A stretch of DNA of 64,000 nucleotides from Oscillospiraceae bacterium. GTDB lineage: Bacteria; Bacillota; Clostridia; Oscillospirales; Oscillospiraceae. The stretch spans positions 194,965 through 258,964 of the forward strand of contig CAJTFN010000005.1 in NCBI GenBank assembly GCA_910575815.1, given 5' to 3'. Below are positions 1 to 64,000 of the stretch, one piece after another (position 1 is the stretch's first letter; the number at the start of each line of letters is the position of its first letter). The notes under the pieces are model-generated. The model searched no databases. It worked only from the letters and a program-made list of their open reading frames with translations, and was not told the DNA's origin. A program made the translations under genes and the position numbers.

Positions 1-75
1 GAAAAACCGAAGAATTCGTCAATTGCAGGCACATTAAAATCAATAGCCAGAGAATTTGAAAATGGAGGTACTTTT

Positions 76-1902
76 ATGCCCCTCAACGACAGAGAAGCGC
101 AAGGAAAGCCGTATCAAAGCGAGGGCAACGACGGCAAAGTGTTCATCCCCGCCAAACCGAAAGTCCATTTTGACGACCCGGCTCAAATCTTCAGAGTGTG
201 TGCCTACTGCCGTGTCTCAACAGACAGCGAGGAACAGCTTTCCTCCTTTGAACTCCAGCAGGCCCATTACCGGCAGCTGGCGAAGGAGCGGCCCAACTGG
301 GATTTAAAGCGCGTCTACGCGGACGAGGGCATCTCCGGCACGTCGTTGAAAAACCGCACGGAATTCAACGCCATGATCGCCGCCTGCGAGAACGGCGAAT
401 ACGACCTGATCGTGACAAAAAGCGTCTCCCGTTTCGCGAGGAACCTGGTGGACTGTATCTCCCTGATTCGGAAGCTCAAAAATCTCTCTCCTCCGGTGGG
501 CGTGTTTTTTGAGACAGATCATCTGAACACTCTGGGGAAGGATTCGGAATTGATGCTGACCTTTCTCGCCTCGATTGCCCAGGAGGAATCCATTAAAAAG
601 CGGGAGGCCATGGTCTGGTCGCTGGCCCAGCGGTTTCAGGACCGCAAGCTGCTGACCCCTCCTTTGCTGGGCTATGACAGGCAGAGGGATGCCGCCGGCG
701 GCTATATCAAATACGCTCCGCTTGTCGTCAACGAAGAAGAGGCTAAGGTGGTCCGCTTCATTTTCGACGTATATCTCCATGGATGGTCCCAGTCGCATAT
801 CGCGGATTTCCTGACGGATATCGGCTGCCGGACAAAAACCGGAAATACCGATTGGAACAGCGGCTCTATCGGCTATATCCTCACAAATGAGCGGTACTGC
901 GGCGATGTCTTGACCTGGAAAACCTTTACATCAGATTTGTTTGAGCATAAGCGCAGGAAGAACCGGCAGGACCTGGATCAATACCACTACATGGGACAGC
1001 ATAAAGCCATTATTCCAAGGGAGACGTTCGAGATGGCGCAGACGCTTCTTCAAAATCGAAAGCACCACATGCGGGGCGGTCTGCCCGTTCTTCAAGTGAT
1101 AGACGGCGGAGTTTTTCACGGGTTTGTTCCCATTAACCATCACTGGGTCAATGATGATCCCGGGCTTTACTACGATACATCCAACAGCGTGAAAGGGCCG
1201 GACCGAAAAGCCAAAATTCAAAGAAGCACATTCTCCGCGTTTAATCTGGAGGGATATCAGGTTGTCAGAAGCCAGTTTCTACAGACCCGGTATGAAGGTC
1301 CGGCAATCACAATCTCCAGGGACAGGATTACGTTCAATCTTTTTTGCGTGAGAAGATTCGCGGACATCGGTCATATTCAATTGCTTCTTCATCCTTCTGA
1401 ACGTAAAATCGCCATCAGGCCCTGTGAGGAAAACGCGACGCACAGTATCAAATGGCGTTCTGACGCCGCCAAGCCGCTGTACGCGAAGGCGCTGTGCTGC
1501 CGGCACTTTTGCGCCGCGCTCTTTCGCATTATGGAGTGGAATCCGGATTTTATCTACAGAGTCAGAGGAACCTGGGTGCGGTGCAACGACGGCCAAATCA
1601 TCATGTTCAACCTGGAACAAGCCGTATCTGTGCTGCTGACCCCGGCAGATGAAAACACTTTAAAAAAGAAGCGCGTGGAACTGTTTCAGGAACAATGGGA
1701 GGATCGTTTTGGCGAGGAGTTTTACGAACACATCGTGGAAAACGAGATTTTCTACATGGCGGGGAGCGCGGCCTGGCAGACCCGCAGGCCCAGTATCCCG
1801 GCTCCCGGCATGGCGCAGTACAGAGCGCCAACGGAAGAAGAACTCCAAATCATGATGGAAACACTTACAAGAGAGGCGGCCGCCGGTCATGTTGGATCAT
1901 AG
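76..1902 (+). CDS. Large serine recombinase with an unusual C-terminal domain
   Basis: Site-specific DNA recombinase of the large serine family, 608 aa. The N-terminal resolvase domain begins near residue 41 (VCAYCRVSTD, nucleophile Ser48), continues through YADEGISGTS and SRFARN, and is followed by the Recombinase domain (about residues 190-330). The usual C-terminal zinc ribbon and coiled coil are not seen. From about residue 390 to 535 there is instead a domain (GYQVVR, ITFN, HIQLLLHP, IRPC, then a YRV motif) that recurs in the three proteins encoded directly downstream. The start ATG has a GGAGG about 10 nt upstream, but the frame is open to the window edge, so a start further upstream cannot be excluded. 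The next gene overlaps it by 14 nt, which suggests one operon. It probably belongs to the skin-like element that ends in sigK. Confidence 0.85.
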   Translation: MPLNDREAQGKPYQSEGNDGKVFIPAKPKVHFDDPAQIFRVCAYCRVSTDSEEQLSSFELQQAHYRQLAKERPNWDLKRVYADEGISGTSLKNRTEFNAMIAACENGEYDLIVTKSVSRFARNLVDCISLIRKLKNLSPPVGVFFETDHLNTLGKDSELMLTFLASIAQEESIKKREAMVWSLAQRFQDRKLLTPPLLGYDRQRDAAGGYIKYAPLVVNEEEAKVVRFIFDVYLHGWSQSHIADFLTDIGCRTKTGNTDWNSGSIGYILTNERYCGDVLTWKTFTSDLFEHKRRKNRQDLDQYHYMGQHKAIIPRETFEMAQTLLQNRKHHMRGGLPVLQVIDGGVFHGFVPINHHWVNDDPGLYYDTSNSVKGPDRKAKIQRSTFSAFNLEGYQVVRSQFLQTRYEGPAITISRDRITFNLFCVRRFADIGHIQLLLHPSERKIAIRPCEENATHSIKWRSDAAKPLYAKALCCRHFCAALFRIMEWNPDFIYRVRGTWVRCNDGQIIMFNLEQAVSVLLTPADENTLKKKRVELFQEQWEDRFGEEFYEHIVENEIFYMAGSAAWQTRRPSIPAPGMAQYRAPTEEELQIMMETLTREAAAGHVGS

Positions 1903-2488
1903 TCAATTGGATGATATTTTTTTGAATGCAAGGCCGCTCGATGATGAGGACCCGGAAGCCGTGGCGGATTTAGCGGGATATCAGGTCACCAGGGCGGAGC
2001 TTTTCTCACACACCTACGAACCGGCCATTACCATCTGGCCGACCCGAATCAAGTTCAACATGGCCTGCCTACGGAGGTTCCCGGGCGTGACGCACATTCA
2101 GATTCTGATTCACCCGGAGCAGCGGCGTCTGATTATTCGCCCCTGCCTTCCCGACGCGCCGGACTCTCTGCGGTGGGCGAAGGGCGGAGGAGAAAAGGAG
2201 CTCTCCAACCGGGATATGCTGTGCAGGATTTTCGCGGGGAAGGTCTTTGACTTGATGAAATGGGACTCGGAATACCGCTACAAAATGATGGGCAGGCCCG
2301 CCGTCTATCAGGAGGAAATGCTGTTTCTGTTTAAGCTGACGGATTTCGAGCTGTTTATGGGCGGGAGAAAGCGGCGGTCCTACCTTCCGGGAGAATGGAG
2401 GGACTATTTCGGAACGCCGGTGGAATCTCACGAGGAGCAGTACAAAATTGATCTTGCGGACGGTTATATTACAACTGACAGAGTATAG
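1889..2488 (+). CDS. Small protein paralogous to the recombinase C-terminal domain (copy A)
   Basis: Protein of 199 aa, family not recognised. Residues about 30-165 align by eye with the C-terminal domain of the upstream recombinase: GYQVTRAELF, an AITIWPTRIKFN segment, HIQILIHPEQRR, IIRPC, a tryptophan (LRW), MKWDSEYRYKMMG and an acidic/aliphatic tail. No signal peptide or membrane segment is visible. It overlaps the recombinase by 14 nt and is followed 11 nt later by another paralog, so translation is probably coupled. The association suggests a recombination accessory factor or a DNA-binding partner, but that is inference from context only. Confidence 0.75.
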   Translation: MLDHSQLDDIFLNARPLDDEDPEAVADLAGYQVTRAELFSHTYEPAITIWPTRIKFNMACLRRFPGVTHIQILIHPEQRRLIIRPCLPDAPDSLRWAKGGGEKELSNRDMLCRIFAGKVFDLMKWDSEYRYKMMGRPAVYQEEMLFLFKLTDFELFMGGRKRRSYLPGEWRDYFGTPVESHEEQYKIDLADGYITTDRV

Positions 2489-2499
2489 GAGGGCTACAA

Positions 2500-2961
2500 A
2501 TGGCGGCGATTCCTTTCAGCAGTGAGATTGAGGAAATTTCCATGGACGGTTTTCAGGTAGTCAGCGGAGACCTCTTTACACGCAGATCCGGCTACTATTC
2601 CCCGACATGCACGATTTGGAGCGGCGGGATCACCTTTAATAAGGTAGCTTTGACGGCCCTGAACAACTGTGAACGGGTGAGGATTGAAATTCATCCTCAG
2701 AAAAAGAGCGTCTTGCTTGTTCCGGTAACCATGAAAGACAAGGACGGCATTCCCTGGAGAAAAAACATCAAAGATTACGCCCCCCGGCGCATGGAATGCG
2801 TCAGATTTTCTTCGAAGCTTTACGAAATGTGGAACTGGGATACCGGCTGTGTTTGCAGGGCGGTGGGGCGCGTTGTGACAGTAGACAACAAGGTCATGCT
2901 CCTTTTCGATTTCAGCTCTCCGGAGCAGTGGAAAGGCAAAGAGAGAACATCGGAGAAATGA
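2500..2961 (+). CDS. Small protein paralogous to the recombinase C-terminal domain (copy B)
   Basis: Protein of 153 aa in the same family as its neighbours. It contains MDGFQVVSGDLF, a CTIWSGGITFN segment, VRIEIHPQKK, a PW motif (IPWRK) in place of the IRPC..IKW region, and MWNWDTGCVCRAVGRVV. The start has an AGGAGGG about 8 nt upstream. The stop overlaps the next ATG (ATGA), the hallmark of translational coupling. Function unknown. It is more diverged from the recombinase tail than copy A. Confidence 0.75.
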   Translation: MAAIPFSSEIEEISMDGFQVVSGDLFTRRSGYYSPTCTIWSGGITFNKVALTALNNCERVRIEIHPQKKSVLLVPVTMKDKDGIPWRKNIKDYAPRRMECVRFSSKLYEMWNWDTGCVCRAVGRVVTVDNKVMLLFDFSSPEQWKGKERTSEK

Positions 2962-3317
2962 ATGACATTCACATTTCCTTTTACTTAAGGGTTGGACGGA
3001 TTCACATTTTTACAGAAACGCTTCGGCTCATCGGCCAGCCAAAGCGGATATGCTTTTTGATTTCCTCGGATGGGCAGTCGCTGCTGATGCGCGCATATGA
3101 AACCAGAGACCTCAAGTCCCACAGGGCCCCGCCGAATGTGTATAACGGCAAGCGCTCGTTTGAAGTATCCAGCTGTAAGCTGTGCGGGATTCTAGCTAAT
3201 CTCCACGGTTGGAATCCGGAATACTCTTACCGTGTTCCCGGCGTACTGATGCAGGATCAGCGCTCAGTACGGTTTTCTTTGGCAGAGGCAGAGGTGATTG
3301 GTAAGGAATCATTTTGA
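2958..3317 (+). CDS. Small protein paralogous to the recombinase C-terminal domain (copy C)
   Basis: Protein of 119 aa and the most diverged of the set. It keeps the C-terminal part best: a SSCKLCGILANLHGWNPEYSYRV core followed by a hydrophobic strand and an acidic end, matching FRIMEWNPDFIYRVRG in the recombinase. The ATG at 2958 overlaps the stop of the preceding gene (ATGA). A longer reading from 2796 is possible but would overlap that gene by more than 160 nt, so the short form is preferred. A strong terminator follows, so the four-gene unit ends here. Confidence 0.65.
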   Translation: MNDIHISFYLRVGRIHIFTETLRLIGQPKRICFLISSDGQSLLMRAYETRDLKSHRAPPNVYNGKRSFEVSSCKLCGILANLHGWNPEYSYRVPGVLMQDQRSVRFSLAEAEVIGKESF

Positions 3318-3331
3318 GAACACGCTATATT

Positions 3332-3364
3332 GCCGGACGGAGTAAATCCGTCCGGCATTTTTTT
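3332..3364 (+). terminator. Rho-independent terminator after the recombinase/paralog operon
   Basis: Perfect 10-bp stem (gccggacgga / tccgtccggc), 5-nt loop, followed by a run of T. It lies 15 nt after the stop of the last paralog. Confidence 0.9.
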
Positions 3365-3401
3365 GTTCCCGCAGCATATCCATGAACCGAGGTGATGCAA
3401 T

Positions 3402-3584
3402 TTGGAAAGCGCGCAAAAAGAGCTGGTCAAGGTCCTGCTGGATCATATCCGCGCCCTTGGCCTGATATCGGATTTCACCTATTCCAGGGCCGTGGATTTG
3501 GTACATTCTGTGATAGACTTCCCGGAGCTTTTCCAGTATCCTGTGTGCTTGACAAAGGAGGCGGAGATTCATGAATGTACTTAG
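3402..3584 (+). CDS. Small protein encoded upstream of the skin-type recombinase (TTG start)
   Basis: Protein of 60 aa starting at TTG (MESAQKELVKVLLDHIRALG...), preceded by a strong GAGGTG ribosome-binding site about 9 nt away. It is predicted helical, with a repeated LL..IRALGLIS pattern, and ends 14 nt inside the following recombinase gene, so the two are probably co-translated. The family was not recognised. Its length and placement suggest a partner or regulator of the recombinase. An ATG at 3392 would put translation in a different frame and has no good ribosome-binding site. Confidence 0.55.
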   Translation: MESAQKELVKVLLDHIRALGLISDFTYSRAVDLVHSVIDFPELFQYPVCLTKEAEIHECT

Positions 3585-5238
3585 GATACGAAATGAAATG
3601 CGGAACGGGAAAACCATCTTCGACCTGCCCCTGCGGGTAACCTTCTACGCCAGAGTTTCCACAGACAAGGATGAACAGCTCAACAGTTTGGAAAACCAGG
3701 TACAGTATTACACACAATTCATTCAGGAAAAACGGAATTGGACCTATGTTCAGGGCTATGTGGACGAGGGTATTTCCGGCACCAGCACCAAAAAGCGGGA
3801 CAGCTTCTTACGGATGATAGCGGACGCCAAAGCAGGGCGGTTTGACTTCATCATCACGAAGGAGATCTCCCGCTTTTCCCGTTCTACGCTGGACAGCATC
3901 CAGTACACTCAGGAGCTGCTGGAACACGACGTGGGGGTACTGTTCCAAAACGACAACATCAACACCCTGGACTCCGACAGCGAGTTCCGGCTGGTGGTCA
4001 TGGCCGGGGTGGCTCAGGACGAGGTGCGCAAGCTGTCCGAGCGGCTGAAGTTCGGTTTCCGGCAAGCCATCAAAAACGGCCACGTGCTGGGCAATGACAA
4101 GCTGTGGGGGTATGACAAAAAGGACTGTGTGCTGACCATCAATGCGGGGGAGGCCCAGGTAGTACGGCGGATTTTCGACCTCTACGCCAATCAGCAAATG
4201 GGCATCCGCCGCATTTCTCAGGTGCTGTACGACGAGGGCTTTACCAGCCGCAAGGGCAACGCTTTCAACGTGCTCACCATCCGGCATATTCTCTGCAATC
4301 CAAAATATAAGGGCTGGTACTGTGCCAACAAAAGCCAGACAGTGGACTACCGCAGTAAGCGGAAAATTTTCATGGACGAGAGCGAATGGGTCATGTATCC
4401 AGATCCGTCTATCCCGGCGATCGTCTCCGAGGAGCTATGGGACAGGGCCAACGCCCTCTACAAGCGACGCAGTAAACAGATGATGTCCCATCAAAGCGGG
4501 GCGGAATTCCACAACCGATATCCTTACAGCGGCAAGATCATCTGTGAGGAACACGGCACCAGCTTCCACCGTCAACTGCTGAAAAGCGCCAAGGATGAAA
4601 AGGAGGCCTGGCAGTGTCGTGTCTACCGAGATAAAGGGCGGGCAGCCTGTTCCGCACCCCAGCTCCGGACAACGGAGCTGAATCAAATCATGGCCGACAT
4701 CTTCAGCCAATTGGCGCAAAACAAACAGGCCATCATCGACGCGGTAGTGACAGTCCTCCAATCTGTCCCAGACGAACACGACTACGCCCAGGACATCCGG
4801 CGCATCGAAGAGGACCTGTCCGCCATCCAGGCAAAAAAAGACCGTCTGCTGGAGATGAGCATTGAGGGCGTCATCACCACAGTGGAGTTCAAGCAGCGCA
4901 ACGACGGCTTCAACCAACAGATCCAAGCCCTGGAGGAACGGCTGGAAGCCCTCCGGGCGGAGGCGGAAAAGGGCCAACGAACGGCGGCACAGCTGGAGGA
5001 AATCCGCGCCGCCCTGGAGCGGGAGCTTTCCTTCCAAAACGGCATCCATTCCGCCCTTGTCACCACAATCCTGGACAAAATCGTGGTCAAAAAGAACAGT
5101 ACCAAAGAGGAAATCCACCTGGACATCCACCTGAAATTCGGCGGCCCATGGGAGGCCGCTTTCAACCGGATGGATTCCTCCCTTTGCTTCATCCGTCCAA
5201 GAAGTATTACACCCAAAGCTCCGACCAGGAAGACCTGA
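3571..5238 (+). CDS. Serine recombinase of a skin-like element (SpoIVCA-like)
   Basis: Large serine recombinase, 555 aa. The resolvase domain runs over residues 20-165 (VTFYARVSTD, nucleophile Ser30; VDEGISGTST; SRFSRS), the Recombinase domain over about 195-310, and then a degenerate zinc-ribbon region (CEEHG...CRVYRDKGRAACS) and a coiled coil (about 420-490). Gene position is decisive: the reading frame runs straight into sigK coding sequence, and its last 13 or so residues are out-of-frame sigK DNA. This is the layout of a recombinase next to the attachment site it uses, as in the sigK intervening (skin) elements of Bacillus and Clostridioides, where the recombinase excises the element in the mother cell. 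The normal C-terminus would come from the other junction after excision. Confidence 0.85.
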   Translation: MNVLRIRNEMRNGKTIFDLPLRVTFYARVSTDKDEQLNSLENQVQYYTQFIQEKRNWTYVQGYVDEGISGTSTKKRDSFLRMIADAKAGRFDFIITKEISRFSRSTLDSIQYTQELLEHDVGVLFQNDNINTLDSDSEFRLVVMAGVAQDEVRKLSERLKFGFRQAIKNGHVLGNDKLWGYDKKDCVLTINAGEAQVVRRIFDLYANQQMGIRRISQVLYDEGFTSRKGNAFNVLTIRHILCNPKYKGWYCANKSQTVDYRSKRKIFMDESEWVMYPDPSIPAIVSEELWDRANALYKRRSKQMMSHQSGAEFHNRYPYSGKIICEEHGTSFHRQLLKSAKDEKEAWQCRVYRDKGRAACSAPQLRTTELNQIMADIFSQLAQNKQAIIDAVVTVLQSVPDEHDYAQDIRRIEEDLSAIQAKKDRLLEMSIEGVITTVEFKQRNDGFNQQIQALEERLEALRAEAEKGQRTAAQLEEIRAALERELSFQNGIHSALVTTILDKIVVKKNSTKEEIHLDIHLKFGGPWEAAFNRMDSSLCFIRPRSITPKAPTRKT

Positions 5239-5723
5239 TCTCCATCGGCACCATCGGTCTCATCAAGGGCATTTCCAGCTTTGACCCCACCAAGGGAGCC
5301 CGGCTGGCCACTTACGCGGCGCGATGCATTGAAAATGAAATCCTAATGTACTTCCGCAGCCAGAAAAAGCTCCAGGGCGAGGTCTCCCTCTCCGACTCCA
5401 TCGACACCGACAAGGAGGGCAACGCACTCCAGCTTATGGACATCGTCGGCGTAGACGATACCATGCTGGAGGACCTCCACGACCGGGACAACGCCCTCCG
5501 GCTTCACAAGCTGGTGCGGGAGTATCTCACCGCCCGGGAGGCGGAAATCGTCCGCCTTCGCTATGGCCTGGGAGGAACCGTGCCCTTAACCCAGCGGGAG
5601 ATCGCTTCCTCCTTTGGCATTTCCCGAAGCTATGTATCCCGCATCGAAAAACGGGCTCTCGAAAAACTCCGGGAAGCCCTCCAGGATCCCCCGGCTCACG
5701 CCACCGGAGCCGCCCTCCGATAA
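5199..5723 (+). CDS. sigK: 3' part of split sporulation sigma factor K gene (sigK)
   Basis: Encodes the C-terminal three quarters of sigma K, the late mother-cell RNA polymerase sigma factor. From KKYYTQSSDQEDL the frame continues through ISIGTIGLIKGISSF, ATYAARCIENEILMYFR (region 2) and IDTDKEGN to a region 4 helix-turn-helix (LTQREIASSFGISRSYVSRIEKRA). These signatures are specific for SigK/SigE-type sporulation factors. The N-terminal part, up to the region normally reading RLVAHIVKKYY, is missing. Upstream of codon KK the frame enters the recombinase gene, so the junction lies close to 5196-5202. An ATG at 5148 is in frame but inside the recombinase gene. The 5' half should lie upstream of this window, at the other end of the element. 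Confidence 0.88.
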   Translation, partial: KKYYTQSSDQEDLISIGTIGLIKGISSFDPTKGARLATYAARCIENEILMYFRSQKKLQGEVSLSDSIDTDKEGNALQLMDIVGVDDTMLEDLHDRDNALRLHKLVREYLTAREAEIVRLRYGLGGTVPLTQREIASSFGISRSYVSRIEKRALEKLREALQDPPAHATGAALR

Positions 5724-5729
5724 TCTCCA

Positions 5730-5761
5730 GGCACACCGGCCAGAACTCTGGCCGGTGTGCC
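5730..5761. terminator. Hairpin between convergent sigK and ldh
   Basis: Perfect 13-bp stem (ggcacaccggcca / tggccggtgtgcc) with a 6-nt loop, lying between two convergent stops. No good T run follows on either strand, so it may be a weak bidirectional terminator. Confidence 0.6.
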
Positions 5762-5766
5762 ATGTG

Positions 5767-6717
5767 TTATGACAGCTTCAACGTCCCGATGGCTTCCCAC
5801 ATCTGCTCCGCCGAAGCCGCCAGCGCCGCCCGCTCCTCGCCGCTCAGCGGCATCTCCAAAATCTCCTGCAAGCCCTTCCGGCCCACGATGGACGGAAGGC
5901 TCAGCACCAATCCGTTCATCCCATACTGCCCGTCCAGCACCGCCGACACCGGCAGCACCGCCCGTTCGTCCTTCACGATGGCCTCCGCGATCCGGCCCAC
6001 CGCCATGGCGATTCCGTAATAGGTGGCTCCCTTCCGCTGGATGATCTGATAAGCGCTGTCCCGAACCTCCCGGTACAGCCGATCCCGGTTCTCCGCTCCC
6101 AGGGTCTGCCCCCGGACCCGGCAGAAGTCCTCCAAATCCAGGCCCGACACATTGGCCTCGCTCCACACCGCCAGTTCGCTGTCTCCATGCTCCCCGATGA
6201 TGAAAGCATGGATATTCCGGCTGTCCACCTCCAGCTCCGCTCCCAGCAGCTGCTTGAGCCGCCCGGTGTCCAGCACCGTCCCGGAGCCGATGACCCGCTC
6301 CCGGGGATAGCCCGACAGCCTCCAGGCCGCGTAGGTCAGCACGTCCACCGGGTTGGACACCACCAGAAGGATGCCTCCAAAGTCCCGGGCGGTAATCTCC
6401 CGCAAGATGGAGCGGAGAATTTCCGTGTTCTTCCCAATGAGGTCCAGCCGGGTCTCTCCCGGCTTCTGGTTGGCCCCGGCGGTAATCACCACCAGGGCGC
6501 AGTCCGTCAGATCGTCATAGCTCCCGGCGGTGATCTCCATAGCCGCGCCATAGGGCAATCCGTCCCGGAGGTCCATGGCCTCCCCCTCCGCCTTTTCCCG
6601 GTTGGCGTCCAGGAGTACCAGGCGGGTGAACAGGCCCTGCTGCAAAAAGCGGAAGGCGATGGACGCCCCCACGTTGCCGCAGCCAATGACAGCCGCCTTT
6701 CTGTGGTCGATTTTCAT
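5767..6717 (-). CDS. ldh: L-lactate dehydrogenase
   Basis: NAD-dependent L-lactate dehydrogenase, 316 aa, reducing pyruvate to lactate in the cytoplasm. It has an N-terminal Rossmann motif (VIGCGNVGASIA), the substrate loop GANQKPGETRLDL (Gln in the specificity position, as in LDH rather than malate dehydrogenase), VVSNPVDVLTY, GSGTVLDTGRLK and the catalytic-His motif IIGEHGDSE. The start chosen is the ATG preceded by GAGGAGG. A TTG six codons upstream overlaps that ribosome-binding site and is unlikely. The gene lies downstream of the FAD/Rieske oxidoreductase on the same strand with about 150 nt between them. Confidence 0.93.
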   Translation of the reverse strand: MKIDHRKAAVIGCGNVGASIAFRFLQQGLFTRLVLLDANREKAEGEAMDLRDGLPYGAAMEITAGSYDDLTDCALVVITAGANQKPGETRLDLIGKNTEILRSILREITARDFGGILLVVSNPVDVLTYAAWRLSGYPRERVIGSGTVLDTGRLKQLLGAELEVDSRNIHAFIIGEHGDSELAVWSEANVSGLDLEDFCRVRGQTLGAENRDRLYREVRDSAYQIIQRKGATYYGIAMAVGRIAEAIVKDERAVLPVSAVLDGQYGMNGLVLSLPSIVGRKGLQEILEMPLSGEERAALAASAEQMWEAIGTLKLS

Positions 6718-6864
6718 GAAACATCCTCCTCTCAATCCGGCGGGACTTGCGCCGGTCCCGCCGCCGCTGTATACTGTTCCCGAATACCCGGCGGGCTATC
6801 CGCCGGAAAGCGGGGCCTTCAGCCCGGCGTCTCCCTCAACGCTCCCGCTGGAAAGCAGCCGCCC

Positions 6865-8163
6865 CTACATCCGCTTGTCATCCGTCGCCGGATTGTCCAG
6901 AAGCTCCCCGTCCTCCCCGAACCGGGACCCGTGGCAGGGGCAGTCCCAGCTGTGCTCCTGGGCGTTGTACTTCAGGGCGCAGCCCATGTGGGGGCACCGG
7001 GGCGCCGTAGGCGTCAGCAGCCCCAGGGCGGACTGCCAGGCATTGGCCGCCAGCTGGGGCCGGAGCACGCTCCGGGAGGGACAGAACAGCTCCTCATAGG
7101 GATTCGCCCGGCCCAGGAGCAGATCCGCCAGCAGCTCCGCCGCCGCCATGGAGGAGGTCATCCCCCACTTGTTGAAGCCCGTAGCCACATACAGCCCCTC
7201 CGTCCGGCGGGAGTATTGGCCCACATAGGGCACGCCGTCCAGAGTCATGCAGTCCTGGGTGGCCCAGCGGGCGGCGATCCGGGCCTGGGGATAGTGCCGC
7301 TGGGCAAAGTCCTCCAGCTCCCGCCAGCCGCCTCCGGGCTTTCCGGTCCGGTGTCCCCTGCCGCCCAGGAGAAGCAGCTCCCCGGAGTTCCGAAAGGACA
7401 GGCCCGTTTCCTTCTGGTCCACGTACATTCCCGGCAGACTCCCGGCGTTCTCCAGCGCCAGCACATAGGAGCGGTGCTGATAGAGCTTGAGGAAATAGGC
7501 TCCGTGTTTGTTGAGCAGGGGAAAATGGGTGGCAACGATCATCCGCTTCGCCCGGATGGTTCCCCGGTTCGTCACCGCCGTTCCCCGGCCCAGCTCCAGG
7601 ACCTTGGTATCCCCAAAAATCCGGAGGTCCCGGGCGATGGCGGCGGCGAACTTCAGGGGGTGGAACTGGGCCTGTTTCGGGAATTTCAGCGCCCCCGCCG
7701 TGGGCATGGGCAACTCGGGAGTCCGAACCAGCTCCGCCGGAAAGCCCAGGCGGGACAGGGCCTCCAGCTCCCGGTCCAGCTCCCGGCAGTCTCCCCCGGC
7801 GTAGACATAGGCATCCCGCTCCTGGAAATCGCAGTCGATGTCCCGGCACAATTCCCGGAAGCGCCCCAGGGCCGCCCGGTTGGCCTCCAGGTAAAGCCGG
7901 GCCCTCTCCGGGCCGAAGGTCCGGAGGAGCTTCCCGTAGAGCAAGCCGTGCTGAAAGGTGAGCTTGGCGGTGGTATTGCCCGTCACGCCGCCGCAGAGGC
8001 GGCCCGCCTCCACCAGGGCATAGTCTACCCCGGCCCGGTCCAGGTAGTGGGCGCACAGAAGGCCGGCCATACCGCCGCCAAGGATGAGCGTGTCGGTATT
8101 CAGGTCCCCGTCCAGAGGGGCGAAGGAGGGCATGTCCGCTGTGGCGGTCCAGATGGAATTCAT
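6865..8163 (-). CDS. FAD-dependent oxidoreductase with C-terminal Rieske [2Fe-2S] domain
   Basis: DadA/glycine-oxidase-like flavoprotein, 432 aa. Residues about 25-55 hold the dinucleotide-binding motif (LILGGGMAGLLCAHYL...E). A substrate domain follows, and FAD-contacting residues come near TGFNKWGMTSSMAAAELLADLL. The last 60 or so residues form a Rieske cluster site, CPHMG about 17 residues before CPCHGSRF. The fusion fits the YhfW-like family in Firmicutes, whose substrate is unknown. The start at the ATG reading MNSIW has a GAGGTG 6 nt upstream. A start 13 codons further up lacks one. A good promoter lies about 95 nt upstream. Confidence 0.85.
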   Translation of the reverse strand: MNSIWTATADMPSFAPLDGDLNTDTLILGGGMAGLLCAHYLDRAGVDYALVEAGRLCGGVTGNTTAKLTFQHGLLYGKLLRTFGPERARLYLEANRAALGRFRELCRDIDCDFQERDAYVYAGGDCRELDRELEALSRLGFPAELVRTPELPMPTAGALKFPKQAQFHPLKFAAAIARDLRIFGDTKVLELGRGTAVTNRGTIRAKRMIVATHFPLLNKHGAYFLKLYQHRSYVLALENAGSLPGMYVDQKETGLSFRNSGELLLLGGRGHRTGKPGGGWRELEDFAQRHYPQARIAARWATQDCMTLDGVPYVGQYSRRTEGLYVATGFNKWGMTSSMAAAELLADLLLGRANPYEELFCPSRSVLRPQLAANAWQSALGLLTPTAPRCPHMGCALKYNAQEHSWDCPCHGSRFGEDGELLDNPATDDKRM

Positions 8164-8255
8164 GGAATTCACCTCGCTGCTGTCGTTGTACGCCCGGGAC
8201 AAGCCGGGCGGTTTTCAGGAGCCTCGCTGAGGATAGCTTGACCCTCCCGGCGGAA

Positions 8256-8284
8256 ATCATACCTCCGCTTTGCCGGTTTTCCAA
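8256..8284 (-). promoter_or_regulatory. Sigma-A promoter for the FAD/Rieske oxidoreductase gene
   Basis: Minus-strand TTGGAA, a 17-bp spacer and TATGAT, about 95 nt before the chosen start codon. The sequence between this and the upstream terminator shows nothing else. Confidence 0.6.
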
Positions 8285-8385
8285 GCAAGTTCCCTCTGCC
8301 GTTTGTGTGGTCGTCCTGAAAGGAAGCCAGATAGAATTCCCCCTGAAACCATGGAAACGGCGTTCCAGGACCAAAGACGCGCAAA

Positions 8386-8411
8386 AAGGCCGCCCCTTTC
8401 GGGGCGGCCTT
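8386..8411 (-). terminator. Terminator after the sigma/anti-sigma operon
   Basis: Perfect 11-bp stem (aaggccgcccc / ggggcggcctt) with a tetraloop, followed on the minus strand by TTTTT. It lies 13 nt past the anti-sigma stop. Confidence 0.9.
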
Positions 8412-8423
8412 CGGTTTCGGTTT

Positions 8424-9290
8424 TCAGTTGATGGGGAACTCCGGCATGCCCGCCGCTCCGGCGGCGATGCTGTACTCGGGGAAGCACACCACCACGGTCC
8501 CGTCCTCCCGGACGTAGAAGCCGGTGCTTTCGTCCACGGTGGTAAAGCCGCCCTGGTCCGGAGTGAAGAACAGGGTGAAGCCCTCCTCGTCCACGCTCTC
8601 GTCAATCTGCGTCTGGATGGCGGTGTTGCAGGTTTCCACCCAGTCCTCGCCCAGGTAGTCCCGGAGGGTCAAGTCCCGGCCCTCGGCCAGGTCCAGATTG
8701 TAGTAGTACCGCTCCTGATAGGAGGCCACCCAGCCCTCGGCAAAGGTGACAACAAAGGAAACCCGGGAATCGCTCTGGCTCTTGATCTCGTAATCCACGA
8801 TTACGTCCATCTCCCGGCCGGCCCACTCCTCCTCGGTGCCGCCGGTGGCGAAGAAGGCGTTCCGGTAGTCATCCCAGTCCTGTTGGGCTTTCGCCAGATG
8901 GGCGTCCATCTTTTCCTGAATGGCGGCGTTGACTTGCTCCGCCAGATCGGTCCCGGCGTCTACCTGTGGCGCGGAGACATCGTAGTGAATGCCGTCCTCC
9001 GTCTTATCGTAGTCCACGAAGGTCAAAACCTGAAACAGTCCGCCCAGCACGGGGACGTCGGCGGCGGCCTTTGCCACCGTGGGGGACAGGTTCAGCGTGG
9101 TCAGCAGTACGGCGAAGCAGGCGGCGGTAACGCCCCAGCGGCGAAGGGACGTGCCCCGGCGGCTTTGGCGGTTTTGGCTCCGGTAACGGGCCTGACCCTC
9201 CCGGATGCCCGCCTGAACCCGGTCCGACAGTTCGGCGGGAATGGGGGTGTTGTCATAGTGCTCCTTGGCTTTTTTGAATTCGTTCATCAT
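8424..9290 (-). CDS. Anti-sigma factor, RsiV-like (DUF3298 type)
   Basis: Single-pass membrane protein of 288 aa. The N-terminus (about 1-50) is charged and cytoplasmic, where it would hold the sigma factor. One transmembrane segment spans about 52-68 (WGVTAACFAVLLTTLNL), and the rest is an extracytoplasmic DUF4163/DUF3298-type domain rich in Tyr and acidic residues. RsiV of this family binds lysozyme and is cleaved to release SigV, so a role in cell-envelope or lysozyme stress is inferred. Its start overlaps the sigma factor stop by 4 nt (ATGA), as in most ECF sigma/anti-sigma pairs. Confidence 0.8.
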   Translation of the reverse strand: MMNEFKKAKEHYDNTPIPAELSDRVQAGIREGQARYRSQNRQSRRGTSLRRWGVTAACFAVLLTTLNLSPTVAKAAADVPVLGGLFQVLTFVDYDKTEDGIHYDVSAPQVDAGTDLAEQVNAAIQEKMDAHLAKAQQDWDDYRNAFFATGGTEEEWAGREMDVIVDYEIKSQSDSRVSFVVTFAEGWVASYQERYYYNLDLAEGRDLTLRDYLGEDWVETCNTAIQTQIDESVDEEGFTLFFTPDQGGFTTVDESTGFYVREDGTVVVCFPEYSIAAGAAGMPEFPIN

Positions 9291-9766
9291 ATAACCTCTC
9301 CTTCCATGGCGACGCGCAGCTTTTTCAGCCCCGCGTACAGACGGCTCTTCACGGTGTTTACGTTTTGCCCGGTGATCTCGCTGATTTCCTTCAGAGTCAG
9401 TTCCTCGTAAAATCGCAGCCGGATGACGGTTCCCATCTCAACGGGCAGGGCGTCCACCCGTCTGGCCAAAGAATCGTCCGAAAGTTCCGGGTCCTCCTGG
9501 CCCAGCTCCAGCCCCTCCTCGGGGAAGGGGATGATCCGGCTTCGCTGGCGGAGGGTATCGTTACAGGCGTTCACCAGGATGCGGGTAAACCAGGTTCGCA
9601 GAGCTCCGGCGTTCCGGAGACTGTCCTGCCGTTCCAGGGCCCGGCAAACAGCGGTCTGTACCGCGTCCAGGGCTTCCTCCCGGTTTTGAAGGATGCTGTA
9701 GGCCAGCCGGTAAGACCGGGCCTGGGTCTCGATGAGGAATGAGGTCAACGTCTCTTCCTTTGTCAC
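9287..9766 (-). CDS. ECF-family RNA polymerase sigma factor
   Basis: Sigma factor of 159 aa. Region 2 is at about residues 12-75 (SYRLAYSILQNREEALDAVQTAVCRA, then LRTWFTRILVNAC) and region 4 at about 105-155 (LTLKEISEITGQNVNTVKSRLYAGLKKLR). GTG is taken as the start because AAAGGAG lies about 8 nt upstream. The longer frame extends across the promoter and has no ribosome-binding site. It is co-transcribed with the downstream anti-sigma factor, which would hold it at the membrane until a signal arrives. Confidence 0.87.
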   Translation of the reverse strand: MTKEETLTSFLIETQARSYRLAYSILQNREEALDAVQTAVCRALERQDSLRNAGALRTWFTRILVNACNDTLRQRSRIIPFPEEGLELGQEDPELSDDSLARRVDALPVEMGTVIRLRFYEELTLKEISEITGQNVNTVKSRLYAGLKKLRVAMEGEVI

Positions 9767-9835
9767 ATCGACACTCCTTTCTGTAAGGGTCCCGCCCGGT
9801 CCGGCGCCTGGGCTTTGGGCGGTTTCTGTAGTATA

Positions 9836-9862
9836 GACGGAGAAGGAGGGCAAAAAGTTTGC
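9836..9862 (-). promoter_or_regulatory. Candidate ECF autoregulatory promoter
   Basis: On the minus strand GCAAACTT is followed after about 15 nt by CGTCTA. This resembles the AAC-type -35 and CGTC -10 elements recognised by SigV/SigM-like factors. It lies about 70 nt upstream of the sigma gene, which would allow autoregulation. Confidence 0.4.
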
Positions 9863-10023
9863 GGGGGGAAAATTTTTTTCGAACCCGGCCTCACAGGGGA
9901 AGCCGGGGGGGCCATGGTCTTCCCGATCTCCGGCCGGGAGCGCCGGATAGGCTCGCCACAAGGCAGGTCCCCGGCTTGTCAAAAAAAGAGCCATCTAAAA
10001 GAGAGCGGAACGGAAAAGAGCTA

Positions 10024-10056
10024 CGAGAGAAACCCCTGATAGGTTTCTCTCGTTTT
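10024..10056. terminator. Inverted repeat between the sigma and MerR genes
   Basis: Perfect 11-bp stem (cgagagaaacc / ggtttctctcg) with TTTT on the plus-strand side. Both flanking genes are on the minus strand, so it may be a second barrier after the MerR gene. Confidence 0.5.
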
Positions 10057-10101
10057 CAATCAGAAGTTTTTTCGGGCTTCGAAGAAGTCCGGAAAAACTT
10101 G

Positions 10102-10137
10102 CTCAGGCTGGCGAAAAAGAATTTTCGCCAGCCTGAG
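10102..10137 (-). terminator. Terminator of the MerR/TipA-like gene
   Basis: Perfect 16-bp stem (ctcaggctggcgaaaa and its complement) with a 4-nt loop, then CAAGTTTTT on the minus strand. It lies 10 nt after the stop codon. Confidence 0.85.
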
Positions 10138-10147
10138 GGCCCTGGGC

Positions 10148-10906
10148 TTACTCTGTATAGATCCGAACGGCATCCCGCAAAAACGCGGCGCAGCCGGGGA
10201 CCTCTTGGTCATAATAGGCGGTGAAGCGCTTGTCTGCCGTGTACAGCTCGGCCAGACCCCGGTGGGCCTGGGGCGTGTAGGTCTCCCAGCTGTACGACAG
10301 CCAGCGGCGGTGGAGCTCCGCGACGCGCTGCCCTTCCTTCCCTGCCGGGTCCTCGTTTTCCCGAACGGCGGCGGACAGGGCGGAGCGGATTTCCTCTCCC
10401 AGGGCCTTCCACTGTCCGTAGTCTTCTTCGCTCAGAGAAAGGACGTTGGCGTTGGCCCGGTCGACGGTCTCGTCACCGTATTTCTTACGGATCTCCTTTC
10501 CATATTGTTCCTCGTTGGCCTCCACGGCCCGGCGCTTGAACGCCTCAAATTTTTCCTTGTCCAACATGGGGGTTCCTCCTTTTGTCTCGTCGATGGTTTT
10601 CTCTACCGTCAGGATCAGGGCGTCCAACCGCCGCCGCCGGGTCTCCAGCTCCGCCAGGTGGCTCTGCAGCGCCGCCAAACGGTCGAAGCCCGGCGCGTCC
10701 AGAATTTCCCGGACGGCCTCCAGTTCCAGGCCCAGCTCTTTATAAAAGAGGATGGTCTGGAGCCGGTCCACCTCTTCCCGGCCATAGAGACGGTAGCCTG
10801 CCTCTGTGGTCCGCCGGGGTTTGAGAAGGCCCTTTTGGTCGTACCAGCGCAGCGTCCGGGGCGTGACCCCCGCCAGCTCCGCCAGAGCTTTAACGGTGTA
10901 TTCCAT
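10148..10906 (-). CDS. MerR-family regulator with TipAS-like effector domain
   Basis: Transcription activator of 252 aa. The N-terminal MerR helix-turn-helix and wing (YTVKALAELAGVTPRTLRWYDQKGLL...GYRLYGREEVDRLQ) are followed by the dimerisation coiled coil (about 80-105), and from about 115 by a TipAS-type domain ending in WLSYSWETYTPQAHRGLAELYTADKRFTAYYD. In Streptomyces TipA this domain binds thiopeptide antibiotics, and many clostridial homologues sense other amphiphilic drugs. Its own promoter has the 19-bp spacer typical of MerR control, so it probably activates itself. The divergent macrodomain gene could also be affected. Confidence 0.88.
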   Translation of the reverse strand: MEYTVKALAELAGVTPRTLRWYDQKGLLKPRRTTEAGYRLYGREEVDRLQTILFYKELGLELEAVREILDAPGFDRLAALQSHLAELETRRRRLDALILTVEKTIDETKGGTPMLDKEKFEAFKRRAVEANEEQYGKEIRKKYGDETVDRANANVLSLSEEDYGQWKALGEEIRSALSAAVRENEDPAGKEGQRVAELHRRWLSYSWETYTPQAHRGLAELYTADKRFTAYYDQEVPGCAAFLRDAVRIYTE

Positions 10907-10931
10907 AGCGGTATCCCTCCTGACAAACTGG

Positions 10932-10962
10932 AGTATAAGGGCTGACGTTACGGCAAAGTCAA
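10932..10962 (-). promoter_or_regulatory. MerR-type autoregulated promoter (19-bp spacer)
   Basis: Minus-strand TTGACT and TATACT are separated by 19 bp instead of 17, the hallmark of promoters untwisted by MerR activators. The spacer carries GAC...GTC symmetry where the regulator would bind. Confidence 0.65.
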
Positions 10963-10995
10963 GGGGAATCTCGAAATTTCCCGAAAAAATTTTCG

Positions 10996-11024
10996 TTGCC
11001 TTCCAGGCGAAGGTCCGATACTAT
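10996..11024 (+). promoter_or_regulatory. Promoter of the macrodomain gene
   Basis: TTGCCT, 17-bp spacer, TACTAT, about 38 nt upstream of the start codon and divergent from the MerR promoter. Confidence 0.6.
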
Positions 11025-11062
11025 ATAAGAGAACCACTTCATCAACCAAGGAGGATCCTGCC

Positions 11063-11599
11063 ATGGACCGTTTTTCCATCCTCGTAGGCGATATTACGAA
11101 ATCCAACGCCCAAGCCATTGTCAACGCCGCCAACACCACCCTTCTGGGCGGCAGCGGCGTGGACGGGGCCATTCACCGCTCCGCCGGTCCGGAGCTTTTG
11201 GCGGAGTGCCGGACTCTGGGAGGCTGCGAGACCGGGCAGGCCAAGCTGACGAAGGGCTATAACCTCCCCGCCCGGTATGTGCTCCACACCCCCGGGCCCA
11301 TCTGGCGGGGAGGAACCGCCGGAGAGGCGGCGCTGCTGGCCTCCTGCTACCGCGCCTGTCTGGAGCTGGCGGAGGAGCACGGCATTGAAACCATCGACTT
11401 CCCCTCCATCTCCACCGGGGTATATGGCTACCCCATGGCCCAGGCGGCCAGCGTGGCCTTGAAGGCGATTATGGACTTTCTCCGGGAGCACGCGCTCCCC
11501 CGCCGGGTGCGGATGGTCTGCCACACGGAAAAGGCCGCGGAAATCTACCGGCAGACCTATAATATGTGGTACGCCGGGGAGAAGGCGGACCGGCTGTAA
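11063..11599 (+). CDS. Macrodomain protein (O-acetyl-ADP-ribose deacetylase, YmdB-like)
   Basis: Single macrodomain, 178 aa. It shows the ADP-ribose-binding signature VGDITKSNAQAIVNAANTTLLGGSGVDGAIHRSAGPEL and the phosphate-loop region IDFPSISTGVYGYP. YmdB-type members hydrolyse O-acetyl-ADP-ribose or remove ADP-ribose from targets. The start has AAGGAGG 8 nt upstream. It lies opposite the TipA-like regulator and is followed by a palindromic terminator. Confidence 0.9.
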   Translation: MDRFSILVGDITKSNAQAIVNAANTTLLGGSGVDGAIHRSAGPELLAECRTLGGCETGQAKLTKGYNLPARYVLHTPGPIWRGGTAGEAALLASCYRACLELAEEHGIETIDFPSISTGVYGYPMAQAASVALKAIMDFLREHALPRRVRMVCHTEKAAEIYRQTYNMWYAGEKADRL

Positions 11600-11607
11600 A
11601 AGGAAAC

Positions 11608-11631
11608 AGGGCGGACACATGTGTCCGCCCT
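11608..11631. terminator. Palindromic terminator between macrodomain and YigZ genes
   Basis: Perfect palindrome with 11-bp arms (agggcggacac / gtgtccgccct) between two convergent stops. It has only short T stretches. Confidence 0.6.
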
Positions 11632-11655
11632 CTTCCCGGAACCTCCGGTGCGCCG

Positions 11656-12288
11656 TTATTCCTCCCGGGGCCCCGGCAGATATTCTTCCCCCGCCGGGAC
11701 CATCGTCAGTTGTCCGGCGGACAGCTCCGTCAGCCGGGCTGCGAAGGCCGCCGCCCCCTCCTGGGAAAAGGCGGCGCGGAGGGTTACCTCCGCCCCGTAG
11801 TCCGCGTCCCGGAGGACGCCCTCCTGGGCGGCAATCTCCAGCTTCAGCCGCTCCAGCAGCGGGTAGGGGCAGGGAATGTCCCAGAGAGTCCAAAGGCTCA
11901 CCCGGGCGGTGCCCGCCGCCTCCAGGCCGTCCTTGGCCCCCCGGCCATAGGCCCGGGTCAGTCCCCCCGCCCCCAGCAGCACACCGCCAAAGTACCGGGT
12001 GACCACGCAGCAGACGTTGGTCACCTCCTGGCGCTGGAAGACGTTCAGCATGGGCTGGCCTGCGGTGCCCTGGGGCTCGCCGTCGTCGGAGTAGCGGACC
12101 ACGCCGCCCTCCCGAAGAAGATAGCACCAGCAGTGGTGCCGGGCGTCATAGTGCCGCTTGCGGATTTCCTCGATTTTCGCCCGGGCCTCCGCCTCGGACT
12201 CCACCCGCCAGAGGTTTGTGATAAAGCGGGAGCGTTTTTCGGTGAATTCGGTTTCCACATCTGCGAAGGGAACCCGGTAGCCGGACAT
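11656..12288 (-). CDS. YigZ/IMPACT family protein
   Basis: Protein of 210 aa with the conserved IMPACT (UPF0029) N-terminal domain: EKRSRFI, ARHHCWCY, SDDGEPQGTAGQPML and RYFGGVLLGAGGLTRAYG. A C-terminal DUF1949-type domain follows from about residue 140. The biochemical role is unsettled; the eukaryotic relative modulates Gcn2, and bacterial members have been linked to translation or proline metabolism. The ATG start is taken from the conserved N-terminus. Confidence 0.87.
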   Translation of the reverse strand: MSGYRVPFADVETEFTEKRSRFITNLWRVESEAEARAKIEEIRKRHYDARHHCWCYLLREGGVVRYSDDGEPQGTAGQPMLNVFQRQEVTNVCCVVTRYFGGVLLGAGGLTRAYGRGAKDGLEAAGTARVSLWTLWDIPCPYPLLERLKLEIAAQEGVLRDADYGAEVTLRAAFSQEGAAAFAARLTELSAGQLTMVPAGEEYLPGPREE

Positions 12289-12352
12289 GGGCGGCGCCTC
12301 CTTTCGGGGGGATGTTTTTTTGTGCGTAGTACGATGCCGTTGGTGGTCGCGG

Positions 12353-12471
12353 GGGACGGGCGGACACGCAGGTCCGCCCCTACACGGCGTTCTATCGGGA
12401 GACAGGGCATATACGGTGTTCTATCGAAAGACGATTCCGTAGGGGCCGCCCCCCTGGGCGGCCCGTCTCCC
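12353..12471. repeat. Dispersed intergenic repeat, copy 1
   Basis: G+C-rich non-coding element that shares an exact 28-nt segment (12377-12404) and a second block (TCCGTAGGGGCCG...GGCGGCCCGTCT) with the repeat at 15050-15128. The two halves are inverted relatives (GCCCCTACACGG against CCGTAGGGGC), so it can fold on itself. Copy 1 holds an extra internal duplication of the TTCTATCG motif. It resembles a MITE or REP-type element. Confidence 0.7.
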
Positions 12472-12501
12472 GGAACCTCCGGCGCTATCGGTAAACCGTT
12501 T

Positions 12502-12747
12502 TTAAATTTCCTCCAGCGCCTCTTCTGAGGGCGGCAGCATTTCCCGAACATCGGTCCGGCCCAGCAGATAATCGGCATTGACCTGGAAATGGTCCGCCAG
12601 GGCGCAGAAAACCGGAAGGCTTGGCAAACCTTCTCCGGCCTCAATCCTCTGATAGTTGCGTAATGCAATTTCAATTGCTCTGGCTACCTTCTCCTGAGAT
12701 TCCTTTTGCTCCTTACGGAGCGATTTTAATCTTTCTTTGATTTCCAT
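12502..12747 (-). CDS. Small XRE-family helix-turn-helix regulator
   Basis: DNA-binding protein of 81 aa, almost entirely a Cro/C1-type domain: IKERLKSLRKEQKESQEKVARAIEIALRNYQRIEAGEGLPSLPVFCALADHFQVNADYLLGRTD. The ATG at 12747 is preceded by a spaced GGGGTA-type site. It is divergent from a small gene whose promoter overlaps a 34-bp near-palindrome, the likely operator. It probably represses that gene and itself. Confidence 0.85.
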   Translation of the reverse strand: MEIKERLKSLRKEQKESQEKVARAIEIALRNYQRIEAGEGLPSLPVFCALADHFQVNADYLLGRTDVREMLPPSEEALEEI

Positions 12748-12757
12748 GTGTTACCCC

Positions 12758-12816
12758 TTGACACTCAGAAAAAACTATGGTACGATAATTACGATATATA
12801 TATCGCAATTATATCG
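12758..12816 (+). promoter_or_regulatory. Strong promoter with overlapping palindromic operator
   Basis: TTGACA (12758-12763), 17-bp spacer, TACGAT (12781-12786). From 12783 to 12816 an A+T-rich near-perfect palindrome (CGATAATT...AATTATATCG with a central CGATATATATATCG) covers the -10 and initial transcribed region. It is well placed for repression by the divergent XRE regulator. Confidence 0.65.
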
Positions 12817-12838
12817 CCGCAAAAAGGAGGCTGTACCC

Positions 12839-13057
12839 ATGTCCGACTTCATGCTCTGGCTCCACGCAAACTACATCAAGCCCCAGCTGGGAACCCTTAC
12901 GAAAGAAAGCGACTACGCCCTCCGCCTGGAGCTCCTGCAAGGCCAGCTGGATGGCGGCGGAATGGAAGACCTGGACAGAGCCCTGGAATTCACGGCCATC
13001 CAGGCCTTCCTCCTGGGCCTGCGCACCGGGGAGGACCTGGCCCTCAGCCGTCAATGA
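12839..13057 (+). CDS. Small protein controlled by the XRE operator
   Basis: Protein of 72 aa, family not recognised (MSDFMLWLHANYIKPQLG..., ending GEDLALSRQ). An AAAGGAGG lies 9 nt before the ATG. It is mostly helical, acidic and has no membrane segment. A strong promoter with an operator lies upstream, and its last 14 nt overlap the end of hflX on the other strand. Similar short proteins are often annotated as hypothetical in Clostridia. No function can be inferred beyond its likely control by the divergent regulator. Confidence 0.65.
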   Translation: MSDFMLWLHANYIKPQLGTLTKESDYALRLELLQGQLDGGGMEDLDRALEFTAIQAFLLGLRTGEDLALSRQ

Positions 13058-14315
13058 ACGCCGCCACCCTCCCCAGAGTCCGGGGGGCGCACACCGCTGT
13101 TACATCGATGGTCTCGGCGTATTCCACCTTCTCCACCCGGGCCTCTTTATAGAGCACGTCCAGCAGCCCTCCCTGGTCGTAGGGCAGATGGATGGTGACC
13201 CGCCGGGTCCCCTTGTCCAGCCGCCGGGCAATCATCTCCAGCAGCTTGTCCACCCCCGCACCGCTCTTGGCGGAAATGGCGCAGATGTCCTCCCCGTGGG
13301 GCATGATCTCCCCGGGAGGCAGCCGGTCGGCCTTGTTGAACACGTCAATCCGGGGCAGCTCTCCCGCGCCCAGCTCCAGAATCAAATCCTCCACCACCCG
13401 GGCCTGGCCCTGCCAATCCTCGCTGGATACGTCGATGACGTGGAGCAGCAAATCCGCGTACTCCAGCTCCTCCAGGGTGGCCTTGAAGGCCTCCACCAGC
13501 TGGTGGGGGAGCTTCCGAATGAATCCCACGGTATCGCTGAGCACGGCGTCCTGGGTGTCGCTGACGTGGAGCAGGCGGCTGGTGGTGTCCAGGGTGTCAA
13601 ACAGCCGGTTGTTTGCCGGGATGCCTGCCCCGGTGAGGCGGTTCAGCAGCGTGGATTTCCCGGCATTGGTGTAGCCCACCAGGGCCACCACGGGAATTTC
13701 GTTCTTCTGCCGCTGCCGCCGCTGGGTGTTCCGCACCCGGCGCACGTCCTCCAGGTCCTCCCGGAGCTTGTCGATCTTCCGGTGGATGTGCCGCCGGTCG
13801 GTCTCCAGCTGGGTCTCGCCGGGGCCCTTGGAGCCGATGGGGCCGCTGCCGCTGGTGCCCGCCTGGCGCTCCAGATGGGTCCACATGCCCGTCAGCCGGG
13901 GCAGCAGGTATTGATACTGCGCCAGCTCCACCTGGAGCCGGCCCTCTCTCGTCCGGGCCCGCTGGGCGAAGATGTCCAGAATCAGCCCACAGCGGTCCAG
14001 CACCTGAACCCCCAGCAGCTCCGTCAGTACCCGGAGCTGAGAGGGGGAGAGGTCGTTGTCGAAAATGACCATGGTGGCCTCGGTGTTCTCGCAGTAGAGC
14101 TTCACCTCGGCGCACTTGCCCTCGCCGATGAAGGTTCTGGGGTCCGGGGAGTTCCGGTTCTGGAGGACCATGCCCACGGTCTCCCCTCCGGCGGTCTCCA
14201 CCAGGGCGGAGAGCTCCTCCAGAGTATCCTCCCCGGCGTTTTCCTCCCGCTTGAGTACGGGGGAATTCAGACCCACCAAAACAACTTTATCTCGAACTTT
14301 GTCTGTTTCTCGCAT
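13044..14315 (-). CDS. hflX: GTPase HflX
   Basis: Ribosome-associated GTPase, 423 aa, that splits stalled or heat-inactivated ribosomes. The N-terminal HflX domain (about 1-195, with DPRTFIGEGKCAEV, IFDNDLSPSQLRVL and GPGETQLETDRR) precedes the G domain: G1 GYTNAGKST, G3 DTVGFI, G4 NKAD. The start ATG has GTGAGG 6 nt upstream. Its 3' end overlaps the small convergent gene by 14 nt. Confidence 0.95.
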   Translation of the reverse strand: MRETDKVRDKVVLVGLNSPVLKREENAGEDTLEELSALVETAGGETVGMVLQNRNSPDPRTFIGEGKCAEVKLYCENTEATMVIFDNDLSPSQLRVLTELLGVQVLDRCGLILDIFAQRARTREGRLQVELAQYQYLLPRLTGMWTHLERQAGTSGSGPIGSKGPGETQLETDRRHIHRKIDKLREDLEDVRRVRNTQRRQRQKNEIPVVALVGYTNAGKSTLLNRLTGAGIPANNRLFDTLDTTSRLLHVSDTQDAVLSDTVGFIRKLPHQLVEAFKATLEELEYADLLLHVIDVSSEDWQGQARVVEDLILELGAGELPRIDVFNKADRLPPGEIMPHGEDICAISAKSGAGVDKLLEMIARRLDKGTRRVTIHLPYDQGGLLDVLYKEARVEKVEYAETIDVTAVCAPRTLGRVAAFIDG

Positions 14316-14485
14316 AATACCTCACTTTTTGAATGGAGATGGGAGCCGGCGGGAGATGGAGCTCAGGTGAGAGCGGGCTGGGTCCCGTTCCGGTCTCCGG
14401 CCGTCCCCCGGGGCCCTTGAGAGGGCCTGACGGCGGGGGTGGCCCGCCTGGAAAATCGGGGCGACGGGGTTTTCCGGCGATTGGC

Positions 14486-15004
14486 CTACGTGAAGGAGTA
14501 GGCCTCCACAATCTCCCCGGTATAGGCCCTGTGCCAGCCGCCCTTGGCGCCGTAGTGGGGGAGGATGGCGTCCTCTCCGGCGGGGAGCACACAGGCGGGG
14601 TTCAGGTCCTGGGTGTAGAGCGTGCGGCACACCAGCACCAGCTCCGCCTCCTCGAAGAAGGGCGCGCCGCCCGCGCCGGTGCGGACCGTCAGGCCACATT
14701 CTTTGATTTTATCCATGTCCCGGCCGCTTTTCGTGCCGCAGAGGGACATGGCTTTTTTCATATCTTCCGGAAGGACGGAGACGGTAAAGTACGTCTGCTC
14801 CTCTGTGAATTGATAGGTATATCGTTCCGGCCGCACGTAGACCGTGCAGGTTTGCAAACCCCATAGCCGTCCCGCCTGACCCCAGCCGATGGTCATGGTG
14901 TTGCAGCGGTCCGCGGTTCCGGCGGTGAGGAGGGCGTTTCGCTGGCCCAGGACGGGAAGGAGTTCCCGGATGGCGGTTTGAGGGTCCGTGTGATGTAAGC
15001 GCAT
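14486..15004 (-). CDS. Flavin reductase-like domain protein
   Basis: FMN-binding split-barrel protein of 172 aa. It shows the features of the flavin reductase-like family: a LTAGTADRCNTMTIGWGQ segment, a VRPERYTYQF helix, YFTVSVLPEDM and CGTKSGRDMDKIKECGL. The substrate is unknown; many clostridial members are NADH:FMN oxidoreductases or flavoredoxin-like. A ribosome-binding site (AAAGGAG) precedes the ATG. Confidence 0.85.
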   Translation of the reverse strand: MRLHHTDPQTAIRELLPVLGQRNALLTAGTADRCNTMTIGWGQAGRLWGLQTCTVYVRPERYTYQFTEEQTYFTVSVLPEDMKKAMSLCGTKSGRDMDKIKECGLTVRTGAGGAPFFEEAELVLVCRTLYTQDLNPACVLPAGEDAILPHYGAKGGWHRAYTGEIVEAYSFT

Positions 15005-15049
15005 GGCGAAGGGCTCCTTTCTATCGCTTCAAAAAACGTGGGGGTCAGG

Positions 15050-15128
15050 CCGCCGAGGGCGGCCCCTACACGGCGTTCTATCGGGAGACAAATCCGTAGG
15101 GGCCGGTCCCCTGGCCGGCCCGTCTGCC
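15050..15128. repeat. Dispersed intergenic repeat, copy 2
   Basis: Compact copy of the repeat at 12353-12471: a G+C-rich arm, CCCCTACACGGCGTTCTATC, then the inverted CCGTAGGGGCCGG block. It lies in the gap between the CAT-like gene and the flavin reductase gene. Confidence 0.7.
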
Positions 15129-15181
15129 TGCTTCCAGTATATGCGTTTTCTGGAAAAACGCAACCGGAAATTTTGGATTGG

Positions 15182-15805
15182 TCAGGGGGTCAAGGTCCGG
15201 ATTTCCTCCTGGAGGTTCTCCAAAAACCGGGCGGCGTGGCCACCATCCATCTGGGTATGGTGAAACTGGAAGGAAATGGGCAGAACAGTCCGCCAGAGCC
15301 GCTTCCGGTACTTGCCCCAGATCAGAAAGGGGTTGTTGTAGAACCCGGCGTAGATATTCACGGCGCCATCGATTTCTGTCTGCGGCAGGGCAGAGGTGCC
15401 GATGACCATGTAGTCGCCGTTCAAATCGTAGGGGCGGCTGGTATCCCGGACCTGGGCGGTGAGGGCCAGATAATCTTGCCGGAACTGGTCCAGGCTCTGG
15501 GAAAAAGGCACATCGCAGGTGGCAATGTCCCCGTTTTTCAGGGCCACCACGGTGTTGACGGCGAGATTTTCGAACCGTACCAGCTTGTCCCCCACCGGGA
15601 GGGTGTAGAACTCCTCCAGCCGGGAGGCCGCCTTTCCGGCGCACCAGCAGAGAAGCAGGTTGAATTTCAGGGCCCGTCTGCGGCTCAGTCCCGCCAGCCG
15701 GGTGACGTCCAGCGTTTTGAACAGCGTCACTATGGGCATGGGGGCGCGCATCCACAGCGCGAAGGCCTCCGCCCGGTTCGTTTGTTTGGGGTCCAGTTCT
15801 TCCAT
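15182..15805 (-). CDS. Chloramphenicol acetyltransferase (CatA)-like protein
   Basis: CAT-fold acetyltransferase of 207 aa. The catalytic motif is intact as QFHHTQMDGGHAARFL (His and DG as in CAT). The N-terminus KQTNRAEAF matches the usual RK..R.E.F start of type A enzymes in a drifted form, and IGTSALPQTEIDGAVN and NPFLIWGKY correspond to conserved core segments. It could inactivate chloramphenicol or act on another alcohol; chromosomal CAT-like genes often give no resistance. The start has GGAGG about 8 nt upstream. A broken Imm26-like gene lies just upstream on the same strand. Confidence 0.8.
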   Translation of the reverse strand: MEELDPKQTNRAEAFALWMRAPMPIVTLFKTLDVTRLAGLSRRRALKFNLLLCWCAGKAASRLEEFYTLPVGDKLVRFENLAVNTVVALKNGDIATCDVPFSQSLDQFRQDYLALTAQVRDTSRPYDLNGDYMVIGTSALPQTEIDGAVNIYAGFYNNPFLIWGKYRKRLWRTVLPISFQFHHTQMDGGHAARFLENLQEEIRTLTP

Positions 15806-15817
15806 AGTTCCTCCTTA

Positions 15818-16306
15818 ATGCCGCGCTTCCGGCGTGAGTCCCTGGGCTTTCAGGGCCCTTTGGACCAGCGTCCCAACCAAGGCCATAGCTGGCGAGGCCA
15901 TAAGTCCGACCAACAGAGGGGCTTTTCCGCCAGCGCCTTTCCCGAAATGTCCACGAAGCGCTTTCGCGGAACGTTCCAAAAGCCGAAGGACGGCCCCCAC
16001 TCCTCCTCTGTCACAGGCTGATTGCCAATGGTTTCAAAGTATCCCCGGACAGGGGCAGGCGGTTGATGAGCCGCGGCGGAGCGGCGTTCAGGGCACTGGG
16101 GATCGTTCCGTTTTCCATCTGCCTGTCGTAGATGTAGAGCAAGTTCATCCCGTTCACAAAGCCGTCCCGGCCCTCCACCTCCAGTTGAATGATTTTTCGC
16201 AGCAAAAGGTTCCCGCAAGTGGCTGGAGCCGGAAGACGTCTCCCTCCCGAAGCCGCTTTCGGGAAGAGGTCATGGGAATCAGTTCGGTAAATTCCCGCTC
16301 TCGCAT
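15818..16306 (-). pseudogene. Broken Imm26-like immunity gene with frameshifts
   Basis: Fragments of one protein can be read across three frames of the minus strand: MREREFTELIPM...KRLREGDVFRLQPLAGTF (start at 16306), then LLRKIIQLEVEGRDGFVNGMNLLYIYDRQMENGTIP, then YFETIGNQPVTEEEW...GFWNVPRKRFVDISGKAL, and possibly a last piece ending near 15818. The GDVF start, the central beta-rich part and the late WNVPRKRF region resemble the Imm26 family of polymorphic-toxin immunity proteins. At least two frameshifts are needed, so the gene is probably inactive. A sequencing error is the main alternative. Confidence 0.6.
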
Positions 16307-16333
16307 GGCCGTTTCCTTTCCAAAGGTACGCAA

Positions 16334-16367
16334 AAAAGAGCGCGCCGCAGCTACGGCGCGCTCTTTT
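16334..16367 (-). terminator. Terminator of rpmE
   Basis: 14-bp stem (aaaagagcgcgccg and complement), 6-nt loop, TTTTTT on the minus strand, 20 nt after the rpmE stop. Confidence 0.9.
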
Positions 16368-16386
16368 ACATGTGACAGTGTCGGAC

Positions 16387-16590
16387 TTATTTGTCCAGGC
16401 CGAACCTCTTGTTGAACTTCGCGACCCGGCCGCCGGTGTCCACCAGCTTCTGCTTGCCGGTGAAGAAGGGGTGACACTTAGAGCAGACTTCCACCTTGAT
16501 ATCCTTCTTGGTAGAACCTGTCTCAATCACATTACCGCAGGCGCATGTAATCGTAGTCTGCTGATAATTGGGATGGATTCCTTCCTTCAT
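16387..16590 (-). CDS. rpmE: 50S ribosomal protein L31
   Basis: Ribosomal protein bL31, 67 aa, zinc-binding form with Cys16, Cys18, Cys36 and Cys39 (CACGN...CSKCHPF). The start is [11 protein letters not shown], the normal N-terminus. A GTG four codons upstream lies within the ribosome-binding site region and is not used. It has its own promoter and terminator. Confidence 0.96.
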
Positions 16591-16640
16591 TGCTCTGTTC
16601 ACCCCTTTCTAAAACGAAGTACGCTATAACAGCATTTGTT

Positions 16641-16669
16641 AGTATAGCACGCCGGTTTTTAAAATGCAA
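16641..16669 (-). promoter_or_regulatory. Promoter of rpmE
   Basis: Minus-strand TTGCAT, 17-bp spacer, TATACT, about 50 nt before the rpmE start. The rest of the 400-nt gap up to hsdM holds only this and the divergent hsd promoter. Confidence 0.7.
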
Positions 16670-16832
16670 GTGTTTTCTTTCATTTGAGAAATTTATTTTT
16701 CAGGGGCCAGCCGGAGGAGGTTTTGATTTGCTGCCCGCTCGCAACCATCGCTTTTCAGGGGCGGATCGGCCGGAAGGAGCCCGGTTCGGCCTCGGGGGGA
16801 CAAAAATTTTACCCGATCACAAAAGCCAAACC

Positions 16833-16861
16833 TTGCAAGGCCTCCATATCAGCAGTATAAT
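16833..16861 (+). promoter_or_regulatory. Promoter of the hsdMSR operon
   Basis: TTGCAA, 17-bp spacer, perfect TATAAT. It leaves a leader of about 120 nt before hsdM, in which no clear regulatory structure was seen. Confidence 0.7.
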
Positions 16862-16990
16862 GTCCCAAGTCAATACTTTGTTTCAACCGATGAATTGGGC
16901 GGCCATCGCGGAGGGACGGCGCGTTCATTTCGCGAAAAGCGGCGGCGGAGCCCGCCTGTCAGCGGTGAGAAAACAGGAGGAAACATCAGG

Positions 16991-19525
16991 ATGAATAAGC
17001 AGCAGCTCGCCTTTAAAATTTGGGAATCCGCCAACCGGATGCGTTCCAAAATTGAAGCCAACGAATATAAAGATTATATCCTCGGATTCATCTTTTACAA
17101 GTTCCTCTCCGACAAGGAGTTGAACTACTTGCGGGACAACGACTGGACCGAAAATCTTCTCCCTCAACTTACGGAGAACGACACCGAATCCGTGGTGAAT
17201 ATTCAAGAAAACCTCGGCTACTTTATCGCCTATAAGCATCTCTTCTCCACATGGATTGCCATGGGACCCCACTTCTCAGCCGACAATGTCACCGACGCGC
17301 TGTCCGCCTTCACCCGTCTGATAAGCCCCTCCTACCAGTCGCTGTTCGACAACATCTTCGCCACCCTCCAAACGGGGCTTTCCAAGCTGGGGGAGACCTC
17401 CGGCGCACGGACCAAAGCGATCCGCGAACTGATTTATCTCATCAAGGACATCCCCATGGATGGGAAACAGGATTACGACGTCCTGGGCTTCGTCTACGAG
17501 TACCTGATCAGCAACTTTGCCGCCAACGCAGGAAAAAAGGCCGGTGAGTTCTACACCCCCCACGAGGTCTCGCTTCTGATGTCCGAGATCATCGCGAACC
17601 ACCTGAAGAACCGCACGGAAATCAAAATCTATGACCCTACCAGCGGTTCCGGGTCCCTGCTCATCAACATCGGTCAGTGCGTCGCCCGGTACGCGGGCAG
17701 CAACAACCACATCATGTACTATGCCCAGGAGCTGAAGGAGAACACCTATAACCTCACCCGCATGAATCTGGTCATGCGGGGTATTCTGCCGGCGAACATC
17801 GTGACCCGAAACGGCGATACTCTGGAGGACGACTGGCCCTACTTCAACGAGAACGACCCGATTTACACGTACCAAACCATATATATGGATGCCGTGGTGT
17901 CCAATCCCCCCTATTCTCAGGCCTGGAATCCGGCGAACAAGTACGCGGATCCGCGATACGCGCGGTTCGGAGTTGCTCCGAAGGGGAAGGCGGACTATGC
18001 GTTCCTGCTGCACGATCTGTACCACCTGAGACCCGACGGAATCATGACCATTGTCCTTCCCCACGGCGTTCTCTTCCGGGGCGGCGAGGAAGGAAAAATC
18101 CGCAGGAATCTGATTGAACAAAACCACATCGATACCATCATCGGCCTCCCCGCCAACATCTTCTACGGAACCGGCATCCCCACCGTGATTATGGTGCTGC
18201 GGCAGAAGCGCGGCAACACGGATGTCCTGATCGTGGACGCCTCCAGGGGGTTTACCAAGGCCGGCAAGAACAACGCCCTGCGAGCCTGCGACATCAAACG
18301 AATCGTGGACGCCGTCGTGGCCCGGAAAAGCATCCCCGGGTTCGCGGAGCGGGTGGAGCGGGACACCATCCGCTGCAACGACTACAACCTGAATATCCCC
18401 CGCTATGTGGATTCCTCGGAGAAGGCGGAGAGCTGGGATATCTTCGCCTCCATGTTCGGCGGCGTTCCGGAGCGGGAGCTTCAGGAGCTGCACCCTTATT
18501 GGACCGCCTTCCCCGGGTTGAAGGAGGCGCTTTTTGCCTCGGACACCCCTTTGTACTGCCGCTTGAACGTTCCGGATTTGAACCTGGCCCTCCGGGAGCA
18601 CCCGGCGGTGTCCGACTTTTTCGCCCGCTACCGGGAGGCGTTCCGGGATTTTGGCGCGCTGCTTCAAAGCGAGCTGCTGGACAACATGCTTACCCTCCAC
18701 ATCCCGAAGGAGGAAGCCCTGCTGAGCGATGCCATCTTCTCCCGGCTGGAGACCATTCCCCTCGTCGACCGCTACGACGCCTACCAGCTGCTGGACGACC
18801 AGTGGGGACAGATTGCCGGAGACCTTGAGATCCTCCAGACCGAGGGCTTTGCCGCCGCGAAGCAGGTGGACCCGAATATGACCGACGGCAAGGAGCAGGG
18901 TTACTGGGTCGGACACATTTTGCCCTTTGACCTGGTGCAGAAAAATCTGCTGGCCGAGGATCTGGCAGCGCTGAAGGATCTGGAGGATCGCCTGTCGGGC
19001 ATTTCCGGCCAGTACGAAAGCCTATTGGAAGAACTCAGCGAAGAGGACAGGGAGCAGGACTTTGTAAACGAGAGCAAGGACGGATTCATCCCGGCGAAGG
19101 TCCGGCGGGCTCTGAAAGCGAAGGAAGCCGGGCCGGAAACCCTGGCCGTTTTGGAAAAGGCGGAGCAGCTGATGCGCGTGGAGAAGTCGCTGCGGGCGCA
19201 GATCAAGGAGCGCGGCGCCGCGCTCCATCAGAAAACAAAGGATACCATCGAAAATCTCTCCGATAAGGAGGTGCTGGAGCTTCTGCGGAAAAAGTGGATC
19301 GTCCCCCTTCTGGACAGTCTCCACTCCCTGCCCGGCACGGTTCTCACAGAGTTCGCGGGTAAGCTGGAGACCCTCTGCGGGAAGTACGAGACGACGCTGG
19401 CCAAGGTGGAGGAGGAGATTGCCGGCACGGAGCGGTCCCTGGCTTCCATGCTGGAGGAACTGACGGGGGACGAGTTTGACATGAAGGGCCTGGCCAAGTT
19501 CAGGGATATGCTAGGGGGGACGTGA
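16991..19525 (+). CDS. hsdM: Type I restriction-modification methyltransferase subunit HsdM
   Basis: N6-adenine methyltransferase subunit, 844 aa. HsdM N-terminal helical domain at about 1-150, then the catalytic N6_Mtase domain: AdoMet motif DPTSGSGSLLI near residue 215 and the catalytic NPPYSQAW near 305, with KGKADYAFLLHDLYHLRPDG and GIPTVIMVLRQ downstream. Canonical HsdM proteins are about 500-550 aa. This one continues with a helical, coiled-coil-rich C-terminal extension of about 300 residues, as in a subset of Firmicutes systems. The ATG at 16991 follows AGGAGG. A longer upstream frame lacks HsdM similarity. First gene of hsdM-hsdS-hsdR. Confidence 0.94.
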   Translation: MNKQQLAFKIWESANRMRSKIEANEYKDYILGFIFYKFLSDKELNYLRDNDWTENLLPQLTENDTESVVNIQENLGYFIAYKHLFSTWIAMGPHFSADNVTDALSAFTRLISPSYQSLFDNIFATLQTGLSKLGETSGARTKAIRELIYLIKDIPMDGKQDYDVLGFVYEYLISNFAANAGKKAGEFYTPHEVSLLMSEIIANHLKNRTEIKIYDPTSGSGSLLINIGQCVARYAGSNNHIMYYAQELKENTYNLTRMNLVMRGILPANIVTRNGDTLEDDWPYFNENDPIYTYQTIYMDAVVSNPPYSQAWNPANKYADPRYARFGVAPKGKADYAFLLHDLYHLRPDGIMTIVLPHGVLFRGGEEGKIRRNLIEQNHIDTIIGLPANIFYGTGIPTVIMVLRQKRGNTDVLIVDASRGFTKAGKNNALRACDIKRIVDAVVARKSIPGFAERVERDTIRCNDYNLNIPRYVDSSEKAESWDIFASMFGGVPERELQELHPYWTAFPGLKEALFASDTPLYCRLNVPDLNLALREHPAVSDFFARYREAFRDFGALLQSELLDNMLTLHIPKEEALLSDAIFSRLETIPLVDRYDAYQLLDDQWGQIAGDLEILQTEGFAAAKQVDPNMTDGKEQGYWVGHILPFDLVQKNLLAEDLAALKDLEDRLSGISGQYESLLEELSEEDREQDFVNESKDGFIPAKVRRALKAKEAGPETLAVLEKAEQLMRVEKSLRAQIKERGAALHQKTKDTIENLSDKEVLELLRKKWIVPLLDSLHSLPGTVLTEFAGKLETLCGKYETTLAKVEEEIAGTERSLASMLEELTGDEFDMKGLAKFRDMLGGT

Positions 19526-19526
19526 T

Positions 19527-20711
19527 ATGCGGAAAAAGGCACATGTCCCGGCCATACGGTTCGCGGGGTTTACGGAGGAATGGGCACAGCGGCAGCTGGG
19601 CGACGTCTTTGAGGAATACTCCGAAAAGAATCATCCCGAGCTTCCGCCCCTGACCATTGTTCAGGGGAGCGGCACGGTATTAAGGGAGGCCGCTGACCGA
19701 AACCTGCAATACGATAAATCCGGTTTATCCGGATATAAGCTGGTGCGGAAGGACGACTTCATCGTCCATCTCCGTTCATTTGAGGGCGGATTGGAAAAGG
19801 CAAGCCGGGACGGCGTGATAAGCCCGGCGTACCACACGTTTCACGGGGAAAACATCGATTCGAGGTTTTACTATCCCTTTTTCCGGTCCCGGTATTTTAT
19901 CGACGTCTTGCTGAAACCCCATATTTATGGCATCCGGGACGGAAAGAGCATTGACATTGAGGGCATGAAAACAGTTGCCATCCCGGCGCCCTCCTATGAG
20001 GAGCAGCGGAAAATCGGAGAATACATGGAATGTCTCGACAACCTGATTGCCCTTCACCAGAGCAAGTATGCCCGGCTGCGCGCCATGAAGAAGGCCATGC
20101 TGGAGAAGATGTTCCCCAAGGGGGGCTCCGCTGTGCCGGAGATCCGCTGGGCCGGCTTTACGGACCCCTGGGAGCGGCGGGAATTAGGCGAATGTTTCAC
20201 GGAGCGGGTGGAGAGCCTGCCGGAGGGGGAGCTCCTCTCCGTAACCATCAACGAGGGTCTTAAAAAATTCTCGGAGCTGGGCCGGCGCGACAGCTCTAAC
20301 GAGGACAAGTCGAAATACAAGAAGGTCTGCGTCGGAGACATCGCCTACAACTCCATGCGGATGTGGCAGGGGGCCAGCGGCTATTCCCCCTATGAGGGCA
20401 TCGTAAGTCCCGCGTATACCGTGCTCATTCCAAATCCGGGCGTTGACTCCAGGTGTGTGTCCTATCTGTTCAAGTGCGCGGACCTGATTCACACCTTCCA
20501 GGTGAACTCCCAGGGCATTACGTCCGACAGCTGGAATCTGAAGTTTCCCGCCCTTAGCAAGATCGAAATATACCTTTCCGGAAGCGTGGAGGAGCAGGCC
20601 CGGATCGCCCGCTTTTTCTCCCAGCTGGACGCGCTTGTCACCCTCCACCAGCAAAAGCTGACCCGTCTGCAAGGCATTAAAAAATCCTGCCTTGAAAACA
20701 TGTTCGTCTGA
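19527..20711 (+). CDS. hsdS: Type I restriction-modification specificity subunit HsdS
   Basis: DNA-recognition subunit of 394 aa. Two target-recognition domains (about 8-155 and 205-360) each begin with the repeat PxIRxAGFTxxWxxRxLG, and each is followed by a conserved spacer helix (HQSKYARLRAMKKAMLEKMFPK near 185-205 and HQQKLTRLQGIKKSCLENMF at the end). The two-fold repeat sets the spacing between the two half-sites of a bipartite target. The target itself cannot be read from sequence. The gene starts 1 nt after the hsdM stop. Confidence 0.93.
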   Translation: MRKKAHVPAIRFAGFTEEWAQRQLGDVFEEYSEKNHPELPPLTIVQGSGTVLREAADRNLQYDKSGLSGYKLVRKDDFIVHLRSFEGGLEKASRDGVISPAYHTFHGENIDSRFYYPFFRSRYFIDVLLKPHIYGIRDGKSIDIEGMKTVAIPAPSYEEQRKIGEYMECLDNLIALHQSKYARLRAMKKAMLEKMFPKGGSAVPEIRWAGFTDPWERRELGECFTERVESLPEGELLSVTINEGLKKFSELGRRDSSNEDKSKYKKVCVGDIAYNSMRMWQGASGYSPYEGIVSPAYTVLIPNPGVDSRCVSYLFKCADLIHTFQVNSQGITSDSWNLKFPALSKIEIYLSGSVEEQARIARFFSQLDALVTLHQQKLTRLQGIKKSCLENMFV

Positions 20712-20729
20712 GACCGAAAGGAGGCCGCC

Positions 20730-23700
20730 ATGGCATTTGATAAAGAGTCCGATTTCGAAGCCGCGCTGGTTCGCCTGTTAACGGACTGCGGCTGGGAGAC
20801 GGAGGTCCTGCAAAACTACACGGAGCAGCAGCTCATTCAAAATTGGGCGGAGATTCTCTTTCAGAACAACCGGAACATTGACCGCCTGAACGACTACCCC
20901 CTGACCAGCGGCGAGATGCAGCAGATCTTAGAGCAGATCACCGCCCTGCGGACGCCGCTGCGGCTGAACGGCCTCATCAACGGGAAGACGATCTCCATCA
21001 CCAGGGACAACCCGGAGGATACGCAGCACTTCGGCAAGGAAATCTCCCTGAAAATTTATGACCGCCGGGAAATCGCGGCCGGGCAGAGCCGCTATCAAAT
21101 CGTCCGGCAGCCCAGGTTCTCCGGCAGGTCCAAGCTGCTGGGGGACCGCCGGGGGGACTTGATGCTCTTAATCAACGGGATGCCGCTGATTCACATTGAG
21201 CTGAAAAAGAGCGGCGTTCCCGTCAGCCAGGCCTGTCATCAGATTGAAAAGTACGCCGCCGAGGGAGTGTTTACCGGCCTGTTTTCCCTGGTGCAGATTT
21301 TCTTTGCCATGAACCCGGAGGAGACGCTCTATTTTGCCAACCCCGGCCCGGAGGGGCGGTTCAACCCCAATTTCTTTTTCCACTGGGCAGATTTCAACAA
21401 CATGCCCGTGAACGATTGGAAGGAGGTGGCCTCCGCGCTGCTCTCCATCCCCATGGCGCATCAGCTGATCGGATTCTACACGGTTGCCGACAGCACCGAC
21501 GGGATTTTGAAGGTCATGCGGAGTTATCAGATCTTCGCAGCAAACCGTATTTCCGACAAGGTCGCACGGACCAAGTGGGAGCTGGGCGGCCAGCGGGGCG
21601 GCTTCGTCTGGCACACCACCGGGTCCGGCAAAACCATGACCTCCTTCAAGTCCGCCCAGCTGATCGCCTCGTCCAAGGACGCGGACAAGGTGGTGTTTCT
21701 GATAGACCGCATTGATCTGGGAACCCAAAGTCTGAAGGAATACCGGGGGTTCGCCGAGGAGAACGAGGAAATTCAGGCCACGGAGAACACCCGCGTTCTC
21801 GTGTCTAAGCTCACCAGCCCCAACCCCGCTGACACCCTGATTGTCACGTCCATTCAAAAGATGAGCAATATCCGGGAGGACGCCGACTGGGTGCTGAAGG
21901 CCGCGGACCTTGCAGTTATGCAGGCAAAGCGGATCGTGTTCATTGTGGACGAGTGTCACCGCTCCGTGTTCGGCGAGAATATGATGCCTCAGATCAAGCA
22001 GACGTTTCCCAGGGCCATTTTCTTCGGCTTCTCCGGGACCCCCATCCGGGATGAGAACCAGAAGAAGGGCAGCGTCACCTCCACGATTTTTGGCGACGAG
22101 CTCCACGGGTACAGCATCGCCGACGGCATCCGGGACAAGAACGTGCTGGGCTTTGACCCCTATAAGGTTCTGACCTATAGGGACGCCGATTTGCGTCAAA
22201 ACCTCGCCCTGGAAAAGGCGAAGGCCCACACGGTGCAGGAGGCCCTGTCGGACCCGAGGAAAAGCGAGGTCTATTACGAGTACCTGTCAAAGCCCATGGC
22301 GGGGAGGGAGAACGCCGCCGGGGAGTATGTGAAGGGGATCGAGGACTATATCCCCAACAGCCAATACGAGCGGGAACAGCACCAGAGCATGGTGCTCCAG
22401 GACATCCGGGACAATTGGGTGACCCTGAGCCACAACGGCAAGTTCCACGGGATCTTTGCCACCTCCAGCATTCCGGAGGCAATCCAGTATTATCAGCGGA
22501 TCAAGAGGGAGATTCCGGAGCTGAAAGCGGCGGCGCTGTTTGACCCCAGCATCGATGACAACGGCCACGGGCTCTTTAAAAAGGACAGCCTGGAGGAAAT
22601 CATACGGGACTATAACAAACGCTACCGCCAGGAATTCAGCCTTGCCACCTTTGCCAGGATGAAAAAGGACATCGCCGCCCGGCTGGCCCATAAGAGCCCC
22701 TACACGTGGGTGGAGCGCACCCCGGAGATGCAGATTGATCTGCTGATCGTGGTGGACCAGATGCTGACAGGGTTTGACTCCAAGTGGATCAATACGCTCT
22801 ACCTGGATAAGGTCCTGCACTATGAGAACATCATTCAGGCCTTTTCCAGGACAAACCGCCTGTTCGGCCCGGAAAAGCCCTTCGGGACCATCCGGTATTA
22901 CCGGCGCCCCCACACCATGGAACGGCTGATTGGCAAGGCCGTCAAGCTCTACTCCGGCGACAAGCCCCTCTCCCTGTTTGTGGAACGGCTGGACAAAAAC
23001 CTGGAGGGCATGAATTTTGTCTTCTCCCAAATCCGGGAGCTCTTCCGTCAGGCGGGCGTCGAGGATTTCTCCCGTCTGCCGCCGGAGGTGACGGAGCGGA
23101 AGAAGTTTGCCCACTTGTTCAAAACCCTCAGCGAGTATCTGGAGGCGGCGACGGTTCAGGGCTTTGTCTGGAAGACCCTGGAGTATGAGTTCAAGGGCGA
23201 CGCCCCAGGGGAGAAGAAGCGGGTCACGGTGTCCTTGGACGAGGTCACCTATAAGATTCTCGCCCAGCGGTATAAGGAGTTGTTCCTTTCCAGCGGTGGC
23301 CGGGGCGGCGGTGACGTCCCCTATGACATTGACGGCTATCTGATCGCCATTGACACCGAAAAGATTGACACAGATTATATGAACTCCCGGTTTGTGAGGT
23401 ACCTGAAGCTGCTGCGTCAGCAGGGCGCCAGCGCGGACACGATTCAGAACGCGAAGGACGAGCTGCATAAAACCTTCGCCTCCCTGACCCGGGAGGAGCA
23501 GAAATTCGCGAATATCTTCCTGCATGACATCCAGAGCGGCGATGTGGAACCGGAGGAGGGCCGGACCTTCCGCGATTATGTCACGGCCTACATGACCCGG
23601 GCCAAGGATGACCAGATTCACCGCATGGCGGTTTTGCTGGGACTCGACGAGGATAAGCTCCGAGCCATGATGGCGGCCCGCTCAACGGAGGCGAACATCA

Positions 23701-23873
23701 ACGAGTTTGGCAGATTCGACGCGCTGAAGGCCACGGTGGATAAGGAAAAGGCCAAAGTCTACTTTGAAAAAATGGAGGGCGCCCCGATTATCCCTCCGAA
23801 GGTGCCGATGCGGATTGACCGGCTGCTGAGGAAATTCATTGTCCAGGGCGGCTTTGATCTGGAGTCCGTCTGA
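20730..23873 (+). CDS. hsdR: Type I restriction endonuclease subunit HsdR
   Basis: Restriction and DNA-translocation subunit of 1047 aa, close in length to EcoR124I HsdR. The N-terminal PD-(D/E)xK nuclease is seen as RRGDLMLLINGMPLIHIELKK (about residues 138-160). The SF2 motor follows with Walker A TTGSGKT (about 292), VDECHRS (about 405), GFSGTPI and the later helicase motif VDQMLTGFDSKWINTLYLDK...QAFSRTNR. A C-terminal helical domain binds the methylase core. All key residues are present, so the system looks active. GAAAGGAGG precedes the ATG. Confidence 0.95.
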   Translation: MAFDKESDFEAALVRLLTDCGWETEVLQNYTEQQLIQNWAEILFQNNRNIDRLNDYPLTSGEMQQILEQITALRTPLRLNGLINGKTISITRDNPEDTQHFGKEISLKIYDRREIAAGQSRYQIVRQPRFSGRSKLLGDRRGDLMLLINGMPLIHIELKKSGVPVSQACHQIEKYAAEGVFTGLFSLVQIFFAMNPEETLYFANPGPEGRFNPNFFFHWADFNNMPVNDWKEVASALLSIPMAHQLIGFYTVADSTDGILKVMRSYQIFAANRISDKVARTKWELGGQRGGFVWHTTGSGKTMTSFKSAQLIASSKDADKVVFLIDRIDLGTQSLKEYRGFAEENEEIQATENTRVLVSKLTSPNPADTLIVTSIQKMSNIREDADWVLKAADLAVMQAKRIVFIVDECHRSVFGENMMPQIKQTFPRAIFFGFSGTPIRDENQKKGSVTSTIFGDELHGYSIADGIRDKNVLGFDPYKVLTYRDADLRQNLALEKAKAHTVQEALSDPRKSEVYYEYLSKPMAGRENAAGEYVKGIEDYIPNSQYEREQHQSMVLQDIRDNWVTLSHNGKFHGIFATSSIPEAIQYYQRIKREIPELKAAALFDPSIDDNGHGLFKKDSLEEIIRDYNKRYRQEFSLATFARMKKDIAARLAHKSPYTWVERTPEMQIDLLIVVDQMLTGFDSKWINTLYLDKVLHYENIIQAFSRTNRLFGPEKPFGTIRYYRRPHTMERLIGKAVKLYSGDKPLSLFVERLDKNLEGMNFVFSQIRELFRQAGVEDFSRLPPEVTERKKFAHLFKTLSEYLEAATVQGFVWKTLEYEFKGDAPGEKKRVTVSLDEVTYKILAQRYKELFLSSGGRGGGDVPYDIDGYLIAIDTEKIDTDYMNSRFVRYLKLLRQQGASADTIQNAKDELHKTFASLTREEQKFANIFLHDIQSGDVEPEEGRTFRDYVTAYMTRAKDDQIHRMAVLLGLDEDKLRAMMAARSTEANINEFGRFDALKATVDKEKAKVYFEKMEGAPIIPPKVPMRIDRLLRKFIVQGGFDLESV

Positions 23874-23928
23874 AAAGCGGCGCTTTGGCGATCAGGCCAT
23901 CCCGAATATGAACCTCCCCAGCGAAAAA

Positions 23929-23962
23929 CAGACCGTCTTCCAGAACACTGGAAGACGGTCTG
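23929..23962. terminator. Bidirectional terminator between hsdR and the SLH protein gene
   Basis: Perfect 15-bp stem (cagaccgtcttccag / ctggaagacggtctg), 4-nt loop, TTTTT on the minus side. It serves the convergent hsdR and SLH genes. Confidence 0.85.
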
Positions 23963-23974
23963 CCGTTTGCGTGT

Positions 23975-26851
23975 TTACAAGCTCCCCGCCGGGCTCTCAA
24001 TAAAATTCCTCAGAATCTGGGCAACCTGCGCACGGGTGGCCTGCCCCTGAGGGTTCAGCTGCCCATTGCCAAAGCCATGGATGATTCCATTGGCCACCGC
24101 CCAGCTCATGGCCTCCCGGGCATAGCCACCGATCTGGTCCGCATCCCCGAAAGAAGACTGTGCGCCGCCAGCGGCGGGGGAGCCCGCGTAGCGCCAGAGC
24201 ATGGTGAGCAGCTGCTCGCGGGTGATGTTCTGCCCGGGGCTGCTTCCGTCGCTGATACCGTGAGCCACTGCCCAGGCCATGCCCTTTTCATACCACGTGC
24301 CGCCGCCGGTGGTGTCCGCGCCGTCCAGGCGGGCCAGAACCATCATCAGCATGGCCCGGGTCATGGGCGCTTCGGGGGTGAAGGTCGCTTCGGTGGTTCC
24401 GGCGAACAGCTCGCGGGCGGAGACAAACGCAATGGCCTCCGCGCCCCAATACCCGGAGAGTACGTCCGTAAAATCCTTGTTATTATCCACGATTTTCACC
24501 GTGGCCCCGTCCGGCAGGGACACCGTCACGCCGCCGGCTCCGGGGATGGAGGTTTTCAGAATCTCCTCCGTGCCGTCCGCCCGGACGATCACCGCCACGG
24601 TACCGGGAGTCGGGGAGGAAACCGGAATCTCCACCCGAACCGGCGTTTCGCTGCCTGTGCTCACGGTGACCCTCGACGCGGCCTCGCTATTCCGGGCAGC
24701 CGGAATCTCCGGGATGGGGAGGGAAACCGGCCCGCCGTTTTGCCGGGCGGCGTCCACCGCCGAGGGGGACAATTTGACGGTTGCCTCCGCCTGGCCGTTG
24801 GCCTGGATGGCGACGGCGGCGGTAGTGCCGTCTTTCCGGTCCACGCGGACCGTACCGGAGCCATCCGCCCGAACGACAGTCTCCGTTTTGTTGCTGGCCC
24901 GGTCGGTTTCCCGGGTGGTCACCGTGCCGTTCTTTTGGGTTTCGACGACGGTTTTGCTGCCGTCCGGGCGCTGGGTAGTCTTCGTGACGGTCCCCGTGCG
25001 CTCATCGGTCCTGGTTATGTTGGTGGAGCCGTCCGGGTCCCGGGTTGTGGTAGTGGTGGTGGTCGAGCCGGAGGGGGTGGAACTGCCGGAGTAATCGTTC
25101 CCGCCGGAGCCGCTGCCGGAACCGCCGGAATTCCCGCCGCTGGAGCCGCCGTTTCCGCCGGAGGAAGAACCGCCCGTGGCGGGAATACTTTCCGTTTGAC
25201 GGTACTCACAGACGGAGCAGGTGCGATGCCTGCTGCCGCTCTGGCCGGCCGCTGCGCTCTGGTCGGTTACCCAGTCGCCGTAGCTGTGGGCCCCGTAGCC
25301 GTTTTTGCCGCTGTTTTCGGTGACGCCGCAGTCCTCGGCCAGGCACTCGTGCCAGTGACCGGCGCTGTCGCTACTCCAGGCCGAAGCCCAGCTGTGCTCG
25401 TGCTCCCCCGGCAGGGAAGGGGTTTCGGGAGGCTGCGTATTGTAATGTATGGTCGCGCCCTCCAGGGCCATTGTGTTGCTGGGCACCTTCTGTATACTGT
25501 TCCAAGCTGCCTCATCCCCGCCGAAGTACACGTCATTCAACGTGCGGGGCAGGGGGAAGGCGGATGTACCGATCTCCGTCACGCTGTCCGGAACATAGAC
25601 CGAAAGCAGCGGGCATTTGGCAAAAGCCGACTCCCCGATGCGCGTCGCGCCCTGGGGGATGTTCAGGCTGGTGAGGGACAGGCAGTTTATAAACATGTTG
25701 TCCGCGATGCAGTCCACGCTTTGCGGCAGCGTTACCTTGCTCAGCTTCCAGCACTTCGCGAACAAATTCTCCCGCATGGCCACCGGCTCGCCGGAGGAAT
25801 TCTGCCGGAAGGCCGCCTCGGTCATTTCCGTGCACTCGAAAAACGCCGAGTCTCCCACCGAACGGACGCTGGCGGGCAACGTGATGGAGGCCAGCTTGGA
25901 GCAGGCCTGAAAGGCGCCGGACCCAATGGTTTCCAAGCCCTCGGAAAGACTTATAGTGACCAGGTTCGCGCAGTTTTGGAAGGCGTGCTCCCCGATGGTC
26001 CGCACACTGCCGGGAACGCTCAGGGAAACCAGGGCGGTTCCGTTAAACGCGCCGCTGCCAATCTCCGTCACGCTGCCGGGGAGGGTCACGCTGAGAGCGG
26101 CGCTTCCAGAAAACGCGCTGCTGCCTACATTGGTCACGCCGTCCTTGATGACGATGGACATAATTTTGTCCATATGGTCCTTCCAGGGCGTATCCGAAGA
26201 CCCGCCGAAATCCGTCATCGCGCCGCTGCCGGAGATGGTGAGGGTACCCGCCCCGGTCAGCTTCCACGTGAGGCTTCCCAGGCTCCCGCTGCCGATTTCC
26301 GTGCCGGCCGAAGGGTCGTCCGGGGGCGTGTAGCCCTTGGGATAGCGGGTGATGAAATAGTCGGCGGTCTCCACGTCCGCCTTTGACAGCGCGCGGCCCC
26401 AGTGGACCATCCCGGCCCCGCCGTTCACCCGGTAGTTTGCCTCGGCGACGATGACGCCGCCCTCCGTCACATGGAGCACAATCACACTGTGGCTGTTGTG
26501 ATTGATCCGCAGGATGTCCCCGGCCCGCACGTCCGAGAGCTGAAACTCCCCGGTGGTAAGTGTCCGGGCGGGCAGAGTGCCGAAGGCCTTGTCGCTGAGC
26601 TCAAAGGCGAACGCCGCGCAGCCAGTGCCGCCGGTGATGTTCCCGGCCACAGGGCCGCCTCCCCAGTCGTCATAGGAATGGTTGGAATCGTCCCACGGGG
26701 TTCCTTCGCGATAGCCGTCCTGGGTTTCGAGGGCGATGAGGATTTCATAGACCTCCCGCGGAGAGGGGACGGCTTCCTCCGCGCAGGCCGCCGGAAGGGC
26801 AAAGGCGCACAGGCACAGAGCCAATGCCATGGAAAAGATCCGCTGTTTCAT
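23975..26851 (-). CDS. Secreted SLH-domain protein with leucine-rich repeats and an N-terminal peptidase-like domain
   Basis: Surface protein of 958 aa. A signal peptide (MKQRIFSMALALCLCAFALPAACA) is followed by a CHAP/NlpC-like region (about 30-160, with TGCAAFAFELSD and HNSHSVIVLHV suggesting a Cys/His pair). About seven BspA-type leucine-rich repeats come next (ITLPASVRSVGDSAFFECTE kind, about 185-440), then a Ser/Gly/Thr linker, a beta-rich region (RPDGSKTVVETQKNGTVT) and, over the last 180 or so residues, three S-layer homology domains (ITREQLLTMLWRYAGSP, ATRAQVAQILRNFIES) that bind cell-wall polymers. The start chosen has AAGGAGG upstream; eleven extra codons above it lack one. Role unknown; an envelope-bound hydrolase or adhesin is likely. 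Confidence 0.85.
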   Translation of the reverse strand: MKQRIFSMALALCLCAFALPAACAEEAVPSPREVYEILIALETQDGYREGTPWDDSNHSYDDWGGGPVAGNITGGTGCAAFAFELSDKAFGTLPARTLTTGEFQLSDVRAGDILRINHNSHSVIVLHVTEGGVIVAEANYRVNGGAGMVHWGRALSKADVETADYFITRYPKGYTPPDDPSAGTEIGSGSLGSLTWKLTGAGTLTISGSGAMTDFGGSSDTPWKDHMDKIMSIVIKDGVTNVGSSAFSGSAALSVTLPGSVTEIGSGAFNGTALVSLSVPGSVRTIGEHAFQNCANLVTISLSEGLETIGSGAFQACSKLASITLPASVRSVGDSAFFECTEMTEAAFRQNSSGEPVAMRENLFAKCWKLSKVTLPQSVDCIADNMFINCLSLTSLNIPQGATRIGESAFAKCPLLSVYVPDSVTEIGTSAFPLPRTLNDVYFGGDEAAWNSIQKVPSNTMALEGATIHYNTQPPETPSLPGEHEHSWASAWSSDSAGHWHECLAEDCGVTENSGKNGYGAHSYGDWVTDQSAAAGQSGSRHRTCSVCEYRQTESIPATGGSSSGGNGGSSGGNSGGSGSGSGGNDYSGSSTPSGSTTTTTTTRDPDGSTNITRTDERTGTVTKTTQRPDGSKTVVETQKNGTVTTRETDRASNKTETVVRADGSGTVRVDRKDGTTAAVAIQANGQAEATVKLSPSAVDAARQNGGPVSLPIPEIPAARNSEAASRVTVSTGSETPVRVEIPVSSPTPGTVAVIVRADGTEEILKTSIPGAGGVTVSLPDGATVKIVDNNKDFTDVLSGYWGAEAIAFVSARELFAGTTEATFTPEAPMTRAMLMMVLARLDGADTTGGGTWYEKGMAWAVAHGISDGSSPGQNITREQLLTMLWRYAGSPAAGGAQSSFGDADQIGGYAREAMSWAVANGIIHGFGNGQLNPQGQATRAQVAQILRNFIESPAGSL

Positions 26852-27011
26852 GGTTTCGCAGCCTCCTTGCAGATTTGCGTTCATAGGGGGATTTTGTGCG
26901 ATGGTTCGGGAATACTTTCGGACGGAGCGCCGTGGCTATCCTATTCGGCGGCAAAGGAGAGAAATGCCTGTTCTCTCCCGTTCCGGTTTTCCGCCCCAAG
27001 CGGGTTTTCCT

Positions 27012-27040
27012 ATTATAGCGATTGGGCGGAGCGATTGTAA
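27012..27040 (-). promoter_or_regulatory. Promoter of the SLH protein gene
   Basis: Minus-strand TTACAA, 17-bp spacer, TATAAT, leaving a leader of about 155 nt before the start. The remaining gap to the SDR gene holds that gene's promoter. Confidence 0.6.
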
Positions 27041-27154
27041 GTGTAATTGGAAAAGGATATGTGTAGGTATGTGTGGCCATCATCCGTGGCGCAGCCCTCC
27101 CTCGTCAAGTTTCACAATGGTTTTAAACTTTACGTATCCTTTATCTGGTTTCTC

Positions 27155-27183
27155 TTGACAAAAATCCTTCCAGCGAATAAGAT
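27155..27183 (+). promoter_or_regulatory. Promoter of the SDR oxidoreductase gene
   Basis: TTGACA, 17-bp spacer, TAAGAT, about 45 nt upstream of the start. Confidence 0.7.
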
Positions 27184-27231
27184 TGTATAAGCCAGTAATT
27201 CCCAAAAAATAAGGAAAAGAGGTCTTTCATC

Positions 27232-28035
27232 ATGAACAGATTGCAGGACAAAGTAGCGATCATCACTGGCTCCACCGGTGGCATCGGCGTCGGCATCGCC
27301 CGCCTGTACGCCGCGGAGGGCGCTCAGGTCATCGTGTGTGGCCGCCGGGCGGAAAAGGGCCAGGCCGTTGTGGACGCCATCACGGCGGAAGGCGGCAAGG
27401 CCAGCTTCCACGCCATGGACATCACGGTTCCGGAGAGCATCGAGAAATTGGTGGAGGACACGGTCAACACCTATGGGCGCATTGACGTTCTGGTGAACAA
27501 CGCGGCGAACGTAGGCCTGAAGGACGGCCGGATGGACGAGGTTACGCTGGAGATGTGGGACGATATTTTCACCAGCGATATCCGGGGCCCCTTCTACGTG
27601 ACCAAATGCGTGCTGCCCCATATGCGCAAGAACCCCCAGGGCGGTTCCATCGTCAACATCGGCTCCATGGCCGCCTGCGGCGGCGACCTGGGCGCGACGG
27701 CCTATGCCTGCGCCAAGGCGGGCGTAGACGCGCTGACCAAGTCCGTGGCGCTGCAATACGGCAAGGATAATATCCGCTGCAACTGCGTCCGCCCGGGCCT
27801 GATCGTCACCCCGGACAATGAGGGCCGTATTCCCCAGGTGCTGAAGGATATTTTCCTGAGCAACATTATGGTCAACCGGTATGGCTGCCCGGAGGATATC
27901 GGACATGCCTGTGTCTATTTCGGTTCCGACGAAAGCGCCTATGTCAGCGGCCAGGTTATCACTGTGGACGGCGGCCTGAATTCCCATGTGCCCACCGTGG
28001 CCCAGTTCCGCGCCATCGGCTCTCGTACCTGGTAA
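27232..28035 (+). CDS. Short-chain dehydrogenase/reductase
   Basis: Classical SDR, 267 aa. NAD(P)-binding TGSTGGIGVGIA at residue 13, NNAANVG, catalytic Ser in IVNIGSMAA, and the YxxxK pair in TAYACAKAGVD. The C-terminus ends SGQVITVDGGLNSH. The CGRRAE after the second strand suggests NADP preference. The substrate is not evident; hydroxysteroid and 3-oxoacyl reductases share this architecture. Single-gene unit with its own promoter and terminator. Confidence 0.9.
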   Translation: MNRLQDKVAIITGSTGGIGVGIARLYAAEGAQVIVCGRRAEKGQAVVDAITAEGGKASFHAMDITVPESIEKLVEDTVNTYGRIDVLVNNAANVGLKDGRMDEVTLEMWDDIFTSDIRGPFYVTKCVLPHMRKNPQGGSIVNIGSMAACGGDLGATAYACAKAGVDALTKSVALQYGKDNIRCNCVRPGLIVTPDNEGRIPQVLKDIFLSNIMVNRYGCPEDIGHACVYFGSDESAYVSGQVITVDGGLNSHVPTVAQFRAIGSRTW

Positions 28036-28097
28036 AAGGCGAGTTTGCGCTTTTCCATCGGAGTGCACACGGACCGGGGGGAAGCAAATTTAAGATC

Positions 28098-28134
28098 AAG
28101 GCCGGCGGGGCGTTAAGCCCCACCGGCCTTTTAC
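28098..28134 (+). terminator. Terminator of the SDR gene
   Basis: Stem aaggccgg.gggg / cccc.ccggcctt with one internal mismatch and a 7-nt loop, followed by TTTT. Confidence 0.8.
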
Positions 28135-28207
28135 CGGACACCGACGCGGGGTGCCCGGTTTTGCGCCGGGGAAGAGCGCGACGGGATTTCCCATCAAGAA
28201 ATGGGTG

Positions 28208-28404
28208 TCGACTTGATTGCCAAATTGTGCTATACTGCAAGGGTGAACCGAAGAGGAAGTTCTCACGCAGTGAAACGATGTGCGTGATGTGGTGGGGAGA
28301 CCGTGCCCCTGGACCTGGCATGGAAATCCGGGCTATAGGAGCTTTTTTAAGGCTTTTCTTCCCGTTCGCACCGGTTTCCCAAACATGTAAAGGAGGAATT
28401 TATC
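28208..28404 (+). promoter_or_regulatory. Promoter and long leader of rubrerythrin
   Basis: A TATACT at 28231-28236 with a weak TCGACT 17 bp upstream gives a 5' leader of about 160 nt, ending in AAAGGAGG before the start. The leader contains several short G/C pairing segments, for example GGTGGGG with CCCC near 28292-28312, but fits no riboswitch class recognised here. Confidence 0.4.
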
Positions 28405-28941
28405 ATGTCCAAATACGCTGGAACGCAGACCGAGAAGAACCTGGAGGCCGCTTTCGCCGGGGAGTCCCAGGCCCGGAACAAATACACCTATTTTGCCTCC
28501 AAGGCCAAGAAGGAGGGCTTCGAGCAGATCGCCGCCCTATTCCTGAAAACCGCCGACAACGAAAAAGAACACGCCAAGATGTGGTTCAAGGAGCTGGAGG
28601 GACTGGGTTCCACCGCCGAAAATCTGGCCGCTGCTGCCGGCGGGGAGAACTACGAGTGGACCGATATGTATGAGGGCTTCGCCAAGACGGCCGAGGCGGA
28701 GGGCTTCCCGGAACTGGCTGCCAAGTTCCGTGCGGTCAGCGAGATCGAAAAGCACCACGAGGAACGGTACCGGGCTCTGCTGAAAAACGTGGAGGCCCAG
28801 GAGGTCTTCAAGAAGAGCGAGGTCAAAGTCTGGGAGTGCCGGAACTGCGGACATATTGTGGTTGGCGCCGCCGCTCCTGACGTTTGCCCGGTCTGCGCCC
28901 ATCCCCAGGCCTACTTCGAGATTCATTCGGAGAATTATTAA
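28405..28941 (+). CDS. rbr: Rubrerythrin
   Basis: Peroxide-scavenging non-haem iron protein of 178 aa. The diiron ferritin-like domain (about 1-135) has the expected carboxylates and histidines ([32 protein letters not shown]). The C-terminal rubredoxin domain has CRNC and CPVC pairs 12 residues apart. It reduces hydrogen peroxide using electrons from rubredoxin or NADH pathways and is typical of strict anaerobes. A strong ribosome-binding site and terminator frame it. Confidence 0.96.
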
Positions 28942-28951
28942 ACGGGAAAAT

Positions 28952-28982
28952 AAACGGCATGGAGCGCTGCTCCATGCCGTTT
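28952..28982 (+). terminator. Terminator of rubrerythrin
   Basis: Perfect 14-bp stem (aaacggcatggagc and complement) with a 3-nt loop, 10 nt after the stop. Confidence 0.85.
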
Positions 28983-29145
28983 GCTTTGAAAGGGTTTCTC
29001 CAGGTTTTCACCGCCGGGGCTCCCGCAGCCGAACCAGCCGGCGCGGTAAAATCCGCCTGTTGGGAACAAACGCCGCGAGGCAAAGAAACGCGGGGCGTTT
29101 TACGGAAACACGCTCGCGGAACTAGACTCTGGTGTCGATTCCCCG

Positions 29146-29553
29146 CTAGTAGCCGTCCAGGATGCCGGTATCAAAGGGTTTCCCCCAGTCCCAATCCGGA
29201 TTGTGCTGGCGGACAAATTCACCAAGCCGGACCGCCTCGTCGTGGAACGCCTCGTTCAGGGTCCAGGACGCACTCAGCCGCTTTTCCGGCGAAAGGGACA
29301 GGGTGTAATTGCGAATGACCGCGCTGATGTCCTCCCCGTTGCTCACCCCATAGCCGTTTTTCATGTGGTCGAAGGCAATTTGCCGGACCTGCTGAATTAC
29401 GCTCTCATCCATAGGAACAATCTTACGATAGTCCCCCGCGTCGTTCAGGCTCATGCCGGGCGTGCCGTAGGGATTAATGTGGGGTTGGCCCGTTTGGGCA
29501 ACCACGCCGCATCTTTGCCGCTGCTGCTCTTGTACAATCTGCGTGACGGTCAT
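29146..29553 (-). CDS. Hypothetical protein
   Basis: Protein of 135 aa, not recognised. The N-terminus is polar and Gln-rich. The body is helical (DESVIQQVRQIAFDHMKNGYG, WTLNEAFHDEAVRLGEFVRQHNPDWDWGKPFD). No signal peptide or membrane segment is visible. The ATG is preceded by AAAGGAGG at good spacing and codon use resembles the neighbours, so it is likely real. It is flanked by rubrerythrin and a cell-wall peptidase gene, which gives no functional clue. Confidence 0.6.
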   Translation of the reverse strand: MTVTQIVQEQQRQRCGVVAQTGQPHINPYGTPGMSLNDAGDYRKIVPMDESVIQQVRQIAFDHMKNGYGVSNGEDISAVIRNYTLSLSPEKRLSASWTLNEAFHDEAVRLGEFVRQHNPDWDWGKPFDTGILDGY

Positions 29554-29809
29554 GCGATGGCCTCCTTTTCCTGCTGGAAAATTTTATTTTCTCAATATTC
29601 ACATCGGAATTTTATAGGGAAAATTAATGGGAGCGAGAAAAATTAACGATCAGGGACCGGCGCGGCGGCGCTCCGCCGGACCCGCCGCAGGCCGAACAGC
29701 GGCGGTCCTCCCCTTTCCGAAGAAGAAGGAGGAACCGGAAACCCTGCCGGCTCCCCGGTAACGGTCCCGCGAAAACAGAAAACCGGCGGGAACCATTCTG
29801 CATTTCCTC

Positions 29810-29837
29810 TTGACTTTCCCCCGATTGGGTGTATCAT
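29810..29837 (+). promoter_or_regulatory. Promoter of the M15D peptidase gene
   Basis: TTGACT, 16-bp spacer, TATCAT. The implied start point near 29844 rules out start codons further upstream. The 29554-29809 stretch before it shows nothing else. Confidence 0.6.
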
Positions 29838-29875
29838 TTCCTTATGCCTTTTCCGCCCCGAAACCGGCGGAATCC

Positions 29876-31918
29876 ATGGCCCTGACTCTACCCTATGCGC
29901 GGAAGGAGGCGCTGCTTACGAGACGGCGCTATCGACGACCCCACAACCGAAAAACCCGGGTACAAATCCGCCAACTGGCGAGAATCTGGATCGCCGGAGC
30001 CGCCGCGCTGCTGCTGGCTCTGACGGCGGCGGCGCTCCTTTTCGGGTCCGCCGGCGGACGGCCCGGCTTTGAAGCGGGAGATCTCCTGGTCTGCGCCAAC
30101 GGCGACGGGACCCTGGACCTCTCCTGGCCCCAGGCCGGTTCCCCGGCAATGTATCTGCTGGAATTCCGCTGCGGCGAAACCCACTTTGAAAAATACTACA
30201 CCACCCCCGCTGCCCGGCTCTCCGGCGTTCCGGCCGGGGAGGAGCTGCGGATTCAAATCCAGGCTGTGGCCGACGGAAAACCCCTCTTTGGAAAACCCCG
30301 GCAGCTTCACAGCTGGAAGACCCTGAAGGCCCGCGTAACCCTGCCGGAGGAGCTGCCCGTGCCGGAGGCGGAGGGCTCCCTGGAATCGGGGACGGTTTCC
30401 CTCCGCTGGACCGGCGACGGCAAGCTGTACAAGGTCTTTGCCCTGGGCAACCCCACCGGGCCGGGAAACACCCTGGTGGCCACCACGGGGGAAACCTCCC
30501 TTGCCCTTTCGGCGGACCGCGTGCCCTCCGGGGAACCGCTGCGGCTGGCCGTCCGTCAGGCTTGGAAGCGGAGGGGCTTTGTTCTCTGCGGTCCCGCCTC
30601 GGTCCCGGTGACCCTGAACCGGCAAAATTTGCCCGGCGGCCCGCTGTCCCTCAGCTGCCGGGAGGAGCTGCCCCGCATGTACATTCTGGAGTGGAACGGC
30701 GTCTCCTGCGACCACTTCGCCATTCAGGAGTGGCGGGAGGAGGGCTGGCAGACCGTCGGCCGGCGGATGCCGCAGGAGCATATGCGTTATGACACCGGCC
30801 GCCTGCGCTCCGGTTCCTATCACCGCTTCCGCGTCGCCGCCATGGGGGGAGACGGCACGGAGATTCAGGCGGAGGAGACGGCCTTCCACGCCTCAATCTC
30901 CCCCCTCTACAGCACCGTCTGGCCCATTCAGGACCTGGCCCTCTACGAAAACCCCGGAAAGGGAGATCGGCTGGCCACGGTCCCCGGCGGGACAGCCCTC
31001 TGCGTGTTGTCGGAGGAGGGCAGCTGGTTCCGGGTCCGCTTCGGGGATGAGTACGGCTGGCTGGACAGCCGCTTTTGCATGATTAATCTGCCGGAGTACG
31101 TGGGGGACCACTGCGACTACGACATCGCAAACAGCTACGATTCCATCTTCGCGGTTCACGGTTCCCCCATCCGCACGGTCACCCACCAGGTGATTCAGGG
31201 TTTTGAGCACATGCGAACGGCGGAAGGGGACTTTCTGGTGCCCTATCTGTATCCCTGCGCCCAAAAGCTCCTCACCGCCGCCCAGGCCGCCGAGGCCGAC
31301 GGTCTCCGGCTGAAAATCTACGAGGCCTTCCGCCCCAACCGGGCGACCCGGTTCCTGTACGACACCACGTCGGAGCAGCTGGACGCCCCGGCCCTTCCGG
31401 ATACCGGCCCGGGGGAGGAGGGCGGGATGGAAGCCGCCCCTGGCTCCGGAGGGTCCTCCAGTACGCTCTATAAGCTCATGACCAACAATGGCCGCTATCG
31501 CCTGGGCAGCTTTCTGGCGAAGGTGACCTCCACCCACAACCGGGGCATCGCCCTGGATTTGACGCTGGCGGACGCCGTCACCGGGGAGGAGCTGGCCATG
31601 CAGAGCGATATGCACGATTTGAGCTGGTATTCCGCCACAAATCTGAATAACCTCAACGCCAAAGTCCTGGCGAACTACATGACCGCCGCCGGGATGAACG
31701 GCCTGAGCTCGGAGTGGTGGCATTTCCAGGACGATAAGACCCGGGAATCGATCGGGCTGAACAGCTATCTCTACGAAGGCGTCAGCGCCGAGGGCTGGAC
31801 CCAGGACGACGCCGGCTGGCGATACCGGAACGCCGACGGCAGCTATGCCTGCAATACGGCTCTGACGATTGATGGCCGGAGCTATACATTTGACGCCGCC
31901 GGATACGCGGCCGGTTGA
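29876..31918 (+). CDS. Membrane-anchored D-Ala-D-Ala dipeptidase-like protein (M15D, VanX-like)
   Basis: Protein of 680 aa. A basic N-terminus and one transmembrane helix (about 37-58, IWIAGAAALLLALTAAALLF) are followed by about 280 residues of beta-rich fibronectin/Ig-like modules and an SH3-like domain near 345-400 (ALYENPGKGDRLATVPGG). A C-terminal M15D zinc peptidase domain (about 410-620) comes next: YEAFRPNRATRF, STHNRGIALDLTL (His and Asp ligands) and SSEWWHFQD (catalytic Glu, His ligand). The last 40 residues resemble a cell-wall-binding repeat. It would cleave D-Ala-D-Ala dipeptide or peptidoglycan stems outside the membrane. The start at 29876 is chosen because upstream codons precede the promoter start point. 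Confidence 0.82.
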   Translation: MALTLPYARKEALLTRRRYRRPHNRKTRVQIRQLARIWIAGAAALLLALTAAALLFGSAGGRPGFEAGDLLVCANGDGTLDLSWPQAGSPAMYLLEFRCGETHFEKYYTTPAARLSGVPAGEELRIQIQAVADGKPLFGKPRQLHSWKTLKARVTLPEELPVPEAEGSLESGTVSLRWTGDGKLYKVFALGNPTGPGNTLVATTGETSLALSADRVPSGEPLRLAVRQAWKRRGFVLCGPASVPVTLNRQNLPGGPLSLSCREELPRMYILEWNGVSCDHFAIQEWREEGWQTVGRRMPQEHMRYDTGRLRSGSYHRFRVAAMGGDGTEIQAEETAFHASISPLYSTVWPIQDLALYENPGKGDRLATVPGGTALCVLSEEGSWFRVRFGDEYGWLDSRFCMINLPEYVGDHCDYDIANSYDSIFAVHGSPIRTVTHQVIQGFEHMRTAEGDFLVPYLYPCAQKLLTAAQAAEADGLRLKIYEAFRPNRATRFLYDTTSEQLDAPALPDTGPGEEGGMEAAPGSGGSSSTLYKLMTNNGRYRLGSFLAKVTSTHNRGIALDLTLADAVTGEELAMQSDMHDLSWYSATNLNNLNAKVLANYMTAAGMNGLSSEWWHFQDDKTRESIGLNSYLYEGVSAEGWTQDDAGWRYRNADGSYACNTALTIDGRSYTFDAAGYAAG

Positions 31919-31920
31919 AG

Positions 31921-31950
31921 AAAGCCCGCCAGCACTGCTGGCGGGCTTTT
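31921..31950 (+). terminator. Terminator of the M15D peptidase gene
   Basis: Perfect 13-bp stem (aaagcccgccagc and complement), 3-nt loop, TTTT, immediately after the stop. It can also act on the convergent gene. Confidence 0.9.
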
Positions 31951-31973
31951 ACACGCTTCTTCGAGACCGCGTT

Positions 31974-32420
31974 TTATGTTCTCTTTTTGAACTTCTCAAT
32001 CGCAAACTCGTAAGCTTCTTGAAGCAAAGGCTTACATTCGTTAAACGTTGATTCCGATGGATTGAGAATACTGATCCACCCCATCCAGGCATACACAGGG
32101 TGGGGCAATAAGCAATCGGCCGCAGTGAAGTCATAGGGCATCTCTACAACCCCGCCCGCCGCGGGACGTGGGGGGATATCTCCGAACAGGTTTTGAAAGG
32201 TGGTTTTTCTCAGCCCAAGGTTTACGCGGTAAATGCCCTGCCGGTTCAGATTGGAGCTCCTGTCATTCGCTCCATCTTTTTCCTTGACCGTAAGCACATA
32301 CACACCACGCTTTAAAATGTGATTGGGATTATAAAAAACTCCCTTTTCACCCCAACTCTCAACAAGGGTTGTCCCTTCCAAGCTGCTAAGACAATAATCT
32401 AAAATTTCATCCGGTTTCAT
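31974..32420 (-). CDS. DUF6194-like protein
   Basis: Protein of 148 aa with the layout of the DUF6194 family: a short helical start (MKPDEILDYCLSSLEG), GVYVLTVKEKDG, the DRSSNLNRQGIYRVNLGLRKTTFQNLFG core, and a late HPVYAWMGWISILNPSESTF segment. Function unknown; relatives are small stand-alone cytoplasmic proteins. Its codon use is A+T-richer than its neighbours, suggesting more recent acquisition. The ATG at 32420 has GAGGTG 7 nt upstream. A GTG two codons earlier is less likely. Confidence 0.65.
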   Translation of the reverse strand: MKPDEILDYCLSSLEGTTLVESWGEKGVFYNPNHILKRGVYVLTVKEKDGANDRSSNLNRQGIYRVNLGLRKTTFQNLFGDIPPRPAAGGVVEMPYDFTAADCLLPHPVYAWMGWISILNPSESTFNECKPLLQEAYEFAIEKFKKRT

Positions 32421-32489
32421 AATCACGCACCTCTATAACCACCCGGTTGGCCGGTGGACATCACATACCGCCATCATTCCCCCGAAGGC

Positions 32490-33608
32490 TCACCGCGCTT
32501 GCAGCAGCCGAATTACCGACTCCGTCAAAAACGCCAGGTCCCCCCGGCAGGTCTCCCGGATCTCCGAGAACGTGGTCACCCCCTGCACGGCGGAGAAAAT
32601 CGCGGTGACGCCGCAGTTGTAAACCGCCTCCGCCCCAGGGCCCACGGACCCGCAGAGAGCGGCGCAGGGCACCCCCTTCGCCTTGCACCGAAGCCCCACT
32701 CCCGCGGGGACCTTGCCGTGGGCGCTCTGGCCGTCAATCCGGCCCTCCCCGGTAATCACGAGGTCCGCGCCCTCCAGCAATTCGTCAAACCCAGCCGTGT
32801 CCAGCAAAAGCTCGATGCCTGGCCGGAGAGCACCCCCCAGAAAGGCCAGCACCGCCGCGCCCAGGCCTCCCGCCGCGCCGCTGCCGGGCATGGTGGCAAT
32901 GGCCTTCCCGGTAAAATTCTCCAGCATCCGGCCCATGTGCGCCATGCCCCGCTCCAGCTCCGGCTGGCACTCCGGCGTCACGCCCTTTTGGGGCCCAAAC
33001 ACAGCGGTCGCCCCCTGGGGCCCCGTCAGGGGATTGTCCACGTCACAGGCGGCCGTCACCGTCAGCTCCAACGGTTTCTCCGGCGGCAGGATCTTTTGAA
33101 TGGCCCCCAGATTCCCGGCCAAAGGCTCCACCGCCTCTCCGGCGGCGTCCAGAAAGCGGAAGCCCAGAGCGGCGGCCATACCCACGCCGCAGTCGTTGGT
33201 GGCGCTGCCGCCCAGGCCCAGCAGCACCTTCCGTATCCCCCGTTCCGCCGCGTCCAGCAGCAGCTCTCCCACACCCCGGGTAGTGGCGCGCAACGGATTC
33301 CGGACTTCTCCCGCCAGGGGCAGGCCCGCGGCGGCGGCCATCTCGACCACGGCGGAACCGTCGGGCAAAATCGTATACTCCGCCTCCACCGGCTGCCCCA
33401 GGGGGCCGGTGACCACGGCGGTGACCTTCCGCCCGCCCAGGAGGCGGAAATAGACCTCCGCCATGCCCTCGCCGCCGTCGGCCATGGGGATGGCCCGGAC
33501 CTCCGTCTCCGGCAGCAGCCGGGCGATGACCTCTCCTTGGAGGGCGCAGATTTCGGCGGCGCTCATGGTGCCCTTGAAGGAATCCGGCGCAAGAATAATC
33601 CGTTTCAT
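32490..33608 (-). CDS. Glycerate kinase
   Basis: Glycerate kinase of the GarK/GlxK family, 372 aa, phosphorylating D-glycerate to 2- or 3-phosphoglycerate with ATP. Signatures: N-terminal IILAPDSFKGTMSAAEIC, PMADGGEG, GLGGSATNDCGVGMAAALG, and GADLVITGEGRIDGQSAHGKVPAGV near the C-terminus. It has its own ribosome-binding site and is divergent from the GH13 gene. No other glycerate or glyoxylate genes are nearby. Confidence 0.93.
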   Translation of the reverse strand: MKRIILAPDSFKGTMSAAEICALQGEVIARLLPETEVRAIPMADGGEGMAEVYFRLLGGRKVTAVVTGPLGQPVEAEYTILPDGSAVVEMAAAAGLPLAGEVRNPLRATTRGVGELLLDAAERGIRKVLLGLGGSATNDCGVGMAAALGFRFLDAAGEAVEPLAGNLGAIQKILPPEKPLELTVTAACDVDNPLTGPQGATAVFGPQKGVTPECQPELERGMAHMGRMLENFTGKAIATMPGSGAAGGLGAAVLAFLGGALRPGIELLLDTAGFDELLEGADLVITGEGRIDGQSAHGKVPAGVGLRCKAKGVPCAALCGSVGPGAEAVYNCGVTAIFSAVQGVTTFSEIRETCRGDLAFLTESVIRLLQAR

Positions 33609-33682
33609 AGAAGCTTCCTCCTTGTTCCTCCGGGAATTTTTCTCATTGTATCACAGCTTCCCTTGGAATGCACGGATTTTCC

Positions 33683-33711
33683 TCGACCTTTTGGAAAATC
33701 TATGCTATAAT
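33683..33711 (+). promoter_or_regulatory. Candidate promoter of the GH13 gene
   Basis: Perfect TATAAT with a poor -35 (TCGACC) 17 bp upstream, about 72 nt before the start codon. It may need an activator. Confidence 0.4.
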
Positions 33712-33782
33712 AGAAATTCACCCCCACCCGACTTCACCCGCCGGGGATGTCTCATCCTCCGGCAAGAAAGGACGATTAACCT

Positions 33783-35093
33783 ATGTGGGCCAATGAAAGT
33801 GTATTTTATCAAATCTACCCCCTGGGCTTCTGCGGAGCGCCCAGAGAGAACGACGGCGTTTCCGCCAACCGTCTCCAGAAGCTGGCAGACTGGGCGCCCC
33901 ACATCCAGAAATTGGGGGCCAACGCCCTCTATCTCTCCCCCATCTTCGAGAGCGACCGCCACGGCTACGACACCCGGGACTACCGGAAGGTGGACTGCCG
34001 CCTGGGAACCAACGAGGACTTTGCCCAGGTGGTGAAGGTTCTCCATGACCACGGGATCAAGGTGGTGCTGGACGGCGTCTTCAACCATGTAGGCCGGGGC
34101 TTCTGGGCCTTCCGGGATGTGCAGGAGAAGAAGTGGGACTCCCCCTACAAGGACTGGTTTCACATCAGCTTCGACGGCAACTCCAACTACAACGACGGCT
34201 TCTGGTACGAGGGCTGGGAGGGCCACTTCGAGCTGGTAAAGCTGAATCTCCGGAATCCCGCCGTGGTGGACTACCTTCTGGACTGCGTGAAGTTCTGGGT
34301 GGAGGAATTCCAGATCGACGGTCTCCGGCTGGACGTGGCCTACTGCCTGGAGCCCGACTTCCTCCGCCGCCTCCGGTCCTTCACCGAGGGGCTCAAGCCT
34401 GAATTCTTCCTGGTGGGCGAAACCCTCCACGGGGACTACAATCGCTGGGTGGGAGACGGCCTCCTTCACAGCTGCACGAATTATGAGTGCTATAAGGGCC
34501 TGTACTCCAGCCTGAATTCCATGAACCTCTTCGAGATCGTCCACAGCCTCAAGCGCCAGTTCGGCCCGGAGCAATGGACCCTCTACAAGGGCAAGCACCT
34601 CCTCTGCTTTGCCGACAACCACGACGTCACCCGGGCCGCCAGCATCCTGACGAACCCGGCCCATCTGCCCCTGATCTACGGCCTCCTCTTTGGCATGCCC
34701 GGCATCCCCTGCCTGTACTACGGCAGCGAGTGGGGGGCCCTGGGGGAGAAATCCCAGGGGGACGACGCCCTCCGCCCCGCCTTCGACGCGCCGGAGTGGA
34801 ACGACCTGACGGACCGGATCGCCGCCATGGCCAAGGCCCATCGGGAGAGCGAGGCCCTGTGCTATGGCGACTTCAGGGACGTCGTCCTCACCAACCACCA
34901 GACCATCTTCCAGCGCCGGACGGACAGCGAGCGGGTCCTGGTGGCCATCAACGCCTCCGACGCGCCCTACACCGCCCACTTCGACGCGGGCTGCGGCCAG
35001 GCGGTGGACCTCATCACCGGAACGCTCCACGACTTCGGCGGCGGCAGCGAGCTGCCCCCCTACAGCGTGGCCTTCTGGAAGTGCGAACGGTAG
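33783..35093 (+). CDS. Alpha-amylase family glycosidase (GH13)
   Basis: Cytoplasmic GH13 enzyme of 436 aa, no signal peptide. The four conserved regions are present: DGVFNHVG, GLRLDVAYCL (nucleophile Asp), FLVGETLHG (acid/base Glu) and FADNHDVTR (third carboxylate). A short C-terminal beta domain follows. Its compact size, the Trp-rich insert (FWYEGWEGHFELVKLNLRNP) and intracellular location fit neopullulanase, cyclomaltodextrinase or trehalose/oligosaccharide hydrolases rather than secreted amylases. Single gene, with a convergent terminator shared with the Crp/Fnr gene. Confidence 0.88.
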   Translation: MWANESVFYQIYPLGFCGAPRENDGVSANRLQKLADWAPHIQKLGANALYLSPIFESDRHGYDTRDYRKVDCRLGTNEDFAQVVKVLHDHGIKVVLDGVFNHVGRGFWAFRDVQEKKWDSPYKDWFHISFDGNSNYNDGFWYEGWEGHFELVKLNLRNPAVVDYLLDCVKFWVEEFQIDGLRLDVAYCLEPDFLRRLRSFTEGLKPEFFLVGETLHGDYNRWVGDGLLHSCTNYECYKGLYSSLNSMNLFEIVHSLKRQFGPEQWTLYKGKHLLCFADNHDVTRAASILTNPAHLPLIYGLLFGMPGIPCLYYGSEWGALGEKSQGDDALRPAFDAPEWNDLTDRIAAMAKAHRESEALCYGDFRDVVLTNHQTIFQRRTDSERVLVAINASDAPYTAHFDAGCGQAVDLITGTLHDFGGGSELPPYSVAFWKCER

Positions 35094-35175
35094 GCATGAA
35101 GAAACGGCGGAGCTGCGGAACCTTTCCGCTGTGTTTTCCGCTGCTGCATATTTTTGTGCCGTGAGCACAACTCGG

Positions 35176-35200
35176 ACCCCCCGCCGTCCCGGCGGGGGGT
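35176..35200. terminator. Convergent terminator, GH13 / Crp-Fnr
   Basis: Perfect 11-bp G+C stem (accccccgccg / cggcggggggt) with a 3-nt loop. It ends 4 nt before the Crp/Fnr stop on the other strand. Confidence 0.7.
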
Positions 35201-35203
35201 CCT

Positions 35204-35899
35204 CTATTCCACCACGCTCCAGGCGCTCCGGCCCCGCCCCTCCGCCAAGAGGGTGAACTCGTTCTTCCGGAACCGGATCAGCCCCTCCGCCTCCATCAAG
35301 CTCAGCTCATGGGACAAGGCGCTGCGGTTCACGCAGAGGAAGGCCGCCAGCTCCTCCCGGGAGAAGGGGATGCGGAAGGTATGGGTCCCCCGGCGCTCTG
35401 CCTGCATGGTGAGGTAGACCAGCACCCGGTCCCGGAGGCCCCGCTGGGCCAGAATGGCCAGACGGTAGTGCTTGCGGAGGTTGCTGTCGGACAGAATGGT
35501 CAGCAGATTCCGCTGGAGAACCATCCGGGTCTCCTCCGGCAGGGCTCCGGGCTCCAGCAGCAGCGTCCCTGGAAACTGGAGAATCTGGAGCGGACCGGCG
35601 GCAATGGCGTAGTAAGGAGACCGGCGGCTGCGGGTGCAGATCAGGTCCGTCCCCAGGGGATACCCCGGCCCCAGGGCGTCCATCAGGCTGCTGGTTCCGT
35701 CGGAAAAAATCTGGGAAATCTGCGCCTTTCCCCGAAGGACTATGGCAAACCAGTCCACCCGGTCTCCCGGCGCGGTGAGCACCGCTTGCTTTTCAAACTC
35801 CCGGAGCCTTCCCCGGGGCAACAGCGCTCCCTCCAAAATCCCCGGCGGCAGGTCTCGGAACAGGCGGCATTGCCGCAGTATGGACCGTGGCGTCTCCAC
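35204..35899 (-). CDS. Crp/Fnr-family transcription regulator
   Basis: Regulator of 231 aa. Cyclic-nucleotide-binding-like domain at about 10-120 (VLRGKAQISQIFSDGTSSLMDALGPGYPLG), long dimerisation helix, then a C-terminal winged helix (about 170-220; IPFSREELAAFLCVNRSALSHELSLMEAEGLI). No N-terminal cysteine cluster of the Fnr type is seen, so the ligand is unknown. The divergent neighbour is the molybdenum cofactor/transport operon. A perfect palindrome between the two genes sits at the class II activation position for moaA and over this gene's own -35. It is inferred to activate the operon and repress itself. Confidence 0.88.
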   Translation of the reverse strand: METPRSILRQCRLFRDLPPGILEGALLPRGRLREFEKQAVLTAPGDRVDWFAIVLRGKAQISQIFSDGTSSLMDALGPGYPLGTDLICTRSRRSPYYAIAAGPLQILQFPGTLLLEPGALPEETRMVLQRNLLTILSDSNLRKHYRLAILAQRGLRDRVLVYLTMQAERRGTHTFRIPFSREELAAFLCVNRSALSHELSLMEAEGLIRFRKNEFTLLAEGRGRSAWSVVE

Positions 35900-35931
35900 A
35901 GGCGTCCCTCCCTTTCCTCGTGTCTGACAAA

Positions 35932-35988
35932 ATTATAGCACAAAATGTTGTTATGACAACATCATTTTTCCCGTCCAGCTTTTATAAT
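35932..35988. promoter_or_regulatory. Divergent promoters with a Crp/Fnr-type palindrome
   Basis: Perfect inverted repeat ATGTTGT-TATG-ACAACAT at 35945-35962. For moaA (plus) the -10 TATAAT is at 35983-35988 with no proper -35. The predicted start near 35995 puts the palindrome centre at about -41.5, the class II activator position. For the regulator gene (minus) the -10 TATAAT is at 35932-35937 and its -35 (GTTGTC, 17-bp spacer) lies inside the palindrome, so binding should repress it. Confidence 0.7.
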
Positions 35989-36025
35989 GGTGCCTGACAC
36001 ACCGCCGGAAAGGGAGGGCGCCGCC

Positions 36026-36964
36026 ATGCGGGACCGCTACGCCAGAAACATCACCTATCTTCGTCTCTCCGTCACGGATCTGTGCTCTCTCCGCTGCCGG
36101 TACTGCATGCCCGAGGAGGGGGTTCCCAAGCGGGACCGGGGGGACATCTGCTCGGTGGAGGAATTGACGGACATGGCCCGGGCCGCCGTGGACTGCGGCG
36201 TTCGGAAGATTCGCCTCACCGGCGGGGAACCTCTGGTCCGCCAGGGCATCCTGGACATCTGCCGCCGGATCGCCGCCATCCCGGCTTTGGAGGAGCTCTG
36301 CCTCACCACCAACGGCACGGCGCTCCCTCAGCTGGCGGGCCCCCTCCGGGAGGCGGGGGTGGACCGGCTGAACGTCAGCCTGGACACCCTCCGGCCGGAC
36401 CGTTACGCTTATATGACCCGGACGGGCCGGCTGGAAGACGTGTTCCAGGGCCTGAATGCCGCGGCGGAGGCCGGATTTACCGGGATAAAGCTGAACGTGG
36501 TGCTGATGAAGGCGTTCAACGAGGACGAGATTCCGGATTTCCTGGACCTCGCTTTCCGCTATCTCGTGGAGGTCCGGTTCATCGAGCTCATGCCCATCGG
36601 CGAGGGAAGGAACGCCCGGTTCCTCCCCGCCCAAGCTGTGCTGGACGCCGGCCCGGACCTCCGGCCCATAGAGAGCTCCGGCGTGGCCCGGCGGTACCGT
36701 GCTCCCGGCGGGCGGGGAACCGTGGGGCTGATCGAACCCATGAGCCACCGCTTCTGCGGGGGCTGTGACCGCATCCGGGTGACGGCGGACGGGAAGCTGA
36801 AGCCCTGCCTTCACTCCGACCAGGAGATTTCCCTCCGGGGGCTTCACGGCGAGGCCCTGCGCCAGGCCATTCAGGAGGGCGTGGCCGCCAAGCCGGAACG
36901 GCACCACATGAACGAGACCGGCCGCAGCCAGGCGGGCCGGAATATGCATCAAATCGGAGGCTGA
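36026..36964 (+). CDS. moaA: GTP 3',8-cyclase MoaA
   Basis: Radical SAM enzyme of 312 aa catalysing the first step of molybdenum cofactor synthesis (GTP to 3',8-cyclo-GTP). The N-terminal cluster is CSLRCRYC (Cys20, Cys24, Cys27). RLTGGEPLVR, NGTAL and VSLDTL follow, and the second [4Fe-4S] site is FCGGCDRIRVTADGKLKPCL. The C-terminal GG tail needed for activity is present (QIGG). The start at 36026 has AGGGAGG upstream; an in-frame codon at 35987 lies before the predicted transcription start. First gene of the operon. Confidence 0.96.
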   Translation: MRDRYARNITYLRLSVTDLCSLRCRYCMPEEGVPKRDRGDICSVEELTDMARAAVDCGVRKIRLTGGEPLVRQGILDICRRIAAIPALEELCLTTNGTALPQLAGPLREAGVDRLNVSLDTLRPDRYAYMTRTGRLEDVFQGLNAAAEAGFTGIKLNVVLMKAFNEDEIPDFLDLAFRYLVEVRFIELMPIGEGRNARFLPAQAVLDAGPDLRPIESSGVARRYRAPGGRGTVGLIEPMSHRFCGGCDRIRVTADGKLKPCLHSDQEISLRGLHGEALRQAIQEGVAAKPERHHMNETGRSQAGRNMHQIGG

Positions 36965-36967
36965 CCT

Positions 36968-37438
36968 ATGGAATTGACCCATATCAACGAACAGGGCCGG
37001 GCCCGGATGGTGGACGTGACCCAAAAGGACATCACCTTTCGGGAGGCCGAGGCCGAGGGCCGGATCCGCGTGGGCCCGGAGACGCTGGAGCTCATCCGCA
37101 CCGGCGGGGCTCCCAAAGGGGATGTGCTGGCAGTGGCCCAGGTAGCGGGAATTCTGGCCGCCAAGCGGACCCATGAGCTCATCCCCATGTGCCATCCCCT
37201 CCGGCTGACGGCGGTGGACGTGGCCTTCACGCTGGAGGAAGACGCCGTCCATATCCGCTCCAAGGTGAAATGCAAGGGGGAGACCGGCGTAGAGATGGAG
37301 GCCCTGACGGCGGCCTCCGCCGCGGCGCTGACCATCTATGACATGTGCAAGGCCGTCCAGCGAGACATGGAGATTGGGGATATCCGCCTCTGCCGGAAAA
37401 GCGGGGGCAAGATTGGCGAGTATGTAAAGGAGTGGTAA
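36968..37438 (+). CDS. moaC: Cyclic pyranopterin monophosphate synthase MoaC
   Basis: MoaC, 156 aa, converts 3',8-cyclo-GTP to cyclic pyranopterin monophosphate. Conserved [49 protein letters not shown] and the late [28 protein letters not shown] (active-site Lys/Asp/Gly). It starts 3 nt after moaA, so the two are coupled. No moaD or moaE, which act next in the pathway, are in this window. Confidence 0.96.
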
Positions 37439-37440
37439 CG

Positions 37441-37884
37441 GTGGCGGAAGTGGTATCCGTAAACATCAGCGAAAAAAAGGGCACCGTCAAACGGGAGGTC
37501 CCGGAAATTCAGCTAAAACTCCGCCACGGCATCCTGGGGGACGCCCACGCCGGGGACTGGCACCGGCAGATTTCCCTTCTGGCGGAGGAAAGCGTGGACA
37601 AAATGCGGCCCCTACTGCCAGAGCTCCCGCCCGGGGCCTTTGCCGAAAACATCAACACCCGGGGACTGGAGCTGAAAGCTCTCCCTGTGGGAACCCGGCT
37701 CCGGCTGGGGGAGACGGTGGTGGAGGTTACCCAGATCGGCAAGGAGTGCCACAATGACTGCGCGATCAAAAAGCGCACCGGGAAGTGCGTCATGCCCACT
37801 GAGGGCATTTTCGCCGTGGTGGTAACGGAGGGGACCGTCCGCAAGGGGGACCCCATTGAGGTTTTGAAGGAGGGCGAGCCATGA
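37441..37884 (+). CDS. MOSC-domain protein
   Basis: Protein of 147 aa made of a single MOSC domain: GILGDAHAGDWHRQISLLAEES, FAENINTRGLEL, LRLGETVVEVTQIGKECHNDCAIKKRTGKCVMPTEGIFAVVV. The conserved cysteine after NDC fits the sulfur-carrier residue of MOSC proteins, which are linked to sulfuration of the molybdenum cofactor. The GTG start overlaps the moaC end region closely, and its stop overlaps the next ATG by 4 nt. It probably modifies Mo-cofactor for a hydroxylase-type enzyme. Confidence 0.88.
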   Translation: MAEVVSVNISEKKGTVKREVPEIQLKLRHGILGDAHAGDWHRQISLLAEESVDKMRPLLPELPPGAFAENINTRGLELKALPVGTRLRLGETVVEVTQIGKECHNDCAIKKRTGKCVMPTEGIFAVVVTEGTVRKGDPIEVLKEGEP

Positions 37885-38900
37885 ACCGGATTCCCACCCA
37901 GGAGGCCGTGGGCCACGTTCTCTGCCACGACATGACCCAGATCATCCCCGGCCAGTATAAGGGCCCCCGGTTCCGCAAGGGCCATGTGGTCCGGGAGGAG
38001 GACATCCCCGTTCTGCTCTCCATGGGCAAGGAGCACCTGTATGTCTGGGAGATGGCGGAGGGCTGCGTCCACGAGGACGACGGAGCGGAGCGCCTCTGCG
38101 CCCTCTGCCGGAACGAGGGCATGGAGCGAAGCGCCGTCAAAGAGGGCAAGATCGAGCTCACCGCCGCCAGAGAGGGTCTCTTCCTGGTGGACCGCCAGCG
38201 CCTGAACGCCGTCAACGCCCTGGAGGACCTTATGATCGCCACCCGCCACGGGGGAACGGCGGTCCGGAAGGGGGATAAGCTGGCGGGGATGCGGGTAATC
38301 CCCCTGATCATTCAGGAGGAAAAGCTCCTTCAGGCCGAGGCGGCCGCCGGAGGCAGGCCCCTGCTGGAGCTGCTGCCCTGGAAGCTGAAAACCGCCGCCA
38401 TTGTCACCACCGGCAACGAGGTTGCCAAGGGCTTGATTGCGGACTCCTTCACCCCGGTTGTAGAGGGGAAATTGTCGGAGTTCGGCATTCGCACCGTGGA
38501 GCACCGTCTTCCCGGCGACGGCGTGGAGGCCATCGCCAACGCCATCCTGGACGTCCGGAGGGCAAAGCCGGACCTGATTCTCTGCACCGGCGGCATGAGC
38601 GTGGACCCGGACGACAACACCCCCGGAGCCGTGAAGCGCAGCGGGGCGGATATCGTCGCCTACGGCGCGCCGGTGCTGCCCGGGGCCATGTTCCTCCTGG
38701 GCTATTTTGAGGACGGAACCCCCATTGTAGGCCTCCCCGGCTGCGTCATGTACGCCAAGCGGACGATCTTCGATCTGGTCCTCCCCAAGCTGGCCGCCGG
38801 AGTCCCCGTGGCCAGAGAGGACCTCACCACCCTGGGCGAGGGCGGGCTGTGCCTGGGCTGTGAGGTCTGCACCTACCCCAACTGCGGATTTGGCAAATGA
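37881..38900 (+). CDS. Molybdopterin-binding protein (MoeA/CinA-like)
   Basis: Protein of 339 aa. The N-terminal part (about 1-165) resembles the truncated MoeA-like family. Residues about 175-315 form an MPT-binding domain (AAIVTTGNEVAKG, DLILCTGGMSVDPDDNTPGAV, and a late GLPGCVMYAKRTIFDLVLPKL). It ends with a cysteine-rich tail (CLGCEVCTYPNCGFGK). It could bind the pterin during molybdate insertion together with MogA encoded downstream, or select the cofactor for a specific enzyme. The ATGA overlap with the MOSC gene indicates coupling. Confidence 0.85.
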   Translation: MNRIPTQEAVGHVLCHDMTQIIPGQYKGPRFRKGHVVREEDIPVLLSMGKEHLYVWEMAEGCVHEDDGAERLCALCRNEGMERSAVKEGKIELTAAREGLFLVDRQRLNAVNALEDLMIATRHGGTAVRKGDKLAGMRVIPLIIQEEKLLQAEAAAGGRPLLELLPWKLKTAAIVTTGNEVAKGLIADSFTPVVEGKLSEFGIRTVEHRLPGDGVEAIANAILDVRRAKPDLILCTGGMSVDPDDNTPGAVKRSGADIVAYGAPVLPGAMFLLGYFEDGTPIVGLPGCVMYAKRTIFDLVLPKLAAGVPVAREDLTTLGEGGLCLGCEVCTYPNCGFGK

Positions 38901-38925
38901 GATTTACGAAAATGGGAGGGTCCCT

Positions 38926-39723
38926 ATGAGACGGCTGTTCCCCATGCTTCTGCTTCTGCTCCTCGCGGCCTGCGGCGGGCCCAAATCCGACGGCGTCCAG
39001 CTGAACGTCTTCGCCGCCGCCTCCCTTCAGGAGCCTCTGTCTGAAATCGGGGCGGCCTATGAACAGGCCCATCCCGGCGTCGCCCTGGTCTTCCATTTTG
39101 ATTCCTCCGGAACCCTAAAAACCCAGATTCAGGAGGGGGCGGAGTGCGACCTTTTCCTCTCCGCCGGGCAGAAGCAAATGGACCAGCTTGACGTCACCGC
39201 CGGTCCGGACGCGAACCCCGAGGGCCTGGATTTCGTGGACCCGGAAACCCGCTTCGATCTGTTGGAAAATAAGGTGGTCTTAGCCGTTCCGGCGGGAAAC
39301 CCTTTGAACCTCCAAAGCTTTGAAAACCTGAAAACCGCCCTGGAGACCGGGGACGTTCTTCTGGCCATAGGCAACCGCGACGTACCCGTTGGTCAATACA
39401 CCCAGAGGATCTTCGACTATTACGGTCTGAACGAGGACGCCTTGGCCCACTGTCTCACCTATGGTTCCAATGCCAAGGAGGTCACGACCCAGGTTTCGGA
39501 GGGAACTGTGGACGCCGGTATCCTCTATGCCACCGACGCCGCGGCCGCCGCCCTCGAAATCGCCGGCACCGCCACACCGGAGATGTGCGGCCGGGTGATC
39601 TACCCCGCCGCCGTCATGACCTGCGGAACAAACCAGGGCGGAGCCAAGGACTTTCTGGACTTTCTCCGCGCCGGGGCGGCGAAAGAGGTCTTTGAACGCG
39701 CGGGCTTCACCCCTCTGGGATAA
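38926..39723 (+). CDS. modA: Molybdate ABC transporter substrate-binding protein ModA
   Basis: Lipoprotein of 265 aa. The lipobox LLLAACGG places the mature N-terminal Cys near residue 16. The mature part is a ModA-type binding protein: LNVFAAASLQEPLSEIGAAYE, DSSGTLKTQIQEGAECDLFLSAG, and YATDAAAA (Tyr contacting oxyanion). It captures molybdate or tungstate outside the membrane for ModBC. The ATG at 38926 follows GGGAGGG. Confidence 0.94.
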   Translation: MRRLFPMLLLLLLAACGGPKSDGVQLNVFAAASLQEPLSEIGAAYEQAHPGVALVFHFDSSGTLKTQIQEGAECDLFLSAGQKQMDQLDVTAGPDANPEGLDFVDPETRFDLLENKVVLAVPAGNPLNLQSFENLKTALETGDVLLAIGNRDVPVGQYTQRIFDYYGLNEDALAHCLTYGSNAKEVTTQVSEGTVDAGILYATDAAAAALEIAGTATPEMCGRVIYPAAVMTCGTNQGGAKDFLDFLRAGAAKEVFERAGFTPLG

Positions 39724-39741
39724 CAAAAACGGGAGGACCCT

Positions 39742-40410
39742 ATGGACTGGTTTCCCCTCTACAATTCCATCCGCATCGCCGCCGTTTCCACGGTGCTGGT
39801 GTTCTTCCTGGGCGTCTTCGCCGCCCATGCCGTCGCCAAGGCTCCCCGGCTGGTAAAGGGCGCTCTGGACGTAGTACTCACCCTGCCCCTGGTGCTGCCG
39901 CCCACGGTGGTGGGCTGGCTGTTGCTTTTGCTCCTGGGTCCCCGGCGGCCTTTGGGGGGCTGGCTTCTGGAAACCTTCGGCCTCCGGCTGACCATGGCCT
40001 GGCCCTCTGCCGTCTTCGCCGCCGTTGTGGTGAGCTTCCCCCTGATGTACCGCACCGCCCGCGGGGCCTTCGAGTCCTTCGACGAGACCCTGGCCCAGGC
40101 GGGCCGGACCCTGGGTCTCAGTGATTCCTATATTTTCTGGCGCATCCGGATGCCTGTCTGCCGCCAGGGGATTCTGGCGGGAACGGTGCTGGCCTTTGCC
40201 CGGGCTCTGGGGGAGTACGGGGCAACCTCCATGGTGGCGGGTTACACCCCCGGGCGCACCGCCACCGTCTCCACCACGGTCTATCAGCTCTGGCGCACCG
40301 GGGAGGACGCCCTGGCTCTCCGCTGGGTGCTGGTGAATCTGGCCATCTCCGCTGGGGTGCTGCTGGCGGTAAACCTGCTGGAGCGAAGGGAGGGACGGGA
40401 ATGGCCCTGA
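39742..40410 (+). CDS. modB: Molybdate ABC transporter permease ModB
   Basis: Integral membrane permease of 222 aa with about five hydrophobic segments. The EAA loop is near residue 115 (ESFDETLAQAGRTLGLSDSYIFWRIRMP), followed by GILAGTVLAFARALGEYGATSMVAG. The last 10 nt overlap modC, as usual for this transporter. Confidence 0.95.
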   Translation: MDWFPLYNSIRIAAVSTVLVFFLGVFAAHAVAKAPRLVKGALDVVLTLPLVLPPTVVGWLLLLLLGPRRPLGGWLLETFGLRLTMAWPSAVFAAVVVSFPLMYRTARGAFESFDETLAQAGRTLGLSDSYIFWRIRMPVCRQGILAGTVLAFARALGEYGATSMVAGYTPGRTATVSTTVYQLWRTGEDALALRWVLVNLAISAGVLLAVNLLERREGREWP

Positions 40411-41453
40411 CGGTTCAGATCGAAAAACGCTACGGGGACTTCTGTTTGAATGTGGACTTCCAGACGGAAAGCCGCCTGGCCCTTCTGGGAGCCTCCGGCT
40501 GCGGGAAGAGCGTGACTTTGAACTGCATCGCCGGCATCCACCGCCCCGACCGGGGCCGGATTGTTCTGGACGGCCAGGTCCTCTTTGACAGCGAGGCAGG
40601 CGTCAACCTTCCGCCTCAGCGGCGCCGGGTGGGCGTCCTCTTCCAGAATTACGCCCTGTTTCCCCATATGACCGTGGCGGAAAACGTCTCCGTATGCCTG
40701 GGCCGCATGGAAAAGCAGCGGCGGAAGCAGCGGACGTCGGAGTTGATGGCCCTCCTCCGTCTGGAGGGACAGGCGGACCTCTATCCCCGCCAGCTCTCCG
40801 GCGGTCAGCAGCAGCGGGCGGCCCTGGCCCGGATTTTGGCGGCGGAGCCTCGGGTTTTGCTGCTGGACGAGCCCTTCTCGGCTCTGGACAATTTCCTGAA
40901 ATGGCAGCTGGAGCAGGAGCTCCGGGAGGTGCTGGACCGTTTTTCCGGCCCGGTGGTCTGGGTCAGCCATGACCGGGGGGAGGTCTTTCGGAACTGCTCC
41001 CAGGTCTGCGTATTGGACAGGGGGCGTTCCGCCCCGGCAACGGCCATGGCGGAGCTGATGGCAAATCCCGCCACCGTCACCGCCGCCCGGCTCGCCGGGT
41101 GTGGGAACTTCGCGCCCCTTCGCCCCGGGCCGGAATCGGGATGGGTGGAGGTTCCGGTCTGGGGGCTGACGCTCCGAACCGCCGTCCCTTGGCGGGAGGG
41201 CGTTACCACCCTGGGGATCCGGGCCGTCCGCCCGGCGGAGGCGGGAGAGGAGAACGCCTTCTTCTGCCGGGTGGTCCGGGTGGTGGAGGACGTGTCCTTC
41301 CTGCGGGTCGCCCTGCGCCCGGAGCACGCCGCCCCTGGAGCGCCGTACCTCTGGATGGAATTACCCCCGGCGGCGCTACCGGACCGGGAGGGCTTTTGGG
41401 TGGTGGCCCGCCCGGAGGACCTGATGCTGCTGGAGGAGCGGCAGCATCCCTGA
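40401..41453 (+). CDS. modC: Molybdate ABC transporter ATP-binding protein ModC
   Basis: ATPase of 350 aa. Walker A GASGCGKS, Q-loop FQNYALF, signature LSGGQQQR, Walker B VLLLDEPF, switch His in WVSHD. From about residue 230 a C-terminal region with a degenerate regulatory (TOBE-like) fold follows (WVEVPVWGLTLRTAV ... WVVARPEDLMLLEE), which in ModC senses oxyanion. It drives ModB. Confidence 0.94.
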   Translation: MALTVQIEKRYGDFCLNVDFQTESRLALLGASGCGKSVTLNCIAGIHRPDRGRIVLDGQVLFDSEAGVNLPPQRRRVGVLFQNYALFPHMTVAENVSVCLGRMEKQRRKQRTSELMALLRLEGQADLYPRQLSGGQQQRAALARILAAEPRVLLLDEPFSALDNFLKWQLEQELREVLDRFSGPVVWVSHDRGEVFRNCSQVCVLDRGRSAPATAMAELMANPATVTAARLAGCGNFAPLRPGPESGWVEVPVWGLTLRTAVPWREGVTTLGIRAVRPAEAGEENAFFCRVVRVVEDVSFLRVALRPEHAAPGAPYLWMELPPAALPDREGFWVVARPEDLMLLEERQHP

Positions 41454-41488
41454 GGGGCATAAAATCTCTTTTTACAGGAGGAAATCCC

Positions 41489-42043
41489 ATGTATACAGCT
41501 GCCGTGTTGACCGTCAGTGACCGAAGCTTTCGAGGGGAGCGCCCCGATGAGGCGGGGCCGCTGGTTGCTTCGCTGCTGGAGGCGGCGGGATACCGGGTTT
41601 TGGAAACCGCCGTGGTTCCCGACGAACGGCCGGATATCGAAGCCGCCCTGATTCGCCTGGCCGGGGAGGCCGCGCTGGTGGTGACTACCGGCGGCACCGG
41701 CTTCTCCCCCCGGGACGTGACCCCGGAGGCCACTTTGGTTGTCTGTGAGCGGCTGACCCCCGGCATCCCGGAGGCCATGCGGGCGGCATCGATGGCGATT
41801 ACGCCGCGGGCCATGCTCTCCCGGGCCACGGCGGGGATTCGGGGCGGAAGCCTTATTGTCAACCTCCCGGGGAGCCCCAAGGCGGCCCGGGAAAATCTGG
41901 AGGCGGTGCTGCCTGCCCTGGAGCATGGCCTGCGGATGCTTCTGGGCGGTCCTGCCAACTGTTTCAGAGGAACGGCTTCGGATGAAGAAGCCGAAGCTTC
42001 CTTTGAGGTCTGGGGCGGTTCGCCGGGGCCAGATATCCCATGA
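41489..42043 (+). CDS. mogA: Molybdopterin adenylyltransferase (MogA/MoaB family)
   Basis: Protein of 184 aa that adenylylates molybdopterin before molybdenum insertion. MogA/MoaB fold: AAVLTVSDRSFRGERPDEAGPLV, ALVVTTGGTGFSPRDVTPEAT and GGSLIVNLPGSPKAARENLEAVLPAL. The start follows AGGAGG. It closes the operon. MoaB-type proteins can replace MogA, so the symbol is given at family level. Confidence 0.9.
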   Translation: MYTAAVLTVSDRSFRGERPDEAGPLVASLLEAAGYRVLETAVVPDERPDIEAALIRLAGEAALVVTTGGTGFSPRDVTPEATLVVCERLTPGIPEAMRAASMAITPRAMLSRATAGIRGGSLIVNLPGSPKAARENLEAVLPALEHGLRMLLGGPANCFRGTASDEEAEASFEVWGGSPGPDIP

Positions 42044-42137
42044 TCTAAGAGGGGGAGGCCCTGGTCAGGATACTGCTCCCGGAGATACAAGCCTTTTCGA
42101 GAATGAGGAAGGACAACCCAAAATAAGATTAACGCAC

Positions 42138-42171
42138 CAGGCGGGAACATCGAAAGTGATGCTCCCGCCTG
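42138..42171 (+). terminator. Hairpin after the molybdenum operon
   Basis: Stem caggcggga / tcccgcctg, extended by CATC/GATG with single mismatches. It has a weak T tract and lies about 95 nt after mogA. Confidence 0.55.
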
Positions 42172-42213
42172 ACCTATTTGCTGATAAGCGCCTTACGTGC
42201 AATTTGTGTTTGC

Positions 42214-42726
42214 TTATTTAACCATAAATTCTGCGGCTAAATAGTGTGGTGTTCCGTCCTCTGACATCATTCTTAGCACAACACGGTAATTTCCTGGCTC
42301 CAGGCGAGTACCATAACAGGCATACTTCTGTACAATACTTCCCTCCAAACCGGAACCGTTCTCTCCACCTAGTGAAAAATCCAGATTGTTGAAGGAAAAA
42401 TTGTCCTGCGAATACTCCAGACGATACCATTGACCGTCTATACGGCGCTCAAGGTATTCAAAACCAGGTTCTATTTGAGGATCCCACGAAACTGTATAGG
42501 CATCTTCGGAATCTGCTGTGACTTTCCATTTGATTGTATAACCTTTAAAGGGCGACCAAGAAGGGTCTTCTATTGCCAGTTCAAATCCATCAACCTGATT
42601 GACGGGGTAAGAAACCGGTTCGCCAAGTGCGGGATATTCTGCCGTGGCTTTCAAAGTAAACCAAACCCCAACGACGCAAAGTGCAATAAAAACGAGTAAG
42701 GCAACCCACCCACGGCATCGTTTCAT
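42214..42726 (-). CDS. Membrane-anchored protein with an Ig-like domain
   Basis: Protein of 170 aa. One N-terminal transmembrane or uncleaved signal segment (about 7-26, WVALLVFIALCVVGVWFTL) is followed by an all-beta extracytoplasmic domain (FELAIEDPSWSPFKGYTIKWKV ... LEPGNYRVVLRMMSEDGTPHYLAAEFMV). The pattern matches bacterial Ig-like (Big-type) domains found in many clostridial hypothetical lipoproteins and membrane proteins. Function unknown. Lower G+C than the flanking genes, suggesting acquisition. Confidence 0.65.
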   Translation of the reverse strand: MKRCRGWVALLVFIALCVVGVWFTLKATAEYPALGEPVSYPVNQVDGFELAIEDPSWSPFKGYTIKWKVTADSEDAYTVSWDPQIEPGFEYLERRIDGQWYRLEYSQDNFSFNNLDFSLGGENGSGLEGSIVQKYACYGTRLEPGNYRVVLRMMSEDGTPHYLAAEFMVK

Positions 42727-42819
42727 AGTCTTAACTCCTTCATTTTCTAACTGTCGCCATTATATATGAATGTTGGCGAAAACACAAGGGCGGGAAACTC
42801 ACTTCCCCCTTGTCTATTA

Positions 42820-42993
42820 AAGGATATTTTCAGCGAAATATTCGGCCCCAATAACCCCATCACCCGTGAGCAGCTGGCCGTCATGCTCTGGCGGTACGCT
42901 GGGAGCCCAGCGGTCACGAACAAGAAACTGCATTTCAATGATATGGACACAATCAGCAGCGCAGATGCTGAAAACTTTCTGGAAAATAAAACT
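42820..42993 (+). pseudogene. Remnant of an SLH-domain protein
   Basis: A fragment reading FGPNNPITREQLAVMLWRYAGSPAVTNKKLHFNDMDTISSADAENFLE is the second half of one S-layer homology domain and the start of another, closely matching the SLH repeats of the large protein at 23975-26851. No signal peptide or other domains remain, and the frame soon degenerates. It ends in a strong terminator, so it is probably the stub of a deleted surface-protein gene. Confidence 0.7.
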
Positions 42994-43007
42994 AGACTGA
43001 CAAATAC

Positions 43008-43053
43008 AAACCGCAGACCGTCTGCCCAGATTATGACAGACGGTCTGCGGTTT
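43008..43053 (+). terminator. Terminator of the SLH remnant
   Basis: Perfect 17-bp stem (aaaccgcagaccgtctg and complement), 12-nt loop. It shares the CAGACCGTCT arm with the terminator after the intact SLH gene at 23929-23962. Confidence 0.85.
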
Positions 43054-43400
43054 AAAATTTACCTCTAACAAATCTGCTCCCAGCTCCATTTCCCGATAGG
43101 AAAGGAACTATCTTGGAAAACTATCTACGCCAGGCAGTCCGTAGGCCGCAAGGACTATCAAGATAAATGCTTTCCGGCAAAAACACAGCCCTTCTGCGGA
43201 ATTTCGGCCAAGGGTGTGCTGAATACCTTGACGAAACCGCCGCCATGCAACTGATCGATACCAGCACCCGCCGCAGCGCAGTTGCTCCCGGTACCACGGC
43301 CACCCCGGCCCATCTTCCTTTTCTGAAAAACTCATTTGCCGCGAGGAACCGCTGCACCAAACCATCGTTCCCCGAATGGCACAGTGCCCCCCTCCGTCGA
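43054..43400. other. Gene-free stretch
   Basis: About 350 nt between the SLH remnant and the glycosyltransferase gene. Frames are broken and none shows a recognisable domain or ribosome-binding site. It is probably decayed sequence. Confidence 0.5.
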
Positions 43401-44930
43401 TCACTTCCGGACAAAGAACAGATACTCCCGGCAGAGCATTCCGCCCAGCAGGGCGTCCTGGGTCTCCGGAGGGATTCCCGCCGGGAGGATGCTGCGCAGG
43501 GTGCGTTTGCCATCCTCGTCCAGGGTGTAGGGGATAGCCACGGTCTTTAAGATGGTTCCCTGCTGTTCCAGCGCCTTCCGGACCGCCTCCACCGGCAGAT
43601 GGTAGCTGAAGACCGGGTCGTAGGTGTCCCGCTGGCCCAGCTGGTGGACGTAGGTCTGGAAGGCAAAGGTGTTATGCAGCTTACAGACCACCAGCCCCCC
43701 CTTCTTGCAGAGGGCGAAGAGATCATTCAGCAGCTTCTGGGGCTCGTGGTACTGGTTGACGGGCCGGTCCGCCACGACGCAGTCGAAATACTCCTGGGGG
43801 AAGGCATCGGACAAAAACTCCTCCCGGTCACAGAGAACGCCGCCTGCACAGATGGTCATCAGGTCCTGCCAATATTTCGGGTCCTGGGTGAAGGCAGACA
43901 GCTCCGCCGTGAAGACCCCTTGCTTCCGAAGCCAGTTCTTCATGTCCAGCACCGGCGTACCGCAGCGGACGTCCACCCCCAGAATCCGGGCCATGCCGGT
44001 GATTTCCAAGGGCGGAAGGTCCGGGAGGTAGGGGCTGAGAAAGTTATTCACGTCGTCCCAGGCGTCCACGCCGAAGTGCTTCTCCTGGAAGTTCTGGCGG
44101 CCTATGGCCAAAGAGCGTTGGAACTGCGCTGGGTCCTTCCCCTCGCCGCCCCGGACGTCGTGGTCATGGCAGATCCAGGTGTCGCCTGCCACGACGGTGC
44201 GGTAGCCCAAACGGCGGACCGCAAAGGCCGTGTCGTCGTCCAGGAAGTCATGGAAGTATCCCACGTCGCTCAAGGGCCAGCCGCAGGCCAGGAACACTTC
44301 CTTCCGCAGTACTGTCCCCAGGGTGATGATACGGAGGCGGTCCTCCCATTTCCGTGGGTCGGAACGGTTGAACTGGGCCGCGATTGCCTGCATCTCCTCG
44401 TCGGTTTTATACGGCAAATCCAGACACTGGAGATTGGAGCTATTGGAGGTCATAGGGGTCACCATGCCAATTTTCGGGTCGGACTTCATGCAAATCAGGA
44501 GGTTCTTCATCCAGTTTTCCGTGACGATCAGGTCGTTGGGTGCGATACAGATGAAGTCTCCCAGGTCCCGGAGAGAGACCGTGGTGTAGGCATAGGGTGC
44601 TCCCAGGTTCTGGGTGATGCGGATGACCCGCTTCTTCTCACACTGCACGCTGCGGAAGTAATCCAGGGTTCCGTCCTCCGAGCCGCTGTCAATCAGAATC
44701 AGCTCATAATCAACTCCCTCCGTATAACGGAGGATGCTTTCTACACAGCGTTTCGTCTTCTCCAGACGGTTCCAGCCCACCACCAGAATGGACACCTCTG
44801 CCGCTGCCGCCTGGCGGTACATGCGGGCGATGGCCTGCCGGTTTGTGAAGAGGTCGTTTTCCACCCCGTTGAGGCGCTTCATCCCGTCGGTGTTTACCGT
44901 CAGAAAGGATTCCAACTTACCGCCTCCCAT
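43401..44930 (-). CDS. Glycosyltransferase family 2 with a C-terminal methyltransferase-like domain
   Basis: Protein of 509 aa (or 504 from a TTG at 44915). GT-A domain at about 43-290: VSILVVGWNRLEKTKRCVESIL, LILIDSGSEDGTLDYF, ICIAPNDL (DxD-type site as PND), FLDDDTAFAVRRLGYR. From about 315 a Rossmann-like region (CGTPVLDMKNWL... EEFLSDAFPQEYFDCVVAD) resembles an AdoMet methyltransferase fold with a weak glycine motif. The ATG overlaps the stop of the radical SAM gene, but the GGAGG at 44923-44927 favours the TTG. Last gene of the flagellin island and probably a flagellin glycosyltransferase. Confidence 0.82.
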   Translation of the reverse strand: MGGGKLESFLTVNTDGMKRLNGVENDLFTNRQAIARMYRQAAAAEVSILVVGWNRLEKTKRCVESILRYTEGVDYELILIDSGSEDGTLDYFRSVQCEKKRVIRITQNLGAPYAYTTVSLRDLGDFICIAPNDLIVTENWMKNLLICMKSDPKIGMVTPMTSNSSNLQCLDLPYKTDEEMQAIAAQFNRSDPRKWEDRLRIITLGTVLRKEVFLACGWPLSDVGYFHDFLDDDTAFAVRRLGYRTVVAGDTWICHDHDVRGGEGKDPAQFQRSLAIGRQNFQEKHFGVDAWDDVNNFLSPYLPDLPPLEITGMARILGVDVRCGTPVLDMKNWLRKQGVFTAELSAFTQDPKYWQDLMTICAGGVLCDREEFLSDAFPQEYFDCVVADRPVNQYHEPQKLLNDLFALCKKGGLVVCKLHNTFAFQTYVHQLGQRDTYDPVFSYHLPVEAVRKALEQQGTILKTVAIPYTLDEDGKRTLRSILPAGIPPETQDALLGGMLCREYLFFVRK

Positions 44931-45958
44931 TACAGAAATTCCCGATGCGTCACCGGAAGGGAAAGGGACTGGAGCGTCCGGTTAAACACATCGTTTCGGC
45001 ACATCACGGGACAGTCTGAGCAGTCTATCGCTTCGTAAACCTCCTGGATACGGGCGCTCCGGAATATATCCTCCAAAGAGACTGTTTCACAGATTTGGCC
45101 CAGGTAATACGCCTCCTCCTGCCGGTGATGAAGACAGGCAAATACCTTCGCGTCCGCCGTAATCACAGTGGAGAAAAACATACCCCGGCATTTGACGTAG
45201 TCCCTTCGGCCGCTGTGGGTCATTTCCCGATACTTCTGCAAAGAGGCCCGCACCCCAAAGTCCGGCGTTTCATAGCGTTCCTTCAGCTGCAGATACTCCT
45301 GGGAAATGTCCAGCAGGTCCCCGGTGAAGGGCCGGAACTGGGCAAAATCCGCTCCGCTTTCCCGGGCCAGCCGGACGAAGGCCTCCATCTCCCCCGCTGT
45401 CTCCCGGCTGGTGAGAAAGCCCACGCCAAAGCTCACCGGACTGTCCAACTCCCGTTTTACCCGGGCAAACAGCTTGATATTCTCTACGGTCTTCTCAAAG
45501 GCCGCCGGAGGCATTCCATGGGTCTTGTTGTACAGAGTTGCACTTGCGGCGTCCAGGCTGATGCGAAAATACTCGCAGTTCTCTGCAATCAGCACCGCCA
45601 GCTCCTCCGTCAACGCCAGACCGTTGGAATTCAGGCCCAGTTTCATGCCCTGGCTCCGCAAGGCCCGGACCGCGTGGGCGAACTGCGGGCTGATCAGCGG
45701 CTCTCCGCCGCCAGACAGAATGACTCCCCGGTTTTCCATGGCCGCCAGGCTCTCCGCAATCAAGTCCACCTGTCGCCGTGACAGCTCTGCCTGATTTTCC
45801 TTCACACCGCAGCAGCCAGGACAGCGGTTGTTGCAGCGATTGGTCAAGTCCAGCTCGGTTACAATCAGCGTCTTGTGTCCATTAAAAAAGTAGTCCAGCT
45901 TGTCCGGATAACTCAGAATCTTTTCATCTGCATTAAAATGATTAACAACCGTTTTCAC
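44930..45958 (-). CDS. Radical SAM protein of the flagellin-glycan cluster
   Basis: Radical SAM enzyme of 342 aa. The cluster motif CNNRCPGC is at about residues 42-49 and the AdoMet-binding GGGEPL at about 82. A C-terminal SPASM-like cysteine set follows (CRGMFF, CLHHRQ, CSDCPVMC). SPASM members modify peptides or carbohydrates or act as dehydrogenases. Its place between nucleotide-sugar enzymes and a glycosyltransferase suggests that it alters the glycan or the peptide carrier. The exact reaction is unknown. The stop overlaps the next start by 1 nt. Confidence 0.83.
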   Translation of the reverse strand: MKTVVNHFNADEKILSYPDKLDYFFNGHKTLIVTELDLTNRCNNRCPGCCGVKENQAELSRRQVDLIAESLAAMENRGVILSGGGEPLISPQFAHAVRALRSQGMKLGLNSNGLALTEELAVLIAENCEYFRISLDAASATLYNKTHGMPPAAFEKTVENIKLFARVKRELDSPVSFGVGFLTSRETAGEMEAFVRLARESGADFAQFRPFTGDLLDISQEYLQLKERYETPDFGVRASLQKYREMTHSGRRDYVKCRGMFFSTVITADAKVFACLHHRQEEAYYLGQICETVSLEDIFRSARIQEVYEAIDCSDCPVMCRNDVFNRTLQSLSLPVTHREFL

Positions 45959-45986
45959 TGTTTACCTCCCCTTTCCAGTTTTTTCG

Positions 45987-46859
45987 TCACAGACGTTCCT
46001 CCGCTACGCGTCTCAGATATTGTCCGTACTCCGTTTTTTCCATGGGCTTCGCCAGGGCCAGCAGGGCTTCCCGGGTGATGTAGCCCATGCGGTAGGCGAT
46101 TTCCTCAATGCAGGAGACATACAGGCCCTGCCGCTTCTGCACGATTGACACGAAGTCCGCCGCCTCCAGAAGGCCCTCATAGGTCCCCGTGTCCAGCCAC
46201 GCCATGCCCCGGCCAAAGAGCTCTACCGTCAGGGCGCCCCGCTCCAGGTAGACGTTGTTCACCGCCGTGATTTCCAGCTCTCCCCGGGAGGAGGGCCGGA
46301 GGGCCTTGGCGATTTCCACCACGTCATGGTCGTAGAAATAGAGGCCCGGAACAGCATAGTTCGATTTTGGCCGGGCGGGTTTTTCCTCCAGGGACAAAAC
46401 TTTTCCGCCAGGGCCGAATTCCACCACGCCGAAAGCCTGGGGGTTGGGCACGTTGTAGCCGAAGATGACCGCGCCCTGTTCCAGGGACGCCGCCTTTTGC
46501 AGCAGGGTGCTGAACTGGCGGCCATAGAAGATGTTGTCGCCCAGCACGAGGCACACCCGGTCCCCGGCCAGGAAGGATTCGCCGATCAGGAACGCCTCCG
46601 CCAGGCCGTTGGGGTGAGGCTGCTCCGCGTAGGAGAGGCGGAGACCATAGGCGGACCCGTCCCCCAGCAGGGCCTGGAAGGCCGGGAGGTCCCGGGGAGT
46701 GGAGATCAGCAGGATTTCCCGGATGCCCGCCAGCATCAGGGTGGAGAGGGGATAGTAAATCATGGGCTTGTCGTAGATGGGCAGCAGCTGCTTGGACACC
46801 GCTTTCGTCATGGGGTATAGCCGCGTTCCGCTGCCGCCGGCTAAGATGATGCCTTTCAT
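45987..46859 (-). CDS. rfbA: Glucose-1-phosphate thymidylyltransferase
   Basis: RmlA/RfbA, 290 aa, makes dTDP-glucose from dTTP and glucose 1-phosphate. Signature [39 protein letters not shown], then LGDNIFYG (metal/nucleotide site), EEKPARPKS and [13 protein letters not shown]. The start has GGAGTGGTGAG upstream; 25 extra codons above it read through the neighbouring gene. It supplies the activated sugar for the island. Confidence 0.95.
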
Positions 46860-46863
46860 CTTC

Positions 46864-47376
46864 TCACCACTCCTCTTCCTGCTCTGGAATGATTTCCAGA
46901 AGCCAGCTCTCTCCATTCTCCCCCGCCACAACACAGCCTGCTTTGGCGTAGGCTCTTTGGGCTCGCAGATTGGTCTTCAACACCTCCGCCGTCACCTTCT
47001 TCAAGCCCAATTCCCGGAAAGCAAATCGACACACAGCCCGCACCGCTTCCGTGCCGATTCCCGATTCCGGCGCAAGTGTCTTATCCACCAGTGTCCGGCC
47101 AAATTCCGCTGTCTTCGTCTCCCGGTCCAGGCCGTAGAGGGCAATGGCCCCCACAAAGACCCCGGGCCGGGCAGACAACTCCACCGCGAACATCCAGTCG
47201 TCCGGTTTCGCCAGATAAGCCGCGAACCAATCCCGCTGCTGTTGGGATTCGATATACCCGGTTGTATTGAAAAAATATCGGTTTGCGTTGCGCAATACCC
47301 GCAGGGCCTCCAGGTCTCTTTCTTCCAGAGGCCGCAGAAGTACCCGGCCATATCCGCAGCGGCAGGCGTGTTTCAT
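46864..47376 (-). CDS. GNAT-family N-acetyltransferase
   Basis: Protein of 170 aa with a GNAT fold (RimJ/RimL-like): [53 protein letters not shown], and the acetyl-CoA site [43 protein letters not shown]. Placed between a DegT/EryC1 aminotransferase and rfbA, with 4-nt overlaps, it most likely N-acetylates the amino sugar made by that aminotransferase (compare WecD after WecE). Confidence 0.88.
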
Positions 47377-48527
47377 AAGTCCTCCTTCACGGCCTGGTTG
47401 ACAATCGCCGCAATCCGGTCCACGTCCTCCAGAGTCAGATAGAGATGGAGTGGCAGGGTCAGCAGATGCTGGCTAAGCTCATGGGCCCGGGGGCAGCTTC
47501 CCTGGCCGTAGGCATACATCGCGTACTCCGTGTTGTCCCGGTAGTGGACGCCGCCATAGATGTTCTCCTTCGCCAGACGGGCCAGCAGGGCTTCCCGGTC
47601 CGGGACCAGGATTTCATAGATGTGGTAAGCACATTCCTCCGCATAAGGAGCCCCTATGATCTGCACCCGGGGATTGCTGGACAGCCGTTGGTCATAGCGC
47701 TTTACCAGCGTCCGGCGATAGGCGTTTTCTTCATCCAGATAAGGCAGCTGCCCCAAGGCTATGGCCGCCATGATGGCATTGCCGTTGTATTTGAAGCCCA
47801 CGGTTTCCACGTCGTACTTCCATTTATAAGTCCCACTATTGCTGGAACGGGAATAGGTATCCTTGTTGATGCCCAGCCAGGCCTCCCGGCGGCACTCCGT
47901 GTCCAGTTCCCCCTCCGCGAAGCAAACCATGCCGCTGTCTCCCGTGGGCAGGTTTTTCACAGCCTGATAGGAGTAGACCGCCACGTCCACCCCCTCCCAG
48001 GTACCGGGGAACACACCCTTGACCCGGGTGCCCGACATGTGGGCTGCGTCCAGAATCAGCCGCAGCCCGTGCCGGCGGCAAATTTCCAGAATACGCTCCA
48101 GCCGCCCCACACGGCCGCCATAGCCCACAAAGAGCACCGCCCGGGTTCGCGCGTTGATTTTCCGCTCCACATCCTCCGGGTCCAAGCAGAGATATTCGTC
48201 TACATCCGCAAAGCAGGGACGGAGGTTCTCGTATAAAATCGCGTGGTTGCTGGAGATAAAGGTGATGGGCGTGGAGATGATTTCGTCACCGTCCTGCCAG
48301 CCATACCGGCGCTTTAGCAGGCGCACCGCCAAATGAAGACCGGCGGTGTTGGAGTTCAGGTAGCAGGCGTGGGAGTGGCCGGTGTAGGTCTTCCACTGCT
48401 CCTCCAGCTCCACGGTTTTAAAACCAGCGCCCGTCCAACCTCTCTCCAGGCACTCCCGCACCTGGGCCAGACATTCTTCTATATGAAATTTCGGTTTCAG
48501 AACCTGAATCGCTGTTTGCTGACTCAT
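47373..48527 (-). CDS. DegT/DnrJ/EryC1-family sugar aminotransferase
   Basis: PLP-dependent nucleotide-sugar aminotransferase of 384 aa. Conserved N-terminus with GRGWTGAGFKTVELEEQW in place of the usual S..GPG...E.E, the ISTPITFISSNHAILYE segment, LDAAHMSG, and the PLP lysine in YSYQAVKNLPTGDSGMV. It transfers an amino group to a keto-sugar such as dTDP-4-keto-6-deoxyglucose. The 4,6-dehydratase that would make that substrate is not in the window. It overlaps rfbC and the GNAT gene by 4 nt each. Confidence 0.92.
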   Translation of the reverse strand: MSQQTAIQVLKPKFHIEECLAQVRECLERGWTGAGFKTVELEEQWKTYTGHSHACYLNSNTAGLHLAVRLLKRRYGWQDGDEIISTPITFISSNHAILYENLRPCFADVDEYLCLDPEDVERKINARTRAVLFVGYGGRVGRLERILEICRRHGLRLILDAAHMSGTRVKGVFPGTWEGVDVAVYSYQAVKNLPTGDSGMVCFAEGELDTECRREAWLGINKDTYSRSSNSGTYKWKYDVETVGFKYNGNAIMAAIALGQLPYLDEENAYRRTLVKRYDQRLSSNPRVQIIGAPYAEECAYHIYEILVPDREALLARLAKENIYGGVHYRDNTEYAMYAYGQGSCPRAHELSQHLLTLPLHLYLTLEDVDRIAAIVNQAVKEDL

Positions 48528-49090
48528 GTCGTTTCCTCCCTGCTGAAATACACCCCGCTCTGTTCCAAAAGGGGCAAGGCCCGGTCCTTATCCGAGAGAA
48601 TGGGGTCCGCGACGCCGCCCCAGTCCACGGCGATTTCCGGGTCGTTCCACGCAATGCCTCCGTCACACTCCGGGGCGTAGAATTCGTCGGTTTTGTATTG
48701 GACTTCGCAATGGTCTTCCAGGGTCAGGAAGCCGTGGCCAAAGCCCTGGGGAATCCACAACTGCCGGTGATTCTCCGCCGACAATTCCTCGGATACCCAC
48801 TGCTTGTAAGTTGGCGAGTCCTGCCGCAGGTCCACCGCCACATCCAGAATCCGGCCCCGGACACAGCGCACAAGCTTCCCCTGGGCCTTTGGATTCCGCT
48901 GGAAGTGGATGCCCCGGATGGTGCCCTTGTGAAGGGTCAGGCTGTGGTTGTCCTGGACGAACTCCGCTGTGATGCCCTGGGCCGCCAGGGTCCGTTTGGA
49001 GTAGGTCTCGGCGAACCAGCCCCGGCTGTCGGTGAAGTACGCGGGAACCAGAAGCTTTACGTCCGGGATGCGAAGAGATGTGATCTCCAT
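48524..49090 (-). CDS. rfbC: dTDP-4-dehydrorhamnose 3,5-epimerase
   Basis: RmlC/RfbC, 188 aa. Cupin epimerase with DSRGWFAETYSKRTL, FVQDNHSLTLHKGTIRGIHFQ (catalytic His), LVRCVRGRILDVAVDLR, IPQGFGHGFLTLED (catalytic Tyr is replaced by the neighbouring H/F pattern as often seen) and a YxPECDGGIAWNDP end. The start is at 49090 with GGGAGGTG upstream. It could serve rhamnose or a related deoxysugar. Confidence 0.92.
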   Translation of the reverse strand: MEITSLRIPDVKLLVPAYFTDSRGWFAETYSKRTLAAQGITAEFVQDNHSLTLHKGTIRGIHFQRNPKAQGKLVRCVRGRILDVAVDLRQDSPTYKQWVSEELSAENHRQLWIPQGFGHGFLTLEDHCEVQYKTDEFYAPECDGGIAWNDPEIAVDWGGVADPILSDKDRALPLLEQSGVYFSREETT

Positions 49091-49091
49091 T

Positions 49092-50174
49092 TCAGACACC
49101 TCCCTTCCGGCTCTCTCCCAGGCGTTCGGGGAAAAGCTGGGTGTCTGTTCCATAAAGGATCTTTGCCTGATAGAGGTCCGCCAGACAGGTCCGGGCCACC
49201 GTCGGTCGGCTCCGGGTGGTGACGTAATAATCCGCGCACTGGAAGAGCAGGCGTTCGTCCAGGGTGGCGCCTGTTTGGAGGGTGACATAGCTGTCCCGGT
49301 CCTCGTACTGGCTCAGGGCCTCTTCCAGGGGCTGGAGATACTCCGGCTTCGAGAGATCCTCCGGCAGGTACAGCAGCAGTTCCGCGTGAGGGCGGTCCTT
49401 CGTGAAATACTCCGCCAGCACGCTGGGATACAGGGGCCACTTGCTCTCCACGTCCGGCACAAAGAGGACGATTTCCCGCCCTGCCTCCCGGGCCTCCGGG
49501 AGAATGTCCGCGGGGGGGGGCGGATTGTCCGCCAGAGGGAGATATTTTGCAACAAACTCCGCCGGGGGCAGGAAGAAATCCATCTTCCGCTTCCGCAGGG
49601 CCTCGTCCGGCCAATCCCACCAGGCAATCCGCTGGAGGGCGTCAATGATTTCCGGGTCGAAGCGATATTTTAAGACGCGGGCTGGATTGCCGCCCACAAT
49701 GGCATAGGGAGGTACGTCCTTGGTCACCATGGCGTTGGTTCCCACCACACAGCCGTTGTGGAGGGTGACGCCGTTCATGATAGTGGCCCCGTGGCCCACC
49801 CAGACGTCGTTCTGGATGATGATGCTCCCCTTTTGACGGGTCCGCTTGGGCCGGATATTGTTCAATATCAGCTCCATCAGCGGCTCCGGGTCTCCTTGGA
49901 CAACTCCGGTGAAGTCATGGTCCAGGTTTACCATAAACGTGATGCCCTCGGCCATGGCACAGCATTTTCCCACCGCAATGCAATGCCGTCCGGGCACTGG
50001 GGCAAAATTCAGCTTGCTCTGTACTTGTCCCCCTACCAGATAGCTGTCCAGGTCAAAGGAAATCAGGGGGAATCCCTGCAATTGCTCATTGCCGGTTAGC
50101 GTAATTTCCGTGTACCTATGAGTTTGGGGCTTGGAGGGATCATCTGGTATATTAAAGGCAATATTACAAATCAT
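49092..50174 (-). CDS. Hexapeptide-repeat O-acetyltransferase with C-terminal extension
   Basis: Protein of 360 aa. Residues about 35-205 are a left-handed beta-helix acetyltransferase of the CatB/xenobiotic type (GRHCIAVGKCCAMAEGITFMVNLDHDF, IIIQNDVWVGHGATIMNGVTLHNGCVVGTNAMVTKDVPPYAIVGGNPARV). About 150 further residues (EIVLFVPDVESKWPLYPSVLAEYF...) form an unrecognised alpha/beta domain. The ATG at 50174 has AAGGAG at good spacing. An earlier in-frame ATG at 50204 would overlap the upstream gene. It probably O-acetylates a glycan sugar. Confidence 0.83.
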   Translation of the reverse strand: MICNIAFNIPDDPSKPQTHRYTEITLTGNEQLQGFPLISFDLDSYLVGGQVQSKLNFAPVPGRHCIAVGKCCAMAEGITFMVNLDHDFTGVVQGDPEPLMELILNNIRPKRTRQKGSIIIQNDVWVGHGATIMNGVTLHNGCVVGTNAMVTKDVPPYAIVGGNPARVLKYRFDPEIIDALQRIAWWDWPDEALRKRKMDFFLPPAEFVAKYLPLADNPPPPADILPEAREAGREIVLFVPDVESKWPLYPSVLAEYFTKDRPHAELLLYLPEDLSKPEYLQPLEEALSQYEDRDSYVTLQTGATLDERLLFQCADYYVTTRSRPTVARTCLADLYQAKILYGTDTQLFPERLGESRKGGV

Positions 50175-50190
50175 CTGTCTGCTCCTTATC

Positions 50191-52302
50191 TCATACGCGC
50201 TCAATCAAATGCGCAACCTTCTGATAGGCGGGACTTGCCTTCAACACTGCCACCGCCGGGTCCGCCGGGTCATACTGGGCCAGCAGGGCCCGCACCTTCT
50301 CCGCCAGCTCCAGCAGCTCCGGCGCAGGGGATTCCGGCGGGGCCTGGAGTTCCGGCGTGTTCTCCAGCAGGAAGTCCACCATGTGCTTTGCACCCTCGTA
50401 GGAGGTCAGGGCCTCCCGCAGGAGGCGCACGTAATGCAGCGTATCCCCTGCCTCCAAATACGAAAAGGCCTGGGCGCAGTACCATCCAAACCGGTGCATG
50501 GCGGGCAGGACGCAGAGGTTCCCCTCCCTCAGCACCTCCGGCGCGTAGCAACCGGTAATGAAGGCTTCCTCCACCCGGGCAAAGGTCCGGGCCAGGTTCA
50601 TGCCCGAGTCCGCCGTCTTCCAGTCGAAATTCTGCACCGCCGCCAGGGCCAGGGCCCGGGTCCAGGTCAGACTCTGCCAGCTGCCTGTGTAGTCCGCTTC
50701 GATTGCCTTCTGCAAAACCGCGTTCAGCACCGCCGGATTTTGAGCCATCCGCAGGGCCAGTCCATCCAACTCCTCCAAGACAAACTGCCGTCCTGCCAGA
50801 GGGAAGCACACCCCTGCCAACAAAGCATGGGACAGGGCCGCAATGGGCAGCTCTCCCCAGTTGGTCACACGCTCCAGCAACGCTTCCATCTCCGCCGGAT
50901 CCTGGCTGCTGAGAATAGCGGCGGCGTCTCCCAGGATGGACACGCCCTGCAGGGGCAGAAATACCGTATAGGCATGCCGGTGGAAATTGGGCAGCTTGTA
51001 TTCACTGGCCCGGTAAACCTCCGTAAAGGTCTTCACCCCCGCCCGGAAAAAAGCCGCCTGTTTTTCCTGGGTCTTCTGGGGAGTCGCCTCCGGCGTCTGA
51101 ACGGAGTCCCAAAGCCCCCGCATCAGGCTCTCTGTGGGAACCTGACTCCGGCAGTGCAGAATCAGCAACACCCGCAGGTAGGTCTCCGTATGGGATGTCC
51201 CCATGGCCCCGTCACAGGCCAGCTCCAGTATGGCCCGAGCTTCTTCAACCTCGCCGATTTCCGTGCAGACGTTCGCCTGCATCATCCGGACATTTCGCCG
51301 CTGAAAGGGAGACGCCGTTTTAATCGTGCTGTAAATCAAGCCGCTCATGTCCCCACGGCCCGCAAAAAAATCCTCATAGGACTCCAGCAGCTTTCGCCCC
51401 CGGACGGCGCAGGCGGCATAATCTTTACGGTCAAAATCATAGAGCTGTCGGTAAACGGCCACGTCCAGACGTGTATAATAGGACTCTGGGAACCAGGTCT
51501 CCGCCATCTCCGCCCACTGCTGAAATTCAGGAAGCTTCCGCTCCTGAGCGGCAATCACCGCGTGCCGCAGAAGGGGCGGACCAAAGCACTGCCAATCCTC
51601 CGCCTTGCGCTTCACCATGGAGACGCCCTTGCGAATCTGCTCTACATAATCCGGCTCGTTGTAGCCGCTCTCAATCATCTGAAGCCGTGTCAGCAGTCTC
51701 TTCGGCTCCCGCCGCAGCTTTTCCCGCAGCAGCGAAATATTCCGTTCCATCTTCTTGGTGTTCCGGCTCATGCCGACGTAGCCGTCGTGATCAAAGATGG
51801 TTTTCATCAGTTGTTTGATCGGCCCAGCTTTATCCAGTCCCTTCCAGCTCTCGTGGATAATCCCCTCGTAGCAGCCGCCAGTGGACTGGCGCAGCAGCCG
51901 CAGGGTGAAGAAATCCGAAAAACTGCCATCCATGTCATAGCTGTCGTAATTCCGGATAACCACCCGGGCCAGGTTGTACTTTGGGTTAGAACGCAGAAAC
52001 TGGACCAGTTCCGCGCAGTCTTCCAGATACTCGTCCGTGTCCACAGAAAGATACCACTCGCCGGAACAGCGTTCCATGACGGCGTTGCGGGCGGCGGCGA
52101 AGTCATTAATCCAGGGGAAGTCAAACAGGATGTCGGCGTACGTCTCCGCCACGGCCCGGCTACCATCCTCCGAGCCGGTGTCAGCCAGAACCAATTCACA
52201 GGGGAGCGTATCCCGCAGGGGTTGGAGCGCCTTGAGGCAGCGTTCGATGCTGCGGATGTCGTCCCGGAAAATAATGCCAATAGAAAGCACAGGGTTTGCC
52301 AT
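50191..52302 (-). CDS. Glycosyltransferase family 2 directly downstream of flagellin
   Basis: Protein of 703 aa. N-terminal GT2 domain (about 1-230): LSIGIIFRDDIRSIERCLKAL, LVLADTGSEDGSRAVAETY, DFAAARNAVMERCSGEWYLSVDTDEYLED (DTD metal site) and GCYEGIIHESW. The remaining 470 residues are helical and probably TPR-like. This layout (SunS-like GT2 plus TPR) is typical of enzymes that glycosylate flagellin or other proteins in Clostridia. The ATG at 52302 follows AAAGGAGG; 40 extra codons upstream would overlap the fliC terminator. First gene after fliC. Confidence 0.88.
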   Translation of the reverse strand: MANPVLSIGIIFRDDIRSIERCLKALQPLRDTLPCELVLADTGSEDGSRAVAETYADILFDFPWINDFAAARNAVMERCSGEWYLSVDTDEYLEDCAELVQFLRSNPKYNLARVVIRNYDSYDMDGSFSDFFTLRLLRQSTGGCYEGIIHESWKGLDKAGPIKQLMKTIFDHDGYVGMSRNTKKMERNISLLREKLRREPKRLLTRLQMIESGYNEPDYVEQIRKGVSMVKRKAEDWQCFGPPLLRHAVIAAQERKLPEFQQWAEMAETWFPESYYTRLDVAVYRQLYDFDRKDYAACAVRGRKLLESYEDFFAGRGDMSGLIYSTIKTASPFQRRNVRMMQANVCTEIGEVEEARAILELACDGAMGTSHTETYLRVLLILHCRSQVPTESLMRGLWDSVQTPEATPQKTQEKQAAFFRAGVKTFTEVYRASEYKLPNFHRHAYTVFLPLQGVSILGDAAAILSSQDPAEMEALLERVTNWGELPIAALSHALLAGVCFPLAGRQFVLEELDGLALRMAQNPAVLNAVLQKAIEADYTGSWQSLTWTRALALAAVQNFDWKTADSGMNLARTFARVEEAFITGCYAPEVLREGNLCVLPAMHRFGWYCAQAFSYLEAGDTLHYVRLLREALTSYEGAKHMVDFLLENTPELQAPPESPAPELLELAEKVRALLAQYDPADPAVAVLKASPAYQKVAHLIERV

Positions 52303-52372
52303 AATTGTCCTCCTTTGTTCCTGTTCTTTGGAGGGTTCCCGGGGAACCGGAAAGCTTCCAAAAAACAGGGAA

Positions 52373-52396
52373 CGGGACGGGCCGAAGCCCGCCCCG
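52373..52396 (-). terminator. Terminator-like hairpin after fliC
   Basis: G+C stem (minus strand cgggg.cgggc / gcccg.cccg) with a TTCG loop, then TTCCCTGTTTTTT. It would limit read-through from abundant fliC mRNA into the glycosylation genes. Confidence 0.65.
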
Positions 52397-52441
52397 TAAA
52401 TGCTGGGTTTCTGATATTCCAAGAACGGTCAGCCCGGGGGA

Positions 52442-54631
52442 TTAGCCGAGGAGCTGCAGCACGCCCTGGGGAACCGCGTTGGCCTGGGCCAGCATGGCCT
52501 GGGCGGACTGGACCAGGATGTTGTTCTTGGTGTAAGCCATCATCTCTTCGGCGACGTCGGTGTCGCGGATGGTGGACTCGGCGTCCTGGATGTTCTCCGC
52601 CATGACGCTCAGGTTGTTGGCGGTGTGCTCCAGACGGTTCTGGGTGGCGCCCAGGTCACCACGGACGCCGGAAACGTAGTTGATGGCGTTCTTGATGACG
52701 TCAATGGCCTCAGAAGCGCCCTCGGCAGAGCTGATGTCAATATCAGCAATGGACTTGCCGGAGACCAGAGCCTGGGTCTTCTCGCCATCGGCGCCATCGA
52801 CCTCCTCGAAGGTACCCATGGCATAGACGTGCATGTTGCCCACGCTGACCTTCAGCTGGTTAAAGCTATCAGAGGTGTCACCGATCTGGAGGGTCAGGCC
52901 GTTGCCGTCCTTGTTGGCCTCGAAGAGGGCCTTGACATTGGCGTCAACCGTAGTCTTGAGCGCGGTCAGGTCCGCAGCGGCGTCGCCGTCGCCGTGGGTG
53001 ATGGCGGTGATCTTGACGGTGGTGCCGTCAACCGTGGCGTTGTACTTCGCGGTATCCACGCCTTCCATCAGCTTCGCCTTCAGCTTCTCAGCCAGGTCCT
53101 CCGCGGTCAGCTCCTTGGCGTCGGCATTGGTCTCGCTGGCAACCACATACTCATCGTCGCCGATCTTCACGCGGTCGCCCAGCTGGAACTTGTTGAAGTC
53201 CACGCTCACGCCGCCGCTGACCGGAGCGGAATCTTGGCCTCTCTCAAAGGAGACCAGGCCCTGCATGGACTCGGGCGTACCATAGACCTTGTTGCTGGTC
53301 GTGGTCTGGTCCAAGTGCAGCTTGCCGTTGTGGGCGGAGAGATAGACTTCCTTGTTTGCCCCATTTGCAGCGTTGAGCTCAGTATTTATGGTGGAGTCGG
53401 TCATCTGGCGGAGGGCCTCGGCAATCTTAGCGTCATCCGTGGCGAACTTGGGATCGCTGACGTCGATCAGAATCTCGTTCTTGGCGGCGTCCGCCGTGGC
53501 GGCGCTGTTGGCGTCCGTCTTGAAGATGAAGGTGACATCCTCAGAGCCGTCTTCCGCGGTGCCCTTGATGGTCAGCTTGCTGTAGTCCGTGACAAGGCCC
53601 GTCAGATCGAGGTCGATACCGGCCCGCGCCGCGGCGTCCGCAGACTTCGCTTCCACGTAGTCATAAGCAGTATGGCGGTTCGCGGAGCCCTCCGCCACAG
53701 TGGCCGTGCCCGTAGCACCACCGGTGAGCTTAATCTCCGTGTCCCACTTGTCGTTCATGTTACCGGCTTCCGTAGCGTCATAGGTCTCACCATTCGCCAG
53801 TGTGAAGGTGAGCTCGCTACCAGTGCCGCCCACAGTGAAGCTGATGCCGTTGATGCTGACCTCACCGCCGGTAAAGGTCTTGAATGCAGTCGCCAGATCG
53901 TCGCCCTCGAACGTCTCATCACCGCCAGCGTTATTGGTTACAGTGAAGCTAACATTTTGGCCGCCAACATTAAGGGTAAAGGAACCCGTCGTACTTGCAG
54001 CACCGGAAACCGTGGCTTTCATGCCGTCCAAGTCCACCTTGAACGCCACAGTCGCCTGCGTGCCGTTGGCAGAGCCGGGGTGCCACGCGTTGTCGGTAGT
54101 GGTAGAACCGAACTTGTCGGTAATGCTCTCCGTCTCCCAGGTGGGATTGCTGTCCGCGCCCTGGATGACAGAAGCTTCCACGTTCCAAGCGGCGGTATTC
54201 GCCGTAGACAGGGAGCCGTCCAGCAGCTTAATGCCGTTGAAGTTGGCGGAGTCGGCGATACGGTTGATTTCAGAACGGAGCTGGTTGACTTCCTTCTGGA
54301 GGTTCAGCCGGTCCACGGGATCGTCATAAGTGCCGTTGGCGGACTGGGTGGCCAGGTAGTCCATGCGGTTGAGCATGTCCTGGATCTCCTGCATGGCGCC
54401 CTCAGCGGTCTTCACCAGGGAGATGCCGTCCTTGACGTTCTTCTGGGCGGCGTTCAGGCCGGTGATCTGAGCGCGCATCTTCTCGGAAATGGCCAGACCG
54501 GCGGCGTCGTCACCGGCGCGGTTGATCTTGTAACCGGAAGAGAGCTTCTCCAGGTTCTTGCTCAGAGCGCTGGTGTTGGTGTTGTAGTTACGGTAGGCGT
54601 TCATCGCCATGATGTTGTGTTGGATACGCAT
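52442..54631 (-). CDS. fliC: Flagellin
   Basis: Flagellar filament protein of 729 aa. The D0/D1 N-terminus ([19 protein letters not shown]...[29 protein letters not shown], to about residue 150) and the C-terminus (last 100 or so residues, [38 protein letters not shown]...[11 protein letters not shown]) are well conserved. The 470-residue centre is Thr/Ser/Ala/Asp-rich and surface exposed, a good substrate for O-glycosylation by the enzymes encoded next to it. It is longer than the usual 270-500 aa. AAAGGAG precedes the ATG. csrA lies directly upstream. Confidence 0.97.
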
Positions 54632-54690
54632 GATTGAACTCCTTTCAGTCTATTAATGTGCCCCGGAGCATCCTTTTACCGAAGCACAGG
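54632..54690 (-). promoter_or_regulatory. fliC leader with two GGA motifs (possible CsrA sites)
   Basis: The Shine-Dalgarno (GAAAGGAGT, 54638-54646) and an upstream AAAAGGATG (54670-54677) both carry AAGGA cores, the type bound by CsrA. In Bacillus subtilis CsrA blocks hag translation through such a pair. No clear sigma-28 promoter was found in the 152 nt between csrA and fliC, so fliC may also be read from upstream. Confidence 0.4.
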
Positions 54691-54783
54691 TCATGGAGCG
54701 CCGGGGAGCCGGGCCGCCGTGGCCACGGTGGTTCCGTCCTCCGGCGCGGGACAATATTTCAACCGGCCTAGGACCGGGTGAAA

Positions 54784-55143
54784 TCAAAGGGAAGCCGCCT
54801 CTCCGTCTCCGGAGGGCCTGGGGAAAATCACGTCCAGCTTTTCCCGAAGCAGCTGGGCCTCGGGGCCGCCGTCCATGCGCTCCAGGGCCTCCCGGAGCTC
54901 TTGCAGGGCCAGCTTCTTCTCCCGGTTCCAGGGGAGCTGGCGCACATACCGGGCGGGCTTTTCCTGGATGCAGGAGGGCTTTTGCCCGCCGTGGCGCTCC
55001 AGGACCTCTCCCCGGAGAATGGGAACCTCCCGCGGGGCGTGAATCATCAGGCAGACCCGCTCGCCGTGGAGGCGGTCGAACTGGACAACGGTGCTGTCCC
55101 CGACGGTGAAATAGTCGCCGGGTTTCATGGAAATACAAAGCAT
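54784..55143 (-). CDS. csrA: Carbon storage regulator CsrA-like protein with C-terminal extension
   Basis: RNA-binding translational regulator, 119 aa. Residues 1-53 match CsrA: a MLCISMKPGDYFTVGD start, HGERVCLMIHAPREVPILRGEV, with the critical Arg at position 44 and the GIxAP motif present as MIHAP. The second half (residues 54-119, a helical KPARYVRQLPWNREKKLALQELREALERM) is absent from the normal CsrA of about 60-75 aa. It is encoded just upstream of fliC, where CsrA commonly represses flagellin translation under FliW control. fliW is not in the window. The ATG at 55143 has AAGGAG upstream. Confidence 0.85.
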   Translation of the reverse strand: MLCISMKPGDYFTVGDSTVVQFDRLHGERVCLMIHAPREVPILRGEVLERHGGQKPSCIQEKPARYVRQLPWNREKKLALQELREALERMDGGPEAQLLREKLDVIFPRPSGDGEAASL

Positions 55144-55292
55144 GGCAGTCTCCTTGCAAACGTGCGGAACGAATCCTTCCGTTCCCTGGGGAAGCAAAAT
55201 ATTATGTTGAGTGGACGGCCCGGAAAGCCGGGCTTCGGGCGCCGTCCCCAGGGGGGAGTTGCCCTCTCTTCTTCCCACCGGGCGGCCTTGGG

Positions 55293-55411
55293 GGAACGCT
55301 GATTTCATTGGCAGAGGGATGGATGGGGGTTTTGAATCTGTCAATCAAATCAGCGCTTCCCGCCGCGCCTATGGGCATTTGCCGCCGTCCCGAGCGGCAA
55401 GGGGAGCCGCG
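55293..55411 (-). ncRNA. Candidate guide RNA of the TnpB-like protein
   Basis: TnpB-family guide RNAs are encoded over the 3' end of the gene and just beyond it, ending in a GAAGC...TTCAA-type motif followed by the guide. On the minus strand after the stop there is GGGAAGC (55355-55361), a short CTG/CAG hairpin, then GATTCAA (55332-55338) and a following segment AACCCCCATCCATCCC that would be the guide (55316-55331). The region 55293-55360 also forms an imperfect inverted repeat with arms of about 23 nt around a 20-nt loop. The boundary is uncertain and the gene 3' end probably contributes the scaffold. Confidence 0.4.
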
Positions 55412-56557
55412 TCAGGCGGCCTCCGTTTTCTGTTTCAGGAATTCCGCCAGGCCCATGTCCCGGATGTTCCGCGCGCCGTTGATCTCACGGGAGAGGTCCG
55501 CGCCGCAATGGGGGCAGGTCCAGCGCCGGGCCCGGGGAGGCAACGCCTCATGGACCGCGCCGCAGGCGTGACAGGTTTTGGCGGTGGGGGTGTAGGGGTC
55601 CAGGACAATGTAGGCCTTGCCCTGGCGCTCCAGCTTGTAGCGGAGGCAGTCCCGGAAGAGGCCGAAGCCGGCGTCCAGAACGTTTCCGCCCCGCAGCTTT
55701 CGGGCACGCTCCGTCAGGTCGGTGTCTCGCAGGCACACGGCGTCCCAGGCGTTGGCTATCCGCCGGGATTCCTTGTGGATGAAGTCCCGCCGCTGATTGG
55801 CGATGTGCTCGTGAAGAAGCCGGAGCTTTTGAAGCTGTTCCTCGTAATTTTTAGACCCGCGTTCCATCCTCGAGAGCCGCCGCTGCATCCGGGCCAGCTT
55901 CTCTCCGGACCGCTCCAGCCAGCGGGGCGGGTCCGGGCGATGGCCGTTGCTGTCCACGTAGAAGTGGGAGAGGGAGTCGTTGAGACCCAGGGTGGTTTCC
56001 GGCGTGGGAAGGGGTGCGGGGGGTTCCTGGACGGCATAGCCGAAGGTGACGGAGCAGAAATACTTGCCGCTTCTCGTCTTCGTGACGGTGGCGGACCGGG
56101 GGGACCACCAGTGGAGGGGGCTGCGATGGACCTTGGCCCGGATGAGCCCCAGCTTGGGCAGCCGGACGCCCTCTTTGGTCATGAGGACAGTGGGGCCGCT
56201 GCGGTACTGGCGGCAGTAGGTGGTGAAGGAATCCCGCCGGGCCTTTTTCGTTTTAAACTGGGGGTAGCGGAAGGCCGCCGGGTTCCGGAAGAAGTCCAGA
56301 AACGCCCGCCGGAGGTTCTGATGAACCGTGCACAGAGGCTGGCTGTCTACTTCTTTTAAGAAGGGGGCTTCCTTTTTATAATGAGCGGGAGTGGGGATAT
56401 ACTGGAGGTCCGTGGCGGCGTAAAATTCCTGCACGTCCGCCAGCATCTGGTTCCAGAGATACCGGCAGCAGCCAAAGGTTTTTTCCAGAAGCTCCGCCTG
56501 CTCCGGCGTGGGATAGAGACGGACTTTGAGGGTGGTAAACTGCTTCATGTCCGCCAT
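55412..56557 (-). CDS. TnpB-like protein with inactivated RuvC site (putative TldR, RNA-guided repressor)
   Basis: Full-length IS200/IS605-type TnpB (OrfB) homologue, 381 aa. The N-terminal helical/WED-REC region (KVRLYPTPEQAELLEKTFGCCRYLWNQML) and the C-terminal zinc ribbon (CHACG about residues 329-333, CPHCG about 348-352) are intact. The RuvC motifs align well with active clostridial TnpB proteins, but the catalytic residues differ: GLDFS becomes GLNDS (Asn193), the E of VIEDL becomes Arg277 (VCLRDTDL), and the last D of DRDxNAA becomes Glu358 (SREINGA). Such triple substitution with an intact frame is typical of TldRs, RNA-guided DNA-binding repressors. No tnpA is nearby. csrA and fliC follow on the same strand. 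The ATG has GGAGGG 6 nt upstream. Confidence 0.85.
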   Translation of the reverse strand: MADMKQFTTLKVRLYPTPEQAELLEKTFGCCRYLWNQMLADVQEFYAATDLQYIPTPAHYKKEAPFLKEVDSQPLCTVHQNLRRAFLDFFRNPAAFRYPQFKTKKARRDSFTTYCRQYRSGPTVLMTKEGVRLPKLGLIRAKVHRSPLHWWSPRSATVTKTRSGKYFCSVTFGYAVQEPPAPLPTPETTLGLNDSLSHFYVDSNGHRPDPPRWLERSGEKLARMQRRLSRMERGSKNYEEQLQKLRLLHEHIANQRRDFIHKESRRIANAWDAVCLRDTDLTERARKLRGGNVLDAGFGLFRDCLRYKLERQGKAYIVLDPYTPTAKTCHACGAVHEALPPRARRWTCPHCGADLSREINGARNIRDMGLAEFLKQKTEAA

Positions 56558-56604
56558 ATCCGTCCCTCCTCCGTGCCCGAATTTCCGGTTGAGAGAAAAA
56601 GATT

Positions 56605-56640
56605 GTCCGGAGTTGCGTACAACTCCGTCCAGCCTTTTTT
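56605..56640. repeat. Recombinase-site-like repeat, copy 1
   Basis: GTCCGGAGTTGCGTACAACT followed by CCGTCCAGCCTTTTTT. It contains the perfect dyad GGAGTTG-CGTA-CAACTCC. It repeats at 56719-56753. Together they bracket about 150 nt between the resolvase gene and the TnpB-like gene. Confidence 0.65.
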
Positions 56641-56718
56641 GATTTGCTCAACCGCTTTCATTACTACATATCGGCGCCATTTTATCAAAAATAATAGTCT
56701 GAATAAAAATAATTTTTC

Positions 56719-56753
56719 GTCCGGAGTTGTACACTTTTCCGTCCAGCCTTTTT
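56719..56753. repeat. Recombinase-site-like repeat, copy 2
   Basis: GTCCGGAGTTGTACACTTTT followed by CCGTCCAGCCTTTTT, in direct orientation to copy 1 and starting about 114 nt from it. It overlaps the last codon of the resolvase gene. The spacing and length resemble res subsites of Tn3-type resolvases. Confidence 0.6.
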
Positions 56754-57366
56754 ATGTGCGCTCAGCTTCTGTTTCCGCCCGCAGGGCAGCGTCATAAAAG
56801 GTGGATTTCGGCATCCCACAGGCATTTGCAGCGTCCCGCAGCGTCATTTGCTTTCTTCGCCACGCCTGATGAAACGCCTCGAAATTCTTCGGCAGGGCCT
56901 GGGCCTTCGGCCCAAAATGCACGCCCCTGGCCTTTGCCGCGGCAATGCCCTCCATCTGCCGCTGACGGATATTCTCCCGCTCTGTCTGCGCGACGTAGCT
57001 GAGAAGCTGGAGAACGATGTCGGAAATGAGCCTCCCGGTCAAGTCCCGACTCTGCCGGGTGTCCAACAGGGGCATGTCCAGCACCACAATGGCAGCTTCG
57101 TGTTTTTTCGTAATCAGGGACCACTGCTCCAGAATTTCTGTGTAGCTTCGCCCAAGGCGGTCAATGCTTTTCACCACCAGCACGTCCTCCGGACGCAATC
57201 CCTGCACCAGCTGCCGGTAACGGGGCCTGTTGAAGTCCTTCCCGGACACCTTCTCCACGACGATGTTTTCCTCGTGAACGCCAAAGTCCCGCATGGCGGA
57301 CAGCTGACGCGCCTCATTCTGCTCTTGGGTGGAAACCCGGACATATCCATAAATCGTTTCTGCCAT
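56752..57366 (-). CDS. Small serine resolvase/invertase
   Basis: Resolvase of 204 aa. Catalytic domain over residues 1-140 (IYGYVRVSTQEQNEARQ, nucleophile Ser12; VEKVSGKDFNRPRYRQLV; VKSIDRLGRSYTEIL; DIVLQLLSYVAQTERENIRQRQMEGIAAAKARGV), then a C-terminal Hin-like helix-turn-helix (MTLRDAANACGMPKSTFYDAAL). This domain order is that of Tn3 resolvases and DNA invertases, not of IS607 transposases, so it is not the TnpA of the neighbouring TnpB-like gene. The second of two close ATGs is chosen for its spacing to GGAGGG. It may act on the repeats just downstream. Confidence 0.88.
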   Translation of the reverse strand: MAETIYGYVRVSTQEQNEARQLSAMRDFGVHEENIVVEKVSGKDFNRPRYRQLVQGLRPEDVLVVKSIDRLGRSYTEILEQWSLITKKHEAAIVVLDMPLLDTRQSRDLTGRLISDIVLQLLSYVAQTERENIRQRQMEGIAAAKARGVHFGPKAQALPKNFEAFHQAWRRKQMTLRDAANACGMPKSTFYDAALRAETEAERT

Positions 57367-57734
57367 ACTCATCCCTCCTCGTACAAGATCGTGACCATAT
57401 TTTAACAAAAGAGGGCAAGTTTGGCATATGGATATTCCGCCCCGGCCTCCCCAGGGGGGTGGGCAAGGAGGACAACATATTCCGGAAAGCGGGCGGCGAA
57501 GGACTGGACGCCGGGATGAGCTTATGTAAAATTGGAAACTCTTTCGAGACGTGAAAGCCTTGGTTTGGTTGGACGGATGAAATCGTGCTGCGTGATTTGG
57601 TGTACGCTGAGCGAGAAGGCCTCTCGCAAGTCTGATAGCCAGCTTGTGTTTACAGGTTCTTAGGCCGGAGCAGCAAAAAGCCAGCAGAGCATAGCCATGA
57701 TAGTGCAAAGAAAAAGAGTAAGTATAGCTTTTTT
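57367..57734. other. Gene-free stretch between the flagellin island and mobile DNA
   Basis: About 370 nt without a convincing gene. A 28-codon frame at 57576-57662 and a 25-residue signal-peptide-like frame on the minus strand (57660-57737) end at the integrase junction and look accidental. Composition shifts toward A+T at the right end. Confidence 0.45.
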
Positions 57735-58287
57735 CATAAGGCTCTGCAACAGGCGATTGAAATTGGATACTTGCGTTCTAATCCTACCACCGCTTGCAAA
57801 TTGCCCAAAGTAGAGCAGAAAGAAGTCAAAGCGTTGGACAATGGAGCGATTCAATCTTTTTTGAAAGCCATCCGAGGACGCCGTTTTGAAGTAATCTTCC
57901 TTGTGACGTTATGCACTGGCTTGCGTCGTGGAGAAGTCTGCGGCCTTACCTGGGATTGTGTGGACCTGGAGCATGGGACAATCCACGTCAATAAACAGCT
58001 TCAACAGATTCCGGGGCAGTCTGGCAACTTCCGTCTTACGCCCACAAAGAATGGAAAAGGTCGTACAATTACAGCTGCCTCCTTTGTTGTGGATGCGCTG
58101 AGGCAGTATAAGGTTCAACAGACAGAAGCACGATTAAAAGCCGGACCTGATTGGCAGGATGAAGGATTTGTGTTTACGGATGAAGTGGGGCATCGCCTCT
58201 CTCCAAACACGGTCTACCACAATTACAAGCGGATTGTCGCTTCTATCGGCTTACCCGAAGCACGTCTGCACGACCTCAGACACCCAA
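57735..58287 (+). pseudogene. Tyrosine integrase, truncated at both ends
   Basis: Remnant of a phage/Tn916-type integrase. It starts inside the SAM-like core-binding domain (HKALQQAIEIGYLRSNPTTAC) and continues through the catalytic domain with the first Arg in LVTLCTGLRRGEVCGLTWDCV, the Lys region TPTKNGKGR and HDLRH, then breaks off. The later H/W box and catalytic Tyr are replaced by unrelated sequence from about 58284. The upstream DNA-binding domain is also lost. It probably marks the edge of an older element cut by the serine-recombinase module. Confidence 0.82.
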
Positions 58288-58351
58288 ATGTCAAGCCCAA
58301 GACAAAAACTTTTTCAAGTTTTTTAGAAATTTTCGCGGCTGTGTCCTATGC

Positions 58352-59899
58352 TCATATATCCATGCAGAAGTCTTTCATCTTCCAGACGATCTCCACCTGA
58401 TTATTGGGATAGACATATACCCGTTCAATCAGCGTATCGGCCAGCCCAGCCGTCAGGCTACCAGCCCCGACTACCTCCCGCGCCAGCTCGGTCCTGGCGC
58501 TTTTTGCTTTTTCGTCCATCTCCATCTGCGAGGTCTGCACCTTCAGATTGGAGTGGATTTCCCGCAGCCGGTCAAGCTCGCCGTCAATAGCGGATTTCTC
58601 GCTTTTGTAGTCCGCCATGGTGATCTGCTTCAAAATGAACCGCTCATACAGCGCCCGCTTTTGGTCCAGACAGCGATTGATCTGCTTGTCATACTCGGCC
58701 TGTTCCGCAAGCTGAACATCCAGCATTCCGGCGTTGGAGAGATCAGCCACATTCAAAATGACCTGCGCCTGTTTAGAGAGAATTTTGTATAACATCCCCT
58801 CCAGTTCTGCCTCCATGATCGTCAGGCCGTGGCAGGGGGCGGCTTCGTTTACCTTGCTGTGCCGACACTGAAAATAGTGATTTTTGTTTGCTGTCCGTGG
58901 CATAGCGTGACGGCAGCACCCACAGAACACTTTGCGCCGCAAGGGATAGGCATTAGCGTTTTTCTTGGGAGACTTCATCCGGGGCCGCCGGGCCTGCACC
59001 TGATCGAATAATTCCTTGCTGATGATGGCCTGATGGTGGTCGGGAATCTTGATCCACTGGCTTTCATCCTTCATCCGAACCCGGTGCCCGCCTACCTCCG
59101 TCACTTCCCGCTTTCCGATGATATATGTGCCGGTGTAGCGTTCATCCTCCAGAATGTGAATCACAGAGGATTCCTGCCAAATCCCGCAGCACCGGGAAAT
59201 GTCGTGGCCGTTGTAGCCGTGGGCTGCTTTGTACTCGGCAGGAGTGGGGATATGACGCTCAAACAGGGCCTTGACGATCTCATTCGGAGTGCGCCCATCC
59301 CGCGCCAATTCAAAGATCATCTGGACAATGGGGGCAGTTTCCTCGTTCGGCTCCATGCGGCCATCCGCACCCTTCCGGTAGCCGTAAGGACAAGTTTTAC
59401 TCTGATACTCGCCTCGCCGGAACTTCACATACTTGGCGCTTTTGTATTTGATGGACAGGTCCCGGCTGTAAAACTCGCTGACCAGATACTTGAATGCCAC
59501 ATTGATGCCGCCCGTGTCGCCATGGAGGGTGTCACTGTCAAAATTGTCGTTGATGGAGATGAAGCGGACACCGTACAGAGGGAAAACCATTTCCATAAAG
59601 TATCCCACTTCAATGCTGTTGCGCCCGAACCGGGTGAAGTCCTTCACAACGATACAGTTGATTTTTCCCTCCCGAATCTGGTCAAGCAATTCCTGGACGG
59701 CGGGCCGCTCGAAGTTGGTCCCGCTGTACCCGTTGTCGATGAACTCCAAGACCTCTACATTCTTAAGGCCCTCCATAGCATCAACGTATTGGTGGAGTGC
59801 GTTTTTCTGGTTCTCAATGCTGAAACTGCCCACCTTGCTGTCCTCGGTGGAGAGCCGGATATAGAGGGCGATCACATAGGGAATCAGACTGCTACTCAT
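58352..59899 (-). CDS. Large serine recombinase (TnpX-like)
   Basis: Intact large serine recombinase of 515 aa. Resolvase domain with ALYIRLSTEDSK (nucleophile Ser17), NGYSGTNFERPAV, VKDFTRFGRN; Recombinase domain about 175-290; zinc ribbon CGCC...CRHSK..PC at about 340-375; coiled coil and a C-terminal domain (LIERVYVYPNNQVEIVWK). It is encoded at the end of the element with the presumed attachment site just past its 3' end near 58288-58340. Its first codons overlap the truncated recombinase encoded upstream. Confidence 0.92.
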   Translation of the reverse strand: MSSSLIPYVIALYIRLSTEDSKVGSFSIENQKNALHQYVDAMEGLKNVEVLEFIDNGYSGTNFERPAVQELLDQIREGKINCIVVKDFTRFGRNSIEVGYFMEMVFPLYGVRFISINDNFDSDTLHGDTGGINVAFKYLVSEFYSRDLSIKYKSAKYVKFRRGEYQSKTCPYGYRKGADGRMEPNEETAPIVQMIFELARDGRTPNEIVKALFERHIPTPAEYKAAHGYNGHDISRCCGIWQESSVIHILEDERYTGTYIIGKREVTEVGGHRVRMKDESQWIKIPDHHQAIISKELFDQVQARRPRMKSPKKNANAYPLRRKVFCGCCRHAMPRTANKNHYFQCRHSKVNEAAPCHGLTIMEAELEGMLYKILSKQAQVILNVADLSNAGMLDVQLAEQAEYDKQINRCLDQKRALYERFILKQITMADYKSEKSAIDGELDRLREIHSNLKVQTSQMEMDEKAKSARTELAREVVGAGSLTAGLADTLIERVYVYPNNQVEIVWKMKDFCMDI

Positions 59900-60641
59900 T
59901 TCCCAGCACCTCCATCACACGCTCAAAGCCGCTTTCAAAGGCAAAGTCGATGGAAACATCCTCCGGGCCATTCACCGTGACCTTCCCAATCAGTTGATTT
60001 ACCAGCAGGGCGGAGAGAGCCGTGTTCTTGTCTACCGCCGCCAGCTTGTCGGCCATACTGGTGTACCGTGCCACCTGCCGCTCCAACTCGGATTGCCGGG
60101 TTTGAAGCTGCTGAACACGCTCCACCGCACCGCTGATCTTCTGACTGTAATCCTCCTGCATTTCCAGGTACTCCGCCCTAGTGAGGATGCCCTTGACGAA
60201 GCTCTCATAGAGGCCAGCGCGGAGGGCCTTGTCCTTCTGCGTCTGCCGCCCCAGCTCGTTGATCTCCTGCTCCACCTGGGCCTTCTGCGCGGCGATCCTG
60301 CCGTCACACTGTTTCAGCCGCAGGGCCTCGCCCATCACGACCTCGGCTTTCTGCCGGATGATGGTGAGAATCGTGTCAAACAAATCAGGTTCCGGCAAAT
60401 GAATAATGCCGCCTGTGCAGGAACCTTCCCCCATCCGGTCATTGGAGATACAGCGGTAGAAGTACCGCCCGTGACTTCTCTGCCGGTGAAGGTTTTTACC
60501 GCAGTGGGCGCAGAACACACGCCCCCGCAGGATGTTCTCGCTGTAAGGATTTTTCATGGTCCTGGTGTACTTTGCCGCCATTTGCTCCCGGACGGCCTGG
60601 GTCTTTGTGAATACCTCCCGGCTGACCAATGGCTCATACAA
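59892..60641 (-). pseudogene. C-terminal half of a second serine recombinase
   Basis: The frame reads EPLVSREVFTKTQAVREQM, a zinc ribbon (CAHCGKNLHRQ...CISNDRMGEGSC), a coiled coil and the KVTVNGPEDVSIDFAF end of a large serine recombinase. The whole catalytic domain is missing: the sequence changes at about 60630-60645 into a plus-strand conjugative-element gene. Tandem recombinases are common in clostridial elements, so this looks like a partner gene cut by a rearrangement. Confidence 0.82.
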
Positions 60642-61161
60642 GTATTATTCTACCCAGCGGCCCGTTGACATCGGCACGTTCCCCAATGGCAAGGAAAACC
60701 CGCCCATCCGGATCGAAAACTACGAGGGCCGGATTTGGGTGGAGCATGATACCCGGCTTGCATGGGGCGAGCTGGCCTATGCCCAGCCGCTCACGGAAAA
60801 GGAGCTCTATAATTACGAACTCAAGCCATCCCGTGATAACCCGGATATGCGGCGGCTGATGGATACCCAGGCCCAGGTGGTGGGGAAATGGGAGGACGAG
60901 GGCTGCATCCCTGATGGAAAGCGGCTGACATGGTTTTACCCGGATTTTGGGTGCTATGTAGTGAAAGAATTTGTTTCCCCGGAGCGGCTGGCCGAGTGTG
61001 CCCGTGGGGTGGAGCTCCAGCAGGAGGCCGCTGGCCGTAAACGGGCCCGGCAGGAAAAACCCCCGATTGCCGCACAACTGCGGGAGGCTGGGAAACTGGC
61101 CGGGGAACGGCAGGCCCCCGCCGCGCCCAAACGGAACACGCCCGACCGGGGCGACAGGTAG
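60640..61161 (+). CDS. Conjugative-element hypothetical protein, 5' end lost
   Basis: Reads KYYSTQRPVDIGTFPNGKENPPIRIENY..., ending about 173 codons later. Proteins starting with this STQRPVDIGTFP motif are common next to mobC and relaxase genes in Tn1549-like and related clostridial elements and have no known function. No good start is seen at the junction with the truncated recombinase. The open frame runs back to 60556 through recombinase antisense DNA, so the original start is probably missing or replaced. Its stop lies 2 nt before mobC. Confidence 0.65.
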   Translation, partial: KYYSTQRPVDIGTFPNGKENPPIRIENYEGRIWVEHDTRLAWGELAYAQPLTEKELYNYELKPSRDNPDMRRLMDTQAQVVGKWEDEGCIPDGKRLTWFYPDFGCYVVKEFVSPERLAECARGVELQQEAAGRKRARQEKPPIAAQLREAGKLAGERQAPAAPKRNTPDRGDR

Positions 61162-61163
61162 GC

Positions 61164-61514
61164 ATGGCCGGAAAAAAGCGCCGCCGCCCCGTCCATCTTC
61201 ATGTGATGGTATCCGAGGAAGAGCAGGCGCTTATCCGGGAACGCATGGCCCAGGCGGGCATCCGCAATATGGGCGCGTATATGCGGAGGATGGCTCTGTG
61301 CGGCTATGTGCTCCAAGTTGACCTTGCCCCCGTCCGGGAGCTGGTGTCCCTCCAGCGGCGGTGCTCAAACAATCTCAATCAAGTGGCTATCCATGCCAAC
61401 ACCTACGGGGGGATTTACCCCGAGGAAATATCGGCCCTGCAACGGGACTACTCCGCTTTGTGGGGGCCTTTGTCTGATTTGCTGAAACAGCTTTCCGCGC
61501 TGGTGGAGCTGTGA
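61164..61514 (+). CDS. mobC: Mobilization relaxosome protein MobC
   Basis: Relaxosome accessory protein of 116 aa. It has a basic start (MAGKKRRRPVHLHVMVSEEE), a ribbon-helix-helix-like region (GIRNMGAYMRRMALCGYV) and the MobC core LQRRCSNNLNQVAIHANTYGGIYPEEI. It binds the transfer origin and helps the relaxase encoded downstream. Confidence 0.85.
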   Translation: MAGKKRRRPVHLHVMVSEEEQALIRERMAQAGIRNMGAYMRRMALCGYVLQVDLAPVRELVSLQRRCSNNLNQVAIHANTYGGIYPEEISALQRDYSALWGPLSDLLKQLSALVEL

Positions 61515-61520
61515 TTTGCT

Positions 61521-61553
61521 GGGGAGCGGTGCTGTGCCGCTCCCCGGCTTTTT
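61521..61553 (+). terminator. Terminator after mobC
   Basis: Perfect 9-bp stem (ggggagcgg / ccgctcccc), 7-nt loop, then GGCTTTTT. Confidence 0.8.
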
Positions 61554-61561
61554 CGTACTTC

Positions 61562-61576
61562 GGGACATTTTGTCCC
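61562..61576. repeat. Short palindrome, copy 1
   Basis: GGGACATTTTGTCCC followed by AAAG. An identical palindrome is at 63601-63615, so the pair flanks the cargo gene and relaxase. Confidence 0.55.
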
Positions 61577-61671
61577 AAAGCGAAAGTGGACTATTAAAAA
61601 CAACTGTGATATACTTGAACATAATTCTGAATAATAAGTGATGTCTCAATACACTACAGAAAGAGGTATAA

Positions 61672-62067
61672 ATGTTATGGATTTATATCCAGTGGTATGA
61701 GGTTTGTAGCAACATATCAAGTTTTTATGGGTTAATGAAAGAGACTGGATATGAACAATATTACCAGAGCATATATGGAGGACTTTCATTTGAAACACAC
61801 GCATTAAATTCAACAATGGACTTGAGTGTTGACGAAAGTGGACTTAGCTTGAAGTATATAAGAAATCCTGTGGGGGGCGGCTCTACTTTTGCACTGGCCT
61901 GCACTTTTTCTATGGGGGCATTAAAGGCGTTGTACGAATATCTTAATGATGGGGAAGAAGAAAAGCGAGAGTTTAGGGCGTTCTTTCTTGATTTTCAGAA
62001 AAAACGAGATATTGCAACTCATAATTTGGATATGATAAGGGACACGCAGAGTAGCAAGGGAGGTTAG
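61672..62067 (+). CDS. Hypothetical cargo protein
   Basis: Protein of 131 aa, not recognised. It is A+T-rich, unlike the mobilization genes on either side, which suggests that it was inserted as cargo. The sequence is mixed alpha/beta (YEVCSNISSFYGLMKETGYEQYY, LSVDESGLSLKYIRNPVGGG) without signal peptide or membrane helices. An AAAGAGG lies upstream of the ATG. It is separated from both neighbours by terminators, so it is a single-gene insert in the relaxase operon. Confidence 0.5.
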   Translation: MLWIYIQWYEVCSNISSFYGLMKETGYEQYYQSIYGGLSFETHALNSTMDLSVDESGLSLKYIRNPVGGGSTFALACTFSMGALKALYEYLNDGEEEKREFRAFFLDFQKKRDIATHNLDMIRDTQSSKGG

Positions 62068-62120
62068 GCAAAACGGAGGATTATAGAAATTCTCTGGAGC
62101 ATGAATTAAACAGTATATTA

Positions 62121-62150
62121 ACGGCGGGTAGTTGCCCGCCGTTATTTTTT
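62121..62150 (+). terminator. Terminator between the cargo gene and the relaxase
   Basis: 8-bp stem (acggcggg / cccgccgt), short loop, then TATTTTTT, ending only 11 nt before the relaxase ribosome-binding site. Confidence 0.75.
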
Positions 62151-62168
62151 AGAAACGGAGGTGCTACC

Positions 62169-63575
62169 ACGGCCACGACCTACATCCGGCCCTACAAGCA
62201 GGCGGCGGGACTGAGCGCCGTCCAAACGATGGAGGAGCGGTTTGCCTACGGGCTCAACCCCCAAAAGTTGGGGGCCATGTCCTCCCACCTCTGCGACCCG
62301 GCCACAGCCGCCGCCGAGTTTCTGCTGGTGAAAAGCGAATACCAGGCGGCCACGGCCCGGCCCGTGGAGCGCGGGGCTCTGTTCTTCCAGATACGGCAGG
62401 CGTTCCCGCCCGGTGAGGTGACGGCGGAGGAGGCAAACAAGCTGGGCTTTGAAACGGCGATGCGCTGGACGAAAGGCAAGTACCAGTTTTTCGTCTGCAC
62501 CCATACCGACAAGGGCCATCTGCACAACCACATCTATTTCAACTCCACGGCCTTTGACTGCTCCCGGAAATTCCATAATTTCCTCGGCTCCAGCTTTGCC
62601 CTCCGGCGGCTGTCTGACCGGGTATGTCTGGAGCATGATTTGTCCGTGATACAAAATCCCAAACAGCACAGCAAGGGCCGTTTCCTCCACTATGGCCAGT
62701 GGATAGGGGAAAAGCCGCCCTCCGCGCAGCAGCGGGTGCGGCTGGCAATCATCGCGGCCCTTGAAAAAAAGCCCGCCGACTTTGCCGCGTTCCTCCGGCT
62801 GATGGAGGAGTCCGGCTTTGCCGTCAAGCGTGGGCGGGGCGGCGTGGTGTCGTTCCTTGCTCCGGGGCAGGACAAGTACACCCGGCTCCGGGCATCCACC
62901 CTTGGCGCGGGCTTTGACCCCGAGGACATCCGGGCGGTGATCGCCGGGGAGCGGCCCCTCCCGGAGCTCCCCAAGGACGCGCCGCCCCCGCCCCGGCAGG
63001 TGGGCCTTATCATTGACATCCAACAGCGCATGGCCCAAGGCAAGGGCCCGGCTTATGAACGCTGGGCGAAAGTCTACAATCTGAAACAGATGGCCGCCGC
63101 CCTCCAGTTTTTGCAGGAGAACAATCTCACCGACTATGACGCGCTGGCGGCAAAGACCACGGCGGCGGTTGACCGGGCCCACGCGCTGGCCGGGGAGCTC
63201 CAGACCACCGAGGCCGCCCTCTCGAAAGTCTCCGAGCTGATGAGGGCCGTGGTGGACTATGCCAAGGCCCGGCCCGTGTTCGATGGCTACAAGGCGGCCC
63301 GGTACTCGAAAAAATACCTTGCCGAGCACGAGGCGGAGCTTGCCACCTACCGGGCGGCCCGGGCCGCTATGAATGAATTGTTGGGCGGTGCAAAGCTCCC
63401 CAAAATGGACGCGCTGAAAAAACAGCGGCGGGAGCTGGCGGACAGGAAAAAGGCCCTCTATGCCGAGTATAGGCAGGCCCAGCGGGATATGCGGGAGGCC
63501 GTGGCGGTCAAGGCCAACATCGACCATCTGCTCGGCCTTACGGACGGGCGCACTGATAAGGAACAGACGCGATAG
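62169..63575 (+). CDS. Relaxase (MobA/VirD2-type), apparently starting at ACG
   Basis: DNA-nicking relaxase of 468 aa. The N-terminus ATTYIRPYKQAAGLSAVQTMEERFAYGLNPQKL follows the pattern of this relaxase family, and the metal-binding His triad is present (HTDKGHLHNHIYFNS, about residue 118). The C-terminal half is helical with a coiled coil. The usual start codon position, 8 nt after GGAGGTG, holds ACG where relatives have ATG. The first in-frame ATG is at 62229 and would delete the conserved N-terminal tyrosine segment. Translation from ACG may be weak, or the gene may be defective. Confidence 0.8.
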   Translation, partial: TATTYIRPYKQAAGLSAVQTMEERFAYGLNPQKLGAMSSHLCDPATAAAEFLLVKSEYQAATARPVERGALFFQIRQAFPPGEVTAEEANKLGFETAMRWTKGKYQFFVCTHTDKGHLHNHIYFNSTAFDCSRKFHNFLGSSFALRRLSDRVCLEHDLSVIQNPKQHSKGRFLHYGQWIGEKPPSAQQRVRLAIIAALEKKPADFAAFLRLMEESGFAVKRGRGGVVSFLAPGQDKYTRLRASTLGAGFDPEDIRAVIAGERPLPELPKDAPPPPRQVGLIIDIQQRMAQGKGPAYERWAKVYNLKQMAAALQFLQENNLTDYDALAAKTTAAVDRAHALAGELQTTEAALSKVSELMRAVVDYAKARPVFDGYKAARYSKKYLAEHEAELATYRAARAAMNELLGGAKLPKMDALKKQRRELADRKKALYAEYRQAQRDMREAVAVKANIDHLLGLTDGRTDKEQTR

Positions 63576-63600
63576 CGGCGGTGACGCAGCCAACCTCTTT

Positions 63601-63615
63601 GGGACATTTTGTCCC
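63601..63615. repeat. Short palindrome, copy 2
   Basis: GGGACATTTTGTCCC followed by AAAG, identical to 61562-61576. It lies 25 nt after the relaxase stop. Confidence 0.55.
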
Positions 63616-63763
63616 AAAGAGCCGGGTTTGGGGAGGCTCCCCAACAAGCATTTTTGCGGGCCTGCGGCCCAGCAAAAATTTCGGAGTGTGGCCACACCCG
63701 AATTGCTTGCCGAAACGCGCAACCCCGGAAGTAGCGCGAAAAAACGGAGGCGCGTGCTTCTCT

Positions 63764-63940
63764 TTACGCATCCTCCGTTTCTTTAGCCGCTTTCATCGCT
63801 TGGATCATGGCTTCTACAATTTTTAGTTCTTTTTCGTCCAGGGCGTTAAGAATGGCGTCGATCCGCTTTCTGCACTCACTCCCTATTACAATAAGATTTA
63901 CGGTAAGAGGCACGGCAGCCAGCCGTGTCTTTTTCCTCAT
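63764..63940 (-). CDS. Small hypothetical protein of the mobile element
   Basis: Protein of 58 aa (MRKKTRLAAVPLTVNLIVIG...). The second half is a helix ending LDEKELKIVEAMIQAMKAAKE, a tail seen in short regulators and hypotheticals of clostridial integrative elements. No strong ribosome-binding site is seen. It may be the end of a longer or decayed gene. Confidence 0.4.
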   Translation of the reverse strand: MRKKTRLAAVPLTVNLIVIGSECRKRIDAILNALDEKELKIVEAMIQAMKAAKETEDA

Positions 63941-64000
63941 TGTTGCCAAAGCTGTTAGAATGGGAAGGCATTGGTCTGACGTATCACTCCAGGGACTGAC

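What the first reader, a model, noticed from the sequence alone, without database searches (positions are those of the whole stretch)
55412..56557. Nuclease-dead TnpB (putative TldR) immediately upstream of csrA and fliC
Seen: an intact 381-residue TnpB-like frame with zinc ribbon, where the three RuvC acidic positions read Asn193, Arg277 and Glu358. No tnpA is present, and csrA and fliC follow on the same strand. Known: TnpB homologues that lost the RuvC triad (TldRs) are guide-RNA-directed transcription repressors, with examples beside fliC in enterobacterial prophages and beside oppF in enterococci. Inference: an independently exapted RNA-guided repressor controls flagellin or csrA in this Clostridia lineage.
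Basis: partly seen in the sequence, partly recalled or inferred. Interest (0 to 1): 0.95.

Follow-up and report, generated by a model that had tools for sequence, protein, structure and literature searches.

The report
Nuclease-dead TnpB beside flagellin switch
Beside a flagellin gene, this bacterium carries a TnpB-like protein whose DNA-cutting residues are changed; with a predicted guide RNA next to it, the protein likely silences the cell's other flagellin gene, as published relatives of 2026 are thought to do.

Summary
Window 55412-56557 (-) is an intact 381-residue TnpB homologue with N193/R277/E358 in place of the RuvC D/E/D. On one strand lie a hin-type recombinase, a predicted 120-bp inverton, tldR, a structured RNA, csrA and fliC. 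The kind is known: Walker et al. 2026 (PMC13418256) describe csrA-associated TldRs with hin, inverton, guide RNA and fliC targets. This is a new member. In 54 loci, fliC follows in 42 of 42 evaluable, csrA directly follows in 41 of 51, hin lies upstream in 35 of 47; 27 distant relatives have none within the fetched flanks. The 32 dead homologues put in a tree form one clade beside an intact TnpB with tnpA. Guides fit another flagellin better than the locus's own in 28 of 29 loci, 1 tie, so the adjacent fliC or csrA is probably not the target. For the window alone the target is unproven: 25 genome sites match the guide with up to 3 mismatches, control 23, and the own/other ranking depends on where the guide starts. 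Likely function: an RNA-guided counterpart of Salmonella's hin-fljBA flagellin switch.

The parts
55412..56557 (-). tldR: nuclease-dead TnpB homologue, 381 aa, RuvC positions N193/R277/E358
   Evidence: AlphaFold model mean pLDDT 83, top PDB match ISDra2 TnpB
55211..55397 (-). predicted guide-RNA scaffold between tldR and csrA, with a long central stem; ends ...GGGCCGTCCAC (its 3' border with the guide is uncertain by about 4 nt)
   Evidence: MFE -95.8 kcal/mol, z -3.25, folded as 55190-55411; 14-locus alignment with 25 of 46 predicted pairs showing a two-sided change
55195..55210 (-). predicted guide TCAACATAATATTTTG; TCAA may belong to the scaffold
54784..55143 (-). accessory csrA, 119 aa (CsrA domain in residues 1-50 plus a C-terminal extension)
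   Evidence: PF02599; a second csrA overlapping a fliW (PF02623) lies on contig C9
52442..54631 (-). locus flagellin fliC, 729 aa
   Evidence: PF00669 and PF00700
56752..57372 (-). Hin/resolvase-type serine recombinase (start codon 57372 or 57366)
   Evidence: PF00239 E 1.6e-30; the IS607 transposase model matches far below its cut-off (30.9 against 110 bits)
56605..56630 (.). hix-like 26-bp dyad, central dinucleotide GT (+ strand)
   Evidence: repeat, letters checked; the dyad centre was read from the sequence
56719..56744 (.). hix-like 26-bp dyad, central dinucleotide AC (+ strand), inverted relative to the other
   Evidence: repeat, letters checked; inverted arms 56596-56627 and 56722-56753, 75% complementary
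56668..56675 (-). flagellar-sigma-type -10 (GCCGATAT) inside the predicted inverton, reading towards tldR; no clear -35
   Evidence: the only [GA]CCGAT[AT] on either strand of 54600-57500; the motif is recalled consensus
54669..54675 (-). AAGGATG CsrA-type motif in the loop of a predicted leader hairpin of the locus fliC
   Evidence: motif from Walker 2026 Fig. 6 legend; the hairpin is not more stable than shuffles (z -1.05)

Best explanation
The window holds a member of the csrA-associated TldR clade: a TnpB relative with changed residues at all three RuvC catalytic positions, which likely uses the structured RNA predicted just downstream of it as a guide to bind, and so repress, another flagellin gene of the same cell. 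Proposed working (inferred): a Hin-type invertase flips a roughly 120-bp segment that carries the only flagellar-sigma-like -10 site found between hin and fliC. In the orientation seen here it would drive tldR, guide RNA, csrA and the locus flagellin together. TldR plus guide would then block transcription of the alternative flagellin (G000 contig C3, start codon region), whose own FliA-like promoter lies about 200 bp upstream of its start. CsrA would damp translation of flagellin mRNA. The locus flagellin would be spared because it differs from the guide at synonymous sites. In the other orientation the alternative flagellin would be made. This is the logic of Salmonella hin-fljBA with an RNA-guided repressor in the place of FljA (FljA is recalled; Walker et al. 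also name the Salmonella Hin switch). Shown: residues, gene order, conservation, guide/target statistics across relatives, RNA covariation. Inferred: RNA expression, DNA binding, repression, inversion, CsrA targets.
For: None of 120 listed homologues has the full triad, nor does any csrA/fliC-linked locus frame that covers the sites, while the nearest relatives without the linkage (L126, L133, L127, L139, L062) read D-E-D. Synteny: fliC 42 of 42, csrA directly downstream 41 of 51, hin upstream on either strand 35 of 47 evaluable loci of 54; 0 of 27 distant loci have any in the fetched flanks. In a tree of 48 chosen rows the 32 dead ones lie on one side of a single branch, support 100/100, with L126 (intact triad, beside a Y1 transposase, PF01797) next to it. 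Guides were extracted from 49 of 54 loci; 29 had both an own and another flagellin, and the other matches better in 28, tie in 1, own better in 0; 9 of 9 loci with a single other flagellin agree. Relabelling own/other: no run of 20,000 reached the observed value. In the K-type subclade, guides fit flagellins of their own genome better than those of other genomes (positions 1-12: 0 of 5,000 shuffles; positions 13-18: p 0.0016). In L021 the roles are reversed (guide has AACATC, own fliC AATATT, another fliC AACATC), as self-exemption predicts. RNA structure covariation. Published RIP-seq, ChIP-seq and inversion data for the clade: PMC13418256 section 11, read.
Against: For the window alone the target is not established. 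The 16-nt guide matches C3 fliC with 3 mismatches; 25 genome sites (its own locus included) have 3 or fewer, against 23 for the pattern read backwards, and sites on C11 and C41 match with 2; no flagellin was recognised by eye near those two. If the guide starts at TCAA and only 9 nt count, the window's own fliC fits slightly better than C3 (scores 1.0 and 1.5); over all 29 loci that definition gives 21 other-better, 2 own-better, 6 ties. A 6-nt seed, as measured for the Enterobacter TldR (passage), would leave the window's own/other choice resting on wobble pairs. Synonymous divergence in codons 2-9 is raised between own and other flagellins (0.551 against 0.215 in codons 10-40), but also between pairs of other flagellins (0.434 against 0.227), so part of it is generic. 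The CsrA motif is in both flagellin leaders here, in hairpins not more stable than shuffles, and in only 8 of 33 own and 12 of 41 other leaders overall. The -10 has no good -35, and an exact [GA]CCGATA was found in the scanned upstream stretch of only 15 of 54 loci, 9 reading towards tldR and 6 away. The window's 16-bp inverted arm match is 13 of 16 against 12 in five shuffles. The gene is patchy: 7 of 36 same-genus genomes gave a close match.
Confidence: 0.8

Rival explanations
1. TldR acts on its own flagellin: the guide represses the adjacent fliC (autoregulation) or both flagellins.
For: With a 9-nt guide starting at TCAA the window's own fliC fits slightly better than the other; four of the five differences between the 16-nt guide and the own fliC are U-G wobbles that may be tolerated (sequences).
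Against: Across 29 loci the own fliC never fits better with the 12-nt definition, and in the K-type subclade it never fits better with any of three definitions.
Confidence: 0.12
2. A decaying transposon remnant: a TnpB that lost catalysis by drift and has no present function.
For: An intact and a broken ordinary TnpB exist in the same genome (L002, L003), and the gene is patchy in the genus.
Against: Open frames down to 60% identity in the 24 aligned, one clade with fixed neighbours, site-2 R/K kept in 116 of 120 homologues, RNA covariation, guide/target fit.
Confidence: 0.03
3. An active TnpB nuclease with a shifted acidic triad (for example D194, D278 or D280, E358).
For: Acidic residues lie next to the changed sites (GLND, LRDTD), and E358 is itself acidic.
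Against: The neighbouring acids are not conserved: relatives read GLNYS or GLKYS and R followed by D, A, G, S, E and others; K or H stands at site 1 in many relatives. The model is TnpB-like but does not fix side-chain geometry.
Confidence: 0.03
4. The unit controls csrA rather than flagellin: TldR tunes the accessory csrA beside it.
For: Adjacency only.
Against: csrA is absent directly downstream in 10 of 51 evaluable loci whereas fliC is present in 42 of 42; guides align to flagellin codons 4-11.
Confidence: 0.02

Closest known systems
csrA-associated TldR clade (Walker et al. 2026, Nat Microbiol, PMC13418256; outline and sections 11, 12, 33 read, other passages by word search; figures and supplements not seen)
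   Same: Dead TnpB, hin upstream with about 120-bp inverton and FliA promoter, guide RNA downstream with an expanded stem, csrA and fliC next, targets inside other fliC reading frames
   Different: This locus is in the N-R-E subclade with a different guide register (CATAATATT after GTCCACTCA[AG]); whether that subclade was among those tested I could not tell. Synonymous self-exemption was not found in its main text by the words 'synonym' and 'self-target'; it does report that natural guide-target mismatches of TldR homologues still repress (passage).
First-described TldRs, fliC- and oppF-associated (Wiegand et al. 2024; not held; recalled only)
   Same: TnpB homologue without RuvC catalysis working as RNA-guided repressor
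   Different: The fliC type is phage-encoded and aims at the fliC promoter region (Walker passages); no hin-csrA unit (recalled)
Salmonella hin-fljBA flagellar phase variation (recalled; Hin inversion also named in Walker section 11)
   Same: Invertible promoter drives one flagellin together with a repressor of the other
   Different: FljA is a protein repressor; here an RNA-guided one is proposed, plus an accessory CsrA
IS200/IS605 TnpB (ISDra2, 8h1j/8bf8; L126 in a same-genus genome)
   Same: Fold and sequence, 26% identity in the Foldseek alignment to 8h1j, 43% to L126; similar 3' end of the downstream region (AAGCCC..., GT[TC]CAC)
   Different: Catalytic residues changed, no tnpA, one such copy in this genome

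Membership tests
TldR (csrA-associated clade) | TnpB homology over the full length | tested here: met
   (NF040570 241 bits, cut-off 100)
TldR (csrA-associated clade) | Loss of the RuvC catalytic triad | tested here: met
   N193/R277/E358
TldR (csrA-associated clade) | No transposase partner; not an IS | tested here: met
   No tnpA seen beside it (ORF list, by eye); one dead copy in the genome
TldR (csrA-associated clade) | Neighbours csrA and fliC within 3 kb (criterion of Walker section 33) | tested here: met
TldR (csrA-associated clade) | hin upstream with an inverton carrying a FliA promoter (said of most loci) | tested here: inconclusive
   hin and inverted dyads present, -10 present, -35 weak; flipped state not seen
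TldR (csrA-associated clade) | Structured guide RNA 3' of the gene | tested here: met
   Predicted and supported by covariation; expression not tested
TldR (csrA-associated clade) | Guide matches another flagellin gene | tested here: inconclusive
   Met for the clade (28 of 29); for this window not above chance on its own and dependent on the guide's start
TldR (csrA-associated clade) | RNA-guided DNA binding without cleavage; RNase III-cut dual guide | not testable with these tools
   needs protein and RNA experiments; a long central stem is predicted
Active IS200/IS605 TnpB | D-E-D triad | tested here: not met
Active IS200/IS605 TnpB | tnpA partner and mobile ends | tested here: not met
   No tnpA seen; conserved synteny; IS ends as such were not searched for
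IS607 element (serine recombinase plus TnpB) | IS607-type TnpA | tested here: not met
   Upstream recombinase scores 30.9 bits against a cut-off of 110; its PF00239 domain covers residues 5-149

The most novel reading that the evidence does not exclude
The tldR-csrA-fliC unit carries a self/non-self code for flagellins: the guide reads codons 4-11 of flagellin, the unit's own flagellin escapes by synonymous recoding of just those codons, and guides are re-aimed as flagellins change (reversed roles in L021, a guide moved to the start codon in L017, codon-by-codon tracking in the K-type subclade). With the Hin switch this makes an RNA-guided flagellin phase-variation system whose target can be rewritten by point mutation, in two subclades that use different guide registers.
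Probability: 0.55. Interest if true: 0.65.

Novelty: new member of a known kind. Interest (0 to 1): 0.45.

Why it matters
It adds a member, and a comparative test over 29 loci, to a recently published class in which a former transposon nuclease became a gene regulator. If the self/non-self reading is right, synonymous sites at the start of flagellin genes are under selection as guide-RNA targets, which is directly testable and would let one read flagellin hierarchies from sequence.

Tried and rejected
Rejected: IS607 membership through the serine recombinase. Rejected: an Rfam family for the RNA; only one chance-level hit over 54600-57500. Rejected: A/G at the base before CATAATATT as a specificity base; it does not follow the other flagellin's codon (table, read by eye). 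Left open: a GTAT-type TAM for the N-type subclade (own flagellins GGAT in 10 of 12, others 2 of 20), because codon 2 also differs in the K-type subclade. A shared-word comparison of the window's intergenic region with the other flagellin locus gave only 10-12-nt matches outside the flagellin start; the match emerged only after aligning relatives. Chance control for the window's guide: not above background. The last line failed (a method that does not exist); the tree itself is unaffected, but its bootstrap had not fully settled and some outer branches are long.

Rows dropped or limited before counts: 5 of 54 loci gave no guide by my two patterns (L008, L017, L018, L025, L049); L017 has a readable, different guide and was judged by eye only. 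Of the other 49, 14 lay in genomes whose flagellins I did not fetch and 6 lacked an own or another flagellin start. One search was given 30 of the 53 relative loci (28 genomes); a few further loci (L006, L026, L016, L037, L047, L055, L045) were assigned to those genomes by accession prefix. Flagellin starts were taken only from the stronger hits that begin at profile position 1; weak ones (such as G019:C190, G001:C15, G002:C58, G015:C30) and hits without the N terminus were left out. L115, L116, L188 and L189 gave no usable start. 'Other' flagellins include those of other tldR loci in the same genome. The tree used 48 rows that I chose.

Full report
What is there. The minus strand of the window reads, in order: a Hin/resolvase-type serine recombinase (56752-57372), two 26-bp dyads 114 bp apart, a TnpB-like gene (55412-56557), a structured intergenic RNA region, csrA (54784-55143) and flagellin fliC (52442-54631). 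The TnpB-like frame is intact, 381 aa, and aligns nearly end to end with ISDra2 TnpB. At the catalytic positions it has N193, R277 and E358. An AlphaFold model (mean pLDDT 83, pTM 0.57) matches ISDra2 TnpB best in the PDB (TM 0.53 normalised by query); that supports the fold but not side-chain detail.

Is the triad truly lost? I aligned the 120 listed homologues of 4,750 found and the best frame of each of the 80 genome loci. None of 120 has D at site 1, 2 of 120 have E at site 2, 9 of 120 have D at site 3, none has all three; 116 of 120 have R or K at site 2. The loci fall into an N-R-E type (window, L004-L017, L054, with variants) and a K-R-E type (most of L019-L056, with variants). The 27 distant loci (L057-L083) are D-E-D wherever the frame covers all three sites, except L083 (R-E-D).

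Neighbourhood. Among 54 loci (window plus L004-L056), counting only those whose contig reaches far enough, fliC follows in 42 of 42, csrA follows directly in 41 of 51 and hin lies upstream, on either strand, in 35 of 47; none of the 27 distant loci has any of the three in the fetched flanks. L007, L010 and L011 have csrA between hin and tldR instead. A tree of 48 chosen proteins puts all 32 dead ones on one side of a single branch (100/100); the nearest row outside is L126, an intact-triad TnpB 43% identical to the window protein, from the window's genus, beside an IS200-type Y1 transposase. The bootstrap had not settled and some outer branches are long. In the window's genus the gene is patchy: 7 of 36 other genomes gave a close match (E below 1e-130), and the 8 frames there are dead.

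Prior art. Walker et al. 2026 (PMC13418256; outline, sections 11, 12, 33 and word-search passages read; figures and supplements not seen) describe this kind of locus: TldRs linked to csrA and fliC in gut commensals, guide RNAs aimed inside other fliC reading frames (RIP-seq and ChIP-seq), CsrA bound to the leader of the targeted fliC, an RNase III-cut dual guide RNA, and hin upstream of most loci with about 120-bp inversions around a FliA-dependent promoter in Flavonifractor plautii. So the finding is a member of a known kind. Searches for other papers: (listings only).

The guide RNA. The region 55190-55411 (-) folds at -95.8 kcal/mol (z -3.25). An alignment of 14 N-type loci gives 46 predicted pairs, 25 of them with at least one two-sided change, many in the long central stem. 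The 3' end is conserved...GGGC-GTCCACTCA[AG] followed by CATAATATTAT and variants in the N type, and ...GGCGT[CT] followed by CA[CA]AATATTATG-A-CN-ATG and variants in the K type. These strings resemble flagellin codons 4-11 (CA[AG] CA[CT] AA[TC] AT[TC] ATG GCN ATG). The intact-triad relative L126 has GTTCAC at the matching place, which suggests the scaffold ends at GT[TC]CAC; then the window guide is TCAACATAATATTTTG (55195-55210), otherwise it starts 4 nt later. I could not decide this.

The target. The window genome (4.56 Mb, 81 contigs) has two strong flagellin hits, the locus one and one on contig C3, and a third weak, partial hit on C1. Against the 12 nt from codon 5, the C3 gene has 1 mismatch and 1 U-G wobble, the locus gene 1 mismatch and 3 wobbles. 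On its own this proves nothing: 25 genome sites, the guide itself included, match the 16-nt guide with up to 3 mismatches, about as many as for a backward control (23). The support is comparative. From 28 relative genomes plus the window's, 29 loci had a guide, an own and at least one other flagellin: the other fits better in 28, tie in 1; with a single other flagellin 9 of 9; relabelling gives 0 of 20,000 as extreme. With the GT[TC]CAC boundary the count is 25 better, 0 worse, 4 ties; with a 9-nt seed after that boundary it is 21, 2, 6, and the window is one of the 2. K-type guides fit their own genome's flagellins better than others'. Two cases speak strongly: L021, where guide and flagellins have swapped codons, and L017, whose guide is aimed at the start codon region, where its own and one other flagellin differ (L017 judged by eye). 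The control for recoding is weaker: codons 2-9 are more diverged at synonymous sites between own and other flagellins (0.551 against 0.215; 52 pairs), but also between two other flagellins (0.434 against 0.227; 25 pairs).

The switch. The dyads on the + strand have centres GT and AC, that is, inverted relative to each other; arms 56596-56627 and 56722-56753 are 75% complementary. Of 29 loci with a same-strand hin frame just upstream (window included), 21 have a 16-bp inverted pair of 14 or more matches; the window has 13, its five shuffles at most 12. The only [GA]CCGAT[AT] on either strand from 54600 to 57500 lies between the dyads and reads towards tldR, with a poor -35. Over 54 loci an exact [GA]CCGATA was found upstream of tldR in 15, 9 reading towards it and 6 away. 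GCCGATA stands within 220 bp upstream of 0 of 33 own and 7 of 41 other flagellins; the C3 gene has TTAA-N15-GCCGATAA about 204 bp upstream of its start (spacing read). I therefore propose one phase-variable unit, with tldR, guide, csrA and the locus flagellin on together and the C3 flagellin off. The flipped state was not seen here.

CsrA. A fliW-csrA pair is on C9, so the window's csrA is a second one. AAGGATG sits in the loop of a predicted hairpin in both flagellin leaders, and neither hairpin is more stable than shuffles (z -1.26 and -1.05), so the present data do not say which message CsrA acts on.

Verdict. Observation confirmed; TldR reading right; the adjacent gene is probably not the target; the system is already described, and this is a new member. 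What may be new is the comparative evidence for self-exemption and re-aiming of guides, and a mismatch kept in the K type (guide position 13 is A in 30 of 34, the flagellin base G in 67 of 67 distinct starts), which I cannot explain. The paper's main text was searched only by the words, and its figures, which show guides, were not seen, so these points may be there.

Noticed in passing
K-type loci L019-L056, guide position 13 counted from flagellin codon 5: 30 of 34 guides have A where all 67 distinct flagellin starts have G, a conserved mismatch, although the bases after it follow the target flagellin.
   Followed up: partly
L007, L010, L011: Gene order is hin-csrA-tldR-fliC rather than hin-tldR-csrA-fliC.
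   Followed up: no
L004, L018, L032, L033, L040; L004 7291-7758, L045 1168-1596: In five loci the upstream hin frame lies on the opposite strand to tldR; in L004 and L045 a hin-like frame also lies between tldR and csrA.
   Followed up: no
window 57771-61514: Beyond hin: a tyrosine-recombinase frame, a large serine recombinase, a second recombinase piece in which only the zinc-ribbon part was found, and a NikA-like mobilisation protein, apparently the border of another mobile element.
   Followed up: partly
L002 (G000:C15:19028-20113) and L003 (G000:C16:37413-37991): The same genome also has an ordinary TnpB with D-E-D and a broken TnpB with an in-frame stop.
   Followed up: no
window about 54757-54784 (-), L085 leader and several relatives: A recurring hairpin-like element (TTTCACCCGG...CCGGTTG[GA]AAT) in flagellin leaders of both own and other genes; no Rfam match in the window (9 of 33 own, 5 of 41 other by a strict pattern).
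   Followed up: partly
L017 (G012): A TldR with N-K-G at the catalytic sites whose guide is aimed at the start codon region instead of codon 5 onwards.
   Followed up: partly
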